From Gammaproteobacteria bacterium (GTDB lineage Bacteria; Pseudomonadota; Gammaproteobacteria; Steroidobacterales; Steroidobacteraceae): DNA of 64,000 nt. The DNA lies in contig JAJFKF010000035.1 of assembly GCA_021773365.1 (NCBI GenBank), forward strand, positions 1 through 64,000, in the 5' to 3' direction. The position numbers were made by a program, and so were the translations under genes. Of this stretch, positions 1-64,000 are shown one piece after another; position 1 is the stretch's first letter; each line of letters opens with the position of its first letter. The notes below the pieces were generated by a model. That model ran no database searches and was not told where the DNA came from. It saw only the letters and a list, made by a program, of their open reading frames with translations.

Positions 1-1182
1 AACAGTCCCAACCGCGTCATGCCCGGCCGCCTGGTCGAGCGGGTGGCCGCGGCTGACAAGCTGGTGGCGGGTCTGCATCCGCTGACGCCGAAGCTCATCA
101 AGAAAACCTACGCGCGCATCGTTACCAAGGGTGATCTGCACGCCACCAACAGCATGACCGCGGAAGTGGTCAAGACGCTGGAGAATGCCTATCGCGACGT
201 GCGCATCGCTTTCGCTGCCGAAGTGGTGCGCTACTGTGACGAGAACGACATCGACTTCTACGCCGTGCGCGACGCAGTCAACCAGAAAGCAGCTCAGACC
301 GATGCGGCTTCGAAGGATGCGACGGCTGTACCGAGTGGTGCGGTGCTGGTGCCCACCGTGGGCGTGGGCGGGCACTGTCTGCCCAAGGACGGCATTCTGC
401 TGTGGTGGCGCAAGATCGAGTCGGGTGCGAACACCGCCGATGCGCTGATCCTGGAATCACGCAAGATCAACGACGCGTCGCCGGCAGAGACAACGAAGCT
501 GGCGGAGCGCAAATTCGGCAAGATCGACGGCAAGCGGGTGGCGCTGCTGGGCACGGCCTACCGCTTCGACTCGGAGGACACCCGCAACTCCCCGACGCTG
601 TATCTGGCCAGGCTGCTGCTGGAGAAGGGCTGCCAGGTCACCATCCACGATCCGTATGTGAAGCCCGATGACCAGAATCTGGAGCGATTCGGCCTCACGA
701 AGTACTTCACCAACGATCTGGCCCAGGCCGTGGGCGATGCGGAAGTGCTGTACTTCTGCACCGGTCACCAGGTCTACAAACAGGGTCTGGACGACATTCT
801 GGCCAAGGCGCCCAAGGCCACCGCCGTGGTGGACGGGGCAAACCTGTATCGCACGGAAGACTTCGCCGGCCGCAAGCAGGGCTACACCGGCATTGGCCGT
901 GGCAGTCAGGCGCCCACCGCGGAATTTATCGACTTCGTCGAGGCTTCCTTCCGTGCGATGGAGCGCGGCGTGGGCAATGAAGTCGCCGCGCTGGCGGAAT
1001 TCCTCAACGGCAAGTACGCGCCGACGGAATTCAACCGCGTGAGCTTCGAGGAAGTGCGCCGCCTGGGGGCCACCTGCGTGACCGGATGCGAGATAGCCGC
1101 CACGGGCAAGGTGGAGGAAGCGCCGTCCTACAAGGGCTTTAGCACCCATCTGGCGGCCTGTGCGGCATCGGCTTCTGCATGA
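1..1182 (+). CDS. Nucleotide-sugar (UDP-HexNAc) 6-dehydrogenase, WbpA/WecC family, 5' end missing
   Basis: Frame is open from base 1, so the gene begins upstream and the N-terminal NAD-binding Rossmann domain lies outside the window. What remains is the central dimerisation helix region (with a conserved KTLENAYRD-type stretch) and the C-terminal UDP-binding domain. The catalytic cysteine is in GVGGHCLPKDG (codon 376-378). Most relatives read GGHCxPxDP here, so the final Pro is replaced by Gly. These enzymes oxidise C6 of a UDP-N-acetylhexosamine to the uronic acid in two NAD-dependent steps. With WbpB/D/E/I-like genes downstream, UDP-GlcNAc is the likeliest substrate (WbpA role); UDP-ManNAc (WecC) cannot be excluded. 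The last 80 or so residues are Ala-rich and look longer than usual. The stop overlaps the next start (ATGA). Confidence 0.85.
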   Translation, partial: NSPNRVMPGRLVERVAAADKLVAGLHPLTPKLIKKTYARIVTKGDLHATNSMTAEVVKTLENAYRDVRIAFAAEVVRYCDENDIDFYAVRDAVNQKAAQTDAASKDATAVPSGAVLVPTVGVGGHCLPKDGILLWWRKIESGANTADALILESRKINDASPAETTKLAERKFGKIDGKRVALLGTAYRFDSEDTRNSPTLYLARLLLEKGCQVTIHDPYVKPDDQNLERFGLTKYFTNDLAQAVGDAEVLYFCTGHQVYKQGLDDILAKAPKATAVVDGANLYRTEDFAGRKQGYTGIGRGSQAPTAEFIDFVEASFRAMERGVGNEVAALAEFLNGKYAPTEFNRVSFEEVRRLGATCVTGCEIAATGKVEEAPSYKGFSTHLAACAASASA

Positions 1183-1559
1183 TCACCCAGGTCCACCCGG
1201 TCTTTCTGGCGGTCGTGTGCGTGGCGCTGACCACCTTTGCGCAGATCGCGCTGAAGCTCGGGGTCTCCGGAACCCGGGCGCAGCAGGCTCTGGTCGACAA
1301 GGACTGGATGGCGTTTCTGTGGTCGGCGGCCAGCAGTCCGCCGATCATCTTCGGTGTTGCGGCCTATACCGCCAGTGCGGTGTTGTGGCTGTTCGTGCTG
1401 GCCAAGGTTGAAGTCAGTTTCGCCTATCCCTTCGTTGCCGTGGGCTTCCTGCTGGTGATGGCCTTCGGCGCCATGTACCTGGGTGAGAGCGTTACCTGGG
1501 TGCGGGTGCTGGGTACGGTGCTGGTCGTGGGCGGCGTGTTGCTGGTTGCCAGGTCCTGA
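1179..1559 (+). CDS. Small EamA/SMR-like multipass membrane protein (ArnE/ArnF-like)
   Basis: 126 residues with four hydrophobic segments (about 6-27, 48-70, 73-97, 102-123), the size and topology of small multidrug-resistance or ArnE/ArnF half-transporters. The segment ending in SFAYPFVAVGFLLV and the following GESVTWVRVLG loop fit the EamA/SMR fold. The gene starts inside the stop codon of the sugar dehydrogenase, so the two are translationally coupled. A role in moving or flipping a lipid-linked sugar or an acyl precursor in the polysaccharide pathway is inferred from position only. A generic drug exporter is possible but less likely inside this operon. Confidence 0.7.
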   Translation: MITQVHPVFLAVVCVALTTFAQIALKLGVSGTRAQQALVDKDWMAFLWSAASSPPIIFGVAAYTASAVLWLFVLAKVEVSFAYPFVAVGFLLVMAFGAMYLGESVTWVRVLGTVLVVGGVLLVARS

Positions 1560-1583
1560 AGATATGAGCGGGGACGGCGACCT

Positions 1584-2633
1584 ATGAACTATGGCTGGAA
1601 GCAGCTGACGCTGGTCACGTTGTCGGCAGTGGTCGTCATCGTGATCGCGGATCTTTTTTTCGCGCGTATCGTGCCGCCGGTGCAGATGCGTGAGGTGGAA
1701 GACGGAATCAGCGATTTTGCCCGGCGCAATCCAGAGACGCTCGTGCTGGGTTCCAGTCATGCGCGCACGCTGCACGTTGTCGGCGAGGAATTGCAGCGGC
1801 GCACAGGCGGCGAGCACAGTCTGGTGGCGGTGCCGATGGAAAACGGCAAGATCGAGCCTTACCTCTGGGTGCTGCGCAACCGTCTCCAGCCGTTGATCGA
1901 TGAGCGCGATAATAACGGCCGACTGCTGAAGTCCAATCTCAGGCGCTTTGTGCTGATCACTGAATGGTGGGATTCCTGCCCGATGGACAACAACGCACCG
2001 TACTGGAACATTCCAGCCCGTGCGTGGACCTTGACGGACTTTACGGTTGATGTGGCTGGCGAAGGTGTGAACGGATTCAATCGAAATTATTTCCAGAATC
2101 GCCTGCGCCGTCTGTTCTCCGGCTCCGCGCTGATTTACAACCGCACCCAGCAGACACTGGTGGAGCGGACGATGGACATGCTCAGGGGGCGGCCCCTGGA
2201 ACCCACAGACGAGGTGCTGGAGGAAAAGTCGCTGGCCTGGCAACAGATGATCGAAAAAGGCGTGCGTTGCATCAACAGTGATGCGCAGATGCGGGCCTTG
2301 GCGGACATTGCTGACTTCGCCCAGTCCCGGAATCTGGAAATGACGCTGCTGCTGTTTCCGCGCAAGCCCAGTACCCTGAGCGAGCAGGCCAAACAGACCA
2401 CCTTGGCGCGATTTGCCCGTTCCATCCGGGAATTCGCTGCGCCGCGCGGTATCCGGGTGGTGGACCTGACTTCAACCTCGCCGCTGAAGGATGAGGACTT
2501 TATGGAGGACTTTGATCACGTCAATGCCGTTGGCAACCGTGAGTTCGCCATCTGGGCGCTGGATCATGACCTGGCGTTCCTGCAAACCGCACCTGCCTCA
2601 GGGGCCGGTATGGCCACCGCGGTCCAGGAGTAA
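1584..2633 (+). CDS. SGNH/DltD-like membrane-anchored protein partnered with MBOAT
   Basis: 349 residues with one N-terminal transmembrane segment (about 10-27) and a periplasmic domain. The nucleophile-type motif is VLGSSHART near residue 56. Near the C terminus is FDHVNAVGNREFA, matching the Asp-x-x-His block of SGNH esterase/acyltransferase folds. It sits 2 bases upstream of a MBOAT gene and two genes before an acyl carrier protein. In DltD, PatB and AlgX/AlgJ-type systems, an SGNH protein of this layout works with a MBOAT to move an acyl group onto an extracytoplasmic glycan. The likely role is O-acylation of the polysaccharide made by this operon. The acyl group is unknown and no close named homologue was recognised. 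Confidence 0.6.
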   Translation: MNYGWKQLTLVTLSAVVVIVIADLFFARIVPPVQMREVEDGISDFARRNPETLVLGSSHARTLHVVGEELQRRTGGEHSLVAVPMENGKIEPYLWVLRNRLQPLIDERDNNGRLLKSNLRRFVLITEWWDSCPMDNNAPYWNIPARAWTLTDFTVDVAGEGVNGFNRNYFQNRLRRLFSGSALIYNRTQQTLVERTMDMLRGRPLEPTDEVLEEKSLAWQQMIEKGVRCINSDAQMRALADIADFAQSRNLEMTLLLFPRKPSTLSEQAKQTTLARFARSIREFAAPRGIRVVDLTSTSPLKDEDFMEDFDHVNAVGNREFAIWALDHDLAFLQTAPASGAGMATAVQE

Positions 2634-2635
2634 TC

Positions 2636-4114
2636 GTGAGTTTCGTTGAAGTTGAGTTCGCATTCTTCCTACCGGTGGTGCTGGCGCTTTACTGGGTAAT
2701 GCCGCGCATCCGTGTCCTGCAGAACGGCGTACTGCTGCTTGCCGGATGGGTCTTCTACGCCAGCTGGAACTGGAAGTTGCTTGCACTGCTGGTCGGCGGC
2801 AGCCTGATTGACTATGGTCTCGGGCGTTTTCTGGGTAGAGGAGTCAGTGCGGACGATGCCACTCAGGGTAGCCGGAGGCGACTGGCTCTGGGCTTGAGTC
2901 TGTGCGTGAATCTCGGCGCGCTCGCTTATTTCAAGTACGAAGGTTTCTTTGCTCAGTCCTTCAACGATTTGATGGGCGCATTCGGGCTGAGTGCCTCGCT
3001 ACCCGTGTTGCAGATCATTCTGCCGCTGGGTATCTCCTTTTACACGCTGCAGCGGGTGGGTTACATCGTCGATGTGTATTACCGTCGCTTGCCGGCATCT
3101 CGTTCGTTGCTCGATTTCCTGCTGTTCACCGGTTTCTTCCCGCAGCTCACCGCCGGACCGATCGCGCGTGGTGCCGAGCTACTGCCGCAGTTGGAGAAGC
3201 CGCGACGCTTGACGGCGATGCTGCTGGCGTCGGGCGCGGCTACGGTGCTGCTCGGCTACATGCTCAAGGCCTGGGTGGCCGATTCCATCGGGCCGCAACT
3301 AGTTGATCCCGTCTTTGCCGCTTCCGCGCAGTACACCAGCGGAGCGCACTGGCTGGCGCTGTTCGGCTATACGCTGCAGATTTTCGGCGACTTCGCCGGC
3401 TACAGTCTCATTGCCATCGGTATTGCCCGTCTGTTCGGCGTTGAACTGCCGATCAACTTCGACTATCCGTTTCTCAGCAAGAGCCTGCCGGAATTCTGGC
3501 GTCGCTGGCACATTACCCTGAATCGCTGGCTGTTCGACTACATCTACAGTCCACTGGTGTCGGGTAGTGGCTGGTTCCGTGGCCGTTTCTATTCTGCACT
3601 GATGCTGGTTTTCCTGGCTTCAGGGCTGTGGCATGGAGCGGCGTTCACCTTCGTTTTCTGGGGCGTGATGCATGGTATAGGCATGATGGTGCATCGTGCC
3701 TGGGACGAGTACTACCGTAGCCTGTGCCGCAAGGACCGGCGCTATGTGGCCTGGCGCAAGACGCTGGGCTACTCACTGGCGGCGTGGTTCGTAACGCAGA
3801 GCTACTTCGTGTTGTCGCTGATCCCCTTTCGTGCAGCGGATTTCGGGCAGACATTCGCGTTCGCCGGCCGGTTGCTGTCATCCGGGGGTACGCAGTGGGC
3901 GCAGGTAGGTACCGTGCCAACCCTGAACCTGCTGCTGGCAGCGGGATTCGTGCTGCTGTATCACCTGGTGGAGCTGCCTGGGTTGCGTCGCCTGCGTGAG
4001 CTGTTCTTTGCTGTCCCCGCGCCGTTGCGTGGGGCCGCTTATGGTCTGGTCGTTATATACCTGCTGCTTTTCGTTCCAGTAGGCGCCAGTACGTTTATTT
4101 ATCGCCAATTCTGA
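2636..4114 (+). CDS. MBOAT family membrane-bound O-acyltransferase (DltB/AlgI-like)
   Basis: 492 residues with about a dozen hydrophobic segments. MBOAT hallmarks are present: FPQLTAGPIARGAELLPQL near residue 170, FWRRWHITLNRWLFDYIYSP near 290, and GLWHGAAFTFVFWGVMHG near 335, which carries the catalytic histidine. The family transfers acyl groups from a cytoplasmic donor across the membrane to an exported acceptor. The start is GTG, 2 bases after the preceding stop. The SGNH gene upstream and the acyl carrier protein gene 18 bases downstream form a compact acylation set like dltB-dltC-dltD, but no dltA-like ligase is present in the window. Length and motifs look intact. Confidence 0.88.
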   Translation: MSFVEVEFAFFLPVVLALYWVMPRIRVLQNGVLLLAGWVFYASWNWKLLALLVGGSLIDYGLGRFLGRGVSADDATQGSRRRLALGLSLCVNLGALAYFKYEGFFAQSFNDLMGAFGLSASLPVLQIILPLGISFYTLQRVGYIVDVYYRRLPASRSLLDFLLFTGFFPQLTAGPIARGAELLPQLEKPRRLTAMLLASGAATVLLGYMLKAWVADSIGPQLVDPVFAASAQYTSGAHWLALFGYTLQIFGDFAGYSLIAIGIARLFGVELPINFDYPFLSKSLPEFWRRWHITLNRWLFDYIYSPLVSGSGWFRGRFYSALMLVFLASGLWHGAAFTFVFWGVMHGIGMMVHRAWDEYYRSLCRKDRRYVAWRKTLGYSLAAWFVTQSYFVLSLIPFRAADFGQTFAFAGRLLSSGGTQWAQVGTVPTLNLLLAAGFVLLYHLVELPGLRRLRELFFAVPAPLRGAAYGLVVIYLLLFVPVGASTFIYRQF

Positions 4115-4132
4115 GCGGACCTGGGGATCGAC

Positions 4133-4405
4133 ATGGCTGATACGCTGCGACAAACTCTGATCGACTGGCTGGATGACAACTATCATTTCGGCGATGCTGA
4201 ATCGCTGATCGGCGGCGATGACGACAAGTCCTTTCTGCAACATGGCATCCTCACCAGCCTGGGATTCGTGGAGCTGCTGCTGTTCATCGAGCGCAGCTTC
4301 GACCTGAAGATTGAGCGCAAGGACGTTTCGCCGGCCAATTTCGACAGCCTGCAGAAGATCATGACCTTCCTCAAGGCTGCGCCCGGCTACAAGGGGCCGC
4401 AATGA
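4133..4405 (+). CDS. Acyl carrier protein for the MBOAT acylation module
   Basis: 90 residues, acidic, four-helix ACP size. The phosphopantetheine site is GILTSLGFVELLLFIE, with the acceptor serine predicted at residue 42. Typical ACPs and DltC have Asp before this Ser (DSL or DSF); here it is Thr. The downstream helix-II sequence (VELLLFIERSFDLKI) is standard. The gene lies 18 bases after MBOAT, and its last bases overlap the next start, so it is in the same operon. It probably delivers an activated acyl group to MBOAT, as DltC does. The activating ligase is not in this window. The unusual Thr does not by itself rule out 4'-phosphopantetheinylation. Confidence 0.85.
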   Translation: MADTLRQTLIDWLDDNYHFGDAESLIGGDDDKSFLQHGILTSLGFVELLLFIERSFDLKIERKDVSPANFDSLQKIMTFLKAAPGYKGPQ

Positions 4406-5001
4406 GCGAGGCGCCGGGCGATTACTTTGCCCATCAAACGGCGGTGATCGACGAACCCTGTCGCATCGGCGCGGGCACGAAGATATGGCACTTCAGCCAC
4501 CTCATGAAGGATTGCGTGCTGGGCGAGCGCTGCAATATTGGTCAGAACGTGGTGATCTCGCCGCAGTGCCGGGTGGGCAACAACGTCAAGATCCAGAATA
4601 ACGTCTCGGTGTATACCGGCGTGATCATCGAGGACGATGTGTTCTGCGGTCCGTCGATGGTCTTCACCAATGTCATCAATCCGCGCGCACACATCGAGCG
4701 CAAGGCCGAGTACAAGCCCACCCTCGTGCGGCGCGGGGCCTCGATCGGCGCCAATTCCACTATCGTCTGCGGCATTACCCTGGGCGCCTACTGTTTCGTC
4801 GGTGCCGGCGCGGTAGTAACCCGCGATGTGCCCGACTACGCCATTGTCTACGGCAACCCCTCGCGGGTACGTGGCTGGGCCTGCTACTGTGGTGTGGGCC
4901 TCGGCATGGGCCTCAGTCCGGATGGCAGCGAAGAGGCTGCGTGCGACGATTGCGGCCGACGCTACACGCGCCATGGCCACATTGTTCGGCCGGTCGAATA
5001 G
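4402..5001 (+). CDS. wbpD: UDP-2-acetamido-3-amino-2,3-dideoxy-glucuronate N-acetyltransferase (WbpD/WlbB-like)
   Basis: 199 residues of left-handed beta-helix hexapeptide repeats (CRIGAGTKIW, CVLGERCNIG, CRVGNNVKI, ASIGANSTI). The opening YFAHQTAVIDEPCRIG and the KIWHFSHLM motif are characteristic of WbpD/WlbB, which acetylates the 3-amino group of UDP-GlcNAc3NA using acetyl-CoA. The C terminus adds a cysteine-containing tail (ACYCGVG, CDDCGRRY), which could bind a metal; similar tails occur in some homologues. ATG overlaps the ACP stop. It acts after the WbpB/WbpE pair in this operon. Confidence 0.88.
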   Translation: MSEAPGDYFAHQTAVIDEPCRIGAGTKIWHFSHLMKDCVLGERCNIGQNVVISPQCRVGNNVKIQNNVSVYTGVIIEDDVFCGPSMVFTNVINPRAHIERKAEYKPTLVRRGASIGANSTIVCGITLGAYCFVGAGAVVTRDVPDYAIVYGNPSRVRGWACYCGVGLGMGLSPDGSEEAACDDCGRRYTRHGHIVRPVE

Positions 5002-5037
5002 AATCTGTATCCATGGTCTGCTCTTGCGGAGAAAACG

Positions 5038-6249
5038 ATGAAGTCTGAAGCCAGCCCCGCCACCGCCCGCATGGAAGTGCCGCTCCTGGACCTGAAGGCC
5101 CAATACCGTGGGCTCAAGGACCAGATCCTGCCGGCGATTGAAGAGGTGTGTGCCAGCCAGCACTTCATTCTCGGTCCGCACGTGAAAGATCTGGAGAACA
5201 GCGTGGCCGACTACAGCCAGGCCGCGCACGGCATCGGTATGTCCTCGGGCACCGACGCGTTGCTGGTGGCGTTGATGGCGCTGGAAGTCGGACACGGTGA
5301 TGAGGTCATCACCACGCCGTACACCTTCTTTGCCACCGGCGGTACCGTGGCCCGAGTGGGCGCCCGCCCGGTGTTCTGCGACATCGATCCGCAGACCTAC
5401 AATCTCTCGGCACGCATGGTGCAGAACTTCATCGATGAGCACTGTGACTTCAGGGATGGCAGGTTGATCAATCGCGTCACCGGCGGTCACGTCAAGGTTC
5501 TGCTGCCGGTGCACCTGTACGGCCAGATGGCCGACATGCAGCCGCTGATGGATATTGCGCGACAGTTCAACCTGAAGGTCATCGAGGATGCCGCGCAGGC
5601 CATCGGCGCGGAGTATCCGGCGGCCGACGGCAGCGGGCCGCGACGCGCCGGTTCCATTGGCGACATCGGCTGTTTTTCGTTCTTCCCCAGCAAGAATCTC
5701 GGCGCCTTCGGTGACGGTGGCATGTGTACTGCCAATGACGATACGCTGGCCGGGACACTGCGCATCATGCGCGTACATGGCGGCAAGCCGAAGTACTACC
5801 ATGCGGTGATCGGCGGCAACTTCCGTCTGGATGCGCTGCAGGCGGCGGTATTGAAGATCAAGCTGGCGCATCTGGATGACTGGACGGCCGCGCGCCAGCG
5901 AAATGCCGCGTTCTACGACCAGGCATTCGTCGCAGCCGGATTGACGGACAGGATCACCACCCCCGTGGCGATGAAGGGTTACCGTCACATCTACAACCAG
6001 TACGTCATTCGTGTGCCCGATCGCGACAAGCTGCGCGCGCATCTGGCCGACAGCAAGATAGGCACGGAAATCTACTATCCGGTACCACTGCATGAGCAGG
6101 AATGCTTTGCCCATCTCGGCTATCGCGAAGGCGATTGCCTGGAAAGTTCGCGCGCCGCGCGCGAGACCCTGGCGCTGCCAGTGTATCCGGAGCTGTCGCA
6201 GGAGCAGCTGCAGTACGTGGTTGATACTATCGCTGGTTTTTACGCCTGA
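5038..6249 (+). CDS. wbpE: DegT/DnrJ/EryC1 PLP aminotransferase (WbpE-like)
   Basis: 403 residues, normal length for the sugar aminotransferase family. The PLP-binding lysine is in FFPSKNLGAFGDGG (Lys219), with EDAAQAIGAEY upstream supplying the PLP Asp. Starting M-x-VPLLDLKAQYRGLKDQIL is typical. In the WbpB/WbpE couple this enzyme aminates C3 of UDP-3-oxo-GlcNAcA, with glutamate as donor, giving UDP-GlcNAc3NA for the WbpD acetyltransferase encoded just upstream. A short 36-base gap separates it from that gene, and a clear AG-rich site precedes the start. Specificity is inferred from the neighbours. Confidence 0.88.
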   Translation: MKSEASPATARMEVPLLDLKAQYRGLKDQILPAIEEVCASQHFILGPHVKDLENSVADYSQAAHGIGMSSGTDALLVALMALEVGHGDEVITTPYTFFATGGTVARVGARPVFCDIDPQTYNLSARMVQNFIDEHCDFRDGRLINRVTGGHVKVLLPVHLYGQMADMQPLMDIARQFNLKVIEDAAQAIGAEYPAADGSGPRRAGSIGDIGCFSFFPSKNLGAFGDGGMCTANDDTLAGTLRIMRVHGGKPKYYHAVIGGNFRLDALQAAVLKIKLAHLDDWTAARQRNAAFYDQAFVAAGLTDRITTPVAMKGYRHIYNQYVIRVPDRDKLRAHLADSKIGTEIYYPVPLHEQECFAHLGYREGDCLESSRAARETLALPVYPELSQEQLQYVVDTIAGFYA

Positions 6250-6264
6250 GGCTGACGGTAACCC

Positions 6265-7398
6265 ATGCGCATTGCCAGCATTGTCGGGGCCCGTCCGCAG
6301 TTCGTGAAGCTGGCGCCGGTGTGTCGCGCCATCGCGGCACACAATGCGTCCGGCAGCGGGAATATCCACCATAAGATCGTGCATACCGGCCAGCACTACG
6401 ATCCGCTGCTGTCGGAAGTGTTCTTCACCGAGCTGGAGATCCCCCCGGCCGATGTGAACCTGGGCGTGGGGTCGGGCAGCCACGGCCAGCAGACCGGGCG
6501 CATGCTGGAGCAGTTTGAACATTTCCTGCTCGAGGACAAGCCCGACGCAGTGTTTGTCTATGGTGATACCAACTCGACCATTGCCGGCGCGCTGGCGGCT
6601 GCAAAGCAGCATGTGCCGGTGGCGCATATCGAAGCTGGATTGCGCAGCTTCAATCGCCTGATGCCCGAAGAGATCAACCGCATCGCCACCGATCATGTAT
6701 CGGACCTGCTGTTTGCGCCGACACGAACGGCGATGGACCTGCTGGCCAGGGAAGGATTGTCGCAGCGTGCGGTACTGACCGGCGATGTGGGTTACGACGC
6801 GGTGCTGTTCAATCGCGAGCTTGCCGCGCGCAAGTCACAGATCGTCGGTACTCTGGACCTGCAGCCGCAACACTATGGCGTGCTCACTGTGCACCGCTCT
6901 GAAAATACCGAGGCAGGCAAGCTCGAATCGCTGCTCGATTCCCTGCAGTCGGTAGCGGCACAGGGCATGCCGCTGGTGTTTTCGATCCACCCGCGTACCG
7001 CGCGGCTCCTGCCAGATGCGACTGTGCTGGCCGGCCGGTATCCGGACGTGCGCCTGATCGAGCCGGTGGGCTATCTCGATATGCTGCAGCTGGTGGCTGC
7101 GGCGCGCATGGTGCTTACTGATTCAGGCGGTCTGCAAAAGGAAGCATTCTTTCTGGATGTGCCCTGCATCACGCTGCGCGAGGAGACGGAGTGGACCGAA
7201 ACCGTCCAGGCCCACGCGAATGTGCTCACCGGTATCGATGGGCGGCGATTGGTAGCCGCGGCTGCCGGCTGGGAGCAGCGCATTCGTGGCGGAGAGAAAT
7301 TCAATTTCTGCCGCGCGGCCGGCATGCCCTTCGGCGACGGACAGGCGGCAGGCGGTATCGTGGCGGAAACCGTGAAATTCCTTGAGCAAAGAAGGTAG
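6265..7398 (+). CDS. wbpI: UDP-N-acetylglucosamine 2-epimerase family (WbpI-like)
   Basis: 377 residues. Opens with MRIASIVGARPQFVKLAPV and has HTGQHYD, the VFVYGDTNSTIAGALAA and HIEAGLRSF blocks, and TDSGGLQKEAFFL near the C terminus, all hallmarks of WecB/WbpI GT-B-fold epimerases. In a cluster with WbpB/D/E-like genes the expected reaction is C2 epimerisation of UDP-2,3-diacetamido-glucuronate to the mannuronate form, the last step of UDP-ManNAc3NAcA synthesis. Plain UDP-GlcNAc 2-epimerase activity is the alternative. It lies 15 bases after the aminotransferase gene. Confidence 0.88.
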   Translation: MRIASIVGARPQFVKLAPVCRAIAAHNASGSGNIHHKIVHTGQHYDPLLSEVFFTELEIPPADVNLGVGSGSHGQQTGRMLEQFEHFLLEDKPDAVFVYGDTNSTIAGALAAAKQHVPVAHIEAGLRSFNRLMPEEINRIATDHVSDLLFAPTRTAMDLLAREGLSQRAVLTGDVGYDAVLFNRELAARKSQIVGTLDLQPQHYGVLTVHRSENTEAGKLESLLDSLQSVAAQGMPLVFSIHPRTARLLPDATVLAGRYPDVRLIEPVGYLDMLQLVAAARMVLTDSGGLQKEAFFLDVPCITLREETEWTETVQAHANVLTGIDGRRLVAAAAGWEQRIRGGEKFNFCRAAGMPFGDGQAAGGIVAETVKFLEQRR

Positions 7399-7402
7399 CG
7401 TT

Positions 7403-8410
7403 ATGGTCGAAGTGGCAGTGGTGGGCATCGGCGGCTGGGGCAAGAACCTGGCACGCAACTATGCGCAGATCCCCGAGGCGAATCTGCGTTACGTGTGCGA
7501 TCTGGATCAGGCCAAGCTCGATCAGGCGGCACTGCAGTATCCGGGTGCACGCATGACCAGTGACTACCAGCAGCTGCTGGACGATCCGGAACTGCAGGCC
7601 GTGGTTATTGCGACCACCGCACCCGGTCACTACCCGTTGGCGAAACAGGCACTGCTGGCCGGCAAGGATGTCTATGTCGAGAAACCCTTCGTGCTGGAAG
7701 TCGCCCATGCCGAGGAGCTGATTGCGCTGGCGGAGAAGAACAAGCGCCTGATCATGGTCGGGCATCTGCTGGAGTATCACCCGGTGGTGGTGCGCCTGCG
7801 CGACATGATCCGTAACGGTGAGCTGGGGCAGGTGTACTACGTCTACGCTCAGCGGCTGAATCTCGGTACGGTGCGAGGCGATGAGAACGCGTTGTGGAAT
7901 TTCGCCCCGCACGACATCTCGTCGATTCTCTACATGCTGGGCCAGGAGCCGACGGACGTTTCCGCGCGCGGCCAGAGCTACCTGCAGAAGGATATCGAGG
8001 ATGTGGTATTCATGAGCCTGAACTTCGGCAATCGCGCCATGGCCCATGTGCATGTCAGCTGGCTCGATCCGCACAAGACGCGCAAAATCACCATTGTCGG
8101 CAGCCGCAAGATGGCGGTGTTTGATGATCTGGAAGCCAGCGAAAAACTGCGTATTTACGACAAGGGCGCACAGGTGAGCACCGACTACAACAGCTTTGCC
8201 GAGTATGTCGGCCTGCGTTTCGGTGACATCACCATGCCATACATGAAGTTTGTCGAGCCGCTGCAGATCGAGTGTCGGCACTTCCTGGACTGTGTGAAGA
8301 ACCGCAAGACGCCGGTGAGCGACGGTCTGGACGGGTTGCGTGTAGTCAAAGTGCTCGATGCCGCGCAGCGGTCGCTCAAGCAGAACGGGCAGCCCATAGA
8401 ACTCAAGTAG
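7403..8410 (+). CDS. wbpB: Gfo/Idh/MocA oxidoreductase, UDP-GlcNAcA 3-dehydrogenase (WbpB-like)
   Basis: 335 residues. N-terminal Rossmann motif VAVVGIGGWGKNLARNY, then VYVEKPF (catalytic-type EKP) and HLLEYHPVV. This matches WbpB, which oxidises C3 of UDP-GlcNAcA with tightly bound NAD in a cycle with WbpE and 2-oxoglutarate. ATG 7403 is chosen because GAAGG ends 7 bases upstream and most relatives start just before this Rossmann motif. An in-frame TTG at 7382 would overlap the previous gene and is less likely. It is the last gene of the + strand operon and faces a convergent gene 6 bases on. Confidence 0.87.
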   Translation: MVEVAVVGIGGWGKNLARNYAQIPEANLRYVCDLDQAKLDQAALQYPGARMTSDYQQLLDDPELQAVVIATTAPGHYPLAKQALLAGKDVYVEKPFVLEVAHAEELIALAEKNKRLIMVGHLLEYHPVVVRLRDMIRNGELGQVYYVYAQRLNLGTVRGDENALWNFAPHDISSILYMLGQEPTDVSARGQSYLQKDIEDVVFMSLNFGNRAMAHVHVSWLDPHKTRKITIVGSRKMAVFDDLEASEKLRIYDKGAQVSTDYNSFAEYVGLRFGDITMPYMKFVEPLQIECRHFLDCVKNRKTPVSDGLDGLRVVKVLDAAQRSLKQNGQPIELK

Positions 8411-8416
8411 CCGGCA

Positions 8417-9985
8417 TCACCGATGCTGGTACCAGTGGCCGTCCATGGTGTCGGTGTGGAAGGAGTGATACTGCTCATCGAGCCAGCCCAGCAGATCCGG
8501 CGCCTTGAGGGGTAGATCATTGAGGTAACGCCGGCTCACGTAGACATAGTCCGGCTTCGCCGCCATGAGCGCAGCAGCGAAATCCGCCCATTGACCTGCC
8601 GTCATGATCTCCAGCGCCCAGCCATTGTGTGGAATGGCCTGACGCCGGTTTGAGGCCAGCAGAATGCGTGGGTCACCGAAGATATAGACAGATGCGTCTT
8701 CGTCGCCGCTGGGCAGGGCTGCCTGCAAGGATGCCGAGATCTTCTGCGACGCTGGTGAGAAGCGGGACTCGTAGGCTGTGCGCACATCGTCTGCCCCTCC
8801 CAGTGCCTGCACCAGAATAGTCAGTTTTCCCGTGATGCCGGCGCCGAAGACAAGGACCGCCGCGGCGAGCAGGGCCAGCGCGAAGCGGGTCCACTTCGAT
8901 GCGATCTTCTGGCTGAAATCCCTGAAAATGGCTGCGATGCCGATGGCGGCCAGTACTCCCAGCGGCGCGAAGAACTGGTTGAAATGAAATGCCCACGAAA
9001 AGTGATTCTGCAGTAGCAGCGTGCAGGCGCCTGCCAGCAGCCACACGGCCATGATCGTGCCGGGGAAGCCCGCCCGGTCGCCGCCGAGAAACCGCCTGAA
9101 ACTCCACACCGCACCCACTAGGGCAAAGGGAATCCAGTGGAAGGTCTTGCGCACGAACCATTCCACGGCGATCTGGATGCGGTGCTGCTCCGGGTAGCGG
9201 CTGATCTCCTCGAAGGTGTCCAGCGGATAGTGGAAGGTGGTCCAGATCAGGGCGGCCAGCGCATCGTGCGCAGCGAACCACAGCGCCACCCCGCCAACCG
9301 GTATGGCGAGTCCAGCCAGCCAGGCGCCCAGTTCGGCGAGGAGCTGCCCCGGCGCGTGCCGCTGGCCGGCCCGCCACGAAAACAGCCAGCATGTGGCTAC
9401 CATTACCAGCGGCACGAGGATGAGCGTGACCTTGAACATTGCCGCGGTGCCCGCTGCCACCCCGAAGAGGAACAGGCGCAGCAGCCGTCGTCGCAGCAAT
9501 TGTCTGTCACACAGGGCCCAGGCGGCCGCTACCAGGGGGGTGGTGGCCAGTCCATCCGGCTGGCTCATATGCCAGGCATCCACGGCAATGAAGTAGGTGC
9601 CCGCGGTGAACCACGGGATCACCAGCATCACCAGCCCGGTGGGGAAGACATTGCGGCCGATGCGATAGGCAAACCATGCAGCGGCCCCGAACCACAGCGC
9701 CTCCAGCAGGTGCAGTCCGAACTCGGAAAACGAGAACAGTGTTCCAGCCGTCAGGTAGAACAGGTAGACGCCGGGTTGTTTGGCGTCCCAGAAGTCGAGG
9801 TAAAGCGCCTGCCCCCCGGCCAGTGTCTTCGCGCCGTACATGTACAGCGCCTGGTCGCCGGTGAGCGGCATGGGCAGGTGTACGATGGCCAGCAGCGCCA
9901 CGCCTGTCCAGACAAAGTAGGGCAACAGTCGTTGCGTAAGGTGGCTCTCCGTCCATCGGCTGACGCCGAGCATCAATCTGTCCAT
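8417..9985 (-). CDS. GT-C (GT39/ArnT-like) multipass glycosyltransferase
   Basis: 522 residues with about ten hydrophobic segments. After the first helix it has LTGDQALYMYGAKTLAGG and then LDFWDAKQPGVYLFYL, the acidic first loop and the following Pro-containing segment seen in lipid-phosphate-sugar-dependent GT-C enzymes of the PMT/ArnT type. The C-terminal soluble domain ends with a YVYVSRRYLND stretch. Such enzymes transfer a sugar from a polyprenyl-phosphate donor on the periplasmic face. A role linked to the neighbouring sugar operon is plausible but it lies on the opposite strand. GGAAA precedes the start. Confidence 0.7.
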   Translation of the reverse strand: MDRLMLGVSRWTESHLTQRLLPYFVWTGVALLAIVHLPMPLTGDQALYMYGAKTLAGGQALYLDFWDAKQPGVYLFYLTAGTLFSFSEFGLHLLEALWFGAAAWFAYRIGRNVFPTGLVMLVIPWFTAGTYFIAVDAWHMSQPDGLATTPLVAAAWALCDRQLLRRRLLRLFLFGVAAGTAAMFKVTLILVPLVMVATCWLFSWRAGQRHAPGQLLAELGAWLAGLAIPVGGVALWFAAHDALAALIWTTFHYPLDTFEEISRYPEQHRIQIAVEWFVRKTFHWIPFALVGAVWSFRRFLGGDRAGFPGTIMAVWLLAGACTLLLQNHFSWAFHFNQFFAPLGVLAAIGIAAIFRDFSQKIASKWTRFALALLAAAVLVFGAGITGKLTILVQALGGADDVRTAYESRFSPASQKISASLQAALPSGDEDASVYIFGDPRILLASNRRQAIPHNGWALEIMTAGQWADFAAALMAAKPDYVYVSRRYLNDLPLKAPDLLGWLDEQYHSFHTDTMDGHWYQHR

Positions 9986-10041
9986 GGTGTTTCCGGGAAT
10001 CCGGCCTCAGAAATTATTGTTGTTGTCTGGCTTTTTGCCGT

Positions 10042-12012
10042 TCAGATTTTCAGCGCCTGCAACTGCGGATGCGCCGCCAGCGCGTCGAGCACCTCGGGGT
10101 TCTTCAGCGCCGCGCGATTGGGTGGCTCGCGCCCGTTCAGCACATCGCGCGCCGCCCGTTCTGAACATTTGCCGTTGTGCGTCTGCGGCAGGCCCGGCAC
10201 CTGCAGGATGAGGGCGGGCACATGCGCGGGAGAGGCCCTGGTGTTCAGCTCCTTCTTGATCTGCAGCGTGAGCTTGCGGTCCAGTTCCATGCCGGGAGAC
10301 AGTACGACCAGCAGGGCGATTTTCGAGCCACCCGGGTCGTCCGGCGCCTCCTGCTCCACCGCCATGGCCTCGCGCACGCCAGGGACCTGCAGCACAACCG
10401 TATAAAGTTCAGCCGGACCAATGCGTACACCGCGGATCTTCAAAGTACCGTCGGAACGGCCGAGAATGCGGGCCGAGCCGCGATCAGTAAGATCAACGCG
10501 ATCACCATGGGTCCACACGCCTGCGTGCTCGGCAAAGTAGCTGGCGTGAAATCGCTTTTTGTCTGGATCGTTCCAGATCCCCACCGGCCGGGAGGGGAAG
10601 GGATTGGCGCAGATCAATTCGCCGACGCCGGTGTGTTCGACCTTGCCGTCAATCCATACCCGCACGTCCGTGCCCAGGCTGATGCACGGGCTCTCGCCGC
10701 GGTACACCGGCAGCAGGGGATTGCCAAGCACGAAGCAGCCGATGATGTCCGTGCCGCCCGAGATGGAGTGGATGGCGGCGTGTTTGAAGTGTTCGCCCAG
10801 CCATTCGAACTGATTGTCGAACAGGATGGAGCCGGTGGACTGGAAAACGCGCAAGGCCTCGAATGAGGCGAGGGTGCGTGGTTCAATCCCCGAATCCTTC
10901 AGCAGCTGAACATAGGCGGGGCTCAGGCCCAGCACACTGACCTTCTCGGCATCGATGGCTTTGAGGAGGGCATTGGGATCCGGGAAGGACACCGAGCCGT
11001 CATACAGCACGATGGGGGTGCCGGAGGCCAGGGCCGAGAGTTGCCAGTTCCACATCATCCAGCCACAGGATGTGATGAAGAACAGGCGGTCCTGTGGCCG
11101 CAGGTCGGTATGCAGTCGGTGTTCTTTCAGATGTTCGAGCAGCGTGCCGCCGGCCCCGTGCACGATGCACTTGGGCGCCCCGGTGGTACCCGAGGAAAAA
11201 AGAATGAACAGCGGATGGTTGAAGGGAAAATGCTGCAGCTCCCCCAGGGCTGGCCCCTTGCTGTCGCTCCACTCCCCGATGCGCACGACAGTCAGATCTG
11301 CGCGCAAATCCGCTGGAGGTTCGCCACCGAGTACCACCAGGGTTCGCACGCTGGGCAGCGCTTCGGTCAGGGCGCGTACCCGCTCTTCGAGGCTGCGCGC
11401 CACACCATGATGGGTATAGGTCAGGTCGGCAAACAGCACCACAGGTTCGAGCTGGCGGAAGCGGCCCAGTACCGCTTCGGTGCCGAGGTCAGGCGCCACC
11501 GACGACCAGGCGGCCCCGACAGCGGCCGAACCCAGGCAGGCGGCGATGGATTCGATGGAGTTGCGCGCCAGGGCGACGACCCGGTCGCCGGGCTGTACGC
11601 CGGTGGCCTGCAGCTGAGCGGCGATGCCGAGGGCCTGCGTGCGCAACGTGCCGCGGTCGATCTGGCGCCGCTCGCCGGCTTCATTGCGCCAGATAACAGC
11701 CGGATGGGAATCGTCGGCGCCCGGCAACGGGCGCAGGAGGTTTTGAGCGTAGTTGAGGTGTAGCTGCGGGAAGAACTGCGCCGAGGCGATCTGATCGCCC
11801 TCGCAGACCGGCGTGGGTGAGCCGGTGGTATCCAGCCCGAAGGACTCCAGCGCCAGTTTCCAGAAGTCGCGGTAGCGGGTGCAGGCCCAGCGATGCAGGT
11901 CCTCATAGGTGCTGAAGTCGCGGGCGGCGTGGTCCGCAGCCAGGCGCATGAAAGCAGCCATCTGTGAGTCGCGGGCGGCCGCCGGCTCGGCAGGCAGGTA
12001 GACCTGATGCAT
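10042..12012 (-). CDS. Acetoacetyl-CoA synthetase
   Basis: 656 residues from the chosen start. It is an ANL-superfamily enzyme with the AMP-binding loop SSGTTGAPKCIVHG, the CGWMMWNWQLSAL segment specific to acetoacetate-CoA ligases, ISGGTDIIGCF, the hinge block THGDRVDLTDRGSARILGRSDGTLKIRGVRIG, and the catalytic lysine region THNGKCSERAA near the C terminus. It activates acetoacetate to acetoacetyl-CoA with ATP. ATG 12012 is preferred because GAGGGAG lies just upstream; an in-frame ATG at 12048 has no such site. The product would be cytoplasmic. No ketone-body or PHB genes are adjacent, so its pathway here is unclear. Confidence 0.88.
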   Translation of the reverse strand: MHQVYLPAEPAAARDSQMAAFMRLAADHAARDFSTYEDLHRWACTRYRDFWKLALESFGLDTTGSPTPVCEGDQIASAQFFPQLHLNYAQNLLRPLPGADDSHPAVIWRNEAGERRQIDRGTLRTQALGIAAQLQATGVQPGDRVVALARNSIESIAACLGSAAVGAAWSSVAPDLGTEAVLGRFRQLEPVVLFADLTYTHHGVARSLEERVRALTEALPSVRTLVVLGGEPPADLRADLTVVRIGEWSDSKGPALGELQHFPFNHPLFILFSSGTTGAPKCIVHGAGGTLLEHLKEHRLHTDLRPQDRLFFITSCGWMMWNWQLSALASGTPIVLYDGSVSFPDPNALLKAIDAEKVSVLGLSPAYVQLLKDSGIEPRTLASFEALRVFQSTGSILFDNQFEWLGEHFKHAAIHSISGGTDIIGCFVLGNPLLPVYRGESPCISLGTDVRVWIDGKVEHTGVGELICANPFPSRPVGIWNDPDKKRFHASYFAEHAGVWTHGDRVDLTDRGSARILGRSDGTLKIRGVRIGPAELYTVVLQVPGVREAMAVEQEAPDDPGGSKIALLVVLSPGMELDRKLTLQIKKELNTRASPAHVPALILQVPGLPQTHNGKCSERAARDVLNGREPPNRAALKNPEVLDALAAHPQLQALKI

Positions 12013-12122
12013 GACTCCCTCGTTTACGCGTTGCTGTACTGGCCCCATGGGACCAGCGTCAGCGGACTGAGCGTGGCATCGTAAAGCCTGGCATCTCGTG
12101 GGACTGTGCGCCGTTTCGCGCC

Positions 12123-13424
12123 TCAGCGTCCCTTGAACTCATCCGGCGTCAGCTGGTGCCTGGCCAGCAGTTTGTAGAAGTCCGTGCGGTTTCTCTTGGC
12201 CAGCCGGGCTGCCTGGCTGACATTGCCGCCGGTGATCTGCAGGATCTGGGCGAGGTAGCTGCGCATGAACTCATCGCGCGCCTCGTCGAAAGAGGACAGG
12301 CGTGAGGGGCTGCCGCCCAGGGACTGCTGGGCGAGCTCGGCATTGATGATGGGCGTCTGGGCCAGGGCGACGTTCTGGCGCACCAGGCTATGCAGCTGGC
12401 GGATATTGCCTGGCCAGTCCGCGGTGGCCAGCAGTTCCACGGCCTCCGGCGCGTAGATGCGGCGGTTGCCGGTTTCGCGGGCGAGCTGCGCCAGGAAGTG
12501 CGACACCAGCAGGGGAATATCCTCGCGCCGCCGCGACAGGGGCGGAATCTCGATGTGCACGCCATTGAGCCGGTAGTACAGATCCTCGCGGAAGGCGCCG
12601 GACGTCATCAGCGCCTGCAGATCCTGTTGCGCAGTGGCGATGATGCGTACATTACCCTCGGCAGGCTGGTCGGGACAGTTCTGGAGTGCGGCTGCCAGAC
12701 GGGCCTGCAGTCGCAGCGGCAGGGCAGAAATCTCGGCCAGCAGCAGCGTGCCGCTGGCGGCGGTCTGCAGGCCTCCCGCGCGTGAGCCGTTGCCGAACAG
12801 CTCGACTTCCATCTGCGCTTCGTCGTCGAGCGTGCAGTCCACGATGACGAAGGGGTGGTCCCTGCGTGTGCTGGCCTTGTGGATGGCGCGGGCGAACAGG
12901 CCCTTGCCGGTGCCGTTCTCCCCGGTGATGAGCACGGCGGTTTCCGTGGCTGCCACGCGATAGGCCTGCGTGAGCTTCTCTTCCATGAGCGTGCTGCGGG
13001 TGATGATCTCCGCACGCCATTCCTCGTCGGAGTGAGTGAAGCCGGAGATCTTCAGTGCCTTCTGCACCTGCTCGAGGAGCTGCTCCTTGTCCACCGGCTT
13101 GGTGAGAAAGCCGAAGGCCCCGCTCTGGGTGGCGTGGACCGCATCGGGGATGGTGCCGTGCGCGGTGAGGATGATGACGCGCAGCCCCGGCCAGCGGCTC
13201 TGCAATTCCTTGAGCAGACCCAGGCCGTCCATCTGGTCCATACGCAGATCGGTGATCACCAGATCCGGGCGGAAGCGGCTGGCGGCAGTAAGGGCGGCGG
13301 CGCCGCTTTCCTTCGCTTCCACCTCGTAATTCTCGGCCCGCAGGCGCAGCGTAAGCAGGCGCAGGAGGCCCGGATCGTCATCGACCAGCAGGATGCGGGC
13401 CTTGCGTTTGGTGGTGGCGTTCAT
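12123..13424 (-). CDS. glrR: GlrR/QseF-like response regulator with degenerate AAA+ domain
   Basis: 433 residues: receiver domain (about 8-120, phospho-Asp59 in LVITDLRMD, LTKPVDKEQ), AAA+ domain (about 140-365) and a Fis-type helix-turn-helix ending NRTDFYKLLARHQL, very like E. coli GlrR. The AAA+ core is unusual. Walker A is GENGTGKG (168-175), keeping Lys. The segment after ELFG (208-211) runs straight to GTLLLAEI, so the GAFTGA loop that contacts sigma-54 is absent, and the Walker B Asp is Ala (LLLAE, 227-231). The FREDLYYRLN arginine-finger region is kept. It may therefore bind DNA and respond to phosphorylation without activating sigma-54 in the usual way. Neighbours encode the cognate lipoprotein and kinase. 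Confidence 0.85.
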   Translation of the reverse strand: MNATTKRKARILLVDDDPGLLRLLTLRLRAENYEVEAKESGAAALTAASRFRPDLVITDLRMDQMDGLGLLKELQSRWPGLRVIILTAHGTIPDAVHATQSGAFGFLTKPVDKEQLLEQVQKALKISGFTHSDEEWRAEIITRSTLMEEKLTQAYRVAATETAVLITGENGTGKGLFARAIHKASTRRDHPFVIVDCTLDDEAQMEVELFGNGSRAGGLQTAASGTLLLAEISALPLRLQARLAAALQNCPDQPAEGNVRIIATAQQDLQALMTSGAFREDLYYRLNGVHIEIPPLSRRREDIPLLVSHFLAQLARETGNRRIYAPEAVELLATADWPGNIRQLHSLVRQNVALAQTPIINAELAQQSLGGSPSRLSSFDEARDEFMRSYLAQILQITGGNVSQAARLAKRNRTDFYKLLARHQLTPDEFKGR

Positions 13425-13487
13425 GGCCGGAGTATAGCCCCATCGGCTCTGATCGGACCCGGATCGGACCCGGACCGCTGGCCCCGG

Positions 13488-14108
13488 TTACGGGTTCTCG
13501 ATCCTGCCGGGGGTGCGTTCGGTAATGGTGCGCTCGATCCGGGCGATTTCGTCGAGCTTTGCCTGGGCCTCATCCAGCGCCTTGCGCAGGCGGGCGTTCT
13601 CATCCAGCGCGGTCTGCAGGCGTTTGTCATTGGCGGACGTGCGCTGGCGCTGCAGTTCTGCGGCTTCCTGCCGGAGCCGCTCGTTCTCCGCCTGCAGAAT
13701 CAGGCGTTGCTCAATGTTTTCCAGCACCACGATCGCCAGCGCCCGCTCGGCGGGCAGCAGCGTCCCGGGGGTGGCCAGGATGGCCGCGAGCTGCTGGCGG
13801 GCCATCGCCGTATCGGCGCCACCGTGCCCTGGAGTGGCGAGCGTGAGGGCGTAGCGCAGCTGGTTCAGGGGCGTGGGAGCCAGTTCAAAGTCGTTGCGGA
13901 CGGAGCGCAGCATCTCGGCCTGCCCGGCGGGACTTTCCTGGCTGAGGCGCCGCATCATCTGCAGATGTTCGCCCACCAGTCCCAGCGAGGGGTCTGTGCG
14001 TTCCACGGTCGCGGGGACCGGCTGGCCGGCATCGTCGGACAGCAGGCTGCAGCCTGCCAGCACGGCGGAGGCGCCGATGAAACAAAGTTGTAACAGGTTA
14101 GGCCGCAT
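13488..14108 (-). CDS. QseG-like lipoprotein of the GlrK-GlrR cluster
   Basis: 206 residues. The signal peptide ends in lipobox VLAGC with lipidated Cys20. The C-terminal half (about 120-195) is charged and alpha-helical with heptad-like AENERLRQEAAELQRQR, probably a coiled coil. Position between the kinase and the regulator genes is the same as qseG (yfhG) in enterobacteria, whose outer-membrane lipoprotein controls QseE/GlrK. ATG 14108 is chosen because it directly precedes the signal peptide. It overlaps the end of the kinase gene by 11 bases. Function is inferred mainly from synteny. Confidence 0.7.
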   Translation of the reverse strand: MRPNLLQLCFIGASAVLAGCSLLSDDAGQPVPATVERTDPSLGLVGEHLQMMRRLSQESPAGQAEMLRSVRNDFELAPTPLNQLRYALTLATPGHGGADTAMARQQLAAILATPGTLLPAERALAIVVLENIEQRLILQAENERLRQEAAELQRQRTSANDKRLQTALDENARLRKALDEAQAKLDEIARIERTITERTPGRIENP

Positions 14109-15582
14109 GGGCCGGTTCTCCGCTGTTCCTGGCCAGTTGTTTGACCGGCAGGCGCACGCGGAAGTGCGCGCCGGAATACTCCCCATCCACGATATCGATC
14201 GTGCCGCCGTGAGCATGCACGAATTCGATGACAACCGACAGGCCGATGCCGGTGCCGCGCACGTGTCCACCCTGTTGCGCCTTGCCCTGGTAGAAGGCCT
14301 CGAAGATGCGTGAACGCTCATCGACGGGAATGCCGGGGCCCGAATCGGCCATGTCCAGCACCAGCTGGCTGCCGACGACGGCGGCGTGTACGGCAATGGA
14401 GCCGTTGCGCGGTGTGAACTTGATGGCGTTGGACAGCAGGTTGTCGAGGATCAGGCGCAGCTTGGAGCGGTCGGCGGTGACGGTCACATCCTCGATGCGG
14501 ATGTCGAGCTTCACGCGCTGGCTGACCAGGGTGAGCTGCTGGCTTTCCAGCACGCCCTTGACCAGCGGACGCAGCTTGAATTCGCTCAGCTCCAGCCCCG
14601 AGCTCTGGGCCTGCCAGGCGCTGAAGGACAGCAGGTTCTCGATCAGGCGCTGCAGCTTCAGGCCGTTGTCGCGCAGGATGGCGGTGACCTCACGCTGATC
14701 CTCCCCCAGCGAACCCACCGAGCCGTCCATCAGCAGCTCGGTACCCTCGCGGATATTGGCAAGCGGGGTCTTCAGCTCGTGGGACATGTGCCGCAGGAAG
14801 CGGTTTTTCTCCTGCGCCAGCTCCAGCAGGCGCATGCGCAGCCACTCCAGCTGGCGGCCGAGCTGCTCCAGATCGCGTGGGCCGTCGACCTTGATGGCCC
14901 GGGAGAAGGTGCCGCGTCCGAGTTCGCCGATGACCCGGTCGAGCAGGCGCAGCGGGCGGACCAGCAGCAGCGTGAAGCCGAAGGCCAGGGCGATAGTCCA
15001 TGGCACCAGCGCGGCGGATTGCCAGAACAGGCTTTTCTGGGTGCGGTCGGTGGCCTTCTTCAGGGTGGCCACCCGGTCATCGATCCGGCGGCGATTGATC
15101 TCGCCGAGCGCAGTGGCCGCCCCCGAGAGGATGGAGAAATCGGCGGCCTCGCGCTCGGCGGCTTCTGCCGTGCCGGGCTCGGCCCGGGTCAGCTGTGCCT
15201 GCAGCAGGTGCAGGCTTTCGTCGCGCAGCAGACGTAGCTGTTCGTCGCGTGCGGGGCTGGGTTCGAGTTGCCCCGCCAGGCGGGTCATCTCCTCCAGCGT
15301 GCTGTTGAAGCGGCTGTGGCGATCACGATAGACATCGAGCAGCTCGCGGTTGCCGATGATGTGATAAAGGCTGGCGGAGCGCTCCAGGGAGGCGATCTGT
15401 TCGACCAGCAGCTCGTTGTAATGGGTGATCTGCATGCCCTGGGTCAGCAGGGTCTGGCTTTGATTGGTGAGGCTGCGGATCTGGAAGGCAGCATTGACGA
15501 TGGCGATGAGCAGGGGGACGGCGACCAGGAAGAAGCCCAGGAGCACCAGGCCGCTCAGGGATTTTGGTTTGCTCAGGCGCAT
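14098..15582 (-). CDS. glrK: GlrK/QseE-like sensor histidine kinase
   Basis: 494 residues: transmembrane segment at about 11-31, periplasmic sensor with helical content (35-185), second transmembrane segment at about 190-207, HAMP-like linker, then HisKA with HMSHELKTPLANIREG (phospho-His) and a HATPase with N box DNLLSNAIKFTP, G1 DMADSGPGIP and G2 GTGIGLSVV. The HELKTPLANI H box and the neighbouring lipoprotein and regulator genes identify it as GlrK/QseE type. In enterobacteria the system senses envelope stress or catecholamines and controls a small RNA via sigma-54. Here the regulator has lost sigma-54 features, so the output may differ. Confidence 0.85.
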   Translation of the reverse strand: MRLSKPKSLSGLVLLGFFLVAVPLLIAIVNAAFQIRSLTNQSQTLLTQGMQITHYNELLVEQIASLERSASLYHIIGNRELLDVYRDRHSRFNSTLEEMTRLAGQLEPSPARDEQLRLLRDESLHLLQAQLTRAEPGTAEAAEREAADFSILSGAATALGEINRRRIDDRVATLKKATDRTQKSLFWQSAALVPWTIALAFGFTLLLVRPLRLLDRVIGELGRGTFSRAIKVDGPRDLEQLGRQLEWLRMRLLELAQEKNRFLRHMSHELKTPLANIREGTELLMDGSVGSLGEDQREVTAILRDNGLKLQRLIENLLSFSAWQAQSSGLELSEFKLRPLVKGVLESQQLTLVSQRVKLDIRIEDVTVTADRSKLRLILDNLLSNAIKFTPRNGSIAVHAAVVGSQLVLDMADSGPGIPVDERSRIFEAFYQGKAQQGGHVRGTGIGLSVVIEFVHAHGGTIDIVDGEYSGAHFRVRLPVKQLARNSGEPAHAA

Positions 15583-15651
15583 CGGGGGATTCTAGCGCGC
15601 ATGCTCATGGGCTGTGGGGCGCGGGTTCGGCGTCGGTGGAGCCGGAGTCCG

Positions 15652-16647
15652 CTAGGTCCAGGGGGATTCGAGGAGTTTGCGTTCCCATGCCAGGGCGGTG
15701 CGGGCGATGGCTTCGAGGTCGTCGTGCCGGGGGCGCCAGTCGAGGACGGTGCGGACCTTGTCGGCCTTGGCGACCAGCGAGGGGGGGTCGCCGGCGCGCC
15801 TGGGTTCTTCGGCAATGGTCAGCGGGTGGCCGGCCACTTTTTCCACCATGGCCAGGACCTCGCGCACGCTGTAGCCGTGGCCGTAGCCGCAGTTCAGCGT
15901 AGTGGATTCTCCGCCATTGCGCAGGTAGTGCAGCGCCTTGACGTGGGCCGAGGCGAGGTCCTCGACGTGGATGTAGTCGCGTACGCCGGTGCCGTCGGGG
16001 GTGGGGTAGTCGGTGCCGTAGATCGATACGCGCGGGCGCTTGCCCACGGCGGCTTCGCAGGCCACCTTGGTCAGCAGGGTGGCCCTGGGAGTGGACTGGC
16101 CGATGCGGCCCTCGGGGTCGGAGCCGGCGACGTTGAAGTAGCGCAGCGCCACGTAGCGCAGGGGACTGGCCAGCGCCAGATCGCGCAGCATCCACTCGCT
16201 CATCAGTTTGGAGGTGCCGTAAGGGTTGATGGGCGATGTGGCGGTGTCCTCCGCCGCGAAGCCGCTTTCCGGGATGCCGTATACGGCTGCGGTGGACGAG
16301 AACACAAAGTGCTTTACGCCGTGGCGGGCGCTGCATTCCAGCAGCGTGCGGGTGCTGCAGGTGTTGTTGCTGTAGTACTTCAGCGGATTTTCAACCGATT
16401 CCGGCACCACGGTGTGGGCGGCGAAATGCATGATGGTGTCGATGTCATGTTCCGCCAGCAGGCGATCGAGCAGGGTGGCATCGCCGGTGTTGCCGACAAT
16501 GAGTTCAGCGCCCAGCACGGCCTGGCGGAACCCGGTGGAGAGGTTGTCCAGCACCACGACCTGCTCGCCAGCCTCGCTGAGCTGGCGGACGACGTGGCTG
16601 CCGATGTAGCCGGCGCCGCCGGTCACGAGAATTGAGTGATTTTTCAT
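15652..16647 (-). CDS. galE: UDP-glucose 4-epimerase
   Basis: 331 residues of an extended SDR enzyme. It has ILVTGGAGYIGSHVV at the N terminus, VVLDNLSTG for the NAD ribose, SSTAAVYG with catalytic Ser, and YGTSK with catalytic Tyr143 and Lys147. The NNTCSTRTLLEC segment and AGSDPEGRIG region match GalE. It interconverts UDP-glucose and UDP-galactose, or the N-acetyl forms, in the cytoplasm. It may feed the surface-polysaccharide genes nearby, though it lies on the other strand. The start is ATG, soon after a GC-rich hairpin that follows panD. Confidence 0.9.
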   Translation of the reverse strand: MKNHSILVTGGAGYIGSHVVRQLSEAGEQVVVLDNLSTGFRQAVLGAELIVGNTGDATLLDRLLAEHDIDTIMHFAAHTVVPESVENPLKYYSNNTCSTRTLLECSARHGVKHFVFSSTAAVYGIPESGFAAEDTATSPINPYGTSKLMSEWMLRDLALASPLRYVALRYFNVAGSDPEGRIGQSTPRATLLTKVACEAAVGKRPRVSIYGTDYPTPDGTGVRDYIHVEDLASAHVKALHYLRNGGESTTLNCGYGHGYSVREVLAMVEKVAGHPLTIAEEPRRAGDPPSLVAKADKVRTVLDWRPRHDDLEAIARTALAWERKLLESPWT

Positions 16648-16701
16648 GTGTCCTCGGCTCGGTAGCCCTTGCCCTTGCCCTGCGGGGCGGAAGGGGCAGG
16701 G

Positions 16702-17082
16702 CTATCCGCCCTGCGTGCCTGTGGCAGTTGCCTTCGGTTTGGCACGGTTGTGTTCGTCCAGCAGCAAGACGACGGGGCGGTAGTTTTTCAGCTCCGACTC
16801 CTCATATGCCGCGTAGGCGGCAATGATCAGCCGGTCGCCCACCATGACATTGCGTGCCGCCGCACCGTTGACGGAGATATCTCCGCTGCCGCGCGGGGCC
16901 TTGAGCGTATAAGTGGTGAAACGCTGCCCGTTGTCGATGTTGTAGATCTCCACATACTGGAACTCGCGGATTCCGGAGCAGTCCAGCAGCGCCTCGTCGA
17001 TGGCGCAGGAGCCCTCGTAGTGCAGGTCGGCGCAGGTGACCCGCGCCTGGTGCAATTTGGCCTGAAGCATGGTCTTTTGCAT
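16702..17082 (-). CDS. panD: Aspartate 1-decarboxylase proenzyme
   Basis: 126 residues. The start MQKTMLQAKLHQARVT and the self-cleavage site HYEGSCAID (Gly24-Ser25, giving the pyruvoyl group) are typical of PanD. SVNGAAARNVMVGDRLIIAAYA also matches. It makes beta-alanine from aspartate for pantothenate and CoA synthesis. ATG 17082 is chosen by homology; an in-frame ATG at 17103 is possible. Its stop lies inside a GC-rich imperfect hairpin (about 16663-16704) that could slow or end transcription before galE. No other pan gene is adjacent. Confidence 0.93.
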   Translation of the reverse strand: MQKTMLQAKLHQARVTCADLHYEGSCAIDEALLDCSGIREFQYVEIYNIDNGQRFTTYTLKAPRGSGDISVNGAAARNVMVGDRLIIAAYAAYEESELKNYRPVVLLLDEHNRAKPKATATGTQGG

Positions 17083-17197
17083 AGATGCGTAGCATACCTG
17101 CATTGACGCCATGTGGTGCAGTCCGGGAAGATGCACCGCCGGATATGATCCGACAGGCTGCGGGCGCTGTGCCCGGCTGGTGGGGAGTATTGACAGG

Positions 17198-17713
17198 GTG
17201 AAAAACAATTCGGGCTGGGTGTGCGTTTGCGCGGTGCTGCTGCTGGCGGGCTGCGGTGATTCCCCACCTGAGGAGGCGGCGCCTGCCCCGGTTGTACCCA
17301 GGCCGGTCCCGCCCACCGAGGCGCAGAAGGAAGCCACCCGGCTGACGGCCAATATGGTCGCTGGTGTGAAGAACGATGAATCGCCTGCAGCTGTGCAGGT
17401 GAAGTTCGATCTGCTCAGCCGTCCGAAGACCGGTGAGCTGCTGGTGGTGCGCCTGGTGTTCATCCCGCAGGAGGCCGCGGCGGCGTTGAGCGCCACGTTT
17501 GCGGCGGCTGACGGCCTGACCATTCCCGGTTCCCAGCCTCCGGCCGAGTTCACTCAGGTGGAAGCCGGTGCGGCGTATTCCTATGATCTGAAAGTGGTGC
17601 CGGACAAAAATGGCGTGCATTACCTGAGTGCGGTGGTGCAGCTGCAGGGCGAGGGCGAGCCGCGCATCCAGACTTTCTCGGTGCCGGTGGTAGTGGGGCC
17701 GCCGCCGCCCTGA
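17198..17713 (+). CDS. Predicted lipoprotein of unknown function
   Basis: 171 residues from GTG 17198, which is preceded by GGGGAG about 10 bases upstream. The signal peptide ends in lipobox LLLAGC with Cys19. A Pro/Ala/Glu-rich linker follows, then a domain rich in beta-strand-like segments (about 65-165) containing VKFDLLSRPKTGELLVVRLVFIPQ and YSYDLKVVPDKNGVHYLSAVVQL. Its Ig-like appearance suggests a cell-envelope domain, but no family was recognised. It diverges from panD across a 115-base gap. The C terminus is a Pro run. Confidence 0.6.
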   Translation: MKNNSGWVCVCAVLLLAGCGDSPPEEAAPAPVVPRPVPPTEAQKEATRLTANMVAGVKNDESPAAVQVKFDLLSRPKTGELLVVRLVFIPQEAAAALSATFAAADGLTIPGSQPPAEFTQVEAGAAYSYDLKVVPDKNGVHYLSAVVQLQGEGEPRIQTFSVPVVVGPPPP

Positions 17714-17754
17714 TTTGTCCCGCTGGCTTTCCCGCCGGTTTTTCCCGTCGAGGG

Positions 17755-17943
17755 TTACCGGCTCTCGATCCGGATATTCTGGCCGCTGTCCCGCAGGCGT
17801 AAGTCTGCTTCACGGCCCAGCAGTTCCTGCAGCGACTGCGGATCGTCGGCGTCGAAGGTGCCGGTGGTGACCGCGGCCACGGCGGAACGCAGAAAGCCCT
17901 TGCAATAGGTCGATTCCCCGCTTTCCGGGAAGCTCGCTGACAC
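17755..17943 (-). pseudogene. Orphan C-terminal fragment of a FecR-like anti-sigma factor
   Basis: About 37 residues, TTGTFDADDPQSLQELLG to the end IRIESR, line up by eye with the extreme C terminus of the FecR proteins elsewhere in the window (IGIFNADDPQSLMLFLGR to IRSR, and GVFDADMPEQLLKFLEQR). The rest of FecR, with its anti-sigma and transmembrane parts, is missing. The first 25 residues of the open frame look unrelated. It is probably the remnant of a lost sigma/FecR module. The fully functional module starting at 19721 is separate and on the other strand. Confidence 0.5.
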
Positions 17944-17970
17944 AACTCGATTGTCGGGGCTCGAGCCCGG

Positions 17971-19312
17971 TCAAATCATCCGTTTGCGGCGCAGCAGCCA
18001 CCCGGCTGACAGCAGCAGCCAGCACATCGACAATGCACCACCACCACCACCACCCTCGTTGCGCTCGGGCGCCAGCGTGGTTGCGCTGACTTCCGCCGAT
18101 AGTTCGCCCGGACCGGCGTCGTTGACCGCGGCAACCTTGAAGTAATAGGTGGTTGAATCGGACAAACCGGATAATGTAACGCTGGTGCCGACGATGTCCG
18201 TGCGCACTGGCGCGGCGCCCTGGGTGCCGGATGCGCTGCCCTGGTAGACGTTGTAACTCACTGCACGCCTGGGCGCCGTCCAACTTAAGGTGACCTGCCG
18301 GCGTCCGGCGACGGTCGTAACCGCGGTCGGTATCTCCGGCGGCAGCGTCAGACGAAAGACCGTGCCTTTGTCATCGCTCCCGCCCTGGTTTGTCGTGCCA
18401 TAAAAAATGCCGTCGCTCATTTCGATCAGGCCGGTGGCTGGTAAAGCGCCGTCAGGACCCTTGAAATACATCAGGCGCGTGACTGCGCCGCCGGGCGTCA
18501 TGCGAAACACCGTTCCCCAGTTCACGGGCATACCCTGATCGTCCGTCTCGCCGCCGTTTTGGGTGGTGCCGTAGAAATTGCCGTCCTCGGCGAGCAGCAG
18601 TTCGCCGCTCGGGTGCTCGTTATCGAAGGAGTGCATGACGGTCAGCTCGCCCTGCGGGGTGATGCGGTAAACAACACCGCCGAGGCTGCTGCCGCCGTTG
18701 CGCGCCATCGGAGGCATCAGTGCGAAAAGCGTACACCGTAGTGATGGTGCCGTCGGAGGTCATGCGGAATATCGTGCCGGTGCCGCCCGCACCGCCCTGG
18801 ACAGTGGTGCCGTAGAAGTGGCCATCGTTTGCCTGCAGTAACGCGGCGAACGGCTGCTCGCCCCCAGGCCGGCGGAATACATGCCGGGTGGTCAGCACAC
18901 CGCTGAGGGTCACCCTGAAAACCGTGCCGCGGCCATCGAAAATCCCGGTGCCCGGATCGCCGTACAGCGAGGTCGTGCCATGGAGGTTTCCGTCGCTACC
19001 CTCGATGAGCGCACCGACCGGCAGGCTCCCGTCCACGCCGGTGAGATGGTCGCCGAAGGCGTGCAGCGTGGTGAGCTGCCCCTGCGGTGTGATCCTGAAC
19101 ACCGTTCCGCCGCCGAGAGGACCCCCATGGTAGGTGGTCCCGTAAAGGTTGCCGTCACTGGCCTTCAGCAGCCCCGAGGCGGGTGACATGCCATCGGAGC
19201 CGACAAAGTTGTGCATGACCTCCAGCCTCGCCATGTCTGCGGCTGCGGACGGGGCGATCGGGCAAACGCAGGCTGCACACGCGAAAATCAGAGCGTTCGC
19301 AAAGGGTTTCAT
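17971..19312 (-). pseudogene. GloVer-repeat exported protein with GlyGly-CTERM, disrupted by a deletion/frameshift
   Basis: The N-terminal part (19312 down to about 18705) has a signal peptide ending PSAAA and GloVer-type repeats such as DGNLYGTTYHGG and GGTVFRITPQGQLTTLHAF. The C-terminal part (about 18717-17971), in another frame, continues the repeats, then has a fibronectin type III-like domain (about 18340-18080) and ends with a Gly run, a hydrophobic helix and RRKRM, a GlyGly-CTERM sorting tail. The join falls between a YAF..DASDGA stretch and a GGVVYRIT stretch. The usual LI-x-x-x-DGNFYGTT segment of that repeat is missing there, so a short out-of-frame deletion is likelier than a single-base error. 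The intact protein would be a surface beta-propeller-like protein. Confidence 0.65.
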
Positions 19313-19720
19313 GGTCGCTGCCCTTAGTTATGTTTATTTTGTCCCGCGTAAGCAGGCGCGATTCTGCCACAGGTGGTGGGAGGGTAGTAACAACTGGCGC
19401 GATGCCGCGGGAGGCGCGATCGCGGCGATGACGCTCTCCAGGGGGAGCGTGGCCCAGCGGCGCAGTTGGGGCGAACTGAGGAGGGAGTTATGCTGACTAC
19501 ACGCCGATCATCTGCAGGGACCGACCCTCATGCCCGCAAGCGAATTTTTGCTGCTCCTCGGCAGGGGGTCTGAAAATTTACGAGTCGCTGCTGTCTTCCG
19601 GCTGCGTTCCAACCCTACCGGGACGATTGGCGGCGGAGAATCCTATAACCGTAGTGCAAAATTGTTGCCTTTCACCTTGAAGTGCTGTTGCCTCCGTGCC
19701 ATCGGGCGTAGCATCGCCCC
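19313..19720. other. Intergenic region, one small ORF with a strong ribosome site
   Basis: 408 bases between the divergent GloVer pseudogene and the first sigma gene. No conserved protein is seen. One 27-codon frame at 19490-19573 (+) starts 5 bases after GAGGAGGGA and reads MLTTRRSSAGTDPHARKR and onward to a stop. It matches nothing known to me and could be chance or a leader peptide. The part from about 19560 is more AT-rich and should hold the sigma-gene promoter; no convincing -35/-10 pair was identified. Confidence 0.3.
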
Positions 19721-20305
19721 GTGGACGTTGCCCTTCAACAATGGTTCGTGCGGGAGATTCTGGCTCACGAGGCCGCGCTGACCCGCTACCTCGTTCGCGT
19801 CTGTGCCAGCCATGCCGACGTGCTGGACACCCGCCATGACATCTACGTGAAGGTCATCGAGGCGGCGCGCAAGTCCCGACCGCTGTCGCCGAAGTCATTT
19901 CTCTTCACCACCGCCCGCCATCTCATCAGCGACCGCATACGCCGCGGACGCATCGTGTCCATCGACTTGTTAGGGGATCTGGACGTCTCAGACGTCCTGG
20001 TAGATGAGATTTCTCCCGAGCACTCTGCCGGAATGCGGCAGCAGCTGACGAAGCTGGCGCTGGTCTTCGACCGTCTGTCGGACCGCTGTCGCGAGGTCAT
20101 CTGGATGAAACGCATCGAGGGGCTGTCGCAGAAGGATATCGCGCGGCGGCTGAAGATCACGGAAGGCACGGTGGAGCTGCACCTGGCCAGGGGCATGAAG
20201 ACGCTCACGCGCCTGTTCTACGGCGAGAAGACGGCGGTGGGTCTGGCAATGGGCAAGACCGCTGGTGAGGCGGCTCCGGAGACGGAGGTGGATCATGGAA
20301 AGTAG
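19721..20305 (+). CDS. FecI-like ECF sigma factor, module 1
   Basis: 194 residues. Region 2 is LTRYLVRVCASHADVLDTRHDIYVKVIEA, with FLFTTARHLISDRIRR for promoter melting. Region 4 is LSDRCREVIWMKRIEGLSQKDIARRLKITEGTVELHLARG, a clear helix-turn-helix. Its start is GTG 19721. The next gene, FecR-like, overlaps it by 11 bases, and a TonB receptor follows, the usual FecI-FecR-FecA signalling set. The receptor's N-terminal domain would signal ligand through FecR to this sigma, which then transcribes the receptor gene. The ligand is unknown. No iron-specific sign is visible. Confidence 0.85.
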   Translation: MDVALQQWFVREILAHEAALTRYLVRVCASHADVLDTRHDIYVKVIEAARKSRPLSPKSFLFTTARHLISDRIRRGRIVSIDLLGDLDVSDVLVDEISPEHSAGMRQQLTKLALVFDRLSDRCREVIWMKRIEGLSQKDIARRLKITEGTVELHLARGMKTLTRLFYGEKTAVGLAMGKTAGEAAPETEVDHGK

Positions 20306-21359
20306 CGCGCGGGTCGAGCAGGTCGAAGACGTCGCGGTGCGCTGGTTGGCGCGGCGTAACGGTGGACGGTGGGATGCCCACGATGAGGCCGAGTTCGAAC
20401 AATGGATTGAGGCCGATACGGGCCACTGGGTAGCCTACACGCGACTGGAGTCGGTGTGGCGGCAGACCGGGCGTATGAAGCTGCTGGGTGAGAGCGGTGC
20501 CGCTGGCACTGCGCCTGCGCGCGGCGAGCTGGTGCGCTCGCCTTTCCTGTCGCGCAAGGCGTTGGCGGATAAACTATCGCCGTCGTCTGTCTCCAGGGCC
20601 TACGGATCATGCGGCAGCGCGCGCGTTGGACGTATGCCCGCGCTGGCGGCCGCCCTGCTGGCTGCGGTGGGTTTAGGGATGGGCGCATATTTCTGGCTCT
20701 CGCAGGGGCTGGTTTATCGCACAGCGGTGGGTGGTATTTCGACCGTGCCGCTGGAGGATGGCTCCAGCATCACGCTCAACACCCATAGCGAAGTGCGGGT
20801 GAGCGTCGAAGAGAACGTGCGGCGGGTGAGGCTCACCCGCGGTGAGGCTTTCTTCCAGGTGGCAAAGGATCCGCAACGGCCCTTCGTAGTGGACACGGGT
20901 GATGAACGTATTCTGGTCCTGGGCACGGCATTCTCCGTGCGGGTACGCCCCGAGAGCGTTGAAATCAGGATGGCCGAAGGCGCCATCCGCGTCATGGCAA
21001 CCTCGCCGTTCGGCCGCGACCGCCCGCTGGCCGACCTGCATCTCGGTCAGATAGCCGAGGTGCGGGAAGGCCGTATCGTGGTGGATGAAATCCCGCTGAT
21101 GGATATCGAGCAAAGCCTGAGTTGGCGCTCGGGCTACATCGCACTGCGCGGCACCCGCCTGGACGAGGCGATCGCCGAATTCAACCGCTACCACTACAAA
21201 CAGCTCGTCATTGTGGATCCCGCGCTGGCCGGCCTGCGCGTGGGCGGCAATTTCCGCTGGGACAACCTGGAAGGATTCCTGAGGATCCTCGACGAAGGCT
21301 TCGGTGTGCAGGCGCGCCAGCGCGGTAGCCAGATCGTTCTCACGCGCGCGCCGCTATAG
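20295..21359 (+). CDS. FecR-like transmembrane anti-sigma/regulator, module 1
   Basis: 354 residues. The N-terminal domain has AVRWLARRNGGRWDAHDEAEFEQWIEAD and HWVAYTRLESVWRQ, typical of the FecR sigma-binding part. A transmembrane segment lies at about 118-137 (ALAAALLAAVGLGMGAYFWL). The periplasmic FecR domain has TVPLEDGSSITLNTHSEVRV, RLTRGEAFFQVAKDPQRPFVV and GTAFSVRVRPESVEI. The end, IAEFNRYHYKQLVIVDP to LRILDEGFGVQARQRG, is an STN-like tail. ATG 20295 follows GGAGGTG directly and overlaps the sigma gene. It probably inhibits or activates the partner sigma on a signal from the receptor. Confidence 0.85.
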   Translation: MESSARVEQVEDVAVRWLARRNGGRWDAHDEAEFEQWIEADTGHWVAYTRLESVWRQTGRMKLLGESGAAGTAPARGELVRSPFLSRKALADKLSPSSVSRAYGSCGSARVGRMPALAAALLAAVGLGMGAYFWLSQGLVYRTAVGGISTVPLEDGSSITLNTHSEVRVSVEENVRRVRLTRGEAFFQVAKDPQRPFVVDTGDERILVLGTAFSVRVRPESVEIRMAEGAIRVMATSPFGRDRPLADLHLGQIAEVREGRIVVDEIPLMDIEQSLSWRSGYIALRGTRLDEAIAEFNRYHYKQLVIVDPALAGLRVGGNFRWDNLEGFLRILDEGFGVQARQRGSQIVLTRAPL

Positions 21360-21440
21360 AAGACTTATAGGAAACGAGGGTCCCGCTCGTCCCGGTACCT
21401 GCCGACGCACGCAGGGTGCGTTTAAGTCAGGGGATACTTC

Positions 21441-24400
21441 ATGTCGCGAATCGCCACAATTCTAATGACCACGCTCATCGGGATCGCAATGGTGGGCACG
21501 CCGGCCGCTGCGGATACGGGAGGCAAACCGATCTCAATTGCAGCGGGGGATCTGGAGAAGGCGCTGCAGGCACTGGTGCGGGCCACGGGCGCACAACTGC
21601 TGTATGAGCAAAAGCAGGTAGAGGGCGTGCGCACGCGCGGCGTGGAGGATGCGAAGTCGGCGGCGGCCGCGGTGGCGGCGTTGCTGGAGGGAACGACGCT
21701 GAAGAGCAGGGTGGATGCGAGCGGGGCCATCTTTATTGTAGCGGTGAGAGACGGCTCGAGATCTTCCGCGGTGAATCCGGCGGATCAGATGCGGGTGGCG
21801 GTGAACGCTGAGGGCAAGGATGAGGAAGGTGCTGGAAAGTCCTCTGAAAGGAAGGAAGCCGACGGTCAGCAGATCACGGTGCAGGACAGGAGGATCAAGC
21901 CCTGGACGGATGCCAATGCAGACACTCCGCGCACCGTCAATGATGCCCAGCCCTATTACATCTTCGATGCGAAGACGATCGATCAGTCTGGCGCGACAAA
22001 TGTCGAGGATTTCCTCAAGCAGCGGCTGACGATGAACACGGTGGCGCAGACTAATGCAGAGCGGTCTGGTCTTTCGCGCGAGGGCAGCACCAGCAGCATT
22101 GATCTGCGCGGAGTTGGGGCGGACAAGACGTTGATTCTCGTAAACGGCCGGCGCATGGCAGGCGTGAATCACCAGACTACGGAGTACCAGCCCGACCTCA
22201 ACGGAATTCCCTTGAGCGCGATTGAGCGCGTCGAGGTGATGCCATCCTCGGCTTCTGGAATTTACGGCGGCAGTGCGATGGGTGGCGTGGTAAACGTAAT
22301 CCTGAAGCGGGATTATTCCGGTGGTGAGGTGCGGGTGAACTACGACAACACCATTGACGGCGGTTCGGCGGGGCGAAGCCTGTCGGCGAGCTACGGGTTG
22401 GCCCTGGAAAGCGGCCGGACGCACATGAGCCTCAATGCCTCATGGTCCGACAAGGAGCCGTTACTGCTGCGGGACCGGCTCTGGATATTTCAGGAGAACC
22501 TGGCGGCAATCCAGAGCCGCGATCCCGACGCAATCTATTCGAGTGCCAATCCCTGGCTGGGGAGTCTCCCAAACATCATACCGGGTAGTTCGAGCGCAAC
22601 GACATTGACCCTGAAGCCCGAATACGGCGGGACGGTGTTAAATTCGCGCAACACCCATGTACCAGCCAACACCTCGCCTGGCACATCGACTACTGAACTG
22701 GCGGATCTGCTGCTAGCCAATGCCGGCCAGTGGAATCTGGATTTCCCTCTGAGTACCCAGTCACCGACGGGCCTGCTGCGGCCGTTCGGGCAGACGCCGA
22801 AGACGCAGTCGCTGCGGGCCAGCCTGCGCCGGCAGATGAGACCGTGGCTGGAACTCGCTGCTGATTTCTCCTGGCACGAGAACCGCTCGGATGGGATCTT
22901 TCAGCCGACGACCTCTCTGACCGTCCGGGGTGGACCGGCGGGTGCTCCGACCAACCCATTTACTACGGATGTGCGAGTGCGGGTGTCGGACGCGACCCGA
23001 ATTCCGGTCACCACGCGCTCGCTGAGCCGCAGAGCGACACTCAGCGCCATCGCGCAACTCCCCTGGAACTGGACGGGGGCGCTGGACTACTCCTGGTCGG
23101 AGAACCGATTCGGTTATCTCTACTACGGCGTGGATGTCTCAGCTCAGATGGCGGATCTGTTGAGCGGAGAGCTGAATCCCCTCGTGGATACGTTGCAGTA
23201 CCCCCTGAATTTTCAGAAATATCTTCAATCCATTCTCTACCAAGGAGCGAACCGGCTGCACAACGTCGTGTTGCGCGGATCGGGCCCGCTTCCGGCGTTG
23301 CCCTGGGGCCAGCCGATGCTGACCGTGGGTCTGGAGCGCCGCATTGCCCGAACGCCGGAAAGAACGATTGATTATGCTTATCCCATCTCTGTATCGAACA
23401 ATCGTATTCAACGATTTTACGCCCGGGACGCGACGACTGACAGCGGGTACATGGAGGCGACGGTCCCGCTGGTGAAAGCCGGTTGGTTGACAGGACTGCA
23501 CGGCCTGGAACTGCAGCTCTCGGGTCGCAACGAGCGTTATCAGGTCGATACCGGCACGCCCTTCGAGCAAATCATGTACGAACGAAGTCCGCCGAGGATC
23601 TCCTATGGGACGCCGAATCTGAACAACCAAGAGCCTGTTTTTTCAGAGGCGAGTTACAGTTCGAGCAACTATACGGTGGGATTGAAGTATCAGCCCATAC
23701 CGGAGGTTACGCTGCGGGTGTCTCGAGCCACAGCCTTTCTGCCCCCGAGGCCGGAGCAACTGCTCAAGAACCCGCTGCACGATCGCAACCCCACGCTGGT
23801 GGACGATCCGCAGACCGGGCAGCAAGGCGTCGCCGTGCATACCCTGAGCGGCGGGAATCCAGATTTGACTCCGCAGAACTCCAAGAGCCTGAACGCAGGC
23901 ATCATCTGGCTTCCGACGTGGAAGCCGCTGGAGGGACTGCGGCTGAATGTGGAGTATTTTCGGATCGAGCAGTTCGATGCGATCGGGACCCTGGATGCGC
24001 AGGTGATCGTGGACCAGGAGTCGATGTATCCGGGGCGGGTTACGCGGGATGACACCGGTACTATCACGCTGGTCGATGCCAGCCTGGCGAACCTCTACCG
24101 CCGTGAGACCGAGGGTTGGGATTTGAGCCTGGATTACGCGGTGACGACACGGGCGGGGCGCTTCAGTCTGCGCGCGGCGCAGTCAATCATTGTGCATCTG
24201 AAAAATCAGTACGATCAGGCGCTGCCGGAGTTTGATGCGGTGAACTTCCCCTCGGAAGGCGGGGCGACAAAGTACAAGACGAATGCGACACTGAACTGGG
24301 AGTCCGGGCCGCTGATGCTGGGCTGGACGGCGCGGTACTTTAGCTCATACAAGCAATACGGCGCAGCGGGCGGGCCTGACGCGGCTCGGCGCGCCACTGC

Positions 24401-24686
24401 GGGACTCCCGCCGTCGACGACGCGCACGCTCTGGCAGGGCGGCGATGCGATTCCCTCACAAATTTATCACGATCTCTTCGTCGCCTATTCGTTTGATCAC
24501 TCGCCCGGTTCCGGAGTGGGCGCGGTCAGCCGGTTGCTCGATGGGCTATCCATGCAACTCGGCGTACGTAATGTTTTCGATAAGGTGGCGCCGCTGGACG
24601 CCTTCTACAGCAACAATTATTACATGAGCCCCTACGGCGACGTACGCCTGCGCAGTTACTGGCTGAATGCGCGTCTGAGCTTTTGA
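21441..24686 (+). CDS. TonB-dependent outer-membrane receptor with STN signalling domain, module 1
   Basis: 1081 residues: signal peptide to about residue 25, STN domain (about 30-105, ISIAAGDLEKALQALVRATGAQLLY), linker with NPADQMRVAV, plug (about 165-290, SIDLRGVGADKTLILVNGRRM and YGGSAMGGVVNVILKRDY), then a beta-barrel with the late-barrel motif SYSSSNYTVGLKYQP and a C-terminal aromatic ending (YWLNARLSF). The plug is OMC/SusC-like in style, as in large-substrate receptors of Xanthomonadales-type bacteria. It probably imports a siderophore, sugar or peptide with TonB energy and signals to FecR. A good 12-bp hairpin follows the stop. Confidence 0.88.
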   Translation: MSRIATILMTTLIGIAMVGTPAAADTGGKPISIAAGDLEKALQALVRATGAQLLYEQKQVEGVRTRGVEDAKSAAAAVAALLEGTTLKSRVDASGAIFIVAVRDGSRSSAVNPADQMRVAVNAEGKDEEGAGKSSERKEADGQQITVQDRRIKPWTDANADTPRTVNDAQPYYIFDAKTIDQSGATNVEDFLKQRLTMNTVAQTNAERSGLSREGSTSSIDLRGVGADKTLILVNGRRMAGVNHQTTEYQPDLNGIPLSAIERVEVMPSSASGIYGGSAMGGVVNVILKRDYSGGEVRVNYDNTIDGGSAGRSLSASYGLALESGRTHMSLNASWSDKEPLLLRDRLWIFQENLAAIQSRDPDAIYSSANPWLGSLPNIIPGSSSATTLTLKPEYGGTVLNSRNTHVPANTSPGTSTTELADLLLANAGQWNLDFPLSTQSPTGLLRPFGQTPKTQSLRASLRRQMRPWLELAADFSWHENRSDGIFQPTTSLTVRGGPAGAPTNPFTTDVRVRVSDATRIPVTTRSLSRRATLSAIAQLPWNWTGALDYSWSENRFGYLYYGVDVSAQMADLLSGELNPLVDTLQYPLNFQKYLQSILYQGANRLHNVVLRGSGPLPALPWGQPMLTVGLERRIARTPERTIDYAYPISVSNNRIQRFYARDATTDSGYMEATVPLVKAGWLTGLHGLELQLSGRNERYQVDTGTPFEQIMYERSPPRISYGTPNLNNQEPVFSEASYSSSNYTVGLKYQPIPEVTLRVSRATAFLPPRPEQLLKNPLHDRNPTLVDDPQTGQQGVAVHTLSGGNPDLTPQNSKSLNAGIIWLPTWKPLEGLRLNVEYFRIEQFDAIGTLDAQVIVDQESMYPGRVTRDDTGTITLVDASLANLYRRETEGWDLSLDYAVTTRAGRFSLRAAQSIIVHLKNQYDQALPEFDAVNFPSEGGATKYKTNATLNWESGPLMLGWTARYFSSYKQYGAAGGPDAARRATAGLPPSTTRTLWQGGDAIPSQIYHDLFVAYSFDHSPGSGVGAVSRLLDGLSMQLGVRNVFDKVAPLDAFYSNNYYMSPYGDVRLRSYWLNARLSF

Positions 24687-24705
24687 AAGCCGGCTGTCAC
24701 GCAAA

Positions 24706-24735
24706 CTGCCTCTCCCGTAGATCCGGGAGAGGCAG
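24706..24735 (+). terminator. Rho-independent-type terminator after TonB receptor 1
   Basis: A perfect stem of 12 pairs (CTGCCTCTCCCG with CGGGAGAGGCAG) closes a 6-base loop, 19 bases after the receptor stop. The run after it (CGCTTTGTTGG) is only weakly T-rich, so termination may be partial or aided. It ends the sigma-FecR-receptor operon. Confidence 0.65.
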
Positions 24736-25084
24736 CGCTTTGTTGGATTCAGGATCGGACTGCCAGCGATACATTCGGTCTTTGTGTGTGCCTATCGGCG
24801 CCGAGCAGCCATGCTGGGGGATTGCCGGGGCTTTCCGCCAGGAATCTGATTATTCAGGCGCCTCCGGGATAGCCGCCACCCGCCATTGACAGGTATCATT
24901 ACCGGCTTCCCGCTGGTGATCGGGCAGGAGTGGCCCGTGTTGCGGCGCATCTGTCTTTCATCTCATCGAACTTTCCCCATGCCGGCTTCGTTCCTGTTCT
25001 CCAGGTTGCGGGTGAACGGCTCGAGGCAGGTACACGTAAAGGTGTGCGTGCCTGGAATCTTTTGCACTAAACGGTAATTATGCC
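24736..25084 (+). promoter_or_regulatory. typA leader region with a strong hairpin
   Basis: 349 bases with no credible gene. TTGACA occurs at 24886-24891 but no matching -10 was found at the usual spacing. At 25024-25053 a hairpin can form, AGGCAGGTACAC pairing with GTGTGCGTGCCT around GTAAAG, with one mismatch and one G-T pair, followed by AATCTTTT. It lies about 31 bases before the typA start, so it would be in the 5' leader and could act as an attenuator or stability element. Its role is inferred. Confidence 0.4.
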
Positions 25085-26932
25085 TTGAAAAACAGTAACT
25101 TACGAAACGTAGCCATCATCGCGCACGTCGATCACGGCAAAACCACGCTGGTCGACAAGCTCCTGCGTCAGTCGCAAACGCTGGATGCGCGCGAGAATCT
25201 CGGCGAGCGGATCATGGATTCCAACGACCTGGAGCGGGAACGGGGCATCACCATCCTGGCCAAGAACACCGCCATCCGCTGGCTGGATCAGCGCACCGGC
25301 ACCGAATACCGCATCAATATCGTCGACACACCGGGGCACGCAGACTTTGGTGGCGAGGTGGAGCGGGTGCTGTCCATGGTCGATTCGGTGTGTCTGCTGG
25401 TGGACGCGCAGGACGGGCCCATGCCGCAGACGCGCTTCGTCACGCAGAAGGCCTTCGCCATGGGCCTCAAGCCCATCGTGGTGATCAACAAGATCGACCG
25501 GCCCGGCGCACGTGCTCACTGGGTGCTCGACCAGGTGTTCGACCTTTTCGACCGGCTGGGTGCCAGCAATGAGCAGCTGGACTTCCACGCCGTCTATTCC
25601 AGCGCGCTGGGCGGCTATGCCGGCGACAACCCGGACATCCGTTCCGGCAACATGGACTTTCTTTTCCAGACCATCGTTGATCGGGTGGCGCCGCCGGAGG
25701 TGGACCTGGACGGTCCCTTCCAGATGCAGGTCACCTCGCTGGCCTACAGCAGTTATGTTGGCGTGATCGGTACCGGGCGCGTCAAGCGTGGCCGGGTGCG
25801 GACCAACATGCCGGTGGCCGTGGTCGGCCGCGACGGCAGCGTGCGTTCCGGGCGGGTGCTGCAGGTGCTGGGCTTCATGGGCCTGGAGAAGACCGAGGTG
25901 CCCGAGGCGCAGGCCGGCGACATCATCGCTATCACCGGTATCGACGAACTGGGCATCTCCGAGACGATTTGCGACCCGAAGGCGCCCGAGGGTCTGGCGC
26001 AGCTGCAGGTCGATGAACCGACCATGACCATGATCTTCGAGGTCAACAAGTCACCCCTGGCCGGACGTGAGGGCAAGTTCATCACCTCGCGCCAGATCGG
26101 CGAGCGCCTGGAGCGCGAGCTGAAGACCAACGTGGCGCTGCGCGTGGATTCTGTCGGCGCAGGTGACCAGTTCAAGGTGTCCGGGCGCGGCCTGCTGCAC
26201 CTGTCGGTGTTGCTGGAGAACATGCGCCGCGAGGGCTACGAGGTGGCCGTGGCCCGTCCGCAGGTCATTACCAAGATCGTCGATGGCGAGGTGCACGAGC
26301 CCTACGAGATGCTGGTGGCGGACGTGGAGGAGGGTGACCAGGGCAGCGTCATCCAGGCACTGGCCGAGCGCGGTGGCCGCATGGTGAACCTGATGCCCGA
26401 CGGCAAGGGTCGCGTGCGCCTGGAATACACCATTTCATCGCGCGGCCTGATCGGCTTTCGTACCGACTTCATCAACATGACTCGCGGCACGGGTCTGCTG
26501 TTCCACAATTTCGAGCACTTCGCACCGGCTGGCACCGACCGCCACCTGGGTCAGCGCTACAACGGCGTGATGATCAGCAATGAGCAGGGCAAGGTGCTCG
26601 GCTTCGCGCTGTTCAACCTGCAGGAGCGCGGCGCGATGATCTCCACGCCGGGCGACGAGGTCTACGAGGGACAGATCGTGGGCATCCATTCGCGCGAGAA
26701 CGACCTGGTGGTCAATGCCCTCAAGGGCAAGAAGCTCACCAACATGCGCGCCTCCGGTTCCGACGAGAACATCGTGCTGACTCCGCCGCGCCGGTTCTCC
26801 CTGGAGCAGGCGCTGGAGTTCATCAACGACGATGAACTGGTGGAACTGACGCCGACCAACATCCGCATTCGTAAGAAATTTCTCAAGGAACACGAACGCA
26901 AGCGCACTCAGCGCGCGGAGGCCGAGGCCTGA
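25085..26932 (+). CDS. typA: Ribosome-associated GTPase TypA/BipA
   Basis: 615 residues, normal for the family. G motifs are [10 protein letters not shown] (G1), ERGITI (G2), DTPGHADF (G3), NKID (G4). EF-Tu-like domain II, an EF-G-like domain III and the BipA C-terminal domain ([34 protein letters not shown]) follow. It is a translation-factor GTPase that helps 50S assembly and stress or cold growth. The start is TTG 25085; an ATG 5 bases upstream is out of frame. The upstream leader carries a strong hairpin. Downstream, a 204-base gap leads to an unrelated gene. Confidence 0.95.
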
Positions 26933-27136
26933 GACCGGCGCGCCGGGTGATGTGCTGGCCAACTGCCGGCAGATTGTCTGCTATAGCGGACAGTGCGGCG
27001 ATGCCCGCCGTAAGGCCGCTGGTAATTGACATAGAACCTGCTGAATCGAGAGCCGGTTCACATTCACTTTCAACGAGCTACATAAGATGTCTCATAGCGC
27101 TTCGCAGACAGCGCGACCTTTCAGGGTGGGCCATTT

Positions 27137-29302
27137 ATGTCAAAACGGGCGGGGGACGATACCGTCGGCTCAAAGCGTTCCGTCGGTTCTTCCGGCGGCG
27201 CCGTCGTGCATCTGGTCCTGCCGCAATCTGCCCGCAAGTCCGGCTTGAGCCCTTCCACGCCCGCCGCCAGCTCCGCTGCCAGTCCCGGGGCCGTGCGTTT
27301 CGCCGATGCCTTGTCGCGGCTGGAACTCAATCACCACCTGCTCGATGAAGTGAAGGCTGCCGGCAGCGGTACCGCCGATGGCGAGCCTGACCTGACTCAC
27401 CTGCTGCAATCCGTCAGCCGTCGCTACGACCGCATCGAGGAGGAGCGTCGCGGCATCGTTCGTTCCATGCAACTGATGTCGGACGAGGCCCAGGCACTGA
27501 CGCGGGAGATTCGCGAGCAGTCCGCCGCGCACCTGCAGGTCATCCTCGATCACATCAAGGATGCGGTCATCACCGTCAACGAAACCGGCCACATCGAAAC
27601 CTTCAATCCCACCGGTGAGCGCATCTTTGGTTATATCCAGCAGGAAGTGCTGGGCCGCAAGCTCGACTACCTGGTGCTGGATGCAGCCGGGGAGGGCGGC
27701 GCGGTGGCCTACCTGGAACGGCTGGCCACGCGCGCCGAGGACACCCAGACGGACCTGGCCTCATCGGAGAGCTGGGGACGAAACAAACAAGGCCAGCGCT
27801 TTGCCGCCGAGATTGCCGTCAGCCAGGCCCAGGTGGAGCGCCGGCGGGTGTACATCGTGTGTCTGCGCGACATCACCGAGCGCCGCCAGGCCGAACAGTC
27901 CCTGCGTGAGAACGAAACCCGCTATCGCGAGCTGGTGGGCAAGCTCAGCGAGGAGAAGAAGCGCGTGCAGTCCACCCTGCGCGCCCTGTCCTACCAGGCC
28001 AGCCACGACGCGCTGACCGGCCTGATCAACCGCCGCGAGTTCGAAAGCCGTCTGAACCAGGCACTGGCCGGGGTTCGTCGCGGCGACGAGCTGGGCTATG
28101 TGCTGCTGTATCTGGATCTGGATCAGTTCAAGCTGGTCAACGACACCTGCGGCCATCCGGCCGGTGATCGTCTGCTGAAGCAGGTGACGGGCCTGTTGCA
28201 GACGCGCATCCGCGGCACTGACATCCTGGCGCGGCTGGGCGGCGATGAGTTCGGCATCCTGCTGGCTGACTGCTCGTACGAGCAGGCGATGAAGATCGCC
28301 GAGACGCTGTGCCAGGCCATCCGCGACTACCGCTTCGTCTGGCATGATGGCGCACTCAACATCGGCGTGAGCATCGGCCTCGTGGCTATCACGCGCGAAG
28401 CGGAAAGCATGGCTTCCTTGATGAGCGCGGCTGACGTGGCCTGTTATGCGGCGAAGGACCAGGGGCGTAACCGGGTCCACGTCTACCAGGCCGACAATGT
28501 GCCCGAGCGCCATCGCGAGATGCAGTGGGTGTCGCGCATCACCCGCGCCTGCGAGGAAGATCGCCTGGAGCTGTACTTCCAGCCCATCGTGCCCATCGGC
28601 GCCAATCGTGATCCGCGAGCGCATTACGAGCTGATGCTGCGCATGCGCGATGAGAACGGCGCGCTGGTGCAACCGAACGAATTCATTCCCGCCGCTGAGC
28701 GCTACAACGTGATGCCGATGCTCGATCGCTGGGTGGTGCGCCATACCCTGGGCTCGCTGGCGCATTATACCCACGACAAGACGCCGCTCTACACTCTGTC
28801 GGTGAACCTGTCCGGCACCTCGCTCAACGATGATCGTTTTCTCGACTTCCTCATCACTGAGCTGGCAGCGCATCCGCTCAGTTCCGGCGCCATCTGTTTT
28901 GAGATCACCGAGACGGCGGCGATCTACAACCTGGCCAAGGTGGTGTACTTCATGCGTGAGCTGAAGTCGCGCGGCTGCAATTTCTCTCTGGATGATTTTG
29001 GCAGCGGGCTGTCATCATTCATGTACCTGAAGACCCTGCCGGTGAACTACCTGAAGATTGACGGGCAGTTCATCGAGCATGTGGCGGACAATCCGATCGA
29101 TCGCAGCATGGTGGAAGCGATCAGCCAGATCGGCAAGGCGATGGGGATCCAGACCATCGCGGAGAAGGTGGAGACGGCCGCGGTCATGGAAGAGCTGGGC
29201 AGGCTGGGTATCGGTTACGCGCAGGGGTTCTACATTGCGCCACCACGGTCGACGGTGGACTTTCCGCATGCGCGGGGGGACGAGGCGCGCAAGCTGGCCT
29301 GA
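27137..29302 (+). CDS. PAS-GGDEF-EAL cyclic-di-GMP protein
   Basis: 721 residues. A Ser/Pro/Ala-rich N terminus (1-60) is followed by a helix, a PAS domain (about 135-250, HIKDAVITVNETGHIETFNPTGERIFGY), GGDEF with an intact RLGGDEFGIL site (368-372), and an EAL domain in which the signature is ELM (498-500). Other EAL catalytic blocks look present (ETAAIYN, SLDDFGSGLSS, YLKIDGQF), so phosphodiesterase activity is possible. The diguanylate cyclase site looks active. No transmembrane segment was seen. It stands alone between typA and a peptidase, and its signal is probably sensed by the PAS domain. Confidence 0.9.
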   Translation: MSKRAGDDTVGSKRSVGSSGGAVVHLVLPQSARKSGLSPSTPAASSAASPGAVRFADALSRLELNHHLLDEVKAAGSGTADGEPDLTHLLQSVSRRYDRIEEERRGIVRSMQLMSDEAQALTREIREQSAAHLQVILDHIKDAVITVNETGHIETFNPTGERIFGYIQQEVLGRKLDYLVLDAAGEGGAVAYLERLATRAEDTQTDLASSESWGRNKQGQRFAAEIAVSQAQVERRRVYIVCLRDITERRQAEQSLRENETRYRELVGKLSEEKKRVQSTLRALSYQASHDALTGLINRREFESRLNQALAGVRRGDELGYVLLYLDLDQFKLVNDTCGHPAGDRLLKQVTGLLQTRIRGTDILARLGGDEFGILLADCSYEQAMKIAETLCQAIRDYRFVWHDGALNIGVSIGLVAITREAESMASLMSAADVACYAAKDQGRNRVHVYQADNVPERHREMQWVSRITRACEEDRLELYFQPIVPIGANRDPRAHYELMLRMRDENGALVQPNEFIPAAERYNVMPMLDRWVVRHTLGSLAHYTHDKTPLYTLSVNLSGTSLNDDRFLDFLITELAAHPLSSGAICFEITETAAIYNLAKVVYFMRELKSRGCNFSLDDFGSGLSSFMYLKTLPVNYLKIDGQFIEHVADNPIDRSMVEAISQIGKAMGIQTIAEKVETAAVMEELGRLGIGYAQGFYIAPPRSTVDFPHARGDEARKLA

Positions 29303-29387
29303 TTGCGTCGGGGCCTGCCCATAGGTCACCTGCTTACACGTCCAACCCCACCGGGTATCATGCGCCCCCCACAAGAGGGTCCCCGAG

Positions 29388-31529
29388 ATGAACCCGTCCG
29401 CAATCCTGCGCCTCATTCCCTTCGCCGCCTTGAGCGCCTGCCATTCCGGAGAAAGCACCGTGCCCACCCCCACCGACAGCAGCATGAAGCCGCCCGTCGC
29501 CGCCGCGCGCCCGTACACCGTCCAGTCACCGAATGGTGCGCGCGTTGATCCGTACTACTGGCTGCGTGACGACACGCGCGCGAACAAGGAGATGCTGGCC
29601 TATCTGGAGGCGGAGAACGCCTACGCCGACGCCATGCTCGCGCATACCGGGGAGCTGCAGGAAGCGCTGTACCAGGAGATCGTCGGGCGCATCAAGCAGG
29701 ACGATGCCTCGGTTCCCTACCTGAAAAACGGCCACTGGTATTACACGCGCTTTGACACTGGCAAGGAGTATCCCATTCATGCGCGCAAGCGCGGCACGCT
29801 GGAGGCGCCTGAGCAGGTCATGCTCGATGTCAATGTCATGGCCGAGGGGCATGACTTCTTCCAGGTGGCCGGCATGGCTGTCAGCCCGGACAACCGGCTG
29901 CTGGCCTGGACTGAGGACGATGTGGGCCGCCGGCAGTACACGCTGCGGGTGAAGAACCTGCAGACCGGCGAGGTGCTGTCCGATGCCGTTGTGAACGTGG
30001 AAGCTGGTGTGGTCTGGGCGGCGGACAACCGTACGCTGCTGTACATTGCCAAGGACCCGGTCACGCTGCTGGGGGACAAGGTACGCCGGCATGTGCTGGG
30101 CACCGATGCGGCGGCCGATCCGCTGGTGTTCGAGCAGAAGGACAAGACTTTCTACACCGGCGTGGGCAAGACCAAGGATGAGCTGTACCTGACCATCGAG
30201 TCGCAGAGCACGGTGTCCAGCGAGGTACGGGTAGCGCGCGCCGACGATGCGCAGCTGAGCTTCCGCGTGCTGGTTCCGCGCGAACGCGATCACGAGTACT
30301 CGGCAGAGCACCTGGGCGGGCGCTGGATCCTGCGCACCAACTGGCAGGCGAAGAACTTTCGCATCGTCGAGTCGTCCGATGCCCATGTGGCCAACAGGGA
30401 CAAGTGGCATGACCTGGTGGCGCATCGTACCGATGCCTTTGTCGACGGTTTCGATGTATTCCGGGACTTCCTGGCGGTGGAAGAGCATTCCGGCGGTCTG
30501 GCCAATGTGCGCATCCAGCGCTGGGCGGGTGGGGAACCGTTTCTGATTGAATCAGAGGAGTCGGCTTACACCATTGGACTGGGCGCCAACGCCGAGCTCG
30601 ATACGCCGCTGGTGCGCTACGCCTATACCTCGATGACCACTCCGGCATCGACCTTTGACCTCGATACCCGGACCGGCAAGCGTACGCTGCTGAAGCGCGA
30701 ACCGGTGCTGGGTGGATACGACCAGGCGCGGTATCGCACTGAGCATTTGTGGGCCACGGCGCGCGATGGTACGAAAGTGCCGGTGTCGCTGGTCTATCGC
30801 GAGGGGCTGCGCAAGGACGGCAGCGCGCCGCTGCTGCAGTACGGATACGGCTCGTACGGGATGTCCATGGATCCGGGATTTTCGTATTCGGTGGTTTCAC
30901 TGCTGGATCGCGGCTTTGTGTATGCCATCGCCCATATCCGCGGTGGCCAGGAGATGGGCCGGGACTGGTACGAGAATGGCAAGCTGCTGAACAAGCGCAA
31001 CAGTTTCACCGACTTCATCGATGTGACGCGCTTCCTGGTGGCGCAGAAGTATGCCGATCCGAAGCGAGTGCTCGCCATGGGCGGCAGCGCCGGCGGGTTG
31101 CTGATGGGCGCGGTTGCCAACATGGCGCCGCAGGATTATCGCGCCATGGTGGCGCAGGTGCCGTTTGTCGATGTGGTGACCACTATGCTCGATGAGAGCA
31201 TCCCCCTGACCACCAATGAATTCGACGAGTGGGGCAATCCGAAGGAAAAGCCCTGCTACGAGTACATGCTCAGCTACTCACCCTACGACAATGTCTCAAG
31301 CCAGGACTATCCGGCGCTGTTTGTCGGCACCGGCCTGTGGGACAGTCAGGTGCAGTACTACGAGCCGGCCAAGTGGGTGGCGAAGCTGCGCGCCCTGAAA
31401 ACCGATTCGCGGCCGCTGATTTTCCGGGTCCAGATGGAAGCCGGACACGGCGGCAAGTCCGGGCGCTTCCGGCGCTTCCGGGAAGTGGCAGAGCAGTACG
31501 CATTCCTGGTGGATCAGGCCGGCGGCTGA
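29388..31529 (+). CDS. S9A oligopeptidase (oligopeptidase B-like), predicted lipoprotein
   Basis: 713 residues. The N terminus has a lipobox, AALSAC with Cys18, then a linker and the S9A beta-propeller (about 40-435) starting DPYYWLRDD. The catalytic domain has Ser in MGGSAGG, Asp in TGLWDSQVQY, and His in EAGHGGKSGR. RGGQEMGRDWYENGKLL is typical of oligopeptidase B/PtrB. Such enzymes cut short peptides after basic residues. As a lipoprotein it would work in the periplasm or outer membrane, whereas most PtrB proteins are cytoplasmic. The ATG follows a clear GAG-rich site. It faces the next gene convergently. Confidence 0.88.
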   Translation: MNPSAILRLIPFAALSACHSGESTVPTPTDSSMKPPVAAARPYTVQSPNGARVDPYYWLRDDTRANKEMLAYLEAENAYADAMLAHTGELQEALYQEIVGRIKQDDASVPYLKNGHWYYTRFDTGKEYPIHARKRGTLEAPEQVMLDVNVMAEGHDFFQVAGMAVSPDNRLLAWTEDDVGRRQYTLRVKNLQTGEVLSDAVVNVEAGVVWAADNRTLLYIAKDPVTLLGDKVRRHVLGTDAAADPLVFEQKDKTFYTGVGKTKDELYLTIESQSTVSSEVRVARADDAQLSFRVLVPRERDHEYSAEHLGGRWILRTNWQAKNFRIVESSDAHVANRDKWHDLVAHRTDAFVDGFDVFRDFLAVEEHSGGLANVRIQRWAGGEPFLIESEESAYTIGLGANAELDTPLVRYAYTSMTTPASTFDLDTRTGKRTLLKREPVLGGYDQARYRTEHLWATARDGTKVPVSLVYREGLRKDGSAPLLQYGYGSYGMSMDPGFSYSVVSLLDRGFVYAIAHIRGGQEMGRDWYENGKLLNKRNSFTDFIDVTRFLVAQKYADPKRVLAMGGSAGGLLMGAVANMAPQDYRAMVAQVPFVDVVTTMLDESIPLTTNEFDEWGNPKEKPCYEYMLSYSPYDNVSSQDYPALFVGTGLWDSQVQYYEPAKWVAKLRALKTDSRPLIFRVQMEAGHGGKSGRFRRFREVAEQYAFLVDQAGG

Positions 31530-31559
31530 TACGCGGTTTCCCGGCGTGCCCTTGCCCTT

Positions 31560-31584
31560 GCCCTTGCCATGAGAGAGCAAGGGC
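31560..31584. terminator. Hairpin between convergent genes
   Basis: GCCCTTGC pairs perfectly with GCAAGGGC around a 9-base loop. It lies in the 66-base gap between the oligopeptidase and the convergent FecR-like gene, in a run of CCCTTG repeats. There is no T-tract, so intrinsic termination is uncertain. A related CCCTTG run is in the panD-galE gap. Confidence 0.4.
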
Positions 31585-31595
31585 GGTGCCAGTCG

Positions 31596-32156
31596 TCAGC
31601 GTTTGCGCGGCTTGTGCTCACCCGCCGCAGTGGCGCGCATGAATTCCTCGCTCCAGCTGCGTAGCACCTCGACGTCGCACTTCTCCTTTTCCATCAGGTC
31701 GATGTCGCGATTGATCAGCACCATGCCGCCGGCGCCGAGGTGATCCGGCTCGCTGTAGGGTGATTCATAGGACTTGCGCGCGAGCACATCGCCATACAGT
31801 ACCTCAACCTGTTCACCGGCTTCGTGGGAGTAGCCGACGATGCGCAGCGCCGTCTTGCCGGTGACCGTGAGCACCAGCAGGCGGGTGCGCAGCGTCAGCG
31901 GGTGCGGGCGATCGGGGATGCGCAGGAAGAACTCGCCGTCGGCGGTGATCTGCCGCGGATGCGGATAGCCCGGCGTCGGTGTGAGGGCGGAATCGGAGTA
32001 AAAGAAGGCCTCGATGCCGTCGTTCAGCTGCATGACCTGTCCGGTGGGCCGCGCTTGCGCGGAGATGAACCAGACGACGACACCGGCGGCCAGCAGCAGT
32101 GCGGCGGCGATGAGCAGCGGGATGCGGCGTTTTCCGGCAAACAGGGCAGTGAGCAT
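31596..32156 (-). CDS. Small membrane protein with FecR-like periplasmic domain
   Basis: 186 residues. ATG 32156 follows AGGAG by 5 bases. One transmembrane segment (about 10-30) is followed by a domain resembling the C-terminal half of FecR: LVLTVTGKTALRIVGY, EQVEVLYGDVLARKSY and DHLGAGGMVLINRD, then a conserved-looking VEVLRSWSEEFMR. No sigma factor lies beside it. The N-terminal anti-sigma domain of FecR is absent. It could be a stand-alone envelope sensor, but no function is assigned. Confidence 0.55.
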   Translation of the reverse strand: MLTALFAGKRRIPLLIAAALLLAAGVVVWFISAQARPTGQVMQLNDGIEAFFYSDSALTPTPGYPHPRQITADGEFFLRIPDRPHPLTLRTRLLVLTVTGKTALRIVGYSHEAGEQVEVLYGDVLARKSYESPYSEPDHLGAGGMVLINRDIDLMEKEKCDVEVLRSWSEEFMRATAAGEHKPRKR

Positions 32157-32268
32157 CGGGACTCCTCTCTGACACAGCGCCAGGGCGCGCATTTCGGCTT
32201 ATTCTCGGCCTGGAAGTCAACAGGCCAATGGTCCTGATTCGCGGCGGAGTGTGCTACTTTCCGCGCGC

Positions 32269-35200
32269 ATGCAGGGTTTTGAGTTCTGGATCGACCGCGG
32301 CGGGACCTTTACCGACGTGATTGCCCGCGCGCCGGACGGCCGGCTTCTCGCGCGCAAGCTCCTGTCCGAGAATCCCGGGCGCTATCGCGACGCGGCCGTG
32401 CAGGGCATTCGTGAGATCCTTGCCGGCGAAGGGCAGGACCTGTCGGCGCTGCAGGCGGTGCGCATGGGCACCACCGTGGCCACCAATGCGCTGCTGGAAC
32501 GCAAGGGTGAACCCCTCGTACTGGCCGTGACAGCGGGTTTTGCGGATCTGCTGGAGATCGGATACCAGAGCCGTCCGCAGATCTTCGCCCGCGATATCCG
32601 CAAACCCACTCCTCTATACACGCGCGTGGTGGAGGTGCCGGGCCGCCTTGCGGCCACGGGCGCCGAAGTGACGCGGCTGGACGAAGCCGCGACCCGGCAG
32701 GCGCTGGAGCAGTGCTTTGCCGCGGGCTATCGCGCGCTGGCAGTGGTGCTGCTGCATTCCTATGCCTATCCGGATCACGAGCAGCGGGTCGCGCGCATGG
32801 CCCGCGAGATCGGCTTCACGCAGATCAGTCTCAGCTGTGAGGTTGCCCCGCTGATCAAGGCGGTGCCCAGAGGAGATACGGCCTGCGTTGACGCCTATCT
32901 CTCCCCGGTCCTGCGTCGCTACATAGACCAGGTTGTCACGGAGCTGAACGGGGCGGGCAGGCTGCTGTTCATGCAGTCCAGCGGCGGACTGGCGGAAGCA
33001 GGTGGCTTTCGCGGCAAGGACGCCATCCTCTCGGGTCCTGCCGGTGGTGTGGTGGCGGTGGCCGCGGTGGCGCGCGCCGCGGGCTTTGAGCAGGTAATCG
33101 GCTTCGACATGGGCGGCACGTCCACCGATGTCACCCGTTATGCGGGTCAGTTCGAGCGCGTATTTGAAACCACAACGGCTGGCGTACGACTGCGCACGCC
33201 CATGCTGGCCGTACACACGGTAGCGGCCGGCGGCGGTTCGATATGCCGCTTCGAGGACGGACGCCTGCAGGTCGGTCCGCAGTCGGCGGGCGCCAATCCG
33301 GGGCCCTGCGCTTATCGCCGTGGCGGTCCGCTGACCATTACCGACTGCAATGTGCTGCTGGGCAAGGTTCAGGCGCGCCACTTTCCGGCCGTGTTCGGGC
33401 CCGATGGCGATGAACCGCTGGATGCCGCTGGTGTGCAGGCCGCATTTGCGTCCCTGGCAGCCGGGGTGCGGGCTCATACGGCGCAGGAATTGTCGCCGGA
33501 GGCGCTGGCCGAGGGCTTCATCACCATCGCAGTGGACTCCATGGCTGCGGCCATCAAACAGATCTCGGTGCAGAAGGGTCACGATGTCACCGGCCACGTT
33601 CTGGCTGCATTCGGTGGTGCCGGGGGGCAGCATGCCTGCCAGGTTGCCGACGCACTCGGCATCGACACGGTGCTGCTGCATCCGCTGGCCGGTGTGCTGT
33701 CCGCCTACGGCATGGGGCTGGCGGAGGTGCGAGCCATCCGCGAACGCTCGCTGCGCGTTGCCCTGCAGGCGTCCAGCGAGCCGGCCATCCTGGCTGCCGT
33801 CGGCGCCTTGACGGCTGAAGCGCGCGCGGCCCTGGACGCGCAGGATCTGGACTTCGAACGCGTATCCGCCGAGGTGCGCCTGCATGTCCGGGTGCGTGGG
33901 GCGGATTCCTCCATCCCCGTGGCACTGGCGGCGCTGGACGAGGTTCGCGACAGTTTCCTCGCCGCCCATTTGCACCGTTTCGGTTTCACGCCCCCGGCGG
34001 ATCAGCTGGAAGTGGACATGATCGAAGCTGAGGCCATCGGTCATGGCGCTGGTGCTGGCGCCGGAACGACCGCTGACCCGCGCGACACCTCGCCACCGGC
34101 GCATCGGCACGCGGCGCAGCCGCTGGAGAGCGTGGCGGTATACCTCGCAGCCGAATGGCGTGACGTGCCGCTGTACGATCGGACCGCGCTGCCGGCAGGG
34201 ATGGAAATTTCCGGGCCGGCGCTGATCCGCGAGGATCTGTCGACGCTGGTGCTCGAACCGGGCTGGTCCGCGCGACTTGATGCGCTGGGCAATCTGCTCT
34301 TCCGCCGCACCACCGCCCGCCCCGAACGTCGCGCCGCCGGAACCGCAGTCGATCCCATCCTGCTGGAGGTGTTCAACAACCGTTTCATGTCCTGTGCCGA
34401 GGAGATGGGTCTGGCCCTGCAGAACACGGCCCATTCGGTGAACATCAAGGAGCGCCTGGATTTTTCCTGCGCGGTGTTCGACCACGAAGGCGGCCTGGTG
34501 GCCAATGCACCGCACATTCCCGTGCACCTGGGCTCAATGGGCGAGAGCGTGCGCGAGATTCTGCGCAACCGCGGTCACAGCGACCGTGGCATGCGCCCCG
34601 GCGACATATACATGCTCAACGACCCCTACCACGGCGGTACGCATCTGCCGGATATCACCGTGATCGCGCCGGTGTTTCTGAATGGATCGCCGCAGGCCGA
34701 CTTCTTCGTCGCCGCCAGAGGACACCATGCCGACGTGGGCGGCATCACTCCGGGCTCCATGCCGCCCTTCTCGACCTGCATAGAAGAGGAGGGCGCGCTG
34801 ATCCGCGATGCGCTCATCGTCGAGGACGGCCAGCTGCGTGAACATCACATCCGTGATCTGTTTGCACAGGGTCTTCATCCCGCCCGCAATCCGGATCAGA
34901 ACCTCCCCGACCTCAAGGCCCAGATCGCCGCCTGCACCCGCGGCGCTGATGAACTGCGCCAGCTCTGCAAGGTCTTCGGCGCCGATGCCGTGCGCGCCTA
35001 CATGCGCCATGTGCAGGCCAATGCCGAAGCCTGCGTGCGCGCCACCATTGCGCAACTCACTGATGGATCGGCCACGGTGCGGATGGACGATGGCGCGATC
35101 ATCCAGGTCAGCATCAAGGTGGATCGTGACAAGCGTGCCGCCCGCATCGATTTCACCGGCACCTCCGCCCAGCGCGACAACAATTTCAACGCACCGCTGT

Positions 35201-35901
35201 CCATCACCCGCGCGGCCGTGCTGTATGTCTTCCGTACGCTGGTCGAGCAGCCCATTCCGCTGAACGAGGGTTGTCTGCGTCCGTTGCAGATTCACGTCCC
35301 GGCAGGCTCGATGCTCAACCCGCAGCCGCCGGCGGCAGTGGTCGCCGGCAATGTCGAAACCAGTCAGGCCATTGTCGATGCGTTGTACGCGGCGCTCGGC
35401 GCTCTTGCCGGTTCGCAGGGCACGATGAACAACTTCACCTTCGGCAATGAGCGCTACCAGTACTACGAAACCATCTGCGGCGGCGCCGGCGCCGGTCCGG
35501 GATTTGCCGGGGCGAGCGCGGTGCAGACGCACATGACCAATTCACGCCTTACGGATCCCGAGGTGCTGGAAACCCGTTTCCCGGTGCGCGTGGAGTCCTT
35601 TGCCATTCGCGCCGGGTCCGGTGGCGGGGGGCGTTACGGTGGCGGTGACGGCGCTGTGCGGCGGATAAGGTTTCTGGAGCCGATGACGGCGGCGATCCTG
35701 TCGAACCGGCGACGGGTGCCGCCACAGGGATTGTGCGGCGGCGGCGATGGAGCTGTTGGCGAGAACCGCGTGGAGAGGGAGGATGGCAGCGTTGAAAGGC
35801 TGGGGGCTACAGCTGAGGTGCAGGTGCTGGCGGGGGATATGTTTGTTATTGAAACGCCTGGGGGCGGCGGGTTCGGGGAGTGCGCTGAGCCGGAGGCCTG
35901 A
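32269..35901 (+). CDS. ATP-dependent 5-oxoprolinase/hydantoinase, fused HyuA-HyuB
   Basis: 1210 residues. The N-terminal half is HyuA-like: [29 protein letters not shown], then [42 protein letters not shown]. The C-terminal half (from about residue 690) is HyuB-like: [66 protein letters not shown]. The fusion matches eukaryotic-type 5-oxoprolinase, which opens 5-oxo-L-proline to glutamate using ATP. ATG 32269 is chosen over an in-frame GTG at 32251 that has poor spacing. Two predicted permease genes and DUF2891 follow, supporting 5-oxoproline use. Its final codons form one arm of a long hairpin. Confidence 0.88.
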
Positions 35902-35965
35902 GTTATCCACAGTTCAAGGGGGGGATTCCCATGAACTGTGGATAACTCAGGCCTCCGGCTCAGCG
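35883..35965. repeat. Long perfect hairpin with two DnaA-box sequences (copy 1)
   Basis: Two 34-base arms are perfect inverted repeats (35883-35916 and 35932-35965) around a 15-base loop that includes a G run. Each arm holds TTATCCACA (35903-35911 and, on the other strand, 35937-35945), the consensus DnaA box. The left arm begins inside the last codons of the 5-oxoprolinase gene, and the stop codon is within it. It could be a strong terminator, a DnaA-binding site or a mobile repeat; which one is not shown. Confidence 0.85.
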
Positions 35966-36016
35966 TCTCGGCGACTTCGGTGGAAGAGATAGCGGGAATG
36001 TTCGATGTACCTGCGG

Positions 36017-36092
36017 GATCCGGTCAGGGAGAGTTATCCATAGTTCATGGGAATCCCCCCTTGAACTGTGGATAACTCTTCCTGACCGGATC
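36017..36092. repeat. Near-perfect hairpin with two DnaA-box-like sequences (copy 2)
   Basis: Two 31-base arms (36017-36047 and 36062-36092) match with two mismatches around a 14-base loop. They carry TTATCCATA (36034-36042) and, on the other strand, TTATCCACA (36067-36075). The core is the same 17-base arm unit as copy 1. The loop is the reverse complement of the copy 1 loop apart from one base, so the element is inverted relative to copy 1. Outer arm sequences differ between copies. It precedes DUF969 by about 45 bases. Confidence 0.8.
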
Positions 36093-36138
36093 TCCCCGAC
36101 CACGATTGAAACATCACGAAAAATATCTGGAGTAGCGC

Positions 36139-36837
36139 ATGTGGGTATTGATCGGCGTCGGCGTGGTTCTCGTGGGTTTTGCCCTGCGCATGAATCCCCT
36201 GCTGGTGGTGGCTGTTGCTACCGGCGCCACCGGCTGGACGGCGGGGTTGTCACCGTTTGAGCTGATCGCCGCCTTCGGCAAGGCCTTCAAGGACACCCGT
36301 GAAGTCAGCGCCATCTGGATCGTGCTGGCGCTCATCGGTGTGCTGGAGCGCGAAGGTCTGCAGGCGCGTGCGCGGCAGCTCATTGAATCGATGCGTGGCG
36401 CCACCGCCGGACGGGTGCTGATGACCTATTTCCCGGTGCGCATGATCACCTCCGCACTGGGATTGACCGCGCTGGGCGGACACGCGCAGATGGTGCGGCC
36501 GCTGGTGGCGCCCATGACCGAAGCGGCGGCGAAGCGATCCGTGGGCGCCACCCGGGACGACGAGGTGTGTGAGGCGGTGCGTGAAGATGCGCGCGCGCAT
36601 GCGGCGGCGGCCGACAACATCGGACTGTTCTTCGGCGAGGATATCTTCATCGCCATCGGCTCCATCCTGCTGATGCGCGGCTTCCTCGCACAGTACGGCA
36701 TCGATGTCGAGCCGCTGCAGTTGTCGGTATGGGCCATACCCACCGCCATACTGGCGCTGCTCATCCACGGCTTTCGTCTGTGGCGCCTGGACCGGCGCCT
36801 GGCACGCATGCAGCAGCAGGCCGGAGAAGGGAAATGA
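36139..36837 (+). CDS. DUF969 membrane protein, probable permease subunit
   Basis: 232 residues with about six hydrophobic segments. GFALRMNPLLVVAVATGATGW, ALIGVLEREGLQARARQLI, GLTALGGHAQMVRPLVAPM and EDIFIAIGSILLM match DUF969. DUF969 and DUF979 genes nearly always occur as a pair and are found near pyroglutamyl-peptidase or 5-oxoprolinase genes in other bacteria. A role as one half of a 5-oxoproline importer is inferred from that and from the adjacent 5-oxoprolinase. Its stop overlaps the DUF979 start (ATGA), so the two should be made together. Confidence 0.8.
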   Translation: MWVLIGVGVVLVGFALRMNPLLVVAVATGATGWTAGLSPFELIAAFGKAFKDTREVSAIWIVLALIGVLEREGLQARARQLIESMRGATAGRVLMTYFPVRMITSALGLTALGGHAQMVRPLVAPMTEAAAKRSVGATRDDEVCEAVREDARAHAAAADNIGLFFGEDIFIAIGSILLMRGFLAQYGIDVEPLQLSVWAIPTAILALLIHGFRLWRLDRRLARMQQQAGEGK

Positions 36838-37787
36838 TCCGTACCGAGCATCTGTTTCTGCTGGCCGGGCTTTTCTTTGTCGCCATTGCCGTGGCCAGCC
36901 TGCCGGATCGCAGCAATCCGCGCCGGGTCTGGAATGCCGCCTTCTGGGGGCTGCTTGGCGCCTCGTTCCTGTTCGGCTCCTATCTGTCGGATTTTGCCAA
37001 CGGGCTGATCGCGCTCGGGCTGGTGGTGGTGGGGGGCATTCTGCGACTGGGGCGCAGTTCGCCAAAGACCACCAGCGAGGCTGAGAGAGCTGAGCGGGCA
37101 CGGCGGCGCGGCAACTGGATCTTTGTGCCGGCACTGATGGTTCCGGCTGCGGCACTGTGCGGCACGTTGCTGCTGAAGGGCGTGACCGTCGGCGGCGTGC
37201 TGCTGTTCGAGACCCGCTCGATTACCTTGCTGTCCCTGCTGCTGGGCGTGGTGCTGGCGCTGAGCGTGATGATGGTGTGGACGCGACCGCCGCTGTCCGC
37301 GCCCGTCCAGGAAGGACGGCGGCTGATGGATGCGGTGGGTTGGGCGGCCATCCTGCCGCAGATGCTGGCCTGCCTGGGCGCGATCTTTGCCGTGGCCGGA
37401 GTGGGCGAGCAGGTCGGTAGTTTGTTTGAAATGTTCCTGAATCCGGACAGCCGCCTGCTGGTCGTGATGTGCTACTGCCTGGGCATGGCGGTGTTCACGA
37501 TTATCATGGGCAATGCCTTCGCGGCCTTCCCGGTCATGACCGCGGCCATTGGCCTGCCGCTGATCGTGCACGTGCATGGCGGTGATCCGGTGATCATGGC
37601 GGCCATCGGCATGCTGGCGGGGTTTTGCGGCACGTTGATGACGCCCATGGCGGCGAACTTCAACCTGGTGCCAGCGGCGCTGCTGGAACTCAAGGACCGC
37701 TACGGGGTGATCCGGGCGCAGATTCCCACGGCCCTGCCGCTGCTGGCGGGCAATACGCTTCTGATGTATCTGCTGGTGTTTCGATGA
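36834..37787 (+). CDS. DUF979 membrane protein, probable permease subunit
   Basis: 317 residues with about nine hydrophobic segments. It starts MIRTEHLFLLAGLFF and has GNAFAAFPVMTAAIGLPLIV, GMLAGFCGTLMTPMAANFN and PAALLELKDRYGVIRAQIPTAL, matching DUF979. ATG 36834 overlaps the DUF969 stop and follows GGAGAAGGG. With DUF969 it probably forms a permease; 5-oxoproline is the inferred substrate. The next gene (DUF2891) overlaps its stop, giving a chain of three coupled genes. Confidence 0.82.
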   Translation: MIRTEHLFLLAGLFFVAIAVASLPDRSNPRRVWNAAFWGLLGASFLFGSYLSDFANGLIALGLVVVGGILRLGRSSPKTTSEAERAERARRRGNWIFVPALMVPAAALCGTLLLKGVTVGGVLLFETRSITLLSLLLGVVLALSVMMVWTRPPLSAPVQEGRRLMDAVGWAAILPQMLACLGAIFAVAGVGEQVGSLFEMFLNPDSRLLVVMCYCLGMAVFTIIMGNAFAAFPVMTAAIGLPLIVHVHGGDPVIMAAIGMLAGFCGTLMTPMAANFNLVPAALLELKDRYGVIRAQIPTALPLLAGNTLLMYLLVFR

Positions 37788-38821
37788 ACACGACTGAACA
37801 AATCGCGGGCCTGTCCCCTGACCTGTCCCCGGACGTGGTCGAACAATTCGCACGCTTGGCACTTTCGCATGTGGAGCGTGAGTATCCGAACAAACTCGAC
37901 CACGTCATGACCGGCATGGCGGATGTGCGCTCGCCTCGTCAGCTGCACCCGGTGTTCTATGGCAGTTTCGACTGGCATTCCTGCGTGCACGGTTACTGGA
38001 TGCTGGCAACGCTGCTGCGCCTGCAGCCGGGCATTGCCGCCGCGCCGGCCATTCGCGCATTGTTTGATCGTGCCCTCACACAGCGGAACATTGCCGCCGA
38101 GTGCGACTATGCGGCGCAACCGTCCTCGCGTGGATTTGAACGGCCCTATGGCTGGGCCTGGTGCCTGATGCTGGCGGCCGAGCTGAAACGCCATGGTGGC
38201 GCAGGCTGGTTCGCCGCACTGCGGCCGCTGGCGCAGATCTTTGTTGACCGCTGGCAGGCCTTCCTGCCGCTGGCTGAGTATCCGGTACGGGTGGGGACGC
38301 ATCCGAACACGGCCTTCGCGCTGCGCCTGTCGCTGGAGTACGCGCGCGAGTGCGGGGATGATGTGCTGGCTGAATTGTTTGTCGGCAGCGCCAGATCCTG
38401 GTATGGCGCCGATCGGGACTGCCAAGCATGGGAGCCGAGTCTGGATGAATTCCTCTCCCCGGCGCTGATCGAGGCAGAGTTGATGCGGCAGGTGCTGGAG
38501 CCGGCGGCTTTCTGCGACTGGTTTGACGCCTTCCTGCCCGGAGCCACGCAGGGCGCGCCAACCACCCTTTTTACTCCCGTGGAGCCACGCGATCGCAGCG
38601 ATGGCAAGCTCGCGCACCTGGACGGGCTGAATCTGTCCCGGGCATGGTGCTGGCGGGGTATCGCGGCCACTCTGGGAGCCGCCCATGCGGCCAGTGAGCC
38701 GGCGCTGCGGACTGCCGCACATCATCTGCAAATAGCCCTGCCCCGGGTGAGCGGCGATTACATGGGTGAGCACTGGCTCGCAAGCTTCGCAGTGCTGGCA
38801 CTGCTAGACTCCCTCTCCTAA
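37784..38821 (+). CDS. DUF2891 family protein
   Basis: 345 residues, mostly alpha-helical, no signal peptide. YGSFDWHSCVHGYWML, ERPYGWAWCLML, VGTHPNTAFALRLSLEYAR, HLDGLNLSRAWCWRGIA and GEHWLASFAVLALL are family hallmarks. The conserved His/Trp/Arg pattern and helical repeats resemble an (alpha/alpha)6 barrel enzyme, but no activity is established to my knowledge. Coupled to DUF979 by ATGA, it is the last gene of the 5-oxoprolinase group and may process a substrate or product of that pathway. That link is inference from position. Confidence 0.8.
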   Translation: MNTTEQIAGLSPDLSPDVVEQFARLALSHVEREYPNKLDHVMTGMADVRSPRQLHPVFYGSFDWHSCVHGYWMLATLLRLQPGIAAAPAIRALFDRALTQRNIAAECDYAAQPSSRGFERPYGWAWCLMLAAELKRHGGAGWFAALRPLAQIFVDRWQAFLPLAEYPVRVGTHPNTAFALRLSLEYARECGDDVLAELFVGSARSWYGADRDCQAWEPSLDEFLSPALIEAELMRQVLEPAAFCDWFDAFLPGATQGAPTTLFTPVEPRDRSDGKLAHLDGLNLSRAWCWRGIAATLGAAHAASEPALRTAAHHLQIALPRVSGDYMGEHWLASFAVLALLDSLS

Positions 38822-38881
38822 GGGCTGCCGGGGCGGGGTTTTATCGATTTCCACCCCGGCTGATCTAACCGGATGGATTGA

Positions 38882-40990
38882 ATGAGCCAGTTACTGCATG
38901 TATTGATCGTCGAGGACAATCCCGCGGACGCGGAAATGCTGCTGCGTGAATTGCGCCGTGGCGGCTTCGACACACAGGCCGAGCGCGTGGAAACCCCCGC
39001 GGCCATGCGCGAGGCGCTGACTCGCCAGTCCTTCGACCTGGTCATCAGCGACTACAACCTGCCGCAATTCAGCGCTCCGGATGCCCTGCAGACCCTGCAG
39101 ACCACCGGCCTCGATATTCCCTTCTTCGTGATCTCCGGCACCATCGACGAGGATATGGCGGTGGCCATGATGCGCGCCGGTGCCCACGAGTACATGATGA
39201 AGGATGGGCTGAAGCGCCTGATTCCCAGTCTGGTCCGGGCGCTGCGCGATGCCGGTATCCGCCGCGAGCACCGCCACGCCGAGGAACTGCTGCGCCAGAG
39301 CGAGAAGCGCCTGAGCATGGCCATTACCTCGGCGCGGATGTACACCTGGGACTGGGATGTCGTCAGCGGGAAGCTGATTCGCGCCGGACACTACCAGGGC
39401 GTTCATGGTGAGGATGCCTCTGCCGAAGGCACCTTCGATGAACTGCTGGACATCATGCATCCCGACGACCGACGGCGGGTGGAACAGGTGGTCGCCTATT
39501 CACTGCAGACCGCCGCGCCATTCCGTGTGGACTTCCGTATCCACCATCGCAGCGGGGAGGTGCGCTGGCTGGAAGCCCAGGCGCAGCCCTACCAGGATGC
39601 CAGCGGACGCTGCACGCGCGTTATCGGTGTGACCCACGACATTTCCGAGCGCAAGCGCGCCGAGCAGCTGGTCAGCGAGATCGCCTTCAATGATCCACTG
39701 ACTTCGCTGCCCAATCGCAACAGCCTGCGTGAGCGGGTGATCGAGGCCATCAATAGTGACGCGGGCAGGGGCGCGCCCTTTGCGCTGTTGTTGATGGATC
39801 TGAATCACTTCAAGGATATCAACGACACGCTTGGTCACCATCGCGGTGATCTGGTGCTCAAGGAAGTCGCGCAACGTCTGTGCAGCGCAGTGGCTGCGCC
39901 GTCCGTGGTTGCGCGTCTGGGCGGTGATGAGTTTGCGATTCTGCTGCCGGATCTGGATAACAAGGCCAGCGTTCACGTTGTGATCGAGCAGATACAGCGG
40001 GTCCTGCACGAACCGGTGACCATCGATGAACTGGCCATCGTGGTGGAAGCGGGCATTGGTGTGGCGCTGTATCCGGATCATGGCACCAACCCGGATAGCC
40101 TGTTGCGGCGGGCAGATGTGGCCATGTACACGGCGAAGAAAGCCGGCGCCAGCTACGTCGTCTACGACATGAAGGACGATCATCACAGCACCGCGCGTCT
40201 GGCGCTGATGGCGGAACTGCGCCAGGCCATCGAGCAGGACCGGCTGGTGCTGCACTACCAGCCGAAGATCGACCTGAATACCGGCCGGATCTGCGGAGCG
40301 GAGGCGCTGGTGCGCTGGCAGCATCCGCGGCGGGGAATGATCGCACCCGACCAGTTCATCGCCGCTGCCGAGCAGGGCGGGCTGATTCATCCGCTGACGC
40401 GCTGGGTGCTGCAGACCGCGACAATGCAATGCGGTCTGTGGCGCTCCCAGGGACTGGATGTGCCGATGGCGGTCAACCTTTCTGCGCGCAATCTCCTTGA
40501 TCAACAGCTGCCCGAAGAAATCGCCGGCATGCTGCTCCGCCACTCGCTGCCGTCGGAATGGCTGACGCTGGAGATTACCGAGAGCGCCATCATGGCCGAT
40601 CCCACGCGGGCCGGCGAAATCCTGCAGCGGTTGAGTGACACCGGCGTGCGACTGGCCATTGATGACTTCGGTATCGGCTATTCCTCTCTCGGCTATCTCA
40701 GTCGCTTGCCGGTGCACTGTCTGAAGGTAGACCGCTCCTTCGTGGGCAAGATGCTGCACAACCCCGACGATGCGGTCATCGTCCGTTCCACCATCGATCT
40801 GGCGCACAACCTGGCGCTGGAGGTGGTGGCCGAGGGGGTGGAGGACAAGGAAACTTACGATTCGCTGCTGTCCTGGGGCTGCGATGCCGCCCAGGGCTAT
40901 CTCATGAGCCGTCCGCTGCCCGCAGATGCATTTACGGAGTGGCTGCGCGACTCGCCCTGGGGGCTTGATCGCGGCGTGGCCGGTATTTAG
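38882..40990 (+). CDS. REC-PAS-GGDEF-EAL response regulator for cyclic-di-GMP
   Basis: 702 residues: receiver domain with phospho-Asp57 (FDLVISDYNLP) and the switch block FFVISGTIDED, a coiled linker, a PAS domain with PAC (about 145-265, ending GVTHDISERKRAEQL), GGDEF with RLGGDEFAILL (347-351), and EAL with canonical GAEALVRWQHP (EAL 474-476), LEITESAIM, AIDDFGIGYSS and LKVDRSFVG. Both catalytic domains look active. It should link a sensor kinase to cyclic-di-GMP levels; no kinase gene is nearby. The start is ATG 38882, in a short leader after DUF2891. Confidence 0.92.
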   Translation: MSQLLHVLIVEDNPADAEMLLRELRRGGFDTQAERVETPAAMREALTRQSFDLVISDYNLPQFSAPDALQTLQTTGLDIPFFVISGTIDEDMAVAMMRAGAHEYMMKDGLKRLIPSLVRALRDAGIRREHRHAEELLRQSEKRLSMAITSARMYTWDWDVVSGKLIRAGHYQGVHGEDASAEGTFDELLDIMHPDDRRRVEQVVAYSLQTAAPFRVDFRIHHRSGEVRWLEAQAQPYQDASGRCTRVIGVTHDISERKRAEQLVSEIAFNDPLTSLPNRNSLRERVIEAINSDAGRGAPFALLLMDLNHFKDINDTLGHHRGDLVLKEVAQRLCSAVAAPSVVARLGGDEFAILLPDLDNKASVHVVIEQIQRVLHEPVTIDELAIVVEAGIGVALYPDHGTNPDSLLRRADVAMYTAKKAGASYVVYDMKDDHHSTARLALMAELRQAIEQDRLVLHYQPKIDLNTGRICGAEALVRWQHPRRGMIAPDQFIAAAEQGGLIHPLTRWVLQTATMQCGLWRSQGLDVPMAVNLSARNLLDQQLPEEIAGMLLRHSLPSEWLTLEITESAIMADPTRAGEILQRLSDTGVRLAIDDFGIGYSSLGYLSRLPVHCLKVDRSFVGKMLHNPDDAVIVRSTIDLAHNLALEVVAEGVEDKETYDSLLSWGCDAAQGYLMSRPLPADAFTEWLRDSPWGLDRGVAGI

Positions 40991-41018
40991 AAATTCGCCG
41001 GCATTTCAATATTCTTTA

Positions 41019-41101
41019 GCACCGCTCTGGTGCAATCCGGCGCACCCTGTTTCATCAGCGCCACCGCTGTAAGAAATCCGCTCCATCACCGGTCTGGTGC
41101 A
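41019..41101 (+). promoter_or_regulatory. Candidate bufferin operon promoter with paired palindromes
   Basis: CACCGCTCTGGTGCA (41020-41034) and CACCGGTCTGGTGCA (41087-41101) differ at one base and are each close to palindromic. Between them, TGTAAG (41068-41073) and GGTCT (41091-41095) lie about 17 bases apart, similar to ECF -35/-10 elements, so the second palindrome would overlap the -10. The bufA start is 78 bases further on. The promoter and operator calls are by eye only. Confidence 0.35.
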
Positions 41102-41178
41102 TGGGGGACGCATGCCTGTGGCACGCGGACCGCCAATCCAATCCTTGCATCACAGCAATACAGACCAGGAGCCCATGC

Positions 41179-41442
41179 ATGAAAACCAAACTCGTACTGG
41201 CATCTTCAATATCCGGACTGTTCGCACTCGCCGCCATGAGCGGGGCGGTCGCGGCGGACTCCGGCAAGAAAGACATGGAGAAGTGTTACGGCGTCGTCAA
41301 GGCCGGCAAGAATGACTGCGCTGCCAAAGGCCATTCCTGCATGGGGCAGGCGAAGACCGATGGCGCCAGCGGTGAATGGATCTTCCTGCCGAAGGGCACC
41401 TGCGAGCGTATCGCCGGTGGCAGCCTGAAGCCGAAGATGTAA
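41179..41442 (+). CDS. bufA: Bufferin-type RiPP precursor (DUF2282, BufA1-like)
   Basis: 87 residues. A Sec signal peptide ends at about 26 (GAVAA). The mature part has four Cys: KCYG (36), NDCA (47), HSCM (54), GTCE (75), with the [21 protein letters not shown] spacing of bufferin precursors. In described bufferins, a MNIO enzyme turns core Cys into thiooxazole-type groups, giving a copper-binding periplasmic peptide. ATG 41179 follows AGGAG. It is followed 4 bases later by the MNIO gene. It probably protects against copper or other soft metals. Confidence 0.88.
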
Positions 41443-41446
41443 GACC

Positions 41447-42319
41447 GTGGCGCTGTTGCATACCGCAACTGCGGGCGGCAGGTCGATTCCGGCGCAAGCC
41501 GGGATCGGTCTGCGCGCCGCACATCACGAGGCGCTGACCCGTGAGCCCCCGCGCGTCGGCTGGCTCGAGGCACACAGCGAGAACTACTTTGGCGAGGGTG
41601 GTGCGCAGCTAGAGGCGCTCGAGACGCTGCGCGCACTGTACCCCCTGTCGCTGCACGGTGTGGGTCTGTCCCTGGGCAGCAGCGATTCACTGGACCACCA
41701 GCACCTGCGGCGGCTCAAGCGCCTGGTCGAGCGGGTTGAGCCGGCTCTGGTGTCCGAACATCTTTCGTGGGGCTCGGTGCAGGGCCGCCACAGCAACGAC
41801 CTGCTGCCGCTGCCATACACCGATGAGGCGCTGGCACTCATGGTCGAGCGCGTGCAGCAGCTGCAGGAGTTTCTCGGCCGGCAGGTGCTGATCGAGAATG
41901 TTTCCAGCTATCTGCAGTACGTCGACTCGCAATTCAGCGAGAGTGAGTTCGTGGCCGAGCTGGCGCGCCGCAGTGGCTGCGCCATCCTGCTTGACGTCAA
42001 CAATGTCTATGTCAATGCCTGCAATCATCAGTTTGATCCGCGCGCCTTCATCGATGCACTGCCGCGTGGCGCCGTGGCTGAGCTGCACCTGGCAGGCCAC
42101 TCGACCATCGAGCTCGACGGCCGGCAGCTGCTGCTCGATACCCATTCCACGCCGGTGTGCGCGCAGGTCTGGAGCCTGTACGAGTACACGCTGGGGCGTT
42201 TCGGTCCGCTGCCGACGCTGATTGAGTGGGACAGTGATCTGCCTGCTCCGCAGGTACTGCTCGCAGAGGCGGCGCGGGCTGAGGCCAGACTGGAGAAGGT
42301 GCGTGCCCGCGCTGCGTGA
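41447..42319 (+). CDS. bufB: MNIO (DUF692) multinuclear iron enzyme, BufB-like
   Basis: 290 residues of a TIM-barrel DUF692 protein. Likely iron ligands lie in EAHSENYFG, SLHGVGLSLG, SEHLSW, LIENVSSY, LLDVNNVYVNACNH, ELHLAGH and LDTHSTPV, followed by LIEWDSDLP. The family (MbnB, TglH, BufB) modifies Cys in small peptides using a di- or tri-iron centre and oxygen. It works on the bufA product with the bufC partner. The start is GTG 41447, 4 bases after bufA's stop. The next gene overlaps its end. Confidence 0.92.
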   Translation: MALLHTATAGGRSIPAQAGIGLRAAHHEALTREPPRVGWLEAHSENYFGEGGAQLEALETLRALYPLSLHGVGLSLGSSDSLDHQHLRRLKRLVERVEPALVSEHLSWGSVQGRHSNDLLPLPYTDEALALMVERVQQLQEFLGRQVLIENVSSYLQYVDSQFSESEFVAELARRSGCAILLDVNNVYVNACNHQFDPRAFIDALPRGAVAELHLAGHSTIELDGRQLLLDTHSTPVCAQVWSLYEYTLGRFGPLPTLIEWDSDLPAPQVLLAEAARAEARLEKVRARAA

Positions 42320-43097
42320 CATGCAGATGGCGTTCATGCGCGCGGTGCTCGACAGCGACAGCGGGCAGGCCGCGTCGCTGATTGTCGATGATGGTCTTGC
42401 GCCCGCACAGCGGCTGTCGATCTACGGCAACAATTCACGCGTGGTATTTCTCGACACGCTGGAGCGCGGCTTCGCGGTGCTGGTGCGCCTGGGCGGGCAG
42501 GACTGGTTTCGTCAGACAGCGCGCGAGTATCGCCGCGCCTATCCGTCCAGGGCCGGGGATGTGCGTCACATCGGCGCGAACTTTGACCGGTTTCTCGCAG
42601 AGAAACTACACGATACGCCCTACGAATACTTTGCCGATGTGGCACGCCTGTGCCGCGCCTATCAGGAGGTGCTGGATGCCCCGGAGCACCTGCCATTCGA
42701 TCTGGACGGGCTGCGACAGGTGCAGCCGCAGGACTACGGGCAGCTGCGCTTCCTGCTGCACCCTGCCGCTCGGCTGGTCGCATCACCCTGGCCCATTCTC
42801 GATATCTGGCGGGCCAATCAGCCCGAAGTGTCTGAACCGCCGACCATTGATCTGGGCAGTGGCGCCAGCCATCTGCTGGTGATCCGCCGCAGTGATCACG
42901 TCGAACTGCGGGCGCTGCCGGCGGCGGATTTCGCCTTCCTGCAGGGGTGCGCCGCCGGTCAATACTTCGATGAGCTGGCCGCACAGGCAGCGACACAGCA
43001 TCCCGAGGTGGCAGTGGCGCAGTTGCTGCATCGTCTGATTGAAATCGGTGCTCTGGCCGGCTTCAGTCGTCAACCCCCGGTCGAGGAAAATGCATGA
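42303..43097 (+). CDS. bufC: DUF2063 partner protein, BufC-like
   Basis: 264 residues. LRDMQMAFMRAVLD at the start, RLSIYGNNSRVVFLDTLERGFAVLVRLGG and DWFRQTAREYRRAYPSRAGDVRHIGANFDRFL match DUF2063, the precursor-binding partner of DUF692 enzymes. GTG 42303 follows GGAGAAGG and overlaps bufB by 17 bases; ATG 42321 is the alternative. It should bind the bufA precursor and present it to BufB. The final bases overlap the start of the sigma gene, with GAGG close upstream. Confidence 0.88.
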   Translation: MPALRDMQMAFMRAVLDSDSGQAASLIVDDGLAPAQRLSIYGNNSRVVFLDTLERGFAVLVRLGGQDWFRQTAREYRRAYPSRAGDVRHIGANFDRFLAEKLHDTPYEYFADVARLCRAYQEVLDAPEHLPFDLDGLRQVQPQDYGQLRFLLHPAARLVASPWPILDIWRANQPEVSEPPTIDLGSGASHLLVIRRSDHVELRALPAADFAFLQGCAAGQYFDELAAQAATQHPEVAVAQLLHRLIEIGALAGFSRQPPVEENA

Positions 43098-43720
43098 TGA
43101 TGGTTGCCGCATCCCTGACGGCGGCGGCAGGCTATCATCCCGTGCCTGATGAGCAGCCGCCAACGCAAAGTGTGCAGATGAATGACTCCGGCCAGATGCG
43201 CGAGCGGCATGCGCGATTTGTCGCGCTGTGCGAACCGTTGAAGGCCGATGTATTTCGTTTCCTGTTCTGGCTGTGCCGGGAGCGCACGCTGGCCGAGGAT
43301 CTGACCCAGGAGACGCTGCTGCGCGCGTGGCGTTCACTGGATGCCCTGCAGGAGCCCGGCGCAGCCCGCTCGTGGCTGCTGACCATTGCACGACGGGAGC
43401 TGGCGCGGACCTTCGAGCGCAAGCGGCTGGACACGGTGAGTCTGGACGCGCCCGGGGGCATCGATGCAGCCGCACTGGCCACGCCCGATGCGCCGGAGCA
43501 GGACGATGAGGTTCTGGACATGCGCCGCGCCATCCTGGAGCTGGAGGAGGGGTATCGCGAGCCAATCACGCTGCAGGTGCTGTTCGGTTATTCCACCGGT
43601 GAAATTGCCCGGCACATGCAACTGTCGCAACAAACCGTGCTCACGCGGCTGTTTCGTGCGAGACAGAAATTGCGCGACAAATTTGCCGATGAAGCACGGC
43701 AGGAGAGTGTGGCGAGATGA
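43094..43720 (+). CDS. ECF sigma factor of the bufferin operon
   Basis: 208 residues from ATG 43094, which is well placed 7 bases after GAGG and overlaps the bufC stop. Region 2 (DVFRFLFWLCRERTLAEDLTQETLLRAWRSLD) and region 4 (LELEEGYREPITLQVLFGYSTGEIARHMQLSQQTVLTRLFRAR) are clear. The first 28 residues are unlike a sigma factor, so ATG 43178 may be the true start. It probably transcribes this operon when its anti-sigma partner, encoded next, is relieved, as in Caulobacter SigF-type metal-response systems. Confidence 0.85.
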   Translation: MMMVAASLTAAAGYHPVPDEQPPTQSVQMNDSGQMRERHARFVALCEPLKADVFRFLFWLCRERTLAEDLTQETLLRAWRSLDALQEPGAARSWLLTIARRELARTFERKRLDTVSLDAPGGIDAAALATPDAPEQDDEVLDMRRAILELEEGYREPITLQVLFGYSTGEIARHMQLSQQTVLTRLFRARQKLRDKFADEARQESVAR

Positions 43721-44433
43721 ATTGCGAAGACTTCCGCCAGGCAATCGGCGCCGATCCGGCCGTCGACACTCCGCAGCTGCAGGCCCACGCCGCCGGTTGT
43801 GTGGCGTGTACCGACCATGTGGCGCGCCTGCGTGACATGGATGACATCATCCGGCGCGCGCTGACGGTGGACGCCGATCTGCCCGCAGTCGATCTTCCGC
43901 CTGTGGAGATGGCGGCCAGCGGCGTCAACGCTGTTGACAGTGCAGGGGCGCGGCTGCGACGCAGAGCCCTGCCGCTTGCGCTCGCCGCCAGCATCACACT
44001 GGTCTTGGCTTCGGTGCTGTGGTTTGCGCTGCCGGGCGAATCGCTTGCCAGTCAGCTGGTAACCCATGTCGGACATGAGTCGAAGTCGATGGTGATCACG
44101 ACAAAGACGGTGGGGACAGAAGATCTGCAGCGCGTACTGGCCAAATCGGGCGTGGCGCTGCGGCCGGAGTTTGGTACGGTTTCCTACGCCATGAGTTGCG
44201 AGTTTCACGGCAACTGGGTGCCGCACCTGGTGGTGCAGACCCTGTCCGGTCCGGTGACCGTATTGCTGCTGCCGCAGGAAGAGTCTGTCAGGCAGGCGCA
44301 GTCCTTTGAGGAGGACGGCTACTCCGGCCTGCTGCTGCCTGCGCCGCGTGGCGCTTTGGCCGTGATCGGACGCGATGCGCCGCTGGAGCAGGTGGCGGCG
44401 CAGGTGCAGGCGGCGGTACGGTATCTGCCCTGA
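43717..44433 (+). CDS. Zinc-type membrane anti-sigma factor (DUF3379-like)
   Basis: 238 residues. The N terminus has the zinc-binding motif HAAGCVAC (His24, Cys28, Cys31) of ZAS anti-sigma domains. A transmembrane segment is at about 87-106. The periplasmic part (110-238) with TVLLLPQEE and GLLLPAPRGALAVIGR resembles DUF3379. It overlaps the sigma gene stop (ATGA). It should hold the ECF sigma at the membrane and release it on a metal or redox signal. Confidence 0.82.
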   Translation: MNCEDFRQAIGADPAVDTPQLQAHAAGCVACTDHVARLRDMDDIIRRALTVDADLPAVDLPPVEMAASGVNAVDSAGARLRRRALPLALAASITLVLASVLWFALPGESLASQLVTHVGHESKSMVITTKTVGTEDLQRVLAKSGVALRPEFGTVSYAMSCEFHGNWVPHLVVQTLSGPVTVLLLPQEESVRQAQSFEEDGYSGLLLPAPRGALAVIGRDAPLEQVAAQVQAAVRYLP

Positions 44434-44764
44434 AAGTGGGCGGTGGTGTCCGGCGGCAAAGTCCTGCATGACAACGGCAGTCATCGTGGCGGCTGGGATA
44501 TAGTCCCGGCTCGAGTCTCAACTGCTTTGTCTATCTTCACTATGAATCCGCCGGAATTCTCAGTCGCTCCCATGATGGATGGGATCGATCCGGTCAGAAT
44601 GTATAGTTAAATCAATTGCTTGGAGTGACCCAATAGGGCTTGTCTCCTTTTTGTCCCCACGAATTTAGGGTGACTGGCGTAGCCACCCTGTGGCCTTTCA
44701 ATGAATGCCGGAGTGCCGGAGGAAAACGTAGACAGGAATTGGCATCCTGTATACACTTTCCTCC
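44434..44764 (+). other. Gene-poor stretch with a dusA 5'-end-like fragment
   Basis: 331 bases, more AT-rich than its neighbours. The frame at 44542-44610 reads MNPPEFSVAPMMDGIDPVRM and then stops. FSVAPMMD is how DusA (tRNA-dihydrouridine synthase A) begins; DusA then reads WTDRHCR instead of GIDPVR. Bases 44566-44589 recur at 61932-61955 with two mismatches, including ATGATGGATGGGATCGAT exactly. The 5' end of dusA is a known integration site for prophages and islands. This is probably an att-like scar. Nothing else was recognised. Confidence 0.45.
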
Positions 44765-45361
44765 ATGACGCGCCAAGGCACAATCCCACGGCCCGCGGGC
44801 CTGTCGGCGATTTTTACCTACAGTGATGCACAGGCTGCGGGTATTTCAGATCGTCGGCTCTATTCCTATCGCGATCTCGGTCACGTCGAGTCGATAGGGC
44901 GGGGACTGTATCGCTGGGCCGAAGCTGCCGAGTCAGATCAGAACCTGCTCGAAATTGCACTGCGGGTTCCGCGGGCAACCCTGTGCCTGATCAGCGCCCT
45001 GGCGCACCACGATCTGACCGACGCCATTCCGCCGCGAACGGCTTTCGCCATCCCGCGTGGCAGCCGGGTTCCGAAATTGCAATCGCCGGTCGAAGTCCAT
45101 GTTTTCGCACGCAAGACATTCGATCTGGGGCGCGAAGATCTGCGGATCGGCCACGGTGTTTCGATCGGTTTGTATTCGGCAGAACGAACACTGGTTGACA
45201 TTATTCGGCTGCGTCACCGGGAAGGCGCCGACGTTGCGTGGGAGGCTTTGCGCCGGTGGTTACGCCGCAGAGGCTCGAAGCCCGCCGCCTTGATCAAAAT
45301 GGCAAAACACTTTTACGGCGCCGAACGTGCCGTTCGCAACGCCTTGGAAGTCGTGCTGTGA
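44765..45361 (+). CDS. AbiEi-type antitoxin (type IV toxin-antitoxin)
   Basis: 198 residues. The N-terminal winged-helix part has SAIFTYSDAQAAGISDRRLYSYRDLGHVESIGRGLYRW, the AbiEi_4-type domain. The rest, LCLISALAHHDLTDAIPPRTAFAIPRG and SAERTLVDIIRLRHREG, is the family's conserved core. AbiEi binds the promoter of its own operon and offsets AbiEii. GTGA overlap ties it to the toxin gene. It opens the accessory region just after the dusA-like repeat. Confidence 0.85.
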   Translation: MTRQGTIPRPAGLSAIFTYSDAQAAGISDRRLYSYRDLGHVESIGRGLYRWAEAAESDQNLLEIALRVPRATLCLISALAHHDLTDAIPPRTAFAIPRGSRVPKLQSPVEVHVFARKTFDLGREDLRIGHGVSIGLYSAERTLVDIIRLRHREGADVAWEALRRWLRRRGSKPAALIKMAKHFYGAERAVRNALEVVL

Positions 45362-46248
45362 TCCGCGCTACCCGTGAGACAACGGCCGGTCAGCGGTATC
45401 TCGATCTGCAGCGGGCGGCGCAAAGGAGCGAACGGCCTACTGACGAGCTGATTCAGCTCTACGCGCTGGAATGTTTTCTGGATCGCCTGACGCATTCGCG
45501 ATTTACAAAGCATTTTGTACTGAAGGGCGGGGTTTTGCTGGCGGCGCTGGGAGCGCGCAGGCCCACGCGTGATATCGATCTGGCCGCACGCGCCCTGGAT
45601 AACGACGCGCAAGCCATGCTCGCCGTTGCGAAGGAGATTGCCGCCATAACGGTGGATGACGGTGTTGTGTTCGACGCCGATGGTGCTTCCGCCGAAATCA
45701 TTCGCGAGGACAGGCAATACAGCGCGGTGCGCGTGAAGCTCACCGGAACCCTGTCCCGGGCGCTCATCCGGTTGCATGTCGATATAAACGTAGGCGATCC
45801 TATCTGGCCTGAGCCGCAGGAAGTACGGCTGCCACGATTGCTGGATGGCGTGCTGGCGATCCACGGTTACTCGGTGGAAATGGTGCTGGCGGAGAAAATC
45901 GTCACGGCGATCGAACGGGGCACTGAGAATACCCGCTGGCGTGATTTCGTTGATATCTATACCTTGGCGCACCAGCACGACATCAATGGCGGAATATTGC
46001 GGCAGTCACTTGCGCGAGTCGCAGAATATCGTGGTGCCACGCTTGTATCACTCCAGATCGTGCTTGCCGGCTATGCTGAAATCGCTCAACGACGATGGCT
46101 TGCGTGGGTCAAGAAGCAGCGCATCGAGTCGAATGTTCCAGCGGAGTTCTCGGTTGTGCTCGATTTCATCATTCGATTTTCCGATCCCGTCGTAGCTGAA
46201 GAGCGCACTGCGAAGAATTGGGATTCCACAGTCCGACGATGGGTATGA
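45358..46248 (+). CDS. AbiEii-type nucleotidyltransferase toxin
   Basis: 296 residues from GTG 45358, which overlaps the antitoxin stop. LKGGVLLAALGARRPTRDIDLAARALD is the nucleotidyltransferase core (GG and DID metal ligands), with VMVLAEK-like VEMVLAEKIVTAIERGTENTRWRDFVDIYTL as the AbiEii signature. AbiEii-type toxins transfer nucleotides to RNA and stop growth, giving phage defence or element stability. All core motifs look intact. Confidence 0.87.
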   Translation: MIRATRETTAGQRYLDLQRAAQRSERPTDELIQLYALECFLDRLTHSRFTKHFVLKGGVLLAALGARRPTRDIDLAARALDNDAQAMLAVAKEIAAITVDDGVVFDADGASAEIIREDRQYSAVRVKLTGTLSRALIRLHVDINVGDPIWPEPQEVRLPRLLDGVLAIHGYSVEMVLAEKIVTAIERGTENTRWRDFVDIYTLAHQHDINGGILRQSLARVAEYRGATLVSLQIVLAGYAEIAQRRWLAWVKKQRIESNVPAEFSVVLDFIIRFSDPVVAEERTAKNWDSTVRRWV

Positions 46249-46314
46249 TTTCAGTTTGACGGACTCAAATTTACTATTTGCGCGCTGAAAGGCGTGACGT
46301 TTGGTCTTTCCATG

Positions 46315-47265
46315 TTATTCGCTCACTTTCGTGGCAAGCAGTCCGTCATGCGTTTCCAGTGCATATTCGCCGGCTCCACTTGGCGTCGCGAGATATTCAT
46401 GGTGACACGGCAACAGCTTTGTCGGCAGCGGATTGGCGGCATCGGGGTTATGGATGACGGCCATCGGTTTCATGTTTCCAATCACCCAGGTCTCATCTAT
46501 ATCCACCGCCCACACTGCGCTGATCGGACGAAACGCGGGATCCAAAAAAGTATAGGCAGGGACGCCTGCGCCGCTCGGCTTCTTGATGATTGGGCGGTGC
46601 TGGTGCTCGGATCCCAGGGCCTTCAGGGTGGTTTGGTCGATCGTAACCTGCATTGGCCCGACCGCGAATACCGCTTCCACGGCACATGGATACTGGCTGA
46701 TGCCAGAAATCGAGGCGAAATGCGGTCCTCGCAGTAGACGGCCATTCACCGCGATTACGTACACGTCATGCGGGCCAACTACGCCCTTATCCAGATATCC
46801 CTTGATGCCTTTCCCAGGATTTCCCAGGAGTTTCTCGGCTTTCTCTTTGATGGCTGCTGTCCACCGAAGGAGAATGGCTTCATGCGGATAGCTGAATGCA
46901 CGGTTGAACGGGTGTGTCAGCCACTCTTCAGGAATCCCGGCAGCCTGAGGACATATCACCTCGATCCAGATTCGCTGACCTCCATGTTCGATGAGGAAAT
47001 CCGGCCCCTCATGTGAAGGCTTGAGGGGGAGACCTGCGACACGCAGTTCGTGCCCAAGAAGAATCTCCGATAGCTGTTGCCAGTAACGCGCTTCATCTCC
47101 AGAGCAGAGCTTGGTCACCAAGTCCCGGTCGCCGAGATCAAGATGGATGTGCTCGCTACACGCAGTCTCGAGAAACTTCCTCACCAGCACGGTGTTTGGG
47201 TGGTTCTCCGGATAGCGCGTCAATAGATGCTGCTGGACCTGTTGTAGCTGTGTTGCAGTTGCCAT
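46315..47265 (-). CDS. Protein of unknown function, possibly nuclease-fold
   Basis: 316 residues, no signal or membrane segment. HEGPDFLIEHGGQRIWIEVICPQ resembles the D...E-x-K core of PD-(D/E)XK nucleases, but the final Lys is not there (EVI). Other parts are GPHDVYVIAVNGRLLRGPH and AVWAVDIDETWVIGN. It lies convergent to the AbiEii gene inside the accessory region, which makes a defence or element-maintenance role possible. No family was recognised with confidence. No clear ribosome site precedes ATG 47265. Confidence 0.5.
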   Translation of the reverse strand: MATATQLQQVQQHLLTRYPENHPNTVLVRKFLETACSEHIHLDLGDRDLVTKLCSGDEARYWQQLSEILLGHELRVAGLPLKPSHEGPDFLIEHGGQRIWIEVICPQAAGIPEEWLTHPFNRAFSYPHEAILLRWTAAIKEKAEKLLGNPGKGIKGYLDKGVVGPHDVYVIAVNGRLLRGPHFASISGISQYPCAVEAVFAVGPMQVTIDQTTLKALGSEHQHRPIIKKPSGAGVPAYTFLDPAFRPISAVWAVDIDETWVIGNMKPMAVIHNPDAANPLPTKLLPCHHEYLATPSGAGEYALETHDGLLATKVSE

Positions 47266-47430
47266 GTGTGCGGTCGCCAGGGAATTGGGCTAGACGCGGT
47301 TCTATGGTGTCCCATTACAGCCACGGGTCCATGCGATTTCGCATCACCTTCTCTCGGAATAGTGTATCCCTCAGCTTTCTTTCTTTTTCTTTGAGCTTCT
47401 TTCTTAGCGCATACAAACCCAGCGAAGCCA

Positions 47431-47877
47431 GTGAAACTGGCCGAGCCGGTGGAAACCTTCGCCATCGACATCAATGACATCCGCGACGATTCCGCCACCA
47501 TCAACGTGTCGTGGGAGCATGTCCGCGTGCCCGTGAAGCTGCAACTCGACCTCGTCGGCCCGCTGACGGCGCAGATCAGGATGGCAATGGCCGGCGCAGG
47601 CCGCAAGCCCTATACACAGGCTGCCGGCTTCTACCTCGAACACGATATCGACCTGCCGCAGGCGCTGCAGTGGACCGAGACAGCCATCGCCGAGAAGGCC
47701 GCGCCCAACAACCTCCACCGCAAGGCGGAGATCCTGGCGAAGATGGGTCGGAAAGACGAAGCCCTGGCCGCGGCGCGCCAGTCGCTGGAGATGGCCAGAC
47801 AAACACCGGGCGGCATCGGCACGGAATACACCACGCTGAACCAGCAGCTGATTCGGCGTCTGGGCGGGGCGAAGTAG
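47431..47877 (+). pseudogene. 5'-truncated DUF2911 protein fragment
   Basis: 148 residues match the C-terminal half of DUF2911 proteins: PVETFAIDINDIRDDSATINVSWEHVRVPV, then FYLEHDIDLPQALQWTETAIAEK and HRKAEILAKMGRKDEALAAARQS. Full-length members are about 280 residues with a signal peptide; here neither is found upstream, and the frame runs into a T/C-rich stretch without homology. The apparent start is an internal GTG. It is probably a remnant left by rearrangement. Confidence 0.6.
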
Positions 47878-47961
47878 CAGAATTGTGTCTGCGGCTGCAT
47901 CCAGCCGCCGATTTCACGCGCCTCGATCATGCACCAAACTTAGGGGTATTCCAGGGTCGCC

Positions 47962-48960
47962 CTAGCGGGAGCGGATGAGGAAACCCGTGCCGTCCTTCTT
48001 GATCACCAGCGACTCATCCCGCCCCAGGAACAGCATCAGCGACTGCGGGTCGTCGGCGTTGAAGATGCCGATGAGCTGTTTGTCCCGCGCCCGGCCCTCC
48101 ACGTGGATCTGCCCGAGGTTGTAGCGGTTGAACTCCGCGGCCACCTCGGCCAGCGTGTCATCGCGGAACACCAGCCGGCGCTGGCGCCAGGCTACGGCGC
48201 TGACTACGTCGGCGTCAGGATTGCGTCGCACGGCGTCGATCGTGATGCGGGCTTCTTCGCCGCCGGTCAGCCGCTCGCTGGACCTTCCATTACCCGCCTT
48301 CACGAGCCCCTCGAGCACGGACACCGTGGTCCTGTCGCGCCGGCGCTGAACATTGAACCGGGTGCCCAGTACCTGCACGGTGGCGCTGTCGGTGGCGACC
48401 TGGAACGGACGTGCTGCGTCGGGCTGCACGACGAACAGCGCCTCTCCATCCAGCAGCCGCACCTGACGGGACCGGCCGGAGAAGGTCACCTCCGCGCGGG
48501 ACAGCACGTTCAGGTGCAGCGTGGAGCCGTCGGCGAGCTTGAAAGAGCGCTGCTCGCCGGTGGCGGTGGTGTACGTGCGCGAGGCGCCCAGATAGGGCGC
48601 GGCCTGCCAGGCGAGCGCTAGCACGGCGATGAAGATGGCGATGCCGGCTGCCAGTCGCCAGTGACCGAGGGTGCTGCGCCAGCGCTCGGTGGGCTGGGGC
48701 TGCACGAGCGGGGTGGGCGCCTGCGCGGCGTGGCGGCGAAGCTCTTCCAGATCCAGACCGATGCGCCGCTGCGGGTCCATGCCGTCGAGCCGGCGGTATT
48801 CCTCGGTGACGTACAGGAACTCGCGCACATGGCGGGAGGACTGCTGCAGCCACTGGAAGAACGCTGCGCGCGACTCGTGGCTGTCGTTGTCCTCCAGCTG
48901 CACCAGCCAGTCGGCGGCCTCTTCGGTCAGACGCGTTTCGTTCTGTTGCGCTGTGTTCAT
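47962..48960 (-). CDS. FecR-like transmembrane anti-sigma/regulator, module 2
   Basis: 332 residues. N-terminal AADWLVQLEDNDSHESRAAFFQWLQQSSRHVREFLYV fits the FecR anti-sigma part. A transmembrane segment is at about 104-123. The periplasmic part has FKLADGSTLHLNVLSRAEV, RLLDGEALFVVQPDAARPFQV and VQVLGTRFNVQRRR, ending in an STN-like tail (EVAAEFNRYNLGQIHVE, IGIFNADDPQSLMLFLGR). ATG 48960 overlaps the sigma gene stop (ATGA). It should control the sigma factor encoded just upstream. Confidence 0.86.
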   Translation of the reverse strand: MNTAQQNETRLTEEAADWLVQLEDNDSHESRAAFFQWLQQSSRHVREFLYVTEEYRRLDGMDPQRRIGLDLEELRRHAAQAPTPLVQPQPTERWRSTLGHWRLAAGIAIFIAVLALAWQAAPYLGASRTYTTATGEQRSFKLADGSTLHLNVLSRAEVTFSGRSRQVRLLDGEALFVVQPDAARPFQVATDSATVQVLGTRFNVQRRRDRTTVSVLEGLVKAGNGRSSERLTGGEEARITIDAVRRNPDADVVSAVAWRQRRLVFRDDTLAEVAAEFNRYNLGQIHVEGRARDKQLIGIFNADDPQSLMLFLGRDESLVIKKDGTGFLIRSR

Positions 48961-49487
48961 CGTTCCCGCTCCATGGTGCGGCACATCGCCACGCCGCGGG
49001 CGATGTACTTCTTCACCGTGTGTACCGACACATCCATCGCCTTTGCGATCTCTGGATAGGACAGGCCGTCGCGCTTTCGCAGCACCAGCGCGGCGCGCCA
49101 GGCCTCGGGCAGGCGCGCCAGCACGCGGTCGACCTCCTGTTCCAGGTCGAGCTGGTCCACGAGCTCGTCGGCGGGAAGGGTGTGCGGGCGCTCGGTCAGC
49201 GCATCGACGGTGGAGGAATCGAAGCTGACGCGTTCCTCGCGCACCCTGAGATTGAAGTCGTGCACCACGTTGGAAGCGACGCGGTACAGATATGCCTGCG
49301 GCTGGCGCACCACTTCCTCGGGCGGGAAGCGCAGCAGGCGCAGGTACACTTCCTGCGCCAGGTCATTGGCGGCCTGGGCCTCACGCACATGGCGGCGCAG
49401 GAAACGCCGCAGTTCCGGGCGGTACTGCTCGAAGGCGCCGGCGCTCCGGCCGGGTTTCGATGCGTGTTTTGAGAACGGATGCGGCAC
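48957..49487 (-). CDS. FecI-like ECF sigma factor, module 2
   Basis: 176 residues. Region 2 is ELRRFLRRHVREAQAANDLAQEVYLRLLRF, with AYLYRVASNVVHDFNLR after it. Region 4 is LPEAWRAALVLRKRDGLSYPEIAKAMDVSVHTVKKYIARG. It diverges from the TonB receptor gene across a 149-base gap that holds a 9-base inverted repeat. Layout differs from module 1, in which the three genes are collinear. Confidence 0.86.
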   Translation of the reverse strand: MPHPFSKHASKPGRSAGAFEQYRPELRRFLRRHVREAQAANDLAQEVYLRLLRFPPEEVVRQPQAYLYRVASNVVHDFNLRVREERVSFDSSTVDALTERPHTLPADELVDQLDLEQEVDRVLARLPEAWRAALVLRKRDGLSYPEIAKAMDVSVHTVKKYIARGVAMCRTMERER

Positions 49488-49541
49488 TGCGATTGTCCGG
49501 GCGGTTTCCTCGTAAAACTGAATGACCGGTTGGCGAGACGG

Positions 49542-49575
49542 TTTTGGGTATGGTTCGAATCCAGCGTACCCAAAA
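49542..49575. promoter_or_regulatory. Inverted repeat in divergent promoter region, module 2
   Basis: TTTTGGGTA (49542-49550) and TACCCAAAA (49567-49575) are perfect inverted repeats 16 bases apart, between the sigma gene and the receptor gene. They could be an operator or two divergent sigma-recognition elements. A comparable but different repeat lies in the module 3 gap. Confidence 0.4.
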
Positions 49576-49636
49576 TGCCGCCCGCCGCCGGTCTACTCCC
49601 ACCATGACGAGTATCATTCATTGGGGAGTGTAAACG

Positions 49637-52600
49637 ATGAGCCCACTGCAACATGTTATCTGCGCGGCTCTGGTGAGCCTGCTGGCGAATCCGGGAATCG
49701 CATCCGCCGAACAGGCTCCGGAGACGCCCGCGCGCAAGATGGTCTTCAACATCGCCGAACAGCCGCTGGGAGATGCGCTGCGGCGGTTCGGCGAGCAGAC
49801 CGGGCTGCAGGTGGTGCTGTATTCGCAGATCGGAAGGGGGCTGAAGGCGCCCCGGGTGGCGGGGGATCTGACACCGCGGGTGGCGCTCGACCGGCTGCTG
49901 GCGAATACGGGGTTGAAATACGAGTATCTCAATGCGTCCACCGTGGCCATCAGCGACGGGAAGGCGGGGGACTCCTCTTCGACGCGCGCTCCCGCCGATC
50001 AGATGCGGCTCGCAGTCCGGGTGGAAGATGGACCGCAGGCGCAAACCGCCGCCCCGGGACCGAAGGAGAAGGCGGATGTGGTGGTCGAAGGGGAGCGCGA
50101 CCGGCCGGCGCCGTTCAGTACGGCCAACCTGGATCTGACCCGCACCGAGGACGATGCCCTGCCGTTCCAGGTCTTCGAAGCCAGGGACATCGAACTCTCC
50201 GGCGCTTCGGACCTGCAGGAGTTTCTCCAGAATCGGTTGCCGCAGAACTTCTCCGCGGTTTTCGGTGAGTCGGATGATACGGCGGACGTCAAAAGCGACG
50301 CTCGCAGAGGTCAGGTGGATCTGCGCGGCTGGGGCGCCGACGAAACCGTGTTTCTGCTCAACGGCCGGCGCATGCCCGCCCAGTATCAGATAACAGATAG
50401 CCATGGCGTCAATGCCACCCCCGATCTGCGGGGCATCCCCCTGGGTTCGATCGAGCGCATCGAGATTCTCTCCTCCGCCGCCAGCGCCATCTACGGTGCG
50501 GGCGCCACTGGCGGGGTGATCAACATCATCACTCGCCAGGACTTCAAGGGCGGGCAGCTGGCGGTGGATTACCAGACCCCCGCGGACACGCACGCGCCCC
50601 GGCGCAGCGTGAACCTGAGCTACGGCATGGCGCTGCCGTGGGGACTGGGTCTGAGGCTGGGCGGCAGCTACAGCGACAGCGCGCCGCTGACTGCGGGGGA
50701 CCGCGCGGAGGTGTCCATCGCGCGCTGGCGGCAACTGGCCATGGAGAGAGATCCGGCGCGGGTGATCAATCAGGTGTCCGGAGATCCCTTTCGGACCAGC
50801 ACGGAAGTGACCGGCGCTACGCCAAATATCCGGGCCACCTCAACCAGCGGCAATCTCTTTTCCGGTCTTCCCGGAGCGCAGGCCTCCAACTACACCACCG
50901 TGCCGGCGGGCTCCACCGGCGGCAGCGCCCTTTCCGCCTATCAGCCCGGCGTCTATAACCTGGAGCTGGCGGAGGGCGCTGCGGGAATCGCTCTGTTCGC
51001 GAAAGATTCGACCCTGGGAACCGTAGCTTCGAATCGGACATTGAGTCTGGGCATCGACAAGCACCTGGGTGAACGATGGCGCTGGTCATTGGACGCCCGT
51101 TACACCGGGACCGAGAACGAAGGGACTGAGAGCGGGCAACGATCATTCAGTTCTACTGCTTCCCTTATGAGTAGGCCTCCGGTGCCGGCCGCCGCGCCGA
51201 CCAATCCCTTCAACCAGACTGTTCGGGTCAGCCTGGTGGACCCTAACCTGAATCGCGCGGAGCTGCGCGGGCGACAGCGCAGCGAGGGTTGGGTGCTGAG
51301 TTCCACGCTGCGAGGCGCGGTAGGCCGGTGGCGCGGTTTCCTCGATGTCAGCTATGCGGACTACCGGAGTCTGAATTTTTCGCAATCCTTCCTCGAGCCC
51401 GATGGCGGCTGGACCGCGGCCTTCCTGTCGGGTGCCTACAATCCCTTCGTGGATCCGCGTGTGGCCGCACCGGCGGCGCCCGGCTTCTACGAACACTACA
51501 TTGCAAGCCGAGGTTCCAGTGCCAGCGCCACCCGCACTTACCGAGCGGCCATCAAGGCTTCCGGCCCCCTGTTGAGCCTGCCGGCCGGCACGCTGCAACT
51601 GACGGCGGGCGTGGATGCGTCGCGCACGGATCGCTATCTCACCGAGTCTGACCATCAGTATCTGGACAGCCTGACCGGACAGCCCAGCGTTCCGTCAGGC
51701 GGCGCGTCGCCGCCTGCTGAGGACTTTTTGACTGCTCAGAGCGATCCATTCGTTATCGACATGTACGCCGGCTATGCGGAGGCCACCATACCGCTGTTGT
51801 CCGCCGCGCAGGGCGTGCCGCTGATGGAACGTCTGGAGCTGTTCGGTTCGGGTCGACTCGCTCGCAGGGTGACAAGCGGTATAGGGGCTCCGGGCGGTAT
51901 TCTAGGGCCTTCGGGCTTTATCACTGTGCCGCCGCCGGCTGTAAAGGCCAGCACCACCTCTTACCTTTACGCCTTCGGGCTGCGTTACGAGCCGGCGGAA
52001 GGCTTCGCCTTCCGTGCCACACAGAGCATCGGTTTCAAGCCCCCAGAGGTCTCCCAACTCGTCCCGGCGGCCGCTCCGCCGTTCTTACCCTTGACCGGCC
52101 TCAATGATCCGCTGCGGGATGGTTGGAGCGGCGTGCTCACGAATACGATGTACGTCACCGGAGGCAATCCCGGCCTGAAGCCCGAGACCACGGATTCGAC
52201 CAATTTCGGTTTGATTCTCACGCCTCGCCGGGTGCCGGGCCTGAGAGTGTCGGTGGACTACGTGGAAAGCGTGCGCAACGATGCGATCTCTAGTCTGATG
52301 GCGCAGAACGCGATCAACCTGGAGTCGGAGCTGCCCGGGCTCGTCCAGCGTGGAGCGCCGGATGGCCATCCCAGCGGTGTGGGGCCGATCACCTTCCTGG
52401 ACCTGCGTAACATCAATCTGGCCCAGATTGCCTCCAGGAGCGTGGACTTCTCGGTTGAGAAGCGGTGGGAGAACATCCACGGCGGCCGCCTGGTGTTGAG
52501 GGCAGCGGCCAGCCGAAACATCAGCTTCAAGGTACAGCTCACCGATATCGGTCCAGCGGTGGAGCAGGTGCGCAACCCGACCGGCGCCTTCTCCCGGCAG

Positions 52601-52975
52601 ATCGAATGGAACGGCAACGCCCAGGTGCGCTGGGAGGGTCCGCGGTGGAGCGTGGGGTGGAGCACACGTTACCTGGACTACCTCCTGCTGCCGCAGCCGC
52701 CGAACAATCCGACCCAATGGTTCCCGCTGCAGGGCAGCGACCGCGCGCCGCGGGCGCTGAACCACGATCTGAACGTGAGCTACCGCGCGCCGGCGGTGGA
52801 GAACCCGCGCGGCATGCAGGCGCTGCTCTCCGGCACTTCCATCACCTTCGGCGTGAGGAACGTCTTCGACCGCACGCCCCGCTTCTGGGCCCCCAGCACT
52901 GACCGTGGCATTGTTACCTACGACAGCATCACGGGCCGCAGCGTCTGGATGCAGCTGCGGCGGGACTTCAACTGA
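49637..52975 (+). CDS. TonB-dependent outer-membrane receptor with STN signalling domain, module 2
   Basis: 1112 residues: signal peptide to about 25, STN (about 35-110, MVFNIAEQPLGDALRRFGEQTGLQVVLYSQ), linker with PADQMRLAV and VVVEGERDRP (possible TonB box), plug (about 175-300, VDLRGWGADETVFLLNGRRM, YGAGATGGVINIITRQDF), then barrel ending SITGRSVWMQLRRDFN. Architecture and the PADQMR linker match receptor 1, so they are paralogues. FecR/sigma genes diverge from it. Downstream, after two gene fragments, lies a giant exported thioredoxin protein that may work with it. Confidence 0.88.
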   Translation: MSPLQHVICAALVSLLANPGIASAEQAPETPARKMVFNIAEQPLGDALRRFGEQTGLQVVLYSQIGRGLKAPRVAGDLTPRVALDRLLANTGLKYEYLNASTVAISDGKAGDSSSTRAPADQMRLAVRVEDGPQAQTAAPGPKEKADVVVEGERDRPAPFSTANLDLTRTEDDALPFQVFEARDIELSGASDLQEFLQNRLPQNFSAVFGESDDTADVKSDARRGQVDLRGWGADETVFLLNGRRMPAQYQITDSHGVNATPDLRGIPLGSIERIEILSSAASAIYGAGATGGVINIITRQDFKGGQLAVDYQTPADTHAPRRSVNLSYGMALPWGLGLRLGGSYSDSAPLTAGDRAEVSIARWRQLAMERDPARVINQVSGDPFRTSTEVTGATPNIRATSTSGNLFSGLPGAQASNYTTVPAGSTGGSALSAYQPGVYNLELAEGAAGIALFAKDSTLGTVASNRTLSLGIDKHLGERWRWSLDARYTGTENEGTESGQRSFSSTASLMSRPPVPAAAPTNPFNQTVRVSLVDPNLNRAELRGRQRSEGWVLSSTLRGAVGRWRGFLDVSYADYRSLNFSQSFLEPDGGWTAAFLSGAYNPFVDPRVAAPAAPGFYEHYIASRGSSASATRTYRAAIKASGPLLSLPAGTLQLTAGVDASRTDRYLTESDHQYLDSLTGQPSVPSGGASPPAEDFLTAQSDPFVIDMYAGYAEATIPLLSAAQGVPLMERLELFGSGRLARRVTSGIGAPGGILGPSGFITVPPPAVKASTTSYLYAFGLRYEPAEGFAFRATQSIGFKPPEVSQLVPAAAPPFLPLTGLNDPLRDGWSGVLTNTMYVTGGNPGLKPETTDSTNFGLILTPRRVPGLRVSVDYVESVRNDAISSLMAQNAINLESELPGLVQRGAPDGHPSGVGPITFLDLRNINLAQIASRSVDFSVEKRWENIHGGRLVLRAAASRNISFKVQLTDIGPAVEQVRNPTGAFSRQIEWNGNAQVRWEGPRWSVGWSTRYLDYLLLPQPPNNPTQWFPLQGSDRAPRALNHDLNVSYRAPAVENPRGMQALLSGTSITFGVRNVFDRTPRFWAPSTDRGIVTYDSITGRSVWMQLRRDFN

Positions 52976-53001
52976 GATCGTCCGGCGACCCCGGAGTCAT
53001 C

Positions 53002-53073
53002 TTATGTCAGAAATACCGCCCCCAGACCCAGCAGCGCGGCGAAACCGATTACGTCGGTGAAGGTGGTCAGGAC
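53002..53073 (-). pseudogene. C-terminal fragment of an MgtE-like Mg2+ transporter
   Basis: On the minus strand, 23 residues (VLTTFTDVIGFAALLG then LGAVFLT, stop) look like the last transmembrane helix of MgtE, which typically ends VTTVTDVxGFxxFLGLA. Sequence upstream of this (towards 53075) has no further MgtE match and belongs to the next, oppositely oriented fragment. It is too short to encode anything working. Identification rests on this one motif. Confidence 0.45.
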
Positions 53074-53560
53074 TGATCGCGTAGTGGCCTTGAGCGCCCG
53101 TCGCTACAGCCCGGTCGCTTCTCTTTATCCCCAGGCCTCGCTGCTCGATGGCCAGGGCAACACGGATGAAGCGCTGCGGTTCCAGCAGCTCGCGCCGGGT
53201 TTCTTCGCTGCGCAATGGATGGCCGATCCGTCGACCGAACTGCGCGTCAATGCCCGCTCGCTCGATATCGGTGGTGCGCCGCCGCCGCGCGGTGAGACAC
53301 GCCTGGTGTCGATGGCTGGCGCCGACGTGGCCAATGAATATCAGGTCGACCCGCAGCTGTCGCTGAACCTTCAGGCCCTCGCCACGGCGACGGCGGGCAA
53401 CTCCATCGATCCCACCCAGCCCCAGACCGATGACTTCAATGCAACCCTGCAGGCCGGCATGGGCTCGCTGCGGCTGTACTCCCTGTGGTGGTACGCGCTG
53501 CTGCTGGGCCTTCTGCTCTATCTGACCGAACTGGTCTATCGGCGCTGGCCTCGAACCTAG
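53057..53560 (+). pseudogene. C-terminal fragment of a membrane-anchored protein
   Basis: About 167 residues. It has a soluble part (ARRYSPVASLYPQASLLDGQG, LRFQQLAPGFFAAQW, VNARSLDIGGAPPPRGETRL) and one C-terminal transmembrane helix (SLWWYALLLGLLLYLTELVYRRW). The layout resembles the tail of large VWA/BatA-like membrane proteins. No signal peptide or start region is seen, and it abuts the MgtE-like fragment at about 53070, so it seems to be a truncation product. Family assignment is tentative. Confidence 0.4.
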
Positions 53561-53574
53561 GACCGGATGCACTT

Positions 53575-56500
53575 ATGAACGACATGATTCATTTTCGCGG
53601 CTTTTCCCTGTCGCTGGCTTTGACGCTGACACTGGCGGCCGGCGCGGTCTGCGCGGCGGCACCCCAGGCGCAGCTGGAGTCGCTGGTCGCAACCCGTCAG
53701 ATCGACTTCGCCACCGTCGACCCGCTGTACCGGGAATCGATGATGCGCGATGGCAGCCTGGATGAGGTGCTGGCGCAGCTGCAGGCCATGTCGAAGGAAA
53801 GCGTCCGCTCCAGGCGCGAGCGCAGCAATGCGTTGCTGATCGTCAGCCATCTGCAGTGGCGCTTCGGTTTGCGCCAGGATGCGCAGAACACCATCGAGGA
53901 AGCCCTGAAAATCGAAACCAGCGCGGACCTGGCGCTGCAGCAGGCGCGCCTGCTCGAGGCGGCTGGCGAACTGCAGCAGTCCCAGCGCTGGTATGACCAG
54001 GCCTTCGCCCTCACCAGCGACAAAACGCGCAAGGAGAACATTCGCCTGCGCATGACCTTCGTCGCCGTTGGTCAGCAGAATATCGAAGCGCTGGTGCGCC
54101 TGGCCCAGAGCCGCGACCGCGATTTCCGTAACCGCGCTGCCGTGGCGCTGGCGGTGCTGAGCCACTACGACGAGGCTGCGGGGCTCTACCAGGTATACGG
54201 CGAGGGGAGCGACCGCTTCCGCCAGCACCTGCGCCTGGCGCAATGGGCGCTGGAAGCCGGCGATGCCTCGGGTGCGCAGGAAGAGGCCTGGAAGGCGGTG
54301 CAGGTGGCCACCCTGGATCGCGATCAGCGTTATGCCCTGAGTGTTTTGGTGGATGCGTACGAGAAAGACAACACGCTGGAGAAGCTCCTCCAGCGCTTCG
54401 AACGCAAGGGCAAGCTCAGTGCCGACGAACAGGACATCCGTATCGATCTGCTGCAGAAGCTGGGGCGCTACGATGAGGCCATTCGTTTGTTCAACGAAAG
54501 CGGCCGTACCGACATCACGCCGGCCTCGCGCCGTCAGTTGCTGCGCATGTACAGCGACGCCGGTCAGACCGGACAGATGGTGATCGAATACAAAAAACTC
54601 ATTGCCGCCGAACCGGAACAGGCAGCCTGGTCGGAAGGTCTGGCCCAGCACCTCATGGAACAGTCGGACCGTGCTGGCGCCATGCAGGTCTGGCAGTCCT
54701 TCATCGATCACAACACCCATGCCGGCGCCCTGATGGCCGGCGCGGAGGCCATGGCGCGCTTCGGCTTTGACGAGCTGTCGGTTGCCGCCACTGAGAAGGT
54801 GATTGCGGTGGAGCCTGCGGCCACCAGCGAGGCGCTGTTGTTCCGCTTCGAACTGGCCATGCGCCGCGGCAGGACTGCGGAAGCCGAAGCAGTGCTGGCG
54901 ACGATGAACCGTACCCTGCCACCGGATGCGGTGGATCGGGTGGATCTGGCCGACGCCTACGAGCGCATCAAGAAACCGCAGGAAGCGCTGCAGGTGATGT
55001 CCGCCCTCGACAGCGCCCGCAAGGGTGGGCTGGGTACCGACGAGCGCATGCGCATGGCCTGGCTGTACGACTCCACTGGCCAGCGCGACAAGGCGATCGA
55101 GGTGTGGAAAGGATTGTGGAACGGCCAGGTGCCCGAAGCCTTCCGCCGCCTGGTGGAAGACCGGCTGGTGACGCTGGCTGCCGAGACCGGTTCGCTGGGT
55201 GACCTTGCCGTGGAGCTGGAAACAAAACTGGCTGAAGGCACGGCGACCAAGAAGGACAGTGGGCTGCTGATCCGTATCTATACCGATACCAACGACTCCG
55301 CTTCCGCCATCGAGGTGATCCGCGAATACTTCAAGAGCGCCGGCAGAGATGCCGCCGATGTCGAGAGTCTGCGCGAGCAGGCCAACGTCTATCGCGCGCT
55401 GGGTCGCCCCAAGGCCTACGAGGCGATCACCCGCAAGCTCCTGGTGAGCGATCCGGAGAACAAGGTGGATTACCTGCAATTCCTGGTGCTGAACCAGCTG
55501 GAAAGCGGCGCCGAGGCGACGAAGGAAAGTAACGAACAGCTGATGCAGTGGCTTGGCCAGTTGCGCGGCACCGGCGGGGCGGCCGCGGGCGCTGAGTTCG
55601 AAGCGGGCATCATGGTGCTGGCAGGCTTGGAAGATCGCGCGATCGCCACCTACCGCAACGCGCTGGCCGAAAACCCGGATCACAGCGACAACTACCTGCT
55701 GCTCGCCGACTTGCTGAAGAAACGCGGCAAGGAAGCCGACGCTATCGGTGCGCTGCAGTACCTGATCGAAACCGCCGATCAGGACGATGCCTTCATCGTC
55801 GGCGTCGACGGCATCCTCAACATGAAGCCGCGCGACAAAAGCATCATTGAGTGGGCGCAGCGGCGTGTGCTTGAGCGCCTGACCGCGCGCGACGACAAAC
55901 TGTACCTGTATGAGTTGCTGGGCGAGCTGGCAGAAGGTTCGGGCGATACCAACATGTATTTCTCGGCGCTGGAGAACTCGCTGGCGTACGCCAACAGCCG
56001 CCGCTCCAATGTGCTGCGCGAACTGATCGTCGCCAGCGCGCAAAAGTCGCCCATGAACGCGATGATGGGGATCGGTGCGGCCGGCGCCCCGGATCCGCAG
56101 CGCAATCTGCGTTACAGCCGCCGCCTGGTATCGCTGGGCGAGGAGCTGCCGCCCGAGATCTACACCGACATGGGCAGGGCCTTCCTCAAGATGGGGGATG
56201 CGGAGAATGCCGCGGATGCGTTCAACCGCGCCGTGGACCGCACCGGCGAGGCGAATCTGGTCGAGCAGACCGGCGATCTGTTCATGAACGAGGGGTTCAA
56301 CCGCCAGGCCAGCACCCAGTACCAGAAGGCGCTGATCGCCGATGCGGACAATGCTGCGGTGATGCGCAAGCTCGCCGAGGTGCGGGTGCGTCAGGGCGCC
56401 AGCGACGAGGCGGAGGACCTGTACACGCGCGCACTGATGAATGTATTGCAGGGGCTGACGCAGGAGATCGAGCAAGTGGGGCAGGGCGCCGCGCCCGCCT

Positions 56501-59500
56501 TTGATACCACGGTGACCTACGAGTACCGTGAAAACTATATCTGGCTGCTGTCCGGGTTTCTGTTCACGCTGCCGTCGGATCCGGCACGGTTCGCCATGGT
56601 GGAGCGTGGTTTCGATGATCTGCTGAGCCAGTCGATGAAGAATGTGAGTGGTCTGGCGCCCAAGCCGCTGGCCTACTACCCGCGTCTGAAGGCGTATTCG
56701 ATGTTTGTGCGCGAGGCGGCGCTGCGCAGCGGCCGCACCGAACTGGCGGACGCGATGGACAGCCGTTTGTTGCGCTACTTCGGCAATGACACCGCCCTGG
56801 TGGCCGAGCTGACCCGACAACGCCGGGAGTGGGGCCTGCCGGCCTCTGCCGTGCGCCTGGCGGCGCAGGCACGGGGGTCGGGCCCGGCGGATGTGTCCTC
56901 CGGCGATGATTTATCATTCGAAGCGGTATTGCCGTCGAGAATGGCCGCCACCCAGGCGCTGGGCCGCCAGGACTACGAACTCGCCATTGGCCTGGCGCGT
57001 TACAACAAGGATCAGGCGCTGGTGCTGACGGTCTACCGGGACTGGGCCAAAGCGGCCCTGACCGATACCCGCGTACTGACGCGGGAAATGATGTCGCAGG
57101 GTGAGAGGGCGCTGAACGTGGTATCGGTCCTCGGCGATGCGCGCGGCAAGCTCGATACGGCAGGTTTTGCCAGTCTGTCGCGCTACGTCATCGATCTGGC
57201 CCGCGGTCGTCCCGAGTACCAGCGCAAGCTGCTATATGGCGGCGGAATGCAGCGGCTATTCAAGGGAGGCGGGGATGATTCCTCGCTGCTGCTGGCAATG
57301 GAGAAGGCCGCCGGCCGCACATTCATGAGCGACGAGGAGCTCGGTGACCTGCTCAATGCTCCCGCTGTGCCCTCCCAGCAGGGGGCCATGGGCGGTGGGA
57401 CATTCGATCTGGCGTACGTGCAAAACCGTTTGTCCGGCGCGGACCTGATCGACCTGCTGGAGCGTGCCGTCGGCGCGGACGAGGATGACTACGCGCGCAG
57501 GGGCATGATTGTCCCGCTGACCACCGCGGCGCTTTCCAAGCCCCTGAATGCCCAGCAGTCCGGGCGGCTGCTGGACGTCATCAGGAAAAGCGCTCAGGCG
57601 CAGAAAACCGGACGCGGTTTCGACCCCATGAACTATGTCATGCAACTTCAGCGCGGCGGGTGGTCAGCACAGATCGCGCCGGCAAACATTTCGATTGTCG
57701 AACAGATCGACGACTTTCTGGCGACGACGTATCCGAAGCAGTTCACGGCCGGCGCACTGAAAATCGATAGTTTGATCGCCGAAGGTCGTGAGCGCGAAGC
57801 GCTGCCGCTGATCGTTGAGGTGGCGCTGGGACGCGGAGCAACGGGCGGCAACTCCCGCATCATGGCGATGGGCATGGCGGTGGCGATCATGATGCCGATG
57901 TCGAGTGCCACCAGCGCCAGCGCGAACGCTGATATGAGCGGGCCGGTCACGCAGTATCTGCAGCAGCATGCCGCAACCCTCTTTGGCGAGCACCGCGCTG
58001 AGTTCGTGGCCCTGGTGCAGGCAAAGGAAAAAGAACTGGGGCTGACGCCGGCCACATTCGCCCTGCTGATGGCGGTGGAGGATGCCGATCCGCAAAGTAA
58101 CCCTCAACGACGTCGGCAGTGGCTGGAATCCATGGCTGCTCGTTATCCTGACAAGGAACCGGTGCTGGCTGCCCTCGCACGCGATTACGGCTCGCAGGGG
58201 TACGTGGATCAGCAGATCAAGACCCTTGAACGTCTGACCGCACTGGCGCCGCGCAAGGTCGAGTATCGCAAGGAACTGTTCCAGCTCTGGAAGCAGCTGG
58301 GCAATCCGGTCAATGCCGTGGCCAGCGCCAACGGCAGGATTGCCGACGTGACGCAGACGCCCGATTCAGGGCGCCAGGCAATGCGCTCCGCCATGCGTAA
58401 CCAGTCGGCGCTGCAGCGACCCGTTGTCGCCGGGCCCGTGGAGCAGGTGGTCGCGCTGGAGAACGGAGGCAGCGCGGATGAGGCGCGGCTGGGGCTGCGC
58501 AGCCTGCTGCATCAGCTGCCGCCGGCCGGCGGTGGTTACGACGCCATGCGCATGCAGTACGCGGAGCTGTTCGGACTGGACTGGCAGGTGCCGGAGCCGG
58601 CCAGGGAGGCTGCCGCCGATGAGGACGAGGATGAACTGGATGACTTCTTTATGCCTTCAGGCCGGCGCAGCGCCGTGCCCACCATCGAGGCCCTGAGCCG
58701 GGATGAGAAGACACGCAATCCGTACACCCGCGACGAGAAGTTCCTCGACAAACTGACGGACTATGAATTTTCCATTGCGGAGTTCGAGGCCCAGATCCGT
58801 ACGTTGCGCCCGCAGGACATCGACGACGAGTACCTGATGTATGCCCTGCTCGCCGATGCCTACGACAAACATGGTCGCCTGCAGCAGGTGCTCAGCGGGC
58901 TGACGGCCAAAGTTCAGACGGGTGCCGCCAGTGGCAAGGAGCGGGTACTGTGGCTGGAGTTGCTGTGTCGCGCCTCGCAGGTCGATGCCGCCGCGCAGCT
59001 GCCGCTGGTGGAGAAGACGGTGGGCGCGGTCGGAGGCGTCGATGGCTACGAGCAGCTGCTGCTGGCGCGGCTGTACGCCCATGCAGGCAATCAGACGCGC
59101 GCCGCCGACATTTATGCCGCAACGGTGATGTCCGGCGGCCTTGATATTCGCAGGATGTATGGGGAGTCTGCGCCAACTTTGCTGACCGTTTCCGGCCTGT
59201 ATGTGGATGCTTCCGAACATCTGGGTGCCGCGGCGCTCGACCGGTTCGCTGGCATGTTGCTGCAGATCGTGCAGCCGCCCAATGAGGTGGCGGCGGCAGC
59301 CGGCGTCTACGAACAGTTCGTAGTGTGGATGCTGGAGCAGACTCCACAGTCACCGGTGCTGCAGGCACAGGTCCAGACCCTGATCAACGCAGCGGCAGCC
59401 TCCGGAAAATGGTCCCCGGAGACCTATCTTCAGGCCGCCACCCTGCTGGCCCGGCGCGGTGAACATGAAACCGCGCTGAAGATGCTTGCCCTGAGCCTGC

Positions 59501-60726
59501 GCGAGCCGGTGGCTGCTGCACAGGCCAATCCGGACGATCCGGCCCTCGCCCTGCAGCAACAGCTGGTGCAGTCGTACCAGGCCGCGCTTTCGCGCCAGTC
59601 CGGTGCCGCGTCGATGCTGTCGATGGGAAGGATGGCGCGTGGATCTTCCGGACTGTCGGTGATGAGTTTCAAATCCGTGTTTCCATCCAGTGCTGATGAA
59701 TGGCCGCGGGCACAGGAATGGACGCAGCTGGCGGGCGAGCGGCTGGCAGGCCTGATCGGGCAGGGTGCCGTGGCGCGGGAGATGGCCTTGCAGGTGCTGG
59801 CGCTGGTAACGCTGCGGCAGCATCAGATGGGTGCAAACGATGCGGTGAGCGCGTCCGCGCACCGCCTGGCGGAACTGCTGGCGCCTTATGACTCCGTCAC
59901 CCAGCCAACGGCGACACTCGTGATCGCCGTCCTGGAACACACGCAGGCTCCGATCGATGTCGCCATGCTGCGGGGGTTGATCGAGCAGCGCCGCATCGAC
60001 GTGCGCCTGATCGGACCGGCCCTGCGGCGGGTGGAAAACGCCGATGGAGCTGCGCAGGCGTTCGCGCTGGGCCAACTGGCGGTGGCGTATTCGCAGGAGC
60101 CGAACCTGCTGCAGACCATGAAGAAACTGGCTGACGCCGCGGGCAAGCCGGAACTGGTGCAGGTCTATATCGATCTGGAGAAAAAATCGGCGCAGGCGCG
60201 CGAGGTTCTGGCCAGCGGCAAGGATGTGAAGACCGCTGCTGCGGCAGCCGAAGCGCTGAACACGGGCGAGTCCGGCTCCGGTCCCGCCATCGGCGAAGGC
60301 CTGGAACTGAAATTCACTGCCGTCGACGGCCGCGCGGTGGACCTGGCGCAGCTGAAGGGCAAGGTGGTGCTGGTGGATTTCTGGGCCACCTGGTGCGGAC
60401 CGTGTATTGCCGAACTGCCCAATCTCAAGCGCACCTACGAGACCTGGAATGCCCGTGGGTTTGAGGTCATCGGTATCTCGCTGGACCGCTCCAACGATGA
60501 GGAGAAGCTTAAGGACTTCGTGGCCAAGAACAACATGCCCTGGCCGCAGCACTTCGACGGCAAGTACTGGAAAAACGAGATCGCGGTGAAAAATGGCATC
60601 AACGCCATTCCCGCCGCCTGGCTGTTCGACCAGGAGGGCAAGCTGGTCACCAAGAACGCGCGCGGCAAGACGCTGGAAGAAGAAGTGGCGCGTTTGCTGG
60701 GACAGACCACCGCCTCCACCAAGTAG
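53575..60726 (+). CDS. Giant exported TPR-repeat protein with C-terminal TlpA-like thioredoxin domain
   Basis: 2383 residues. A signal peptide (about 1-33, SLALTLTLAAGAVCAAAPQ) is followed by some 2200 residues of helical TPR-like repeats, for example QASTQYQKALIADADNAAVM and then DEAEDLYTRALMN near residue 910. A Met-rich stretch (RIMAMGMAVAIMMPM, about 1425-1440) and an acidic patch (DEDEDELDDFF, about 1680) interrupt it. The C-terminal domain (about 2240-2383) has LKGKVVLVDFWATWCGPCIAELP with Cys2274/Cys2277 and INAIPAAWLFDQEGKLV (cis-Pro), a TlpA/ResA-like thiol-disulfide fold. It should be periplasmic. ATG 53575 is preferred over upstream in-frame starts because it directly precedes the signal peptide. 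Function unknown; the neighbouring TonB receptor suggests handling of an imported substrate. Confidence 0.85.
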   Translation: MNDMIHFRGFSLSLALTLTLAAGAVCAAAPQAQLESLVATRQIDFATVDPLYRESMMRDGSLDEVLAQLQAMSKESVRSRRERSNALLIVSHLQWRFGLRQDAQNTIEEALKIETSADLALQQARLLEAAGELQQSQRWYDQAFALTSDKTRKENIRLRMTFVAVGQQNIEALVRLAQSRDRDFRNRAAVALAVLSHYDEAAGLYQVYGEGSDRFRQHLRLAQWALEAGDASGAQEEAWKAVQVATLDRDQRYALSVLVDAYEKDNTLEKLLQRFERKGKLSADEQDIRIDLLQKLGRYDEAIRLFNESGRTDITPASRRQLLRMYSDAGQTGQMVIEYKKLIAAEPEQAAWSEGLAQHLMEQSDRAGAMQVWQSFIDHNTHAGALMAGAEAMARFGFDELSVAATEKVIAVEPAATSEALLFRFELAMRRGRTAEAEAVLATMNRTLPPDAVDRVDLADAYERIKKPQEALQVMSALDSARKGGLGTDERMRMAWLYDSTGQRDKAIEVWKGLWNGQVPEAFRRLVEDRLVTLAAETGSLGDLAVELETKLAEGTATKKDSGLLIRIYTDTNDSASAIEVIREYFKSAGRDAADVESLREQANVYRALGRPKAYEAITRKLLVSDPENKVDYLQFLVLNQLESGAEATKESNEQLMQWLGQLRGTGGAAAGAEFEAGIMVLAGLEDRAIATYRNALAENPDHSDNYLLLADLLKKRGKEADAIGALQYLIETADQDDAFIVGVDGILNMKPRDKSIIEWAQRRVLERLTARDDKLYLYELLGELAEGSGDTNMYFSALENSLAYANSRRSNVLRELIVASAQKSPMNAMMGIGAAGAPDPQRNLRYSRRLVSLGEELPPEIYTDMGRAFLKMGDAENAADAFNRAVDRTGEANLVEQTGDLFMNEGFNRQASTQYQKALIADADNAAVMRKLAEVRVRQGASDEAEDLYTRALMNVLQGLTQEIEQVGQGAAPAFDTTVTYEYRENYIWLLSGFLFTLPSDPARFAMVERGFDDLLSQSMKNVSGLAPKPLAYYPRLKAYSMFVREAALRSGRTELADAMDSRLLRYFGNDTALVAELTRQRREWGLPASAVRLAAQARGSGPADVSSGDDLSFEAVLPSRMAATQALGRQDYELAIGLARYNKDQALVLTVYRDWAKAALTDTRVLTREMMSQGERALNVVSVLGDARGKLDTAGFASLSRYVIDLARGRPEYQRKLLYGGGMQRLFKGGGDDSSLLLAMEKAAGRTFMSDEELGDLLNAPAVPSQQGAMGGGTFDLAYVQNRLSGADLIDLLERAVGADEDDYARRGMIVPLTTAALSKPLNAQQSGRLLDVIRKSAQAQKTGRGFDPMNYVMQLQRGGWSAQIAPANISIVEQIDDFLATTYPKQFTAGALKIDSLIAEGREREALPLIVEVALGRGATGGNSRIMAMGMAVAIMMPMSSATSASANADMSGPVTQYLQQHAATLFGEHRAEFVALVQAKEKELGLTPATFALLMAVEDADPQSNPQRRRQWLESMAARYPDKEPVLAALARDYGSQGYVDQQIKTLERLTALAPRKVEYRKELFQLWKQLGNPVNAVASANGRIADVTQTPDSGRQAMRSAMRNQSALQRPVVAGPVEQVVALENGGSADEARLGLRSLLHQLPPAGGGYDAMRMQYAELFGLDWQVPEPAREAAADEDEDELDDFFMPSGRRSAVPTIEALSRDEKTRNPYTRDEKFLDKLTDYEFSIAEFEAQIRTLRPQDIDDEYLMYALLADAYDKHGRLQQVLSGLTAKVQTGAASGKERVLWLELLCRASQVDAAAQLPLVEKTVGAVGGVDGYEQLLLARLYAHAGNQTRAADIYAATVMSGGLDIRRMYGESAPTLLTVSGLYVDASEHLGAAALDRFAGMLLQIVQPPNEVAAAAGVYEQFVVWMLEQTPQSPVLQAQVQTLINAAAASGKWSPETYLQAATLLARRGEHETALKMLALSLREPVAAAQANPDDPALALQQQLVQSYQAALSRQSGAASMLSMGRMARGSSGLSVMSFKSVFPSSADEWPRAQEWTQLAGERLAGLIGQGAVAREMALQVLALVTLRQHQMGANDAVSASAHRLAELLAPYDSVTQPTATLVIAVLEHTQAPIDVAMLRGLIEQRRIDVRLIGPALRRVENADGAAQAFALGQLAVAYSQEPNLLQTMKKLADAAGKPELVQVYIDLEKKSAQAREVLASGKDVKTAAAAAEALNTGESGSGPAIGEGLELKFTAVDGRAVDLAQLKGKVVLVDFWATWCGPCIAELPNLKRTYETWNARGFEVIGISLDRSNDEEKLKDFVAKNNMPWPQHFDGKYWKNEIAVKNGINAIPAAWLFDQEGKLVTKNARGKTLEEEVARLLGQTTASTK

Positions 60727-60765
60727 CTGTTTTCAGACGATATTCTGAGAATGCGTAAATAAATC

Positions 60766-60792
60766 GCGGGCCGGGGGTATCTCCCGGTCCGC
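60766..60792. terminator. Hairpin after the giant gene
   Basis: GCGGGCCGGG pairs with CCCGGTCCGC (one G-T) around a 7-base loop, 40 bases after the stop. No T run follows on the + strand, but AAATAAATC precedes it, so on the minus strand a T-rich tail would follow. It may end minus-strand transcription from the remnants at 60.8-61.3 kb as well. Confidence 0.5.
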
Positions 60793-60829
60793 AAATCGCT
60801 CTATAGACTCCGTGGAGAACCTCTCTTCG

Positions 60830-60973
60830 GAGCCAACCCCGTTGCTGGACGACAAACGTGCCTTCGTCGCCGACCTCGCCGCCAGCCATGGCGAGCGGTT
60901 GCGCCGTTTTCTGCGCACGCTCCAGGTGTTCGATGATCTGCTGCTCACGCTCGGTCAACGCTTCGTTCGTCAT
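60830..60973 (-). pseudogene. IS66-type accessory gene remnant
   Basis: MTNEALTEREQQIIEHLERAQ and then QPLA match the start of small ORFs carried by IS66-family elements (REQQxLEHLxxAQ...LxxYA). After this the frame is degenerate, with GWLRREV the only later match. No transposase or inverted repeats are seen. It probably marks a decayed insertion. A competing + strand frame here has no homology. Confidence 0.35.
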
Positions 60974-61013
60974 ATCGCCTCCAGCCATTGGAGGCAGCAG
61001 GATGCGCGGGGTA

Positions 61014-61325
61014 TCAGGTCACCGGATGAGAGTCGGCTGCATCCACGATCTTTTTCTTGAGGTCATCGAGTGGCAGGGGGGAATCTTCCCCGTACTTCTT
61101 TCCCTCGATGCCAAGCGTGAATCTGTTGGCCGGTCCATCCTGAAGGACGTCCACCCCGCCTTGGTGGGTTGATTTCATGAGGCGGAAGCGCTGGCCGGTG
61201 AGCGCCTCCAGCAGGTCGCGCACGAATCCTTCGAACCCCTCGCTGCCCGTTGCCTTCAGCTTGAGAAGGGCCGCAATGAGCGGATTTTGATCCGCTGCTT
61301 TTCTCTTTTGCTTCTGCTTGTCCAT
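61014..61325 (-). pseudogene. N-terminal fragment of a PD-(D/E)XK nuclease-type protein
   Basis: 103 residues from ATG 61325. GFEGFVRDLLEALTGQRFRLMKSTHQGGVDVLQDGP and LGIEGKKYGED form the D...E-x-K core found at the N terminus of large restriction/defence proteins (GGxDxxxDG...ixxExKxY). Such proteins normally continue for hundreds of residues; here a stop comes soon after the helix following the core. The break is near the IS66-like remnant. It is probably a truncated defence gene. A small intact nuclease cannot be ruled out. Confidence 0.5.
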
Positions 61326-61552
61326 AGGGTGCGTTTGCGGTCGATCAGGTCGCGTCGCGGAGAAACAGAAAGTGTGGGTTGGAGGCCATAGTCGGGAACC
61401 GTGCACCGCGGATGGTGTGCTGCAGGGGCGTCAAACAATGCCTATGAGCGCATTGCTGCTTCAAGGTCCTGCTATGCATATGGTTAGCGCGAATCGATGC
61501 CAATGTTCCAAATGCGATACTCAGCGTTTTCTGAAAGGGATTGAGTCCATTC

Positions 61553-61795
61553 ATGAATAATACCTACTTTGGGCTCCTGGCCGAATTCAGCGAGGCTAAT
61601 ATTCCGCTGAGTAAAGTAGCATCTAAATACTTTGGTCTCGGCCCCAGTGAGGCGAAACGACGGGCCGCCGCGAAGATGTTGCCGTGTACTGCGTTTAGAC
61701 TCGGCGGACAGAAGTCGCCTTGGCTTGTGAGTGCTATCGATCTTGCGCAGTTGATCGATAGGATGCGGCACCAAGCAGGAGCATTTGCTGGATAG
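61553..61795 (+). CDS. PrtN-like (pyocin activator family) small regulator
   Basis: 80 residues from ATG 61553. NNTYFGLLAEFSEANIPLSKVASKYFGLGPSEAKRRAA and then LVSAIDLAQLIDRMRHQAG match the PrtN family, which reads xFLLMAxYxxxxIPLxxVxxxYFxLxxxxAxxxxxxGxLxxPxxR and ends in an AxYIDxxR helix. Family members are common near integrases in prophages and genomic islands, where they act as DNA-binding regulators or excision factors. It lies 140 bases before the second dusA-like repeat, fitting an element end. No integrase is adjacent. Confidence 0.7.
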   Translation: MNNTYFGLLAEFSEANIPLSKVASKYFGLGPSEAKRRAAAKMLPCTAFRLGGQKSPWLVSAIDLAQLIDRMRHQAGAFAG

Positions 61796-62107
61796 ATGTT
61801 TTGAGTTCTGCTTTCCGCGGTATTTCTGAGTGATTGCGGGTTTTTCGCGTGTATATTTGATTGTCGACCCAATGAATACTGTTATGAAAATATCTAGCGT
61901 GCCCAATAAGTTATCTCATTTATTGTGCACTGCACCTATGATGGATGGGATCGATGCTGTCAAATCTCACAATCGCATCAAGCACGTGGATCCCGCGCAA
62001 ATCGCTTGCCCTCTCTTTGTTCCCATGCGTGAGCGAGGTTTTGTGCTGGCGCCAAGGAAGCGTTTGCGCGGTGTATACCGCATGTAAACGTTGCCGCCAG
62101 AGCAGCG
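61796..62107 (+). other. Gene-poor stretch with second dusA-like repeat
   Basis: 312 bases, AT-rich to about 61960. A frame from ATG 61872 reads LSHLLCTAPMMDGID and then AVKSHN, again like the DusA start, and runs on without homology to 62087. Bases 61932-61955 repeat 44566-44589 in direct orientation (two mismatches in 24). It is the right-hand candidate attachment site. No gene is called. Confidence 0.45.
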
Positions 62108-63127
62108 CTATTCGGTCCGGGCGTGAATCACCACGGTATTGCCCGTGCGCTCGAACCGCAGGTCCTGGCGTTGCTCGAGGAACTTCAGCAACTGCTCCGG
62201 CATATCCGCATCGAATACTCCGTTGAGGCGCCGCTCCCCGATCTGCGAGTCCGCGATCCGGATCCGGGTGGTGCTGTAACGATTGAACTCCCTCGCCACC
62301 TCAAACAAGGTGGCGCGTCGGAAGTCGAGCTGCCGCTGCCGCCATGCGGTGGCCTGGGCGATTTCAGCGGTCTCATTCTTAACGACGCTTCGATCTTTGA
62401 GTAACTGCGCAGTCTCTCCCTGGACCAGAGGCACCGGGATTGCATCTGTTGCGACCTGAACCTTGCCTTCCACCACCGACACGGTGGTGCGCGCATCCTG
62501 TCGATAGACATTGAACTGCGTGCCGAGGGCCTGCACCGTGGCATCGCCCACCAGCACACGGAAGGGCCTGTCCGGATCACGCGCCACGACAAAGAACGCC
62601 TCGCCCTCCAGAAGATCGATATCGCGCCCTTCATCTGAATAATGAACCTTCACCTGCGAACGGGTATTGAGATGGATAACCGAACCGTCTGTCAGCTTGA
62701 CCGAGCGTTGCTCGCCGATCTGTGTGCGATAGTCGGAGTTGCCCGAGATCAGCGTAAACGACGCATAGCCGACAAGCCCGACCGCCAGGCTCGCGGCCAT
62801 TGCCCACCCCAGCCGGCGCCGGGGTGCCGGCGAGCGCGAAGTGTGCATTTGCGGGCGAGGCTCGAGCGGCAGGATGTTTGCAACGGCGGCTGCGGCTGAT
62901 GATTTCCGGCAATCCTCGATCAGCGCCTCGATATCGACGGCCTCCGGCAGATCGATCTCGTTCAGCTGGCGGTCGAGCACCGTCACTTCAAGGAACGCCT
63001 GCACATGGTCGCGAGACTGTTCGCACCATTCGAGAAACGCCTTGCGGCATTGCGTGCTTTCGTCCTCTTCCAGCCGCAACAGCCATTGCAGCGCCTGTTC
63101 CTGTATTTTTGTCGGTACCGTCTCCAT
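62108..63127 (-). CDS. FecR-like transmembrane anti-sigma/regulator, module 3
   Basis: 339 residues. N-terminal ALQWLLRLEEDESTQCRKAFLEWCEQSRDHVQAFLEV is the anti-sigma part. A transmembrane segment is at about 109-128 (LGWAMAASLAVGLVGYASF). The periplasmic part has VKLTDGSVIHLNTRSQVKV, DLLEGEAFFVVARDPDRPFRV and VQALGTQFNVYRQD, with an STN-like tail (VAREFNRYSTTRIRIAD, NGVFDADMPEQLLKFLEQR). ATG 63127 is one base after the sigma stop. It is closest in layout to module 2. Confidence 0.88.
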   Translation of the reverse strand: METVPTKIQEQALQWLLRLEEDESTQCRKAFLEWCEQSRDHVQAFLEVTVLDRQLNEIDLPEAVDIEALIEDCRKSSAAAAVANILPLEPRPQMHTSRSPAPRRRLGWAMAASLAVGLVGYASFTLISGNSDYRTQIGEQRSVKLTDGSVIHLNTRSQVKVHYSDEGRDIDLLEGEAFFVVARDPDRPFRVLVGDATVQALGTQFNVYRQDARTTVSVVEGKVQVATDAIPVPLVQGETAQLLKDRSVVKNETAEIAQATAWRQRQLDFRRATLFEVAREFNRYSTTRIRIADSQIGERRLNGVFDADMPEQLLKFLEQRQDLRFERTGNTVVIHARTE

Positions 63128-63128
63128 C

Positions 63129-63665
63129 TCAGGGCTCCCTGAACTGCGACTTGAAGTGCGCCATGGCGCGGATGAGATATCGCTGCACGGTTTTCTTCGT
63201 GAGGCCGAGCTCGCGCGCAATCTCATCGGGCGTCAACCCATAGCGCTTGCGCAGCAACAGACAGGCCTGGTAGTTCTTCGGCAGGCCTTGCAGCAGCCGT
63301 TGCGTCTCGCGCGCGAAATGCATGCGGTGGGCGAGGTCGCCCTGGCTTTCGTCGGGAGTGCGGGCGCTGGCGTCATCCAGCAGTTCGGAATTGTAGACCA
63401 CGGGGTTTTTGCGGTCCCGCAGCCGCAACTCATGCGCGATGTTGCGCGCAATCCGGTACATGAATCCCTGTGGATTCTGAATGACCTCATCGCGCGGCAA
63501 CTGCAGGAGACGCAGATAGACGCTCTGCGCCAGGTCGCGGGCGTCTTCCGCGCTCGCCGCCCGGCGGCCGAGGAAACGCTCCAGCTCCGGGCCGTATTCC
63601 TCATAGACCCTGCGAGCGAGATCAGCCGGCGAGCGTTGTTCCAATGTATTCAATGAGTTAAGCAC
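63129..63665 (-). CDS. FecI-like ECF sigma factor, module 3
   Basis: 178 residues. Region 2 is ELERFLGRRAASAEDARDLAQSVYLRLLQL, with GFMYRIARNIAHELRLRDR after it. Region 4 is LPKNYQACLLLRKRYGLTPDEIARELGLTKKTVQRYLIRAMAHF. It diverges from a TonB receptor gene at the window edge. The intergenic gap holds a 9-base inverted repeat. Confidence 0.88.
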   Translation of the reverse strand: MLNSLNTLEQRSPADLARRVYEEYGPELERFLGRRAASAEDARDLAQSVYLRLLQLPRDEVIQNPQGFMYRIARNIAHELRLRDRKNPVVYNSELLDDASARTPDESQGDLAHRMHFARETQRLLQGLPKNYQACLLLRKRYGLTPDEIARELGLTKKTVQRYLIRAMAHFKSQFREP

Positions 63666-63720
63666 TGCAGTTGGTGGAAATCGACTTCCCCTGGTCCCCT
63701 AGACATATCGAGCCGGGCCA

Positions 63721-63763
63721 AATAGGAACACCAATCGAAGCAGGATTCCGGCGCGTTCCTATT
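63721..63763. promoter_or_regulatory. Inverted repeat in divergent promoter region, module 3
   Basis: AATAGGAAC (63721-63729) and GTTCCTATT (63755-63763) are perfect inverted repeats 25 bases apart. Each strand thus carries GGAAC, the -35 core used by many ECF sigma factors, so this may be a pair of divergent ECF promoters or an operator. Matching -10 elements were not clear. Confidence 0.4.
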
Positions 63764-63826
63764 TTGCACCGCCCGATGCGTCTAGGCGATGAGAGCGTCG
63801 TTCGGCGTAACATTGGGGACACAAAA

Positions 63827-64000
63827 ATGTTGCTACGCAATTTCCTGCTGTCGATCGGATTGCTCGCCATGGCGGCGGTCGGGGAAGCCCAGAGCCTGCC
63901 ATCGGCGCCGGTATCCCTGAACATTCCCAAACAGGCGCTGGGTGATGCGTTGAACGAATTCGCACGTCAGGCCCAGCTGCACGTGGCGTTCTATTCAACG
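63827..64000 (+). CDS. TonB-dependent receptor, STN domain start, cut by window edge
   Basis: 58 codons from ATG 63827 to the edge. A signal peptide (LLSIGLLAMAAVGEAQS) is followed by VSLNIPKQALGDALNEFARQAQLHVAFYST, the start of an STN domain. With the divergent sigma/FecR genes, this is the third receptor of the window. The plug and barrel lie beyond the edge. Confidence 0.8.
   Translation, partial: MLLRNFLLSIGLLAMAAVGEAQSLPSAPVSLNIPKQALGDALNEFARQAQLHVAFYST

Follow-up and report, generated by a model that had tools for sequence, protein, structure and literature searches.

Introduction

Proteins of the ResA/TlpA/DsbE type, exported oxidoreductases of one fold family with a CxxC motif and a catalytic glutamate, are classical reductants of partner proteins. 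In FecI-FecR-FecA signalling, an STN receptor, a FecR regulator and an ECF sigma factor are encoded next to each other. Bat modules comprise a MoxR AAA+ protein, a DUF58 protein, a BatA-N VWA protein, a second VWA membrane protein and a TPR partner, and VWA and TPR parts may be fused, as is known for batB-batC (PMC3557215). Bat proteins were once proposed to reduce periplasmic proteins or to export reducing power, and Leptospira biflexa with all bat genes deleted showed no oxidative phenotype (PMC3557215). More generally, MoxR-VWA pairs are remodelling or cofactor-insertion machines (PMC9976466).

Here we describe a protein of 2383 residues (the giant) that is encoded in the window, i.e. the whole stretch of 64,000 nucleotides under analysis, and that resembles and departs from each of these systems. 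In contrast to Bat modules, the TPR subunit measures about 2200 residues and is fused to TlpA, copies are located behind TonB receptors, the VWA protein contains GATase1_like, and no profile match to BatD was obtained among six genes of the related operon on contig C107. Unlike known TlpA/ResA/DsbE oxidoreductases, the thioredoxin domain forms the C-terminal tail of a giant solenoid and scores below the NCBIfam cut-offs. Receptor-linked TlpA proteins of about 390 aa, which occur in this genome and in Verrucomicrobiota (e.g., Opitutus), share a helical-looking N-terminus, a related TlpA domain and the position behind a receptor, but their N-terminal part is short and without sequence homology to the solenoid of the giant as far as seen. 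Finally, where FecI-FecR-FecA systems continue with a transporter, the gene after the receptor encodes a putative scaffold-reductase.

Results and discussion

Architecture of the giant protein

The initial annotation had read a signal peptide, helical repeats and a C-terminal WCGPC TlpA-like domain in one chain, and the open reading frame, Pfam and AlphaFold2 agreed with this assignment (Table 1). A GTG at position 53485 represents an alternative start, with which the protein would be 30 residues longer; the window giant has its ATG and signal peptide in common with the paralogue on contig C57. A lipoprotein was considered as well and rejected, as Cys 26 is located outside any lipobox and corresponds to Ser in the C57 copy. 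Pfam revealed TPR families, strongest at residues 680–954, and AhpC-TSA, Redoxin and Thioredoxin_8 matches at residues 2246–2365. The AlphaFold2 model of residues 28–1100 showed about 60 consecutive helices and zero strands (mean pLDDT 84.5), while the C-terminal half, modelled from an alignment of four sequences only, was helical with a mean pLDDT of 62.7. Of the approximately 2200 residues of predicted helical repeats, the first half can thus be regarded as firm and the second half as likely. The best sequence relatives of the solenoid in the PDB were consensus TPR and PPR designs, and the structural neighbours of model 28–1100 were large TPR scaffolds (Ski3, Ctr9, IFT-A subunits, OGT) with low global TM-scores.

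The mature solenoid contains one Cys outside the CxxC. A Met-rich patch near residue 1430 and an acidic patch near residue 1682 are indeed present, but the metal binding once suggested for them had to be dismissed, since the patches are not conserved in the paralogues and are predicted to be loose loops (pLDDT about 20–46). The presence of three paralogues in the genome and of one full-length homologue in another phylum indicates that the observation is not due to chance. In line with the expectation that no such protein had been described, the searched libraries and papers contained no description of a full-length protein of this build.

Table 1 Features of the giant and its neighbourhood (positions in the window)
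Feature	Position	Strand	Basis or remark
FecR-type anti-sigma regulator with DUF4880	47962..48984	-	FecR 3.7e-24
ECF sigma factor (FecI-like), divergent from receptor	48957..49487	-	Sigma70_r2 and Sigma70_r4_2 above Pfam cut-off
TonB-dependent receptor, STN + plug + barrel	49637..52975	+	barrel 6.6e-21, plug 2.6e-14, STN 1.6e-5
VWA/GATase gene remnant, last ~160 residues with C-terminal transmembrane helix	53057..53560	+	alignment to end of C107:7748-10312, six-frame reading
Giant exported TPR protein with C-terminal TlpA domain, 2383 aa	53575..60726	+	open ORF, ATG start
Signal peptide, residues ~1-28	53575..53658	+	type I by eye
TPR-like alpha-solenoid, residues ~29-2210	53659..60204	+	Pfam, PDB sequence search, AlphaFold2
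Low-confidence linker before TlpA domain, residues ~2211-2243	60205..60303	+	pLDDT <50 (model residues 1022-1054)
TlpA/ResA-type thioredoxin domain, WCGPC 2273-2277 (Cys 2274, Cys 2277)	60304..60723	+

Genomic neighbourhood

The TonB receptor with its own sigma/FecR system, noted initially upstream of the giant, was corroborated by Pfam matches, although the STN match (25.0 bits) remained under the Pfam cut-off of 28.4. Sigma factor, FecR and STN receptor are all adjacent, as in the FecI-FecR arrangement. Between receptor and giant lies a stretch of 600 nt, and because of this distance co-transcription of the two genes can only be assumed; that no terminator-like site was found there is weak evidence. 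The same stretch contains the end of a VWA/GATase gene, which matched the VWA/GATase protein of contig C107 (phmmer, 2e-59). The reading frame of this remnant is still open and ends 14 nt upstream of the ATG of the giant.

Further genes of this region were recorded. A second divergent FecR/sigma pair (62108–63665) and a receptor (63671 onwards) follow immediately downstream of the locus, with no adjoining TlpA gene. A third receptor (C86:70871–74170, i.e. L057:6871–10170), closely related to the window receptor, has no giant of its own; it is situated downstream of the window giant at a distance of about 10 kb. Upstream, the window harbours an AbiEii toxin gene preceded by a partner gene, which together form a type IV toxin-antitoxin pair (44765–46248); the partner gene has a relative at L057:3310–3906. 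The window also contains a probably truncated gene (47431–47877) that matches the end of DUF2911 only and has a TPR-like tail.

Paralogues in the same genome

The genome (3.97 Mb, 157 contigs, completeness 98.95, contamination 0.74) encodes three giants. Besides the window giant, these are a copy split exactly at residue 1395/1396 between contigs C57 and C64, whose pieces were taken to be one gene, and a copy on contig C107. The identity to the window giant amounts to 78% for the C57 piece, 69% for the C64 piece and 59 and 50% for the C107 protein; 55–60% was obtained for the TPR subunit of the latter. C57 exhibits the same gene order as the window (receptor, frame-broken VWA remnant, giant), and the giant is thereby found right behind a TonB receptor in two of three copies. 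When the window receptor was compared with that of C57 (C57:4697–8023), plug and barrel turned out to be 58–96% identical, whereas the N-terminal STN region reached 34–45%, FecR 21–40% (in blocks of 50 residues) and the sigma factor only 24–30%. The similarity of the barrels and the unlikeness of STN, FecR and sigma factor indicate that the signalling front end was swapped and that the receptor barrel remained linked to the giant.

The third paralogue (C107:10336–17556), which also carries TlpA, is the last gene of a MoxR-VWA operon with the order 559-aa protein, DUF4175-like, MoxR, DUF58, BatA-N/VWA, VWA/GATase1_like, giant. Pfam supported MoxR (AAA_3, 7.8e-63) and DUF58 (1.6e-33); the DUF4175-like protein was named by eye and had no Pfam match. 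The tail of another receptor is located at the start of the contig. The 559-aa protein (C107:758–2437, L010) seemingly adopts a degenerate retropepsin-like fold; it gave no NCBIfam match and a sub-threshold TPR match in Pfam.

The TlpA tail and its family

Sequence searches of the PDB placed the tail closest to ResA and similar thiol-disulfide oxidoreductases, including TlpA, and an alignment with 4nmu showed that the ResA-type Glu of CxxCxxE is present. NCBIfam scores stayed below the cut-offs for ResA (77.9 vs 170 bits), TlpA (68.2 vs 230) and DsbE. The closest TlpA domain outside the giants, 66% identical, is encoded by a gene behind a receptor. Furthermore, a domain tree united the three giants in one clade (100/99) inside a receptor-linked TlpA group (95/96). 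As judged from sequence, the tail is therefore a member of the TonB-receptor-linked TlpA family. Within the tree, which is based on a short domain, sequences from this genome and from Verrucomicrobiota interleave, and well supported branches require at least six label changes, a pattern that points to repeated exchange between lineages or to old shared duplicates.

The family is abundant in the host genome, where we counted 78 TlpA-domain matches; TonB plugs and FecR domains each numbered at least 150. TlpA candidates amounted to 97, compared with 4–19 in genomes from other genera of the family, and FecR candidates 175, compared with 0–17 in twelve relatives from family and order. Sigma-FecR-receptor units have undergone an exceptional expansion in this 4-Mb genome. 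A same-strand plug was found upstream within 5.5 kb for 49 of the 78 TlpA matches (about 8 expected by position alone). At the gene level, 34 of 44 TlpA genes in 40 loci of this genome, those cut by a contig edge excluded, follow a receptor directly or via other TlpA genes, with gaps between receptor and TlpA gene that are mostly below 40 nt or replaced by overlaps. In some loci (L011, L018, L026, L049, L050, L063), a single chain carries TlpA domains in tandem, or as many as four consecutive TlpA genes lie behind one receptor. A search profile built from the receptor-linked TlpA proteins of about 390 aa matched strongly in 24 of 195 Verrucomicrobiota genomes; among 298 other genomes sampled from the host's own phylum, not one gave a strong match. 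In several of the Verrucomicrobiota genomes the TlpA gene comes right after the receptor, some with FecR and sigma factor upstream.

Relatives elsewhere and origin of the solenoid

Apart from the host itself, none of 60 family and 369 class genomes contained a full-length giant, and IMG/VR contigs yielded no viral relatives. A full-length relative with 38–39% identity, lacking the TlpA tail, was detected in the Opitutus sp. MAG Baikal-deep-G227 (L036), where genes related to DUF4175-like and DUF58 lie upstream of it. Two further Verrucomicrobiota genomes (G632 and G732; sample 388) encode VWA, GATase and TPR parts in a single chain of 2299–2341 aa, preceded in G732 by MoxR and DUF58 relatives. 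The visible neighbours of these three relatives are MoxR-DUF58-VWA genes; no TonB receptor was seen beside them, two of the three loci being cut by contig ends. The proposed link to TonB receptors thus holds for the TlpA domains, very strongly in this genome and again in Verrucomicrobiota, but for the giant itself it found no support in other genomes.

Given the C107 operon, the Opitutus locus, the chains of G632 and G732 and the VWA remnant in the window, the ancestral context of the solenoid was most likely a Bat-type MoxR-VWA module. The solenoid did not start out as the partner of a receptor, and the nearest relatives of the giant belong to a membrane repair-or-assembly machine. In the giant itself, two recognisable components, namely a Bat-like TPR subunit and a receptor-linked TlpA protein, are newly joined, and this fusion seems to be confined to one lineage among the samples searched.

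Proposed function and alternative explanations

We cautiously favour a model in which the fusion of a Bat-like TPR subunit with a receptor-linked thiol reductase serves as a periplasmic scaffold and tethered reductase for clients of inducible import. According to this model, the giant would derive from the periplasmic TPR subunit of a MoxR-DUF58-BatA-VWA/GATase membrane module. Its TlpA thiol-reductase domain would have been gained by gene fusion, with a member of the genome's own receptor-linked TlpA family as donor; afterwards, one copy would have ended up behind a TonB receptor and brought along a 3′ piece of the VWA gene. Expression of this receptor presumably depends on a transducing STN-FecR-sigma switch, so that ligand import via the receptor would release the sigma factor and receptor and giant would be made together. 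The solenoid may hold a periplasmic client that is connected with the ligand taken up, either the imported substrate or a partner protein, and disulfides of this client would be reduced by the tethered WCGPC domain. The giant may also contact VWA membrane proteins. Since neither the window nor C57 has MoxR, DUF58 or an intact VWA gene next to the giant, such contact with the module would need other loci. The earlier idea that Bat proteins supply reducing power fits the fusion but, in view of the Leptospira biflexa deletion, can serve as a lead only. Of the earlier interpretation, the exported helical scaffold with a TlpA-type domain persists in this model, while metal binding and a conserved giant-receptor link do not.

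If the giant now cooperated with nothing but its TonB receptor and offered the imported ligand a periplasmic docking scaffold, the MoxR-VWA ancestry would be mere history. The two paralogues that directly follow closely related receptors without MoxR/VWA genes are in agreement with this idea, as is the retention of barrel and giant during the exchange of STN, FecR and sigma factor. We nevertheless consider it unlikely, if still a serious competitor, given that the window still has an open reading frame for the VWA remnant and that the C107 paralogue retains both the complete module and TlpA, which implies that the fusion originated, or is maintained, in the context of the module. A housekeeping role, in which the TlpA domain reduces the receptor or components of the MoxR-VWA machine independently of any imported substrate, would match the classical activity of ResA/TlpA/DsbE proteins and the single additional Cys of the mature solenoid. 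This role appears quite improbable, as TlpA genes occur behind receptors of many different kinds, in some cases as runs of two to four genes behind a single receptor, suggesting ligand-specific rather than housekeeping use. More far-reaching is the conjecture that Bat-type MoxR-VWA modules are periplasmic thiol-reduction machines and that in this lineage the TPR-reductase fusion, with copies under ligand-induced TonB control, opens imported disulfide substrates on the scaffold. We rate it as rather unlikely.

Two trivial explanations carry little weight. It is very improbable that the giant is a decaying duplicate without function. The adjoining VWA remnant is a gene fragment, as would suit decay, but the 2383 codons of the giant are free of stops, and dN/dS values of 0.20 (window vs C57, residues 1–1395) and 0.28 (vs C64) demonstrate purifying selection and hence a retained function. 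Even less credible is an assembly artefact or contamination that brought the locus in from an Opitutales member of the bin. The closest full-length and the closest TlpA relatives outside the genome do come from Verrucomicrobiota; however, the tetranucleotide profile of giant and receptor correlated with the Lon/ClpX/ClpB loci of the host at r = 0.978 and with the Opitutus contig at 0.852, clpX, lon, clpB and gltX are found on the same contigs as receptor-TlpA loci, and the completeness and contamination values of the genome argue against a foreign origin.

Conclusions

A literature search for links between TonB and TlpA or between MoxR and TonB retrieved no description. The sigma-FecR-receptor-TlpA cassette, of which this one small genome holds dozens of copies and which also occurs in another phylum, links TonB import with disulfide reduction, a connection of which we found no description in the literature searched. 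For Bat-type MoxR/VWA/TPR modules, to which the supply of reducing power to the periplasm has been ascribed as one proposed role (PMC3557215), the giant represents a natural fusion of a TPR protein with a thiol reductase that ties the TPR subunit to reduction.
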